Virus record (IMG/VR): IMGVR_UViG_3300017765_000105
Coordinates: 1 to 20,097 of that record
Reading direction: 5' to 3' (one strand)
Length of the DNA stretch: 20,097 nucleotides
Source: a virus
Shown here: one piece after another, positions 1 to 20,097 of the stretch
How positions within the stretch are numbered: position 1 is the first letter of the stretch
How the letters are laid out: the number at the start of each line of letters is the position of its first letter
The notes under the pieces: model-generated
What the model saw: only the letters and a program-made list of their open reading frames with translations
Databases searched by the model: none
Told to the model about the DNA's origin: nothing
Position numbers and translations under genes: made by a program

Positions 1-498
1 CATTTCTTGGATATCCGGATCCATAAGTGCATCTTTAATTAAGTTAAAGATACTAGGGGAGATTACAAACCTTCGAATTGGATTCTCAGGTGCGTCTTCT
101 TGAAGTGTATTCTCGGTAACAAAACCTTGGAATATATAACTACGTTTCTTCCAATATTTTCTACCCATGTCTTCAAGACTCGAATCTTTGAACCAACCAC
201 GTACTTCTGTCAATACAGGACAAGTTTCGTTCCACATCTCAACACACGGTACCTGTACTACAACAGGTTTACTATTCATGTCGTTTCTAACACCAGTAAA
301 TGGTAAACGAATCATAAGCCTTTCAGCCCAGAAAAATGTATTGTTAGGATCGTTATCAGGTAGGAAACGAACTGCTGTAGTTGTTCCTTCTGGTATATTC
401 CAATGTGGGAAGATTGCGTTGTCGCCGCCGCCGGTTCTCTCGCTACGAGATTCTTGTGATTTTAGTTTTGCTCTAATTTCTGCCAAAGATGTTGCCAT
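1..498 (-). CDS. 32: Single-stranded DNA-binding protein gp32 (N-terminal 166 residues, 3' end beyond left edge)
   Basis: Reading the complement from the ATG at 498, the frame stays open for 166 codons to the window edge, so only the C-terminal part is missing. In T4, gp32 coats single-stranded DNA during replication, recombination and repair. The assignment rests on the N-terminal layout: a basic LAST-like start (SLAEIRAKLKSQESRSER), a glycine stretch, then the core signature TTAVRFLPDNDPNNTFFWAE, equivalent to AVIRFLP in T4, followed by a basic and aromatic segment (GRKYWKKRSYIFQGFV) as in the T4 DNA-binding cleft. The T4 zinc site (one His, three Cys) is incomplete: PCVEMWNETCPVL has two cysteines and leucine where the last T4 cysteine would be. 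A strong Shine-Dalgarno (AAGGAG) lies just upstream. The gene follows the porin terminator and has its own promoter region. Confidence 0.85.
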   Translation of the reverse strand, partial: MATSLAEIRAKLKSQESRSERTGGGDNAIFPHWNIPEGTTTAVRFLPDNDPNNTFFWAERLMIRLPFTGVRNDMNSKPVVVQVPCVEMWNETCPVLTEVRGWFKDSSLEDMGRKYWKKRSYIFQGFVTENTLQEDAPENPIRRFVISPSIFNLIKDALMDPDIQEM

Positions 499-512
499 TA
501 TTTTCTCCTTAA

Positions 513-546
513 ATGTGCCTATTGTTTAGCCTTGTATGTGCCTATT
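513..546. repeat. 11-bp direct repeat in the gene 32 leader
   Basis: ATGTGCCTATT (plus strand) occurs at 513-523 and again, identical, at 536-546, a 23-bp period. Both copies lie between the predicted transcription start and the gene 32 Shine-Dalgarno. The downstream copy begins about three bases from the AAGGAG. T4 gp32 represses its own translation by binding its mRNA leader, so these repeats could be part of an equivalent operator. That link is inference. Confidence 0.6.
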
Positions 547-549
547 CAC

Positions 550-568
550 ATACTATATCACATAGTAT
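550..568. promoter_or_regulatory. Palindrome over the -10/start region of the gene 32 promoter (operator candidate)
   Basis: ATACTAT and ATAGTAT form a perfect 7-bp inverted repeat separated by ATCAC. It overlaps the -10 hexamer at 564-569 and covers the expected transcription start, the usual place for a repressor site. It could also form a hairpin at the 5' end of the leader. The protein or role is unknown. Confidence 0.45.
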
Positions 569-592
569 ATGCTACTTTATTTATCAAGTCAA
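564..592 (-). promoter_or_regulatory. sigma70-type promoter for gene 32
   Basis: On the minus strand TTGACT (complement of 587-592) is followed after exactly 17 bases by TATACT (complement of 564-569). Each hexamer matches five of six consensus bases. Predicted start is near 557, giving a leader of roughly 59 nt before the ATG at 498. This would let the host polymerase transcribe gene 32 early, as expected for a replication protein. Confidence 0.7.
578..585 (-). promoter_or_regulatory. Late-type promoter box inside the gene 32 sigma70 spacer
   Basis: GATAAATA on the minus strand matches the T4 late promoter box TATAAATA except at its first base. It sits between the -35 and -10 hexamers of the sigma70 promoter. 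By T4 spacing it would start transcription near 572. Confidence 0.45.
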
Positions 593-593
593 T

Positions 594-623
594 AAAAAAA
601 GGCATAAAAACTGATGCCTTTTT
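594..623 (-). terminator. Rho-independent terminator after the porin gene
   Basis: Complementary arms AAAAAGGCAT (596-605) and ATGCCTTTTT (614-623) flank an 8-base loop. Read on the minus strand, the hairpin is followed by a run of seven T (594-600). It begins about 23 bp past the porin stop codon and separates porin transcription from gene 32. Confidence 0.85.
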
Positions 624-645
624 AAATTATTTTTTTATTAGTTTT

Positions 646-1611
646 TTAGAACGTAGCCGCAATCTTAAATTGGATTACAGAACCATCATCATCAGTTGAT
701 GCTTCTCCGCCGTTCTTATATTCATAGTCTGTATAGTTCACGTAGCCAGTCAACCCTGGAGCAATAGCATATTTAATTTCTGCCATGTGTTGCTTTAGGT
801 TTTCTTTTTCTGTACCAGAAACATCTAAACTATCTTCTGATTCCATTGTTGATACTGCTATAGTCATATCACTGTTTAGTTTATAACTTGCGCCTGCACC
901 TACAGTATCAATGTCCTCATCAGCACCTTCTACTTTACTCATTGCACCAATCAGTGTCATATTACCCAATGCAACTTTTGCACCAATACTGTGTGATTCA
1001 TTATCAATCGCACCAGATACACCTTGTTCAGCCATAGTTGCACCAATAGTAATATTGTCGCCGATTGCTAACTTACCGCCGATAGCAGTAGCATCAGTAT
1101 CGCCTGCAACACCACCGTCCATGTAACTTGCGCCTACAGTAAGTGGGCCTATTGCTGGTGCAATGTATGATACTTTATCTGAATCTGAACCATACGCTTT
1201 TTCACCTGCACTTGATTGGATAGATGCATTTGTATATGTACCTGTGACTTCTTCGTCCATTATATCATGTTCACCAATACCAAAACTACCTGTGACATCA
1301 TCGTTACCGCCTAATGTAATTTTACCAAAGTCGCCTTTGATATACATTGATGATTCGTCAATAGTTGCACTAGAATCTGCAACAGTTGCCATTTCCACAA
1401 CCATGCCATAATCTAATCCTGTTTCTGTTTTGTTTGAGAATGAGAACTTAATCTCGTTATCGGAGTTGCCCATTGAATCACCTTTTTGTGATGCAATTTG
1501 TGAGTCAACGTCCTTGTAGTAAAACTCTGTGCTACCAGAGATTGATACGTCTGCAAGTGCAGTCGTACTTAATAATGCCACTAAAGCGGCACCAGTTAGA
1601 ATTTTCTTCAT
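646..1611 (-). CDS. Phage-encoded Gram-negative outer-membrane porin
   Basis: A 321-residue predicted outer-membrane beta-barrel porin. The N-terminus is a classic Sec signal peptide: MKK, a hydrophobic core (ILTGAALVALLSTTA), and a likely signal-peptidase I site after TALA, giving a mature protein starting DVSISGSTEFYY. Alternating amphipathic strands run throughout (KITLGGNDDV, VSYIAPAIGPLTVGASYMDG, YAIAPGLTGYVNYTDYEYK). The last residues, VIQFKIAATF, end in phenylalanine, the signal recognised by the BAM machinery. The sequence is acidic and glycine-rich, like general-diffusion porins of Proteobacteria. The gene has a late-type box upstream, an AAGGA ribosome site, its own terminator, and the previous gene's terminator upstream, making it a self-contained moron-like cassette. 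Possible roles are changing permeability of the infected cell or replacing the receptor to exclude other phages. The fold is well supported; the role is not. Confidence 0.85.
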   Translation of the reverse strand: MKKILTGAALVALLSTTALADVSISGSTEFYYKDVDSQIASQKGDSMGNSDNEIKFSFSNKTETGLDYGMVVEMATVADSSATIDESSMYIKGDFGKITLGGNDDVTGSFGIGEHDIMDEEVTGTYTNASIQSSAGEKAYGSDSDKVSYIAPAIGPLTVGASYMDGGVAGDTDATAIGGKLAIGDNITIGATMAEQGVSGAIDNESHSIGAKVALGNMTLIGAMSKVEGADEDIDTVGAGASYKLNSDMTIAVSTMESEDSLDVSGTEKENLKQHMAEIKYAIAPGLTGYVNYTDYEYKNGGEASTDDDGSVIQFKIAATF

Positions 1612-1670
1612 TAATTTTTCCTTAAGTTGGGGCTTGATTTCGCTCGTATTTACTTTTTTTCAATACATTT

Positions 1671-1678
1671 TATTTATT
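1671..1678 (-). promoter_or_regulatory. Late-type promoter candidate for the porin gene
   Basis: The minus strand reads TAATAAATA here, close to the T4 late box, and would give a leader of about 50 nt ahead of the AAGGA site and the ATG at 1611. A second TAAATA (complement of 1647-1652, in GTAAATACG) is an alternative. No convincing -35 hexamer was found. Confidence 0.45.
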
Positions 1679-1695
1679 ATAATAAAATTATTTCC

Positions 1696-1723
1696 AAAAA
1701 AAAAGACGGTCAAAAACCGCCTT
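1696..1723 (-). terminator. Rho-independent terminator after the 662-residue protein gene
   Basis: On the minus strand AAGGCGGT (1723-1716), a 5-base loop and ACCGTCTT (1710-1703) pair over eight positions with one G-U wobble, followed by an uninterrupted T run (1702-1696). It lies about 20 bp past the stop codon at 1742 and ends the gp17 operon before the porin gene. Confidence 0.8.
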
Positions 1724-1741
1724 CTTTAATATAATTTGTGC

Positions 1742-3730
1742 TTATTTGTTGTTTCGATCGATGTCCTGTAGTTTACGCATTTGTCTTGCTACTATACTTC
1801 TCGGTGTTATTTGATAGCCTTGTTCGCCTTCATGTATGCCGTGGTTGCTCCTCGCCTTTGACCCTACGCCTGCCATTGCCTTCATTTTTGCAATGCTTTC
1901 CGCCACTTCGTCTACTTCTTCAACTTCTTCAACTTGTGTTTCTGGTTGTGTCTGTTCTACTTGTTCAATTTCAACTGACTGAACATCATCATCTAGAGGT
2001 AATTCCATTTGACCCATTCTGTTTGCATCGGCTATAGCAGACATATACTTGTCATATTCGACACCAAAAGTTCCTACTACGCCATCTAACCAATCCATTA
2101 TAATTGGTCTAGCATCTGCAGTTGGATCTTTATCTCCAGCATCTCCTAAATTGTCATACAATGTATCATCACCAAATGCAAAAGCAATTGCACTTGTTGC
2201 ATCTTCTCCACCATCACCTAATGGTATTGGGTTTTGCATTAATTTATTCATCTTTGCCACTTCTTCATCAGTAGTTGGCAGAGCCCATGTTCCTTCTGTA
2301 ATCATATTCAAACTGTTTTCATATGCTTCAAATGATGTGTCCTCTTTTTTCTCTTTGCCGTATAAATCTTTTTTAGCCGCTTTATCAACTTTATCTACTT
2401 TACCTTGTAAAAATTTCTTAGTAATCTTAATAGCGGCTGCATATTGTTTTTCGTCATCATAGTTTATTCCACCTAGTACATTACCCATTTTATCATCTAC
2501 ATGGTTGTTAGAAATATATTCTATAACATTAATAACTAAATTACGATTTTTATTAGCAGTTGGCATATCGCTATTTTTCATAATATTAAAATAGTTTTTA
2601 AGTTCTTGTTCGTCTGTTTCGTTTTTAAATACTTGTATATTTTCAGAACTGTTTGCTAAAGATACAACATCATTTGCTCTACCTGCCACTTCGGAATCTA
2701 GATCCTTTTCGCTACGTTTTTCTATATCCTGAGGATAATCATCTGGGTTGTAGTTATCCTTATCCATCTTTGCTTCCTTTTTTAAATTTAGTGCTCTGTG
2801 TACTGCTGGTAAACTATCTACCATACGATCATCAAAAACTTGACGTGTAAGTTTTGTTTTTAAATCCTCAATGTCATTTTCTTCAACTTCAATTACATTG
2901 GGTACCCAATTCTCAAAATAACCTTCGTATCCTTTTGAACTACTAATTGCTTTTAATGTATCTTTTAGTCCATAATATCTATCTGTGGCTGCTTCAATAA
3001 CTTCTACTGCGTCTTCACTCACATAATTATTGGATTTAGCACTACGTACAAACTGTTTTAATTGTTGCATCTCTTGCATAATTTCTACAATGTGCATACC
3101 ACGATCGTCGCGTGTGTATCCTTCATTTGAAATATGTCTCGCCATTGCTCTTGCGCCAGGTAGATAATTGTTTGCAAACTTAAAACGTTCTCCTTGACTA
3201 TTCTCAATGTAGATAGCACTTATGTCTCTGCTTCTAGCACCCATTTTCGTCTCATCAACAGTTTTATTGTGCTTAATAATAAGTTTTGCTTTTCCTTGTT
3301 CTAGGAAACTTTTTTGGCTTGTTCCATGTAGTCTGTTTTCCATAACTTCGTCCTGGTTACGTTGTGTTAAGAACTTGTAATCTTTTTTATCAAGTCTTTC
3401 TTTTGTTACATTATGTGTTTCATAGTTCAACATATTTCTTGCACTAAACTTGCTTAGTTCTTTTAAAAAGCCATACCAAGCATCTGCTGTACTACTATCT
3501 GCGTCTTCTACGATACTATTAGGAAAATAAACCTGTAATTTTCCTTCTTCGTTTAAACTAATAGTCACTGCACCAACTGGCAAGTCTTTATGCTTAAAGT
3601 TAAATTCAAAAAATCTTGCTTGACTTGGATCAGTAGTAATACTGCCTTCACTGTTCCCCAACTTGATGTTCGCAACTCTACTACGTATTTTGTCAAACAG
3701 TTCTTCTGATATGTTTTCTATACTTCGCAT
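1742..3730 (-). CDS. Conserved marine T4-like phage protein with the 110-residue module, possible head or structural protein
   Basis: A 662-residue, soluble, highly charged protein with no signal peptide or membrane segment. From memory its first 250 or so residues (RSIENISEELFDKIRSRVAN, then ARFFEFNFKHKDLPVGAVTI and KAKLIIKHNKTVDET) resemble a conserved protein of marine T4-like phages of unknown function. The middle is lysine- and aspartate-rich. Residues 478-587 are a module starting TEGTWALPTTDEEVAKMNKL and ending MELPLDDDVQ, repeated in the protein at 7604-8680. An acidic stretch follows (QVEEVEEVDEVAESIAKMKA), then a basic C-terminus. It directly follows gp17 and is closed by a terminator. 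A late-type box ends five bases before the ATG, so the mRNA may be leaderless. Its place in the packaging/head cluster suggests a virion or assembly role; this is inferred. Confidence 0.75.
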   Translation of the reverse strand: MRSIENISEELFDKIRSRVANIKLGNSEGSITTDPSQARFFEFNFKHKDLPVGAVTISLNEEGKLQVYFPNSIVEDADSSTADAWYGFLKELSKFSARNMLNYETHNVTKERLDKKDYKFLTQRNQDEVMENRLHGTSQKSFLEQGKAKLIIKHNKTVDETKMGARSRDISAIYIENSQGERFKFANNYLPGARAMARHISNEGYTRDDRGMHIVEIMQEMQQLKQFVRSAKSNNYVSEDAVEVIEAATDRYYGLKDTLKAISSSKGYEGYFENWVPNVIEVEENDIEDLKTKLTRQVFDDRMVDSLPAVHRALNLKKEAKMDKDNYNPDDYPQDIEKRSEKDLDSEVAGRANDVVSLANSSENIQVFKNETDEQELKNYFNIMKNSDMPTANKNRNLVINVIEYISNNHVDDKMGNVLGGINYDDEKQYAAAIKITKKFLQGKVDKVDKAAKKDLYGKEKKEDTSFEAYENSLNMITEGTWALPTTDEEVAKMNKLMQNPIPLGDGGEDATSAIAFAFGDDTLYDNLGDAGDKDPTADARPIIMDWLDGVVGTFGVEYDKYMSAIADANRMGQMELPLDDDVQSVEIEQVEQTQPETQVEEVEEVDEVAESIAKMKAMAGVGSKARSNHGIHEGEQGYQITPRSIVARQMRKLQDIDRNNK
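1970..2299. repeat. Long imperfect direct repeat, copy 1 (shared 110-codon module)
   Basis: This stretch encodes residues 478-587 of the 662-residue protein. It aligns without gaps to 7967-8296, 5,997 bp away in the same orientation. By eye the two translations share 90 of 110 residues, and the DNA has long identical runs, for example GAACATCATCATCTAGAGGT near the low-coordinate end. The two copies bracket gp17 and the accessory pair. Confidence 0.9.
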
Positions 3731-3735
3731 ACACG

Positions 3736-3742
3736 TATTTAT
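3736..3742 (-). promoter_or_regulatory. Late-type promoter box touching the start of the 662-residue gene
   Basis: The minus strand reads GATAAATA, then CGTGT, then ATG at 3730. In T4 late promoters the box occupies about -13 to -6, so the A of ATG would be +1. The nearest Shine-Dalgarno-like run (AGGA) is 11 nt from the ATG and overlaps the box, so it would not be in such a transcript. Confidence 0.55.
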
Positions 3743-3743
3743 C

Positions 3744-5309
3744 CTATATCATTATAAATGGCATAGGCTCTTGGTCAAATTCGTCACCGTCTCGTATATA
3801 ATTTTCTAACTCAGGGTGATAGTTTTTAAGTGTTTGTGCCATACGCATTACTAATAATGTACTCATTACTAAGTCATCTGTATCGCCCGCTTTTGCTTTG
3901 AAACTATTACCGGCGGCTATAAAACTTTTCATTTCACTTAGTAACATTTTACTGTTGACTTTTACTTTATCAGTTTCTACAAGTGTTTTAAACTTACTAC
4001 ATATACTAATTTTACTACGATGTGTTGTGTTAAACCCTCTACGATATAATCTACTATTACCATGTACCTTAGGCTCACTTAGAAAGATACCTGGTATATT
4101 TTCTTCACCAATTTCTGCTACACTTTGTAATGCCGCTTCACCTATAGTGTTATTTTCCATACTGTAATATATGTTCATATTATCAACACCTTCATCTAGT
4201 AAATATTTGTTGATGTCAACTAGTATACGAATTTGTTGTGGTATAGGAGTTTTATTATGACTCCATTCTCCTACTTGTTCCATACTAGGTATTTCAAATA
4301 TTTCTATAGCCGCTGGGTCACCTCCTGTTCCTAAACTAGGATCTAGTCCTACAAGGTATGTCATTTGTCTGTTAATTTTTTTATACCAGCGAACAGTGCC
4401 GTGCCTAAATAAAGGTTCTACACCTCTCATGTTGGTTAATGCTAGACTATCTATTAATGTTTCATCATATATGATGAATTCACATTCGTGTTCACGTCTA
4501 AAACGTTCTTCTCCAATACGTTGTAATTCTTCTGCTTTCCATTCTTCATCTCTGTCCGGATGTTCCCACCAATAACTTTGAAAATGTTTAAATCCATTTA
4601 CGCCTAAATCTTGTTCAACACCGTTTTGATCATATGTCTTGTTAGCATCACGCCATATAGTTGCAAATTGATCTTCGTCACTATTAGGTGTACTTGTAAT
4701 AATTGCAGATCCACCTGTTGCTAGTGTAGGTGATATACTTGTCCAAAATTCTTTAGCAATACTAGGTCTAACAAATGCAAACTCATCGCAGTACCATAAT
4801 GTAATAGACATACCTCTTCCTGTATTGTCTGTAGTTGCTTGAGCAATAATTCTACTACCGTTGTCGAAGTCTATGCTTCCTTTATTATAACTAGTGACAC
4901 CAGCACGTATATGATCCGGACAAAGTTCATAAGCATAGCGGATACGTTGCATAATTTCTTGAGCACCAGCATATTTGTGTGCCGCAATTAGTATTACACT
5001 ATCTGGCACAAACATTGCATACCATAACAAGTAACCAGCCGCAGTAGTACTTTTACCTGTTTGCCTTGGTAACATGTTTATATTAAATCTATAATTATGA
5101 TATATATCTAATAATTTGTGTTGATACTCATATGCTTTATACTGCATACGTCCTTGTGTTGGATGTTGTATTGCAAAGTGATTATTCATAAAATAAAAAA
5201 CACCATTTTTTGGGTGAGCACATTTTGCAAATTCGCCAAGTTGCTCCTTAGAAAATTTTTCTTTCTTATATGCTTTTTTTGTTAAATTTTGGTCTAATGG
5301 TTTAACCAT
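3744..5309 (-). CDS. 17: Terminase large subunit gp17 (packaging ATPase and nuclease)
   Basis: The 521-residue motor that pumps DNA into the prohead and cuts the concatemer. The N-terminal ATPase has Walker A LPRQTGKST (residues 80-88), Walker B LWYCDEFAFV with the Asp-Glu pair at 175-176, and the coupling motif STPNS (206-210). The C-terminal RNase H-fold nuclease has its acidic residues in YLVGLDPSLGTGGD (D323), YYSMENNTIGEA (E385) and AGDTDDLVM (D478/D479). It is shorter than T4 gp17 (610 residues), mostly at the N-terminus and C-terminal tail, but keeps all catalytic motifs. The ATG at 5309 lies inside the previous gene (16-bp overlap) behind AAGGA, suggesting translational coupling. It partners the gp16 candidate at 10255-10770. 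Confidence 0.97.
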   Translation of the reverse strand: MVKPLDQNLTKKAYKKEKFSKEQLGEFAKCAHPKNGVFYFMNNHFAIQHPTQGRMQYKAYEYQHKLLDIYHNYRFNINMLPRQTGKSTTAAGYLLWYAMFVPDSVILIAAHKYAGAQEIMQRIRYAYELCPDHIRAGVTSYNKGSIDFDNGSRIIAQATTDNTGRGMSITLWYCDEFAFVRPSIAKEFWTSISPTLATGGSAIITSTPNSDEDQFATIWRDANKTYDQNGVEQDLGVNGFKHFQSYWWEHPDRDEEWKAEELQRIGEERFRREHECEFIIYDETLIDSLALTNMRGVEPLFRHGTVRWYKKINRQMTYLVGLDPSLGTGGDPAAIEIFEIPSMEQVGEWSHNKTPIPQQIRILVDINKYLLDEGVDNMNIYYSMENNTIGEAALQSVAEIGEENIPGIFLSEPKVHGNSRLYRRGFNTTHRSKISICSKFKTLVETDKVKVNSKMLLSEMKSFIAAGNSFKAKAGDTDDLVMSTLLVMRMAQTLKNYHPELENYIRDGDEFDQEPMPFIMI

Positions 5310-5719
5310 GTAACATCCTTAAAATGTGATTTTGCTGGTCTAGTACTTATACGTATAACTTTTACTACTATTTCAAAATTATTAGATATATCTTCAAACA
5401 TACGCATTCGTAATTGTTTCCCTGCATTTCCGTAACTACTTTTACCAATTGTTGTTAAATATGTTTTATTTCCATACTTAGGAAATACACCTCTCACAAA
5501 TAAACAAACGTCTGCTAAATCTTTACAAGGCATTGTGCCTTTCATATATGCTTCTATAAAAGTAGGATTGGGTAAGAAGTCTGGTTCGTCTACAAACGAT
5601 CCTAATAGAATTGCTACATATGCTTCAATATCTTCGGGTAAAGTATACCCTTCTTGTCGACTACTTTCGTTTATGCAATCTCTGAAAACCGATACATACT
5701 CGTCCTTAATATATCTCAT
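5294..5719 (-). CDS. Small conserved-looking protein upstream of gp17, function unknown
   Basis: A 141-residue soluble protein without a recognised domain. It begins MRYIKDEYVSVFRDCINESS, has a proline-rich middle (PDFLPNPTFIEAYMKGTMPC) and a basic C-terminal part (GNAGKQLRMRMFED, ISTRPAKSHFKDVTWLNH). Its last 16 bp overlap the start of gene 17, so the two are probably co-translated and the protein may serve packaging or head assembly; this is inferred from position only. There is no Shine-Dalgarno. A late-type box ends five bases before the ATG, and no alternative Met codon occurs nearby in frame. Confidence 0.8.
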   Translation of the reverse strand: MRYIKDEYVSVFRDCINESSRQEGYTLPEDIEAYVAILLGSFVDEPDFLPNPTFIEAYMKGTMPCKDLADVCLFVRGVFPKYGNKTYLTTIGKSSYGNAGKQLRMRMFEDISNNFEIVVKVIRISTRPAKSHFKDVTWLNH

Positions 5720-5724
5720 ATTAA

Positions 5725-5731
5725 TATTTAT
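5725..5731 (-). promoter_or_regulatory. Late-type promoter box touching the start of the 141-residue gene
   Basis: The minus strand reads AATAAATA, then TTAAT, then ATG at 5719, the same five-base spacing as at 3736-3742. The box overlaps the stop codon of the glycosyltransferase gene. No Shine-Dalgarno is visible upstream. Confidence 0.5.
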
Positions 5732-6792
5732 TAAGCACGAAAATTGGTTAAACTATCTTCCAAGCTGTCAATTAAAAGACTTTGTTCGTCTATTGACTGT
5801 TGACGAAGGTCTTTAAACAGACTTAGATTTTGTTTTAATCTATTAGGGTCTATATCAAACTTTACAGGTAACATATTAGATACAAAATTAATTTTTTCAT
5901 TAGTAGGCATACTATCGTACTCTAAATTTAATACATCATCAAATACATCAAATCCTAATTTTTTTAAAAGTTTAGTAGTATTATTTCCTAAATTTATAAA
6001 AGGATGTTGTGCTATTATAGGTTTAAAACTTTTTTCTGTGATAAAAACTGTTTTAGCCCAATATGTTTCTAGAATAACACTATAGTCGGTTTGGTCATAC
6101 CAGTTTATATTTCCTATTGTATAAAAGTCTGTATTTCTTTCAATAGATTGTGTTATATCTTCATATAGTTGTAGAGGCAAATTATTTGTACACCAATCTA
6201 TAAATTTTGGTTCAAGTGTATGCGTAAATTCGCTATCTATAAATCTTTGAGGTTTAATTATTTGATCGACAGTCCGTGCTATTCTACCATTATTCTCTGT
6301 ATTAATTTGTCCTAAATAACTTATTAAGTTTTCTAGTTTATTCTGTTTCCATAAACTTTGTAAAAATTGTATGCGTTCACTTTTATGATTACGCATCATA
6401 CATAAGAATTTTTTACCTACAGTAAATGAAGCAGGTCTGCTAGATTCAATTAAATCATAATGTAAACCATATTGCTTTTCCCACCCTATGACATGTTGTT
6501 TTTCATGTGTGCCTGCATATCTTACATCAGAAGTAATTATTATAAAGTTTAGATCACTATCATCTAAAAATTTTGTAATTATATCACGTGCAGGATCCCA
6601 CCAACAATATACTATCACTGTACCTTTGTACCATTTTTTTAAGTGGCTTATACTAGGCATATTCATAGTATCAGTATACCATACATTATGCAAAGGCCCT
6701 GTGCGTTTTAGTATACTACGTAAAAATATTCCTTGAGGAGTATTATGTTTATAATGAAAGTTATCACGACTTAGACTTAATTGTGTCGACAT
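5731..6792 (-). CDS. GT10 (fucosyltransferase-like) glycosyltransferase-type protein
   Basis: A 353-residue protein with features of the GT10-like enzymes found in phages and large viruses. KKFLCMMRNHKSER (127-140) resembles the segment at the start of the donor-binding half, and FITEKSFKPIIAQHPFI (250-266), followed by LKKLGFDVFDD, matches the nucleotide-sugar-binding signature (TEK, K, HPFI, GF.F). The N-terminal half is diverged and gives no clear acceptor domain. No signal peptide or membrane segment, so it should act in the host cytoplasm. Its start lies 29 bp inside the SGNH gene, with no clear ribosome site, suggesting coupled translation of the pair. Plausible substrates are virion proteins, host glycans or phage DNA; none is shown. 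GT10-like membership is fairly secure, sugar specificity is not. Confidence 0.65.
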   Translation of the reverse strand: MSTQLSLSRDNFHYKHNTPQGIFLRSILKRTGPLHNVWYTDTMNMPSISHLKKWYKGTVIVYCWWDPARDIITKFLDDSDLNFIIITSDVRYAGTHEKQHVIGWEKQYGLHYDLIESSRPASFTVGKKFLCMMRNHKSERIQFLQSLWKQNKLENLISYLGQINTENNGRIARTVDQIIKPQRFIDSEFTHTLEPKFIDWCTNNLPLQLYEDITQSIERNTDFYTIGNINWYDQTDYSVILETYWAKTVFITEKSFKPIIAQHPFINLGNNTTKLLKKLGFDVFDDVLNLEYDSMPTNEKINFVSNMLPVKFDIDPNRLKQNLSLFKDLRQQSIDEQSLLIDSLEDSLTNFRA

Positions 6793-7537
6793 GTATTAGT
6801 TGTCCGTTTCCATTTGTATAGTAATTTGTTTTACTAGGCAATCTGTATACTGCACTTTTATTTGGGTGGTAAACAAATGATCTTTCCCATGGTCTATCAC
6901 TATTGAATATATGATCTTGTGCCTCGTGTTGTAACTCATCCACTGCTTTAGTATCTAATGTAAACATTTGTTTTGCAAAGTTTGCATGTTCTTGTGGACT
7001 AGGATGTCTATCATTAGGTAGTGTTTCTCTCCATGTAGTTTCGTTTGCACCTTTGTACCCTAAAAATTCTGCCATACTTTTGTTAAATAATTTCTTAGTA
7101 TCAAATACATTGTCATATTTTAAGTCTATGCGTTCCATACTCGTAAAGTAAAAGTCACAACCTATACCTTGTAATATAGTAGACACTGCTTTGAAATAAC
7201 TATTATTTTCTAATGCAGTCTTATCTTCGTGTAAATATTTTGCACGTTCTTTAGGTTGATAAAAATATGCATTTCCGGGCATATCCCAACCTGTGTCATT
7301 AGTAAAATCTGCAATACGAGCAGGTTGACTCCACATTATACATACTATATCTTTATTAGTAATATTATGTCGACTTATACATTCTGTAAAACTATGTAGT
7401 ATAAAATCATTACTACCACCAGGTAATGCCCAATTACTATAATCTTTTGCTAGTCCACCAACGTGCAAGTAATCAGCCCACGTGGGCCATTTGTAGATTG
7501 TAAAACTACAACCAAATGTATATAACTTATTGTACAT
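6764..7537 (-). CDS. SGNH/GDSL-type hydrolase-like protein
   Basis: A 257-residue protein with the scattered SGNH blocks. YTFGCSFT (residues 6-13) supplies the nucleophile serine block, LPGGSNDF (39-45) resembles the glycine/asparagine oxyanion block, and PNDRHPSPQEHANFA (175-189) supplies the Asp-x-His pair (D176, H178). Such proteins act as esterases, lipases or acetyl-hydrolases on carbohydrates, and many phages carry relatives of unknown substrate. The C-terminal 60 or so residues are outside the core. No signal peptide. It lies just past a strong terminator with no obvious late box between, and overlaps the glycosyltransferase gene by 29 bp, so the two probably form an accessory cassette acting on the same glycan. 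The ATG at 7537 places the nucleophile motif at the N-terminus as usual for the fold. Confidence 0.65.
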   Translation of the reverse strand: MYNKLYTFGCSFTIYKWPTWADYLHVGGLAKDYSNWALPGGSNDFILHSFTECISRHNITNKDIVCIMWSQPARIADFTNDTGWDMPGNAYFYQPKERAKYLHEDKTALENNSYFKAVSTILQGIGCDFYFTSMERIDLKYDNVFDTKKLFNKSMAEFLGYKGANETTWRETLPNDRHPSPQEHANFAKQMFTLDTKAVDELQHEAQDHIFNSDRPWERSFVYHPNKSAVYRLPSKTNYYTNGNGQLIHVDTIKSKS

Positions 7538-7548
7538 ATTTCATCCAT

Positions 7549-7580
7549 AAAAAAAGCGACTACTTGTATATAGTCGCTTT
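7549..7580 (-). terminator. Rho-independent terminator after the modular acidic protein gene
   Basis: Perfect 10-bp arms AAAGCGACTA (7553-7562) and TAGTCGCTTT (7571-7580) with an 8-base loop. On the minus strand a T run (7555-7549) follows. It lies 24 bp past the stop codon of the gene ending at 7604 and 12 bp before the SGNH start. Confidence 0.85.
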
Positions 7581-7603
7581 ATATTAAGTTAGTAAATTAA
7601 GTT

Positions 7604-8680
7604 TTATTTTTCTGCTTCTTCTAAAAAATCTTTGTAACTTTTGTAAAGTTTTTCTTCTACTGCTTCCATAGTTTCTTCAACTTCACGTGGCTCCTGGTTC
7701 ATTGGATTGTCACCGTCTGCACTTGCAGGATACATTTTCTTAGGACCATTTAATCCGCCACTTAGACCAATTAATTGATCTTCTACACTACTATATTCTT
7801 CTTCAGGCTCATTAGCATACTCTTGTATTTTATCTGCATAGTTTTCGTAACCTGCTAGTTGTAAAATATCTTGTAGTTCTTGCACTGGTACAGATACCAT
7901 TGCGTCAACTGCTTCTTCGTCACAACCACAATCATCTTCCATTTCAATATCTTGTTGTTGTACGTCTTCAATTGTTTGAACATCATCATCTAGAGGTAAT
8001 TCCATTTGTCCCGGTCTGTTTGCATCTGCTATAGCAGACAAGTACTTGTCATATTCGACACCAAAAGTTCCTTTTACAGTATCTAAGTATTTCTGTATGA
8101 TTGGTCTAGCATCTCCAGTTGGATCTTTATACCCGTCAGTTGCTAAATCGTCATACAATGTATCATCACCAAATGCAAAAGAAATTGCATTAATTGCATC
8201 TTTCCCGCCATCACCTAATGGAATAGGATCTTGCATTAATTTATTCATCTTTGCTACTTCTTCATCAGTAGTTGGTAAAGCCCATGTTCCTTCTGTAACC
8301 GTTGCTTCTGGCTCTTGAACATCCTCGTCTGCTCTGTCTATGATTTCTTGTTTAATCTCATCATACAAGTCGCCTCTACCTGGATATTCTTTTTCAAAGT
8401 CTTCTTTGTCCATGCCATCCTCAATGTCAATCATCATGTTCTTGTAACTACCTTTACCCTCGTCTAGTGTATCCTCTTCAATACCATCTAGTCTATCCAT
8501 GTATTCACGCATGTCTTCCATTTTGCCTGACATTTTCATTTTCTTTTTCTTTAGAGTAGGATTCTTTTCTATGCCTGGTTCAGCATATTTAGATGGAGTT
8601 GGAGTTGTACGACCAATGTCCATTCCGCCGCCTCCCATTTTGTCCATTTTACTCATTTTTGGCTTTATTACTATAGGCAT
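7604..8680 (-). CDS. Modular acidic protein sharing a 110-residue module with the 662-residue protein
   Basis: A 358-residue soluble protein of unknown function. Residues 1-60 are basic and methionine/glycine-rich (KMSKMDKMGGGGMDIGRTTP, KKKKMKMSGKMEDMREYMDR). Residues 60-128 are acidic. Residues 129-238 are the shared module (TEGTWALPTTDEEVAKMNKL to LPLDDDVQTIE). Then comes a cysteine-bearing acidic link (MEDDCGCDEEAVDAM), a helical part (VPVQELQDILQLAGYENYAD), a segment LSGGLNGPKKMYPASADGDN, and a C-terminal helix YKSYKDFLEEAEK. The start overlaps the LysM-like gene by 10 bp behind GGGGAAG, so the two are coupled; a terminator follows. The cluster position and the N-terminal cationic/C-terminal acidic build suggest a scaffold or internal head component, as inference. 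Confidence 0.75.
   Translation of the reverse strand: MPIVIKPKMSKMDKMGGGGMDIGRTTPTPSKYAEPGIEKNPTLKKKKMKMSGKMEDMREYMDRLDGIEEDTLDEGKGSYKNMMIDIEDGMDKEDFEKEYPGRGDLYDEIKQEIIDRADEDVQEPEATVTEGTWALPTTDEEVAKMNKLMQDPIPLGDGGKDAINAISFAFGDDTLYDDLATDGYKDPTGDARPIIQKYLDTVKGTFGVEYDKYLSAIADANRPGQMELPLDDDVQTIEDVQQQDIEMEDDCGCDEEAVDAMVSVPVQELQDILQLAGYENYADKIQEYANEPEEEYSSVEDQLIGLSGGLNGPKKMYPASADGDNPMNQEPREVEETMEAVEEKLYKSYKDFLEEAEK
7967..8296. repeat. Long imperfect direct repeat, copy 2 (shared 110-codon module)
   Basis: Encodes residues 129-238 of the 358-residue protein and pairs without gaps with 1970-2299. Both ends fall inside coding sequence: identity starts abruptly at the TEGTWALP codons and ends just after the PLDDDVQ codons. 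This points to duplication of a domain rather than a whole gene. Confidence 0.9.
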
Positions 8681-9720
8681 GTTTTCTTCCCCGTGATTTG
8701 TTCTATCATTGTTTTAGTTGGTTGTTTACTACTCATATCTGGCATTTTTTTATTAGCAAGTTTTGTATTACTTTTATAAGGATTTATACCCATATCTCTT
8801 TGTTTAGTTTCTTTTCTGCGATCTGCATAATTTTGTGGCTTTTTATTTCCACCGCCTACAAACTTATTAAAGGCTTTTTGCATATCACCAAATTTATAGT
8901 TTTTTACTGCATCAGGAACAAATTTTCCTAATCCTGTGAATGGGTTACCTATTACAGAATCGTTATCATTCTTAGGTGTATAGGTACCATCTTTATTTTG
9001 AACATACTGGTTAGGCATATTTCTTGGATCATTTTTATCTATATTTTTACTAGGGGGTGCCAGTGGCATTACACCGGTTGGTTTATCTTTAATTTTTTTA
9101 TCAGGACTAAAAGGATTTCCCGGACTACCTTTTTGACTTGGAGTTATTTTTTTATCAGGACTAAAAGGATTTCCTGGACTATCTTTTTGACTTGGTGCAG
9201 TATCCTGTTTTCTATTTTTCATAAGTAATCTATACTTTTCTGCAATACCACTTAGTGTATCACCTTTTTTAACTGTATAATTTTTTCCGTTAGGTAATTT
9301 TACTTTTTGTCCAATGTTTATTTTATTAGGATCTTTTATTCCACTGAGTTTTGCAAGTGTATTATAAGTTACACGTTCGTCGATGTTTTGCATATCGTCC
9401 TCTGTTGCATGAGATTTCATTGCATGAGAACCGCCACTCTTTTCAAGTCTATCGAACATGTCAGACATGTCTTGTTTTTCTTGGTCTGTTACTGCATCCA
9501 TGCCAAATATCATTTGTAATTCATCTATAGGAAATTCAAGTATATCATCTTCTTTATCTGTGTCTATATCTCTAATAACAACAGTGTTTCCGTCTAAATC
9601 AATAACCTCACCTCTTGCACCTGTAGTATGTTTAACACGATCACCAAGTTCAAGATCTCCTTGTTGAAGACCTTCATTTATTTTGCGTAAAGAGTCAATT
9701 GCTTTGTATAAATCTAGCAT
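8671..9720 (-). CDS. LysM-like protein with an SH3-like N-terminal part and tandem proline repeats
   Basis: A 349-residue basic protein. Residues 20-70 (LGDRVKHTTGARGEVIDLDG, NTVVIRDID) look like a small SH3/KOW-type beta-barrel. Residues 118-143 (NTLAKLSGIKDPNKINIGQK) match the second half of a LysM motif, and 147-163 (NYTVKKGDTLSGIAEKY) match the first half, so the halves occur in swapped order. Residues 175-210 are two 18-residue tandem repeats of the form PSQK-SPGNPFSPDKKI. The rest is lysine-, asparagine- and proline-rich and looks disordered. LysM domains bind peptidoglycan or chitin glycan; in tailed phages they occur in baseplate/tail and lysis proteins. No catalytic domain is visible. 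The ATG abuts the TAG of the preceding gene. Confidence 0.65.
   Translation of the reverse strand: MLDLYKAIDSLRKINEGLQQGDLELGDRVKHTTGARGEVIDLDGNTVVIRDIDTDKEDDILEFPIDELQMIFGMDAVTDQEKQDMSDMFDRLEKSGGSHAMKSHATEDDMQNIDERVTYNTLAKLSGIKDPNKINIGQKVKLPNGKNYTVKKGDTLSGIAEKYRLLMKNRKQDTAPSQKDSPGNPFSPDKKITPSQKGSPGNPFSPDKKIKDKPTGVMPLAPPSKNIDKNDPRNMPNQYVQNKDGTYTPKNDNDSVIGNPFTGLGKFVPDAVKNYKFGDMQKAFNKFVGGGNKKPQNYADRRKETKQRDMGINPYKSNTKLANKKMPDMSSKQPTKTMIEQITGKKTCL
9091..9198. repeat. Two tandem 54-bp repeats within the LysM-like gene
   Basis: Two adjacent, nearly identical 54-bp units (9145-9198 and 9091-9144) encode APSQKDSPGNPFSPDKKI and TPSQKGSPGNPFSPDKKI. DNA differences are few, for example TTTCCCGGACTACC against TTTCCTGGACTATC. 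The high DNA identity suggests a recent slippage duplication, and copy number could vary between related phages. Confidence 0.9.
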
Positions 9721-10227
9721 CTACTTTCCTTTTGCTTCAAACTCATACTTGCGAGTCTCTAAACCTTTAAGCATATTGCCATTGTATTCGTCACCAAAAC
9801 TATCTGATGCTTTTACTGCTTTGGCATCTTTGTAATCAGGATCGTCTAATTTAGCACTATATTCATCACCTTCTTCTTTAATTGCTTCTTCACGTGCAAT
9901 CTCTTCAGGATGGTCACTGTTTATAACAACTAAATGACTTGCTGGTACACCTACTACTTCACTTATGTATGTGTATAGTTGGTGTGCAGTCACCGGATAC
10001 TTCAATTCGGCATCCATAATAAAAACTTCTGCATTGTTTAGTGTTTGAAAGTCCATTGGGTGCTCTTGTATAGGAGTCTTTTTTGGTTTACTAATACTAG
10101 AGACTTCATACTTTTCAAGTGCAGATTCTAGTGCGTCCATTATTTCATCATCGCCTTTTTCTGCCATTTTAATACGGAACTTATATGTGTGTTCGCTTTC
10201 TACAAGATAACTCTTAAAACTTTTCAT
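9721..10227 (-). CDS. Small conserved-looking phage protein, possible internal head protein
   Basis: A 168-residue acidic, soluble protein. The N-terminus MKSFKSYLVESE strongly resembles the capsid-targeting sequence of T4 internal proteins (MKTYQEFIAEA), which the gp21 prohead protease removes after a Leu/Ile-x-Glu site; here LVE would be the cut. The body has a predicted beta-rich part (HTYKFRIKMAEKGDDEIMDA, EVSSISKPKKTPIQEHPMDF, NAEVFIMDAELKYPVTAHQL) and an acidic, probably flexible C-terminal third. From memory, proteins with the KTPIQEHPMDF-type segment occur in other marine T4-like phages without assigned function. A late-type box and an AAGGA site precede it. It sits between gp16 and the LysM-like gene. 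Confidence 0.75.
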   Translation of the reverse strand: MKSFKSYLVESEHTYKFRIKMAEKGDDEIMDALESALEKYEVSSISKPKKTPIQEHPMDFQTLNNAEVFIMDAELKYPVTAHQLYTYISEVVGVPASHLVVINSDHPEEIAREEAIKEEGDEYSAKLDDPDYKDAKAVKASDSFGDEYNGNMLKGLETRKYEFEAKGK

Positions 10228-10251
10228 CTTACAATCCTTTTTATATGTGTG

Positions 10252-10258
10252 TATTTAT
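10252..10258 (-). promoter_or_regulatory. Late-type promoter box for the 168-residue gene
   Basis: GAATAAATA on the minus strand, 24 nt upstream of the ATG at 10227 and overlapping the TAA of the gp16 candidate. An AAGGA ribosome site lies between box and ATG, so this transcript would have a normal short leader. Confidence 0.5.
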
Positions 10259-10770
10259 TCCTTTTCGTGTGTATTACGTCCTAAGATTTCTTGCAATAAT
10301 TGCGTCCTGTCTATTGCATGGCCTTGTCCATCTTCCATATCATCGCCTCTATCGTGTGCTTGTTTGGCTAGTTTTGCATCTAGTGTGGCTTTTTTTATTT
10401 GTAAATCTACTATACGAAGTTTTTTATTAACTTTATGTTGTTTTGCACTAAGAGCAGTATCTAACATACGACTAGCATTATTAAATATTTCACCACTAAA
10501 ACGTGCTTCAACATTCATACCTAAGTCCATAAGATCCTTAAATGTATCTTTTGCAAGTGAAGCAATGTCATCCATTTCTGCATCACTAGTTCCAAGTTCA
10601 CGAACACTAGGTAGGGCGGCATCTATTTTATCTACGTTTGCCATTGCAGTTTGTAGTTCAGGGATATCTTCTGCAGTAACGTCCTCTACTATCTTTGTAT
10701 TTTCTTCTTTAGTCAAAGGCATTTCCTCGTTAACTTCTACATTAAAGAGCTCTTCAAGTTTTTTGGTCAT
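10255..10770 (-). CDS. 16: Terminase small subunit, gp16-like
   Basis: A 171-residue, mostly alpha-helical protein. In T4-like phages gp16 forms rings that recognise DNA and regulate gp17. Evidence is the layout: an acidic N-terminal region (residues 1-60), a central helical hairpin (AEMDDIASLAKDTFKDLMDL, VEARFSGEIFNNASRMLDTA) where T4-like small terminases oligomerise, and a basic third helix (SAKQHKVNKKLRIVDLQIKK). The length is close to T4 gp16 (164 residues). The ribosome site is weak (GAAAGAA), but a late-type box precedes the gene. Position five genes upstream of gp17, rather than adjacent to it, is unusual against T4. Direct sequence similarity to T4 gp16 is low, so the call rests on helical pattern and context. 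Confidence 0.65.
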   Translation of the reverse strand: MTKKLEELFNVEVNEEMPLTKEENTKIVEDVTAEDIPELQTAMANVDKIDAALPSVRELGTSDAEMDDIASLAKDTFKDLMDLGMNVEARFSGEIFNNASRMLDTALSAKQHKVNKKLRIVDLQIKKATLDAKLAKQAHDRGDDMEDGQGHAIDRTQLLQEILGRNTHEKE

Positions 10771-10796
10771 ATTAGTTCTTTCATTACGTTATTAAT

Positions 10797-11750
10797 CTAT
10801 TTATTCACTAAATTGTGTAAATTTGGTTCTAGTAAGTTATGTACTTGTTGTGTATCTATAAAACGTTCAACGCCATGAGATGCTATATTTAGATTGTAGT
10901 TATAAATTAGTTCGTTTAAAATAATACTTTCATGTATTAATGTTAGTTTATATCTTGTTAAATTTATGTAATTATTTTTTAATATTGCATTAATAATTTG
11001 ATCAAAATACCAATCAAATAAAAATATGTTTCTTGTTTTTTCTCGCCAACTATTGTATACGGGTCTCCAGATATCTAATCTTTTATTATCTAGTTCTAAG
11101 CCTGCCCATACAATAATGTCTTCCATTAATGTATCAAGCATATGCCAACACTCGTTAATATCTGTGTAAAAAAAATCTTTGTTATAATCTCTTATATACT
11201 TTGATATTTTTTCTTTAGTATCATATGCTCCAGTTTTTCCAAAGTTAAGTGCCATGAATTCTCTATATTCCCATGTATTTTTTAAACTAAAGTTACTATC
11301 TTTTGACCATTTGTCTAGACTGCGACTAAACCACTTGTCAATCATTACATCAGAACCAACAGTAAATTCAGGAAGTCCTGTACGACCAATTGTATTCCAA
11401 AATCTTACACGTGATGAAGTATTAGTACAGATGACATTCTTATTTGTCATATTTACTAAATGGCTAATTGCCCCCTGTCTATGTATTGCATGTCTGTCGC
11501 CTAAGGTATGATGATATATTACATCAAGTCTATCTGTAGGTTCTATTTTTAGTTTGTAAATTAGTTCTGGATTTTGATATTGGTTTGATTCCCACGCATG
11601 GGCGTTTAGAGATGTCAGTGGATTATTAGGCAAAGACTTAATTGTGTTAGTTTTTAAATGTAAATATTCGGTTTGGCCACTTAGGTAATATAGTGACCAT
11701 GTAATAAAATTGCCACCAATGCCTCCGTCAGTCAATATATTGACTTGCAC
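10797..11750 (-). CDS. Unknown protein with a P-loop-like glycine-rich N-terminus (sulfotransferase-like?)
   Basis: A 317-residue protein whose start MQVNILTDGGIGGNFITWSL, with hydrophobic strand, glycine turn and helix, looks like the nucleotide- or PAPS-binding loop of sulfotransferase-type or other Rossmann enzymes. The loop lacks the Lys-Ser/Thr of a true Walker A. Further segments (RLDVIYHHTLGDRHAIHRQG, NVICTNTSSRVRFWNTIG, WEYREFMALNFGKTG) fit an alpha/beta enzyme. From memory similar proteins occur in marine T4-like phages, usually unannotated. The start is GTG, behind AAAGGA. It is low in GC and rich in Asn, Ile and Trp, like the GT10 and SGNH proteins and unlike the structural genes, suggesting accessory cargo between gp4 and gp16. 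The sulfotransferase idea is weak. Confidence 0.45.
   Translation of the reverse strand: MQVNILTDGGIGGNFITWSLYYLSGQTEYLHLKTNTIKSLPNNPLTSLNAHAWESNQYQNPELIYKLKIEPTDRLDVIYHHTLGDRHAIHRQGAISHLVNMTNKNVICTNTSSRVRFWNTIGRTGLPEFTVGSDVMIDKWFSRSLDKWSKDSNFSLKNTWEYREFMALNFGKTGAYDTKEKISKYIRDYNKDFFYTDINECWHMLDTLMEDIIVWAGLELDNKRLDIWRPVYNSWREKTRNIFLFDWYFDQIINAILKNNYINLTRYKLTLIHESIILNELIYNYNLNIASHGVERFIDTQQVHNLLEPNLHNLVNK
10798..10804 (-). promoter_or_regulatory. Late-type promoter box for the gp16-like gene
   Basis: GAATAAATA on the minus strand 27 nt upstream of the ATG at 10770, overlapping the TAG stop of the preceding gene. Confidence 0.5.
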
Positions 11751-11788
11751 TTTGAAATCCTTTAATTGATATATCTAATATTACTTAG

Positions 11789-12229
11789 TTAGCGTTTGCC
11801 GTTGTGAAAAATATCTTCTTCAGTCACAACTCTAAAACGTAAACCTTTGTGTTTAGCCCACTTTGCAGCGGCTTCCCACTTAGCATGATTAATTGCTATT
11901 GCAAGTTTTTCTGCTTTGCGTGATTTTTCTGTTAACATTGTTTGTGATTTAGGTTTTACTTCAATTAATTCTGCATGTTTTTTGCCGTTTTTATCTTGAT
12001 ACATTACAACAAAATCAGGTACATATACTGTGCCTTTACCTGTTAACGGATTACGATATGGTATTTGTATTGCTTCACTTGCCCAATTTACTACACTAGG
12101 ATGATTATCACAAAAACGCATAAAGGCGTGTTCCCAACCACTTCTATATCTCGGAGATTTATTACCGCTATACTTTTGTGGATTCTTCATTTCGTATAAG
12201 CCGTTAGCATATTTGTTACGACTAAACAT
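11789..12229 (-). CDS. 4: Head completion protein gp4 (T4 gp4/gp50 family, PD-(D/E)xK nuclease fold)
   Basis: A 146-residue homologue of T4 gp4 (also called gp50), which is needed to complete packaged heads so that tails can join, and carries a restriction-endonuclease-like fold. It aligns along the whole length: YRSGWEHAFMRFCDNHPSVV matches the T4 segment with YRSNWE and the conserved W, NWASEAIQIPYRNP matches WGSE..VIPY, and the catalytic core is VPDFVV (Asp) followed by ELIEVKPKSQ (Glu-x-Lys). The end, HAKWEAAAKWAKHKGLRFRV, matches the T4 KWKAA..LA...G.KFR segment. Length is close to T4 (about 150). The ATG directly follows the TAA of the previous gene behind a strong GGAGG site, so it is in the sheath-tube operon. 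One of the best assignments here. Confidence 0.92.
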   Translation of the reverse strand: MFSRNKYANGLYEMKNPQKYSGNKSPRYRSGWEHAFMRFCDNHPSVVNWASEAIQIPYRNPLTGKGTVYVPDFVVMYQDKNGKKHAELIEVKPKSQTMLTEKSRKAEKLAIAINHAKWEAAAKWAKHKGLRFRVVTEEDIFHNGKR

Positions 12230-12601
12230 TTATGCCTCCACTTGACGGGCTACATTCTCATTTGGTTTTATATTTTGTTCGTAACCTAGTAAACTAGTAG
12301 TTCTTCTACTTAAATTTAAAAAAGTTGGTATAGCACTTTTAAGATCACCGGCAGTGTTAAATTGTTCTATTATGTCTAGTATGTTAACATTTAATTCATT
12401 GGCTGCTTCTATTACAGCGGCTGTTAGTGCTGCGGCTGCATCATTATTTTTTGTTCGTGCTACAAAAAAACTTTTTGTTGCTTCGTACTCATTATCTGTC
12501 ATACTAATTTGATTTGTAAAATAATTAGTAAAATAATCTTGTACTCTTTGGTCAAAATTATCTGCAGGATTAATTATAGGTAAGTTAGTATCTTGTGCCA
12601 T
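12230..12601 (-). CDS. Small conserved-looking structural-cluster protein, function unknown
   Basis: A 123-residue, mostly helical protein with no recognised catalytic motif. Its N-terminal part (NPADNFDQRVQDYFTNYFTN) is aromatic-rich. The centre is an alanine-rich helix (FFVARTKNNDAAAALTAAVI), and the end has a conserved-looking SLLGYEQNIKPNENVA segment. Start and stop are tightly coupled to neighbours: the ATG overlaps the TAA of the gp19-like gene by one base (TAATG), and its TAA abuts the ATG of gp4. It is probably made with the tail and head completion proteins and acts in assembly. Marine T4-like phages commonly carry a small protein at this place; no function is known to me. Confidence 0.75.
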   Translation of the reverse strand: MAQDTNLPIINPADNFDQRVQDYFTNYFTNQISMTDNEYEATKSFFVARTKNNDAAAALTAAVIEAANELNVNILDIIEQFNTAGDLKSAIPTFLNLSRRTTSLLGYEQNIKPNENVARQVEA

Positions 12602-13884
12602 TATAAATCAAATTCTGTTAAAGGGCTAGGGTTACTTGCTATACTTTTATTTTTATATAATTTTTGGTCTGCAATATTGTTACGATAACTTGCAGTAGAA
12701 ATATTATTTGGTACAAATATTGAGTTTGCACCTACGTTATAATCTGTCTGTATTTTTGTTTCATTTACGACTTGCACATTCTTTCCATTTGTAGAAACAA
12801 TATTATCGATTGGAATTTTTCTACTAACATTATTAGTGCCAGTTTTTGCTTGTGTAGTACCATTAAAGAAGTCAATAATTCCATCAGTTACTTTTCCTGC
12901 AAAATTGGATGCAGTCTTTTCCGCAGCTCCTGTGATAGGCACAAGAATATTACTTGTAGATTTTTTGCCGGTAAGTAGATTATTAGCAAAAATAGATATT
13001 GTATCTTGTAGTAAATTTGCTGTGTTAAATCTTTGTGAATTAAATATGATTTCAGCATCTGTAATCGTACCTATTACATCACCTTTAAATAAATCACTTG
13101 GACGTTGTCCTGTAGTGCTTATTGTAGATCCGTTGACAAATGCATTATCCTCTGGTATTGTATCTACACTTAAATCACTAGTTTCTACATCGTAATGTAT
13201 ATCACCAAATCCTCTAGGATTAATGTTATTCACAAAACCTGTAGCATATTTTACTGTTTCGTATGCTAATTGCATTGTATTTTCCATTAATGTACCATTT
13301 GCATAAGCATGGGAGTCATGATTGAAAGAAGTAATTATAGGATTTACAAGAGTATATTCACCAAATTTGTGATTATGCATACTATAGATTTTTATATTTT
13401 TAAAAAATCTTTTATTACCTCGTTGCAGTCCCCATTGTTGTTGGGTCCTATTTGCGTATTTGTCTGAAGTTGTATAACTATTTCCATCTAAGTCATATGT
13501 AGGATCTGCATTATAAAAAGTATAATACTTGTGCCAAAGGTTTCTAATTGTTTCTTTTGCATCATCATGAAATCGTATAGTGACTGGTTGGTATGTAAAA
13601 CTGTGATGACTTTGTGTTTTTCTATTGTATTGATTATGGGTTTGTACGTCTAATGTATACGCAGGTAAATCTGCAGTCTTCACAAGTATTGGGATTTCAA
13701 GTTGTTCGATTGTGTCAAATAAAGTAGATGCTTGGGTTGTAAATTCAAATATTACATGAAATAAATTACTGTATTTTGGTTGTAACTCGTAATTATTTTC
13801 AACAAACGTTTTAGACGCATGTGAGTAATCTTTTACAGAATTACCTGTAGATAATCCTTTTAAAAGTGGATTTACACTAGCCAT
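12601..13884 (-). CDS. gp19-like tail-tube-fold paralogue, tail/baseplate structural protein
   Basis: A 427-residue protein immediately after gp19. Residues 38-225 follow the plan of a T4 tail-tube subunit: a strand pair (LFHVIFEFTT), a segment EIPILVKTADLPAYTLDVQT comparable to the gp19 part with RPAVTFEENIIDIYNSK, a strand YQPVTIRFHDD comparable to WDPITVNLRDD, and a late pair (FFKNIKIYSM, NPIITSFNHDSHAYANGTLM) comparable to the gp19 ending with GCFIQNVNYNELDYASQDPA. In T4 the tube initiator gp54 and cap proteins share this fold, so this could be a gp54-type initiator or an extra tube component. The C-terminal 180 residues (Ser/Asn/Thr-rich) have no assignment. It has an AGGAG ribosome site and no own late box. 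Confidence 0.65.
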   Translation of the reverse strand: MASVNPLLKGLSTGNSVKDYSHASKTFVENNYELQPKYSNLFHVIFEFTTQASTLFDTIEQLEIPILVKTADLPAYTLDVQTHNQYNRKTQSHHSFTYQPVTIRFHDDAKETIRNLWHKYYTFYNADPTYDLDGNSYTTSDKYANRTQQQWGLQRGNKRFFKNIKIYSMHNHKFGEYTLVNPIITSFNHDSHAYANGTLMENTMQLAYETVKYATGFVNNINPRGFGDIHYDVETSDLSVDTIPEDNAFVNGSTISTTGQRPSDLFKGDVIGTITDAEIIFNSQRFNTANLLQDTISIFANNLLTGKKSTSNILVPITGAAEKTASNFAGKVTDGIIDFFNGTTQAKTGTNNVSRKIPIDNIVSTNGKNVQVVNETKIQTDYNVGANSIFVPNNISTASYRNNIADQKLYKNKSIASNPSPLTEFDL

Positions 13885-13900
13885 GTATAACTAACTCCTA

Positions 13901-14518
13901 TTAGCCAGTTACTACTTGTCCGACTGTTCTTGCCACACCAGAACCTATACCTTCACCTAATGGTGTTTGTACTGCATTGTCAAATCGTATTGACATTGTA
14001 ATATTTGCTGGATCTTGTGATGCATAATCTAATTCGTTATAGTTTACGTTTTGGATAAAACATCCGTATAGTTCCCAAGTTTCTAAAACATTTGGAGTAT
14101 TTGCACCATTGCCACCATCTAATATTTCAAATCGTGTAATAAACTTATAGTCAATACCAGAAGCGGCACTAGACTGCTCCATGAAATCAAATTGTTTCTG
14201 AACTTGCTCACCTGCAAGTTTAGACACCGAACCATTCACATCATCACGCAAGTTAACTGTAATAGGATCCCAACTATGTTTGCCAACTAAGTATACTTTA
14301 CTGTTATAGATGTCAATTATATTCTCTTCAAATGTAACGGCAGGACGGGTAATATTCATTATCTGTTTTGTCATTTCACTTCTTGGTGTGCTGACTCCAA
14401 AGTTTTCAAAACTTGCTCTAAAGCGATATTTTAATTTTGGCATCAGCAAGCCTTGGCTGGCTGCACTTTGATCACCGTCTATAGGTACTGTAAACTTTGT
14501 TAATGATGAAACTGACAT
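13901..14518 (-). CDS. 19: Tail tube protein gp19
   Basis: A 205-residue inner tail tube subunit; hexamers stack inside the sheath to form the DNA channel. The size is close to T4 gp19 (163 residues) with extra N- and C-terminal tails. Diagnostic segments are LKYRFRASFENFG, ITRPAVTFEENIIDIYNSKV, YLVGKHSWDPITVNLRDDVN and WELYGCFIQNVNYNELDYAS. The gene follows gp18 after a terminator and has its own late-type box (14550-14557) and AGGAG site, so tube and sheath are separately transcribed. The next gene down encodes a paralogue of the same fold. Confidence 0.88.
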   Translation of the reverse strand: MSVSSLTKFTVPIDGDQSAASQGLLMPKLKYRFRASFENFGVSTPRSEMTKQIMNITRPAVTFEENIIDIYNSKVYLVGKHSWDPITVNLRDDVNGSVSKLAGEQVQKQFDFMEQSSAASGIDYKFITRFEILDGGNGANTPNVLETWELYGCFIQNVNYNELDYASQDPANITMSIRFDNAVQTPLGEGIGSGVARTVGQVVTG

Positions 14519-14549
14519 TTCATTCTGCTCCTAATTCTAATTATAAAAG

Positions 14550-14557
14550 TATTTATC
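14550..14557 (-). promoter_or_regulatory. Late-type promoter box for the tail tube operon
   Basis: GATAAATACTTTTATAATT on the minus strand starts about 39 nt upstream of the gp19 ATG, just past the sheath terminator. It is the likely start of the gp19-to-gp4 operon. Confidence 0.6.
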
Positions 14558-14570
14558 AGTTTTCAGTCAT

Positions 14571-14597
14571 AAAAAATGGGGGTATCAAACCCCCATT
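14571..14597. terminator. Strong hairpin terminator after tail sheath gene 18
   Basis: Perfect 9-bp arms AATGGGGGT (14575-14583) and ACCCCCATT (14589-14597) with a 5-base loop. The minus strand has a T run after the hairpin (14576-14571). The plus strand also has a T run (14599 onward), so it could work both ways. It lies 16 bp past the gp18 stop. Confidence 0.9.
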
Positions 14598-14613
14598 GTT
14601 TTTTTATTTTTTG

Positions 14614-17600
14614 TTAAACTGTACTTGCGGCTGCTACGTTTCCACTTGCAATTTCACCTGTATTTTTAAGTCTGATCGGAATAAAGATAAACTCCGCAGC
14701 CTTAGTAGGTTCAATAGCAACGTCAACATAAAGTTCGTTACGGTCTATTCTATCTGAAGTATTATTTGTATCATCGCATACTACTAAGTAATCAAATACA
14801 CCACGTTTTGCTACTAAGTCGTTTAATGTTTGTTCTATTTGTTGTTTGAGCTCGTCTCTAGTCAACTTATCATTAGGCTCAAAAACAAACCCTGTAGCAA
14901 TTGTTTGTAATTGACGTCTTAAAAATCCTGTCAAACGGGCTACATTAATACGGTCTAATGCACTTGTACTAGGTGCTCTTGTTTTGTTTCCGTAATTAAG
15001 TATTCCACTTCCTTGGAAAAAAGCGATCGGATTAACTCTATTAGTATATAATGTATCTCTTACACTTTCACGTATGTTATCAACAATAAAAGCACCTGTT
15101 GATGCACTTATATAACCAATACTTGAAACATTATCTATAAGTCCTCGTCTTGTGCCTGCAGGCGCAAACCATGGAAAACTAATATCGTCACTTCTAGCAA
15201 TCATTCTTAATACAGCATGACTCGCCGGAACAACAATTGTATTCCCACTTATGTCTGTTGTTGATGCACTTGGATAAAATACACCTAAGTATGGATCGCT
15301 AGTAACTAGTCCGTCTTCGTTGTTATCACTTGCTTTTACAGTATTAGTTGACCAATTTTCAATTGCAGTACTTGTGGCTGCTAATCTTAATGGTGTATCA
15401 CCTACTACAAAGCATGTTTGTCGTCTGTCATTATTTAGACTTACCATATTGCTTATCAATTCTGGATATCCAGGAGCGGCAATAACATTAAATGTTCTTG
15501 CATCTTCACGTAATTCTGCACTTGAATCTATTGCAGATTTCATTGCATTTACTACTACTGTTCTAACTGCCTTACGACCAAATGTTTTTCCACTTGAAGT
15601 TACCCATGCATCTTTTTCTGTAGGTAATGTTGGATAAAGTGTTGTGTCACTAAAGTTTGTTCTACTAAAGTAGTCTGCTCTAAATTTCTTTACACCGTAT
15701 GTACTACGTCTTGTATTAAATAGCATCATGCCACGTGGATAAACACTAGGATCTGGTTTATCAATATCTAAATAATTACTTGTAAGTAATGTCTTAGTTG
15801 TTGGAATAGTTCCTGTGACTACATCAGTTGTTCCATCACCCATAAAACGTGCATCTGCAAAAATGATTCCGTTTTCAGTTGTTTCATCAGTTTTGTCTAT
15901 AATTACCCATTTTGCTTCACCTTCGACTGTTTCACGTCTATATATCAATGGATAATTTTCTAAGTCGCTAGTATCAATCCAAAGATCACCATTGACCAAT
16001 GCACTATCGTCACTTTGTAGTGTCGGTGCAGTTGTACTAAAAATGACACCATCTGGATCTGTACTACCTAGTGCAAAGCCTCTTGTATCTGTTACATTCT
16101 GATAACCTTTCCAAGTAGTACCATCATGTATTAGTATATCGGCTTCAAAACCACCTGCATACCAATGTGTATTATCGTCTGGATTCGCACTAGGTGCACT
16201 AATACTTGCAGTATATGTTGGAGCAATCCAGTTACTTACGATTAAATCACTGCTATTTCCTGCCCTAACTTGTCCTGTTGTAATACTTGTAGTAATACCT
16301 GCATCAGTTAATGGTGTGCCTGTAGTATTTTTTAGTACTATTACACCACCTAAACTATGTTTGATTACAAGGTATCCTCCACTGTTTACACTTGCACTTA
16401 CTCCACTTACGTTAGCACCGTTTATGTCACTTGCTAAATTTGCAAGACCTGTGCCACTTAAAGTAACTTCAACTGCAGTACTCATTTCAGTACTATTTGC
16501 ACTACTTGCACTTATTGTAAACTTGTTACCTGCAGTAAGTGGTGTTGATGAATTGATTAATCCTGTAACAATCAAATCACCTGCACTGTAACGTTGAAAT
16601 AATTTATAAGTCACAGTATCGTTTTCTGTGACATCATACTGCACATAGTAACTACCAGCAGTAATTTTTGAACCACCAGTTGTATCTAAGTTTTTTAGTG
16701 CAGTAACATCATTTGTATATGCTGGAGCAGTACTAGAAGTAAAACTTGCAGTTGATGTTGAATATGTACTAACATCTGCTAAAAATCCTAAATTACTTTG
16801 TGTTGTCTTCACCCACACACTTCCTGTTGGACGTGGAACAGTATCTGTTGACTTCCATGCTGGGACTGTATAATGCGGATCTTGTGCAATTAATGGTCTT
16901 GCATATGTACCAGCAGTCAAACCTGCATCGGATAATATACTACCACTTGCATTTGCTAAAACAATTTTACCATCTGCAACACTGTCTACACCAACGGCAG
17001 TACTGTTTGCATAAATTTCAATTTTATTTTCATGGACGTCTGCAGTTACACCGGTAATACTTGCATTATTAATACTGGTCTTAAGTTCTGTTACAGTACT
17101 TCCAACCATTGTTACTGTAGTACCATTTATTGTAATACTATGTCCTTGTGTAAATCTTGGACTTGCTACAGTACCTGCAATAGTTGCATGAGAAATTTGC
17201 CAACTTGCACTACCTACTAATACCCAAGCATTTGCACGATTTTTATAATAGACAGGATTACTTGTGTTTGTAGCAACTAATGCATAATCACCTATAGCAC
17301 CAATTGATGTTTTTGGAACACCACCATCTAAATCTGTTGTACTTGTTATTACTGTAGGAATCTTATTTGTAAAATTTCCTGTACTTCCATTCCATTCAAA
17401 TATTCCCCATCTTGTATCACCGGAGATATCCCACCAAATAGTGTTATTTGTTGGTTGTCCTAATGGTCGGCTTGCACTACTTGCTAATTCTGCTAAATCT
17501 ATATCTGCCCTCATCACATAAGCACGATTGCTTACACCTAATAGACTGTATGCAGACATAAGTCCATATTCATTAAGTTCATACCCGTTTATAGGTGTGC

Positions 17601-17841
17601 CTGCTGATGTGTTATAAAAAGTCGGATTACCAAATGTGCTTGTTAATTCTCTTTGACTTCCTATTAGATAAGACTTGCCTGCATTGGTCGCAGTTGTGCC
17701 GGATGCAGTTCCTGTGCCAGTGCCACTCGTTTTGTTTTCTGCAGTTGCAATAACAATCGCTGCTACTGTGCCTGCGGTTGATGGAGTATAATTACTTTCA
17801 TCTATTACTGTAACTTCTACGCCTGGTGATATTAGTGCCAT
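14614..17841 (-). CDS. 18: Tail sheath protein gp18 with enlarged middle
   Basis: A 1075-residue contractile sheath subunit. The N-terminus (MALISPGVEVTVIDESNYTP, then GKSYLIGSQRELTSTFGNPT, GYELNEYGLMSAYSLLG) and the C-terminal third (GKTFGRKAVRTVVVNAMKSA, FPWFAPAGTRRGLIDNVSSI, INVARLTGFLRRQLQTIATG, LYVDVAIEPTKAAEFIFIPI) are the conserved sheath core, the part that moves on contraction. T4 gp18 has 659 residues; the excess is a Thr/Ser/Gly-rich central region (roughly 140-690) of surface-exposed type. Within it, residues about 217-313 and 430-522 are two diverged copies of one domain (each with TINGTTVTMVGS- or FTISASSANSTE-like starts and an ILSDAGLT/PLTDAGIT end). A late-type box and GAAGGA site precede the gene. 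Confidence 0.95.
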   Translation of the reverse strand: MALISPGVEVTVIDESNYTPSTAGTVAAIVIATAENKTSGTGTGTASGTTATNAGKSYLIGSQRELTSTFGNPTFYNTSAGTPINGYELNEYGLMSAYSLLGVSNRAYVMRADIDLAELASSASRPLGQPTNNTIWWDISGDTRWGIFEWNGSTGNFTNKIPTVITSTTDLDGGVPKTSIGAIGDYALVATNTSNPVYYKNRANAWVLVGSASWQISHATIAGTVASPRFTQGHSITINGTTVTMVGSTVTELKTSINNASITGVTADVHENKIEIYANSTAVGVDSVADGKIVLANASGSILSDAGLTAGTYARPLIAQDPHYTVPAWKSTDTVPRPTGSVWVKTTQSNLGFLADVSTYSTSTASFTSSTAPAYTNDVTALKNLDTTGGSKITAGSYYVQYDVTENDTVTYKLFQRYSAGDLIVTGLINSSTPLTAGNKFTISASSANSTEMSTAVEVTLSGTGLANLASDINGANVSGVSASVNSGGYLVIKHSLGGVIVLKNTTGTPLTDAGITTSITTGQVRAGNSSDLIVSNWIAPTYTASISAPSANPDDNTHWYAGGFEADILIHDGTTWKGYQNVTDTRGFALGSTDPDGVIFSTTAPTLQSDDSALVNGDLWIDTSDLENYPLIYRRETVEGEAKWVIIDKTDETTENGIIFADARFMGDGTTDVVTGTIPTTKTLLTSNYLDIDKPDPSVYPRGMMLFNTRRSTYGVKKFRADYFSRTNFSDTTLYPTLPTEKDAWVTSSGKTFGRKAVRTVVVNAMKSAIDSSAELREDARTFNVIAAPGYPELISNMVSLNNDRRQTCFVVGDTPLRLAATSTAIENWSTNTVKASDNNEDGLVTSDPYLGVFYPSASTTDISGNTIVVPASHAVLRMIARSDDISFPWFAPAGTRRGLIDNVSSIGYISASTGAFIVDNIRESVRDTLYTNRVNPIAFFQGSGILNYGNKTRAPSTSALDRINVARLTGFLRRQLQTIATGFVFEPNDKLTRDELKQQIEQTLNDLVAKRGVFDYLVVCDDTNNTSDRIDRNELYVDVAIEPTKAAEFIFIPIRLKNTGEIASGNVAAASTV
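16276..17193. repeat. Two diverged copies of a sheath surface domain within gene 18
   Basis: Translations of 16903-17193 and 16276-16554 (minus strand) share a common plan: an ITI or FTI strand after a GHS/GNK turn, VTELKTSINNASITGVTADV against LANLASDINGANVSGVSASV, IEIYANST against LVIKHSLG, KIVLANASGSILSDAGLTAG against VIVLKNTTGTPLTDAGITTS. The similarity is at protein level only, pointing to an old duplication. Confidence 0.7.
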
Positions 17842-17877
17842 ATTCTCTTTCCTTCTATAAGGTATTTTGTATACTGT

Positions 17878-17885
17878 TATTTATC
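17878..17885 (-). promoter_or_regulatory. Late-type promoter box for tail sheath gene 18
   Basis: GGATAAATAACAG on the minus strand, box 36 nt upstream of the gp18 ATG at 17841. It lies in the divergent gap between gp18 and the plus-strand gene. Confidence 0.6.
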
Positions 17886-17936
17886 CGGACCACCTTAAAA
17901 AACACCTATTTTAAATAATCCCTTTAAAGGTATGGG

Positions 17937-17942
17937 TAAATA
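17937..17942 (+). promoter_or_regulatory. Late-type box touching the start of the plus-strand zinc-ribbon gene
   Basis: The plus strand reads GGTAAATACGTGC followed by ATG at 17948. TAAATACGTG is the same string as before the ATG at 3730 on the other strand, with the same five-base spacing. AAAGG lies 17 nt upstream of the ATG, too far for a normal ribosome site. Confidence 0.45.
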
Positions 17943-17947
17943 CGTGC

Positions 17948-18277
17948 ATGAGACCGGTTTGTGACACATGTGGGCAACGTCCAAAAGCAGTGAATTATCA
18001 TAAAGGTGATATAACATATTATAGGAAAAAGTGTGAGCAATGCCTTAAGTCACACAAACCTGTTAAACCATTATGGTTTGAAAGTGGTTATAAAGTTAAA
18101 AGAAAATGCGAAGCATGTGGCTTTAAGCCTACTGTGAGGAATCAAGTCACTATTTTTTATATCGATGGAAATTTAAATAATGTCAGCAACCGTAATCTGA
18201 AAACTGTATGTTTAAATTGCAATCAGGAGTTGATAAGGTTTGGTTGGAACCGAGGTGATCTAACACCTGATGTTTAA
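17948..18277 (+). CDS. Small double zinc-ribbon, degenerate HNH-like protein
   Basis: A 109-residue basic protein and the only clear gene on the plus strand. It has four CxxC knuckles forming two likely zinc sites: C5/C8 with C29/C32 (VCDTCG, KCEQC) and C54/C57 with C88/C91 (KCEACG, VCLNC). The segment FYIDGNLNNVSNRNLKTVCLNC has the HNH-nuclease layout (dipeptide, DGN, N, NL, CxxC), but Phe-Tyr replaces the His-His pair and Asn follows the last Cys in place of His. Nuclease activity is thus unlikely; DNA or RNA binding is plausible. From memory related proteins occur in marine T4-like phages. Its last 95 bp overlap the dNMP kinase gene tail to tail, and it diverges from gp18. Confidence 0.75.
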   Translation: MRPVCDTCGQRPKAVNYHKGDITYYRKKCEQCLKSHKPVKPLWFESGYKVKRKCEACGFKPTVRNQVTIFYIDGNLNNVSNRNLKTVCLNCNQELIRFGWNRGDLTPDV

Positions 18278-18851
18278 GAGAATCTATTGTACTATTATTG
18301 TATATTATATTATCAAACTTATCGTTGGTGTCTGCCCATTTATATTCACTAGAATGAATTTCATAATTAGACATAGTGCTACTACCAGTATTGTTATCTA
18401 ATATTGCATGTCCCCACCATTCAGGTAAGTCTCCACGTTGTACCCACCAAACTTCGCCACCAATTTTACGTAGCATATCTTGTTCGTTTCTAAATCTTAC
18501 ATCTGGTATAATATAGTCACCTGGATTTTCCAACATCTGTTTTTTTAATAAACTTACCCAAATACCATTGTCAAAACCATCTCGCATACAGTCTGTACCA
18601 AACTCTTGTAAAACTATTCTTGGTGTAATTACTCTACCAGTTTCATTTGACCAGAAAGGATCTCGTTCTTCGCGCCATTTTCTGCTTTTAGCATTATCGC
18701 CTTCAAGCATTGCTCTATCCCAACCAAAAACAGTCGCAACACCATCTTTTAGTTTATCAGCAAAACTAACTTTTTTAAATCCTTTGTCTACTAAAATATC
18801 CGCAACAGTGCCTTTGCCTGAACCTATTAATCCGCATATTCCTATTATCAT
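18183..18851 (-). CDS. 1: Deoxynucleoside monophosphate kinase, T4 gp1-like
   Basis: A 222-residue P-loop kinase that would phosphorylate dNMPs for phage DNA synthesis. GLIGSGKGTVADIL (7-20) is the Walker A and first helix. SFADKLKDGVATVFGW (29-44) fits the T4 segment around PIKDALAYAWG. LQEFGTDCMRDGFDNGIWVS (81-100) matches the T4 QALGTD...NFD..YWV region, and DYIIPDVRFRNEQDML (112-127) matches YYVVPDTR...E. T4 gp1 has 241 residues. The domain appears to end near residue 200 (HQVLDHLG). The last 20 or so residues are read from DNA that codes antisense for the zinc-ribbon gene. It sits 12 bp after the neck-protein gene, an unusual place for a nucleotide-metabolism gene. Confidence 0.8.
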   Translation of the reverse strand: MIIGICGLIGSGKGTVADILVDKGFKKVSFADKLKDGVATVFGWDRAMLEGDNAKSRKWREERDPFWSNETGRVITPRIVLQEFGTDCMRDGFDNGIWVSLLKKQMLENPGDYIIPDVRFRNEQDMLRKIGGEVWWVQRGDLPEWWGHAILDNNTGSSTMSNYEIHSSEYKWADTNDKFDNIIYNNSTIDSLKHQVLDHLGSNQTLSTPDCNLNIQFSDYGC

Positions 18852-18863
18852 GTAAGCCTCATA

Positions 18864-19619
18864 TTAGCCGATTATAAATGAAAGTGGATCAGATCCATCC
18901 ACATAGTTACGTAACTCTTCATCGAGTTTATCTATTTCAACTTGTGCTTCTGCCTTGAGTGCATCACCGTTAAGACTAGTACCACCTTGTGGTCCTGCAA
19001 TAGTACTAAATTTACTTCTTGCTTCTCCAAGTGTATATTTTGCAAGTGCTAGTGCATAATCTTGTATCCAAGGACCTGCATGTCTATCTTGTAGTAATCT
19101 GCTTTCAGGACGTAAATTATATGTCCAAAGTACTACATTTTCGCCACTTGCACTAAACTTTCGGAGTATTGTAATAACCTTTGTGACTGGATTAAATTCA
19201 AAATTTATAAATCCACCAAATAACCTAGCACTAAGTTCTTGGTATTGGTAATACATTTCGTAAGTTGCCATGCCACCTATACGACCACTCTGCAGTAAGT
19301 ATGTATTCTGAAACGCTGCCTCAAAAGGTTCAAACTGTGTTCCTGTTTCATTACTACCACTTCCTACACTTCGTCTGTACACTTGACGTACTTCTTCAAT
19401 TTCATCAGGCAGTGTGTATTCTTGTTGTTCTTTCACAATACTTAGAAATACGTATGAACTTTCATATGCATTCTGACTACGTTGTCTAAAACGTTTTACA
19501 GATTTGTCAATTACATTATCATAATGACTGGGATCAAGTTCAATATCTACCATACCATCACCCAAGCGATAGCGGATGTAATCTACTGTATCTGATCTTA
19601 AACTTGCTAGTGTTGCCAT
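18864..19619 (-). CDS. 13: Neck protein, gp13-like
   Basis: A 251-residue soluble protein. In T4, gp13 and gp14 form the neck joining head and tail. The N-terminal part (DTVDYIRYRLGDGMVDIELD, then HYDNVIDKSVKRFRQRSQNA) fits the marine T4-like gp13 start, in which a short helix, a conserved V-I/V-x-I strand and an acidic helix with paired Asp precede the core. EYTLPDEIEEVRQVYRR is the following strand. The C-terminal part (AGPWIQDYALALAKYTLGEA, RSKFSTIAGPQGGTSLNGDA, then a Glu-rich helix) is typical of neck and connector proteins. T4 gp13 has 309 residues. It has an AAGGA site and a late-type box. A gp14-type identity is less likely, since no gp14 N-terminal signature is seen, but not excluded. 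Confidence 0.6.
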   Translation of the reverse strand: MATLASLRSDTVDYIRYRLGDGMVDIELDPSHYDNVIDKSVKRFRQRSQNAYESSYVFLSIVKEQQEYTLPDEIEEVRQVYRRSVGSGSNETGTQFEPFEAAFQNTYLLQSGRIGGMATYEMYYQYQELSARLFGGFINFEFNPVTKVITILRKFSASGENVVLWTYNLRPESRLLQDRHAGPWIQDYALALAKYTLGEARSKFSTIAGPQGGTSLNGDALKAEAQVEIDKLDEELRNYVDGSDPLSFIIG

Positions 19620-19640
19620 AGTGTATCCTTATCTATACAC

Positions 19641-19647
19641 TATTTAT
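19641..19647 (-). promoter_or_regulatory. Late-type promoter box for the neck-protein gene
   Basis: TTAATAAATAGTG on the minus strand, 21 nt upstream of the ATG at 19619 and overlapping the TAA of the preceding gene by one base. An AAGGA site lies between box and ATG. Confidence 0.5.
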
Positions 19648-20097
19648 TAATTATTGACTGCCTTAAGTATGACAGTATCGTTATTAAATCTTCCATTTAA
19701 TCTTGTTTCAACACCTTTTATATTATCTAAGAACTTTCGTAATTGTACTTTACCACTTTTGTTAAACTCTGCAAGTTGTTGTTCTGGCTTGCGAAGTGTC
19801 TTTGCTATACTCTCCTTTTCATTGAAGAATTGTAGTGTTGTGCCTTTCACTTGTAAAGTATCGTGTTGATTGGAAACGTACTTGCCAATCTTTCTAGTTT
19901 TAGTATTGAATACCCAAAGTTCATTGCATCCAATAATATCTGCAGGATTAATACTTGCAACTTTGTATTTTTCATCTGATTTACAATACTTCATTTTTGC
20001 AACTAATTTATCAGCACTCTTAGGTTTAGGCGACCTAGTCTTTCTTGTCGCTTTGCTTTCTGCAGTAATTAAATCACATGCACCCACAATGCCTTGG
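19647..20097 (-). CDS. C-terminal part of a conserved-looking phage protein, 5' end beyond right edge
   Basis: The frame is open to the window edge (Gln-Gly-Ile upstream of the first possible GTG at 20087), so this is very probably the C-terminal 150 residues of a longer protein and not a complete gene. It is strongly basic: KATRKTRSPKPKSADKLVAK looks like a flexible nucleic-acid- or membrane-contacting linker. Then a folded part follows (KVASINPADIIGCNELWVFN, KTRKIGKYVSN, VKGTTLQFF) and a conserved-looking end NGRFNNDTVILKAVN. From memory similar C-termini occur next to gp13 in marine T4-like phages, function unknown. The TAA is 27 bp from the gp13-like ATG. Confidence 0.7.
   Translation of the reverse strand, partial: QGIVGACDLITAESKATRKTRSPKPKSADKLVAKMKYCKSDEKYKVASINPADIIGCNELWVFNTKTRKIGKYVSNQHDTLQVKGTTLQFFNEKESIAKTLRKPEQQLAEFNKSGKVQLRKFLDNIKGVETRLNGRFNNDTVILKAVNN

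Follow-up and report, generated by a model that had tools for sequence, protein, structure and literature searches.

Porins are the nutrient gates of Gram-negative cells and also serve as receptors for phages. Lambdoid phages and prophages carry porin genes, PA-2 Lc and NmpC, whose products could replace the porins of the host. Viruses of oxygen-minimum zones encode OmpL, the gene for which adjoins glnK-amtB and is of Bacteroidetes origin (PMC8115048). In the literature on phage porins we found nothing closer to the present case than that report, and a paper on marine jumbo phages (PMC9123017) gave no hit for 'porin' or 'outer membrane'.

Here we describe a porin gene on a viral contig of 20,097 nucleotides (IMG/VR record IMGVR_UViG_3300017765_000105), the whole of which we refer to as the window. 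We conclude that the product of this gene is probably a functional general-diffusion porin of the alphaproteobacterial Porin_4 type, and that the gene probably travels as a single-gene late unit in some environmental jumbo phages of one clade.

The porin gene and its transcription unit

The interval 594-1723, which the original prediction had given for the porin, contains a single gene of 321 codons on the minus strand (646-1611) and is correct as the span of the gene plus its flanks. The features of the locus are as follows.

1..498, minus strand: downstream neighbour, gp32-like ssDNA-binding protein, truncated where the window ends (phrog_1192, E=8e-34)
564..592, minus strand: gp32 promoter region, TTGACT-17-TATACT, with a late box at 578-584 (conserved in the porin-less relative L215)
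596..623, minus strand: porin terminator hairpin, a 10-bp stem followed by a T run (from sequence and fold)
646..1611, minus strand: porin coding sequence, 321 aa, stop included in the coordinates (Porin_4 E=6.6e-31; translation; 16-strand AlphaFold2 model)
1552..1611, minus strand: signal peptide of residues 1-20, cleaved after ALA (from sequence; a 20-aa ALA-ending signal occurs in all phage relatives)
1612..1632, minus strand: porin leader with ribosome-binding site, CCCCAACTTAAGGAAAAATTA (resembles the leaders of porins at other slots)
1671..1677, minus strand: putative late-promoter-like box ATAAATA of the porin (inferred motif; box and leader recur in contexts A, B and D, see below)
1696..1726, minus strand: terminator hairpin of the upstream gene, separating that gene from the porin (fold -12.7 kcal/mol)
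1742..3730, minus strand: upstream neighbour, 662-aa virion-structural-like protein (phrog_13484, E=3.8e-16)
3744..5309, minus strand: terminase large subunit, gp17 (phrog_36964, E=1e-119; closest deposited relatives are PA5oct-type jumbo phages)

The presence of a porin gene in the window is real and confirmed, and the prediction of a complete porin with an ALA-type signal peptide and a terminal Phe was borne out. Removal of the signal peptide (MKKILTGAALVALLSTTALA, cleaved before D) leaves a mature part of 301 residues, the last of which is Phe. Both the Sec signal peptide and the C-terminal aromatic residue (for BAM) are present in the window porin and in all full-length relatives. The protein matched the Pfam family Porin_4 (PF13609, Gram-negative porin family) over nearly its full length with 108.7 bits, against a curated cut-off of 27 bits, and matched no other Pfam family. 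Ten of 11 porin relatives passed the same cut-off, and the remaining one is a fragment. A PHROG search of the porin gave no convincing family (best E=0.02 over 20 residues), and searches with PADLOC and NCBIfam gave no match.

The predicted structure is the 16-strand barrel that had been anticipated. The best of five AlphaFold2 models of the mature window porin (pLDDT 73.5, pTM 0.69) has 16 strands and a long, low-confidence L3-type loop between strands 5 and 6 (mature residues 81-125). Because the alignment was shallow (the mature proteins of 11 closely related viral sequences) and the other four models were weaker (pLDDT 41-51), the details of the loops are not trustworthy. An initial model, which included signal peptides and near-duplicates, was poor (pLDDT 48), yet it also matched 16-strand porins. 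Using Foldseek and VIA-align, the model groups with trimeric 16-strand porins, with VIA Z scores of 24-26 over ~280 residues against PorB, Omp32 and BpsOmp38. A mixed profile built from phage and cellular sequences retrieves 2POR (E=1e-13) as well as Omp32 (E=7e-11), the latter in a collinear match along the barrel.

The gene had also been proposed to form an insulated unit under late-type control. Insulation holds: the hairpin terminators on the two sides fold at -11.8 and -12.7 kcal/mol, the gp32 promoter region begins directly after the porin terminator, and the porin has its own ATAAATA box 66 nt before the gene. Late-type control is supported by the distribution of this motif. ATAAATA occurs at nine sites in the window; every one lies on the coding strand, with a start codon 12-86 nt downstream. 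This bias in strand and position has P ~1e-11 in a simple binomial calculation, while the motif as a whole is no more frequent than expected by chance.

Carrier phages and the three porin slots

Judged from its genes, the carrier appears to be a relative of jumbo phages and is not an ordinary T4-like phage. The window terminase is 52% identical over 96% to that of PA5oct (286 kb). The IMG/VR contig G004 shares with the window its terminase (63% identity), gp18 (54%), gp19 (65%) and gp32 (63%); its 328 kb, beyond the 200 kb that mark a jumbo phage, are the size of this relative, the window being a 20 kb fragment. The original description as T4-like therefore stands in the wide sense only. The carriers are environmental, probably marine, giant bacteriophages; their marine origin was an assumption of the first reading. 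The porin family, the sole pointer to a host, would suggest an alphaproteobacterial affinity; the tRNAs of relatives (Thr, Trp and Arg in G004) gave no host, and ClpX was uninformative as a host marker.

Two further observations concern the window itself. The 662-aa protein and a 358-aa protein share a segment of ~138 residues with roughly 70% identity (1970-2377 and 7966-8378, minus strand), a domain duplicated within one phage. The sole plausible plus-strand gene is a 109-aa Cys-rich, HNH-like ORF (17948-18277), which overlaps the 3' end of a dNMP-kinase-like gene.

We identified the same porin family on 21 further IMG/VR contigs from many metagenomes. In these phages the porin occupies three slots: before gp32, after gp23, or beside ClpX, Hsp20 and ClpS. 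We distinguished four contexts. The porin lies before gp32 in context A (window type; L001-L004, L018, L019) and in context B (terminase 69% identical; L012-L017), near ClpX, Hsp20 and ClpS in context C (L005, L011, L020), and after gp23 in context D (L006-L010), where the gp23 neighbour was checked in L006 and L010 while L007-L009 were assigned from the sequences of porin and leader. A B-like porin, 93% identical to that of L017, is also present on the fragment L022.

Several of these contigs have identical junctions, so the window porin is not an assembly chimera, the outcome that would have undone the original prediction. We give almost no credence to the broader idea that the gene is an artefact of assembly, or bacterial DNA misbinned as viral. 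One contig does speak for it: L004 joins an L005-like (slot-C-like) signal peptide to a window-type mature part near the contig end and may itself be an assembly chimera. Against it stand not only the repeated junctions from several metagenomes but also the mid-contig position of the porin in the 328 kb phage and the failure to find a close cellular copy.

Most relatives do not carry the porin. Among 67 contigs having both terminase and gp32, it is present at the gp32 slot in two and absent from 65, and the relatives without porin show clean empty sites. For instance, L215 has no porin at this slot although its terminase and gp32 are 85% and 98% identical. At the second slot, an after-gp23 porin was found in one of 80 gp23 loci, on a contig already in the porin set. 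G004, which includes L011, has a single porin, in slot C, and its other two slots are empty. The placement of the gene between gp17 and gp32 thus holds in the window, but the porin is not fixed there.

The signals around the gene recur at the different slots. Contexts A, B and D have similar leaders (ATAAATA-AAATG ... CCCCAACTTAAGGA). Contexts C and D have in common the terminator core GCACCTTCGGGTGC followed by a T-run, of which B has close variants; G004 contains it once in its 328 kb. We therefore read the porin as a single transcription unit that takes its own signals along when it moves. The kinship of the porins also crosses slots: among slot-C copies, that of L005 is closest to the window porin (89%) and that of L011 is closest to the slot-D copies (88%). 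Therefore, either alleles were exchanged or the cassette moved more than once.

The surroundings of the slots have contents of their own. In eight relatives (L214, L218, L243, L246, L253, L255, L261 and L282) other accessory genes, one of them a radical-SAM-like sequence, lie between terminase and gp32, a slot that is an insertion hot spot in relatives. In slot-C phages ClpX, Hsp20 and ClpS are encoded together and adjoin the porin (L011:1469-2683, 5640-6083 and 6141-6446). A few genes from the porin, L011 also encodes a 786-aa FG-GAP-repeat protein with a lipoprotein-like signal (LSAC) and a terminal Phe (3096-5456), possibly a second phage-borne outer-membrane protein. In L006 a sulfotransferase-like gene (marginal Pfam match; 9039-9638, minus strand) lies antiparallel directly after the slot-D porin; it is absent from the corresponding site in G004.

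Origin, selection and possible roles

When placed in one tree together with 50 cellular porins, the phage copies group in a single clade (100/100), which branches within the alphaproteobacterial porins on a long stem. The cellular sequence nearest to this clade is attached through long branches, and its position should not be relied on. The cellular relatives that we found are at most ~35% identical to the phage porins. Profile searches of ~1,200 sampled genomes of Alphaproteobacteria and Pseudomonadota (385 genomes of the class, 398 of the phylum, plus four order-level searches) returned distant relatives and no close copy, and a genome scan for close host porin copies likewise gave none. A plasmid search gave two matches, both with E above 0.1, and viral contigs scanned with a cellular porin as query gave no match. 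The porin has no match in ~50,700 deposited phage records, which agrees with the original statement that no described example was known in this phage group.

One may ask whether the gene is a passenger, acquired by chance from a host, slowly being lost and of no benefit to the phage. Its patchy distribution, with so few occupied gp32 slots, is what such a history would leave. Selection points the other way: pairwise dN/dS between porin alleles is 0.05-0.30 (one pair with the doubtful L004 reaches 0.36), and the gene is intact in every full-length copy. Moreover, the promoter and terminator are retained at several slots, the codon GC3 is similar to that of the phage's other genes, and the copies belong to one old phage clade. 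We consider a passenger very unlikely.

A late-made functional porin that changes the permeability of the outer membrane, its receptors or both is the most likely reading. Late in infection, the porin would be transcribed from its own ATAAATA promoter; the product would be exported by the Sec and BAM machinery of the host and enter the outer membrane as a 16-strand barrel that is presumably trimeric. By supplementing or displacing the host porins, it would alter both the permeability to small solutes and the porin loops exposed as receptors. A self-contained porin unit that sits at three places across related genomes suggests that the carriers rebuild the cell surface late in infection. The original prediction had put forward nutrient influx, receptor masking and readiness for lysis as possible benefits. 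To us, solute uptake in the course of a long infection seems about as likely as surface remodelling, which could dilute receptors or protect either the infected cell or the progeny released from it.

Two features of the sequence bear on this choice. The mature parts of six representative phage porins contain 0-1 arginine, versus 2-16 in 50 cellular relatives. The mature window porin has none where ~13 would be expected in 301 residues from the window's other proteins, and columns rich in arginine in cellular porins hold K, N, S, A, V or E in the phage copies. The arginine cluster facing an acidic L3 in the eyelet of general-diffusion porins is therefore impossible here and was not found in the window porin. 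The protein is also very acidic (pI ~4.05). In addition, conservation among phage alleles is higher in the outward half of the barrel than in the inward half (0.81 vs 0.70, beyond all 300 label rotations), in a split of few alleles that counts L3 as outward although L3 folds inward. The outward-minus-inward contrast in four cellular sets was -0.13, +0.06, -0.03 and +0.02.

If surface exclusion were the main role, replacing or diluting the host porins would prevent adsorption by competing phages or by the progeny that the phage itself releases at lysis. The late-type control and accessory distribution fit this, as do the cell-surface and regulatory genes nearby (sulfotransferase-like in context D; ClpX, Hsp20 and ClpS in context C), the shortening of some loops relative to cellular homologues and the precedent of the lambdoid PA-2 Lc porin. 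The conserved outward half does not fit, since a surface in an arms race is expected to vary. We hold exclusion as a serious possibility, a little short of even. Solute influx as the main role, in which the porin would serve a long jumbo-phage infection as an auxiliary metabolic gene, is possible but somewhat more doubtful to us. It would accord with a channel family (Porin_4, with profile matches to 2POR and Omp32), with strong purifying selection, and with a low pI and near-absence of arginine that would favour the passage of cations. However, the model behind the predicted pore is shallow, the porin is missing from most relatives, and the inner half of the barrel is not where conservation concentrates.

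A bolder and rather unlikely reading joins the two features above: a dedicated phage porin, near-free of arginine and with a conserved outer face, might be exchanged among jumbo phages as a slot-jumping one-gene late cassette and swap the porins of the infected cell. Were this true, it would be a general device for late surface remodelling in lytic phages. If the most likely reading holds, a late porin of its own would give a lytic jumbo phage a direct means to reprogram permeability and receptor display. Relocation among three slots with a conserved promoter and terminator is a natural example of the movement of a single-gene cassette in large phage genomes.

Comparison with described porins and phages

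The phage porin resembles the porins of Rhodobacter capsulatus (2POR) and Rh. blastica (1PRN) in its Porin_4 family, its 16-strand fold with L3, its signal peptide and its C-terminal Phe. It differs from alphaproteobacterial general porins in its low identity (at most ~35%), in some shorter loops and in having 0-1 arginine. Omp32 of Delftia/Comamonas acidovorans (1E54/2FGQ), Neisseria PorB and Vibrio OmpU have a like fold (VIA Z 24-26, rmsd 2.2-2.7), but the phage porin is 12-20% identical to them and has no possible eyelet arginine cluster.

PA-2 Lc and NmpC belong to the enterobacterial OmpC/OmpF family and to temperate phages, whereas here the family is of alphaproteobacterial type and the carriers are apparently lytic jumbo phages, with the gene in a mobile late cassette. 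The window falls outside the PA-2 Lc and NmpC group, as its terminase and gene order are those of T4-superfamily jumbo phages and its porin matches only Porin_4 in Pfam. Jumbo phages of the PA5oct, Atu_ph07, Phosso and 121Q types have terminases 43-52% identical to that of the window and no detectable porin of the window family.

The viral OmpL (PMC8115048) is alike in being a predicted porin from contigs of uncultured marine or environmental phages. The OmpC-type phage proteins of BFVD (A0A6J5L4P1 and A0A6J5LP82) are also predicted phage-contig porins, 13-17% identical to ours. Because these entries and the OmpL viruses exist, phage-encoded porins in general are not new. What is new here is the sequence family of the porin, its occurrence in jumbo phages and its mobile late cassette.
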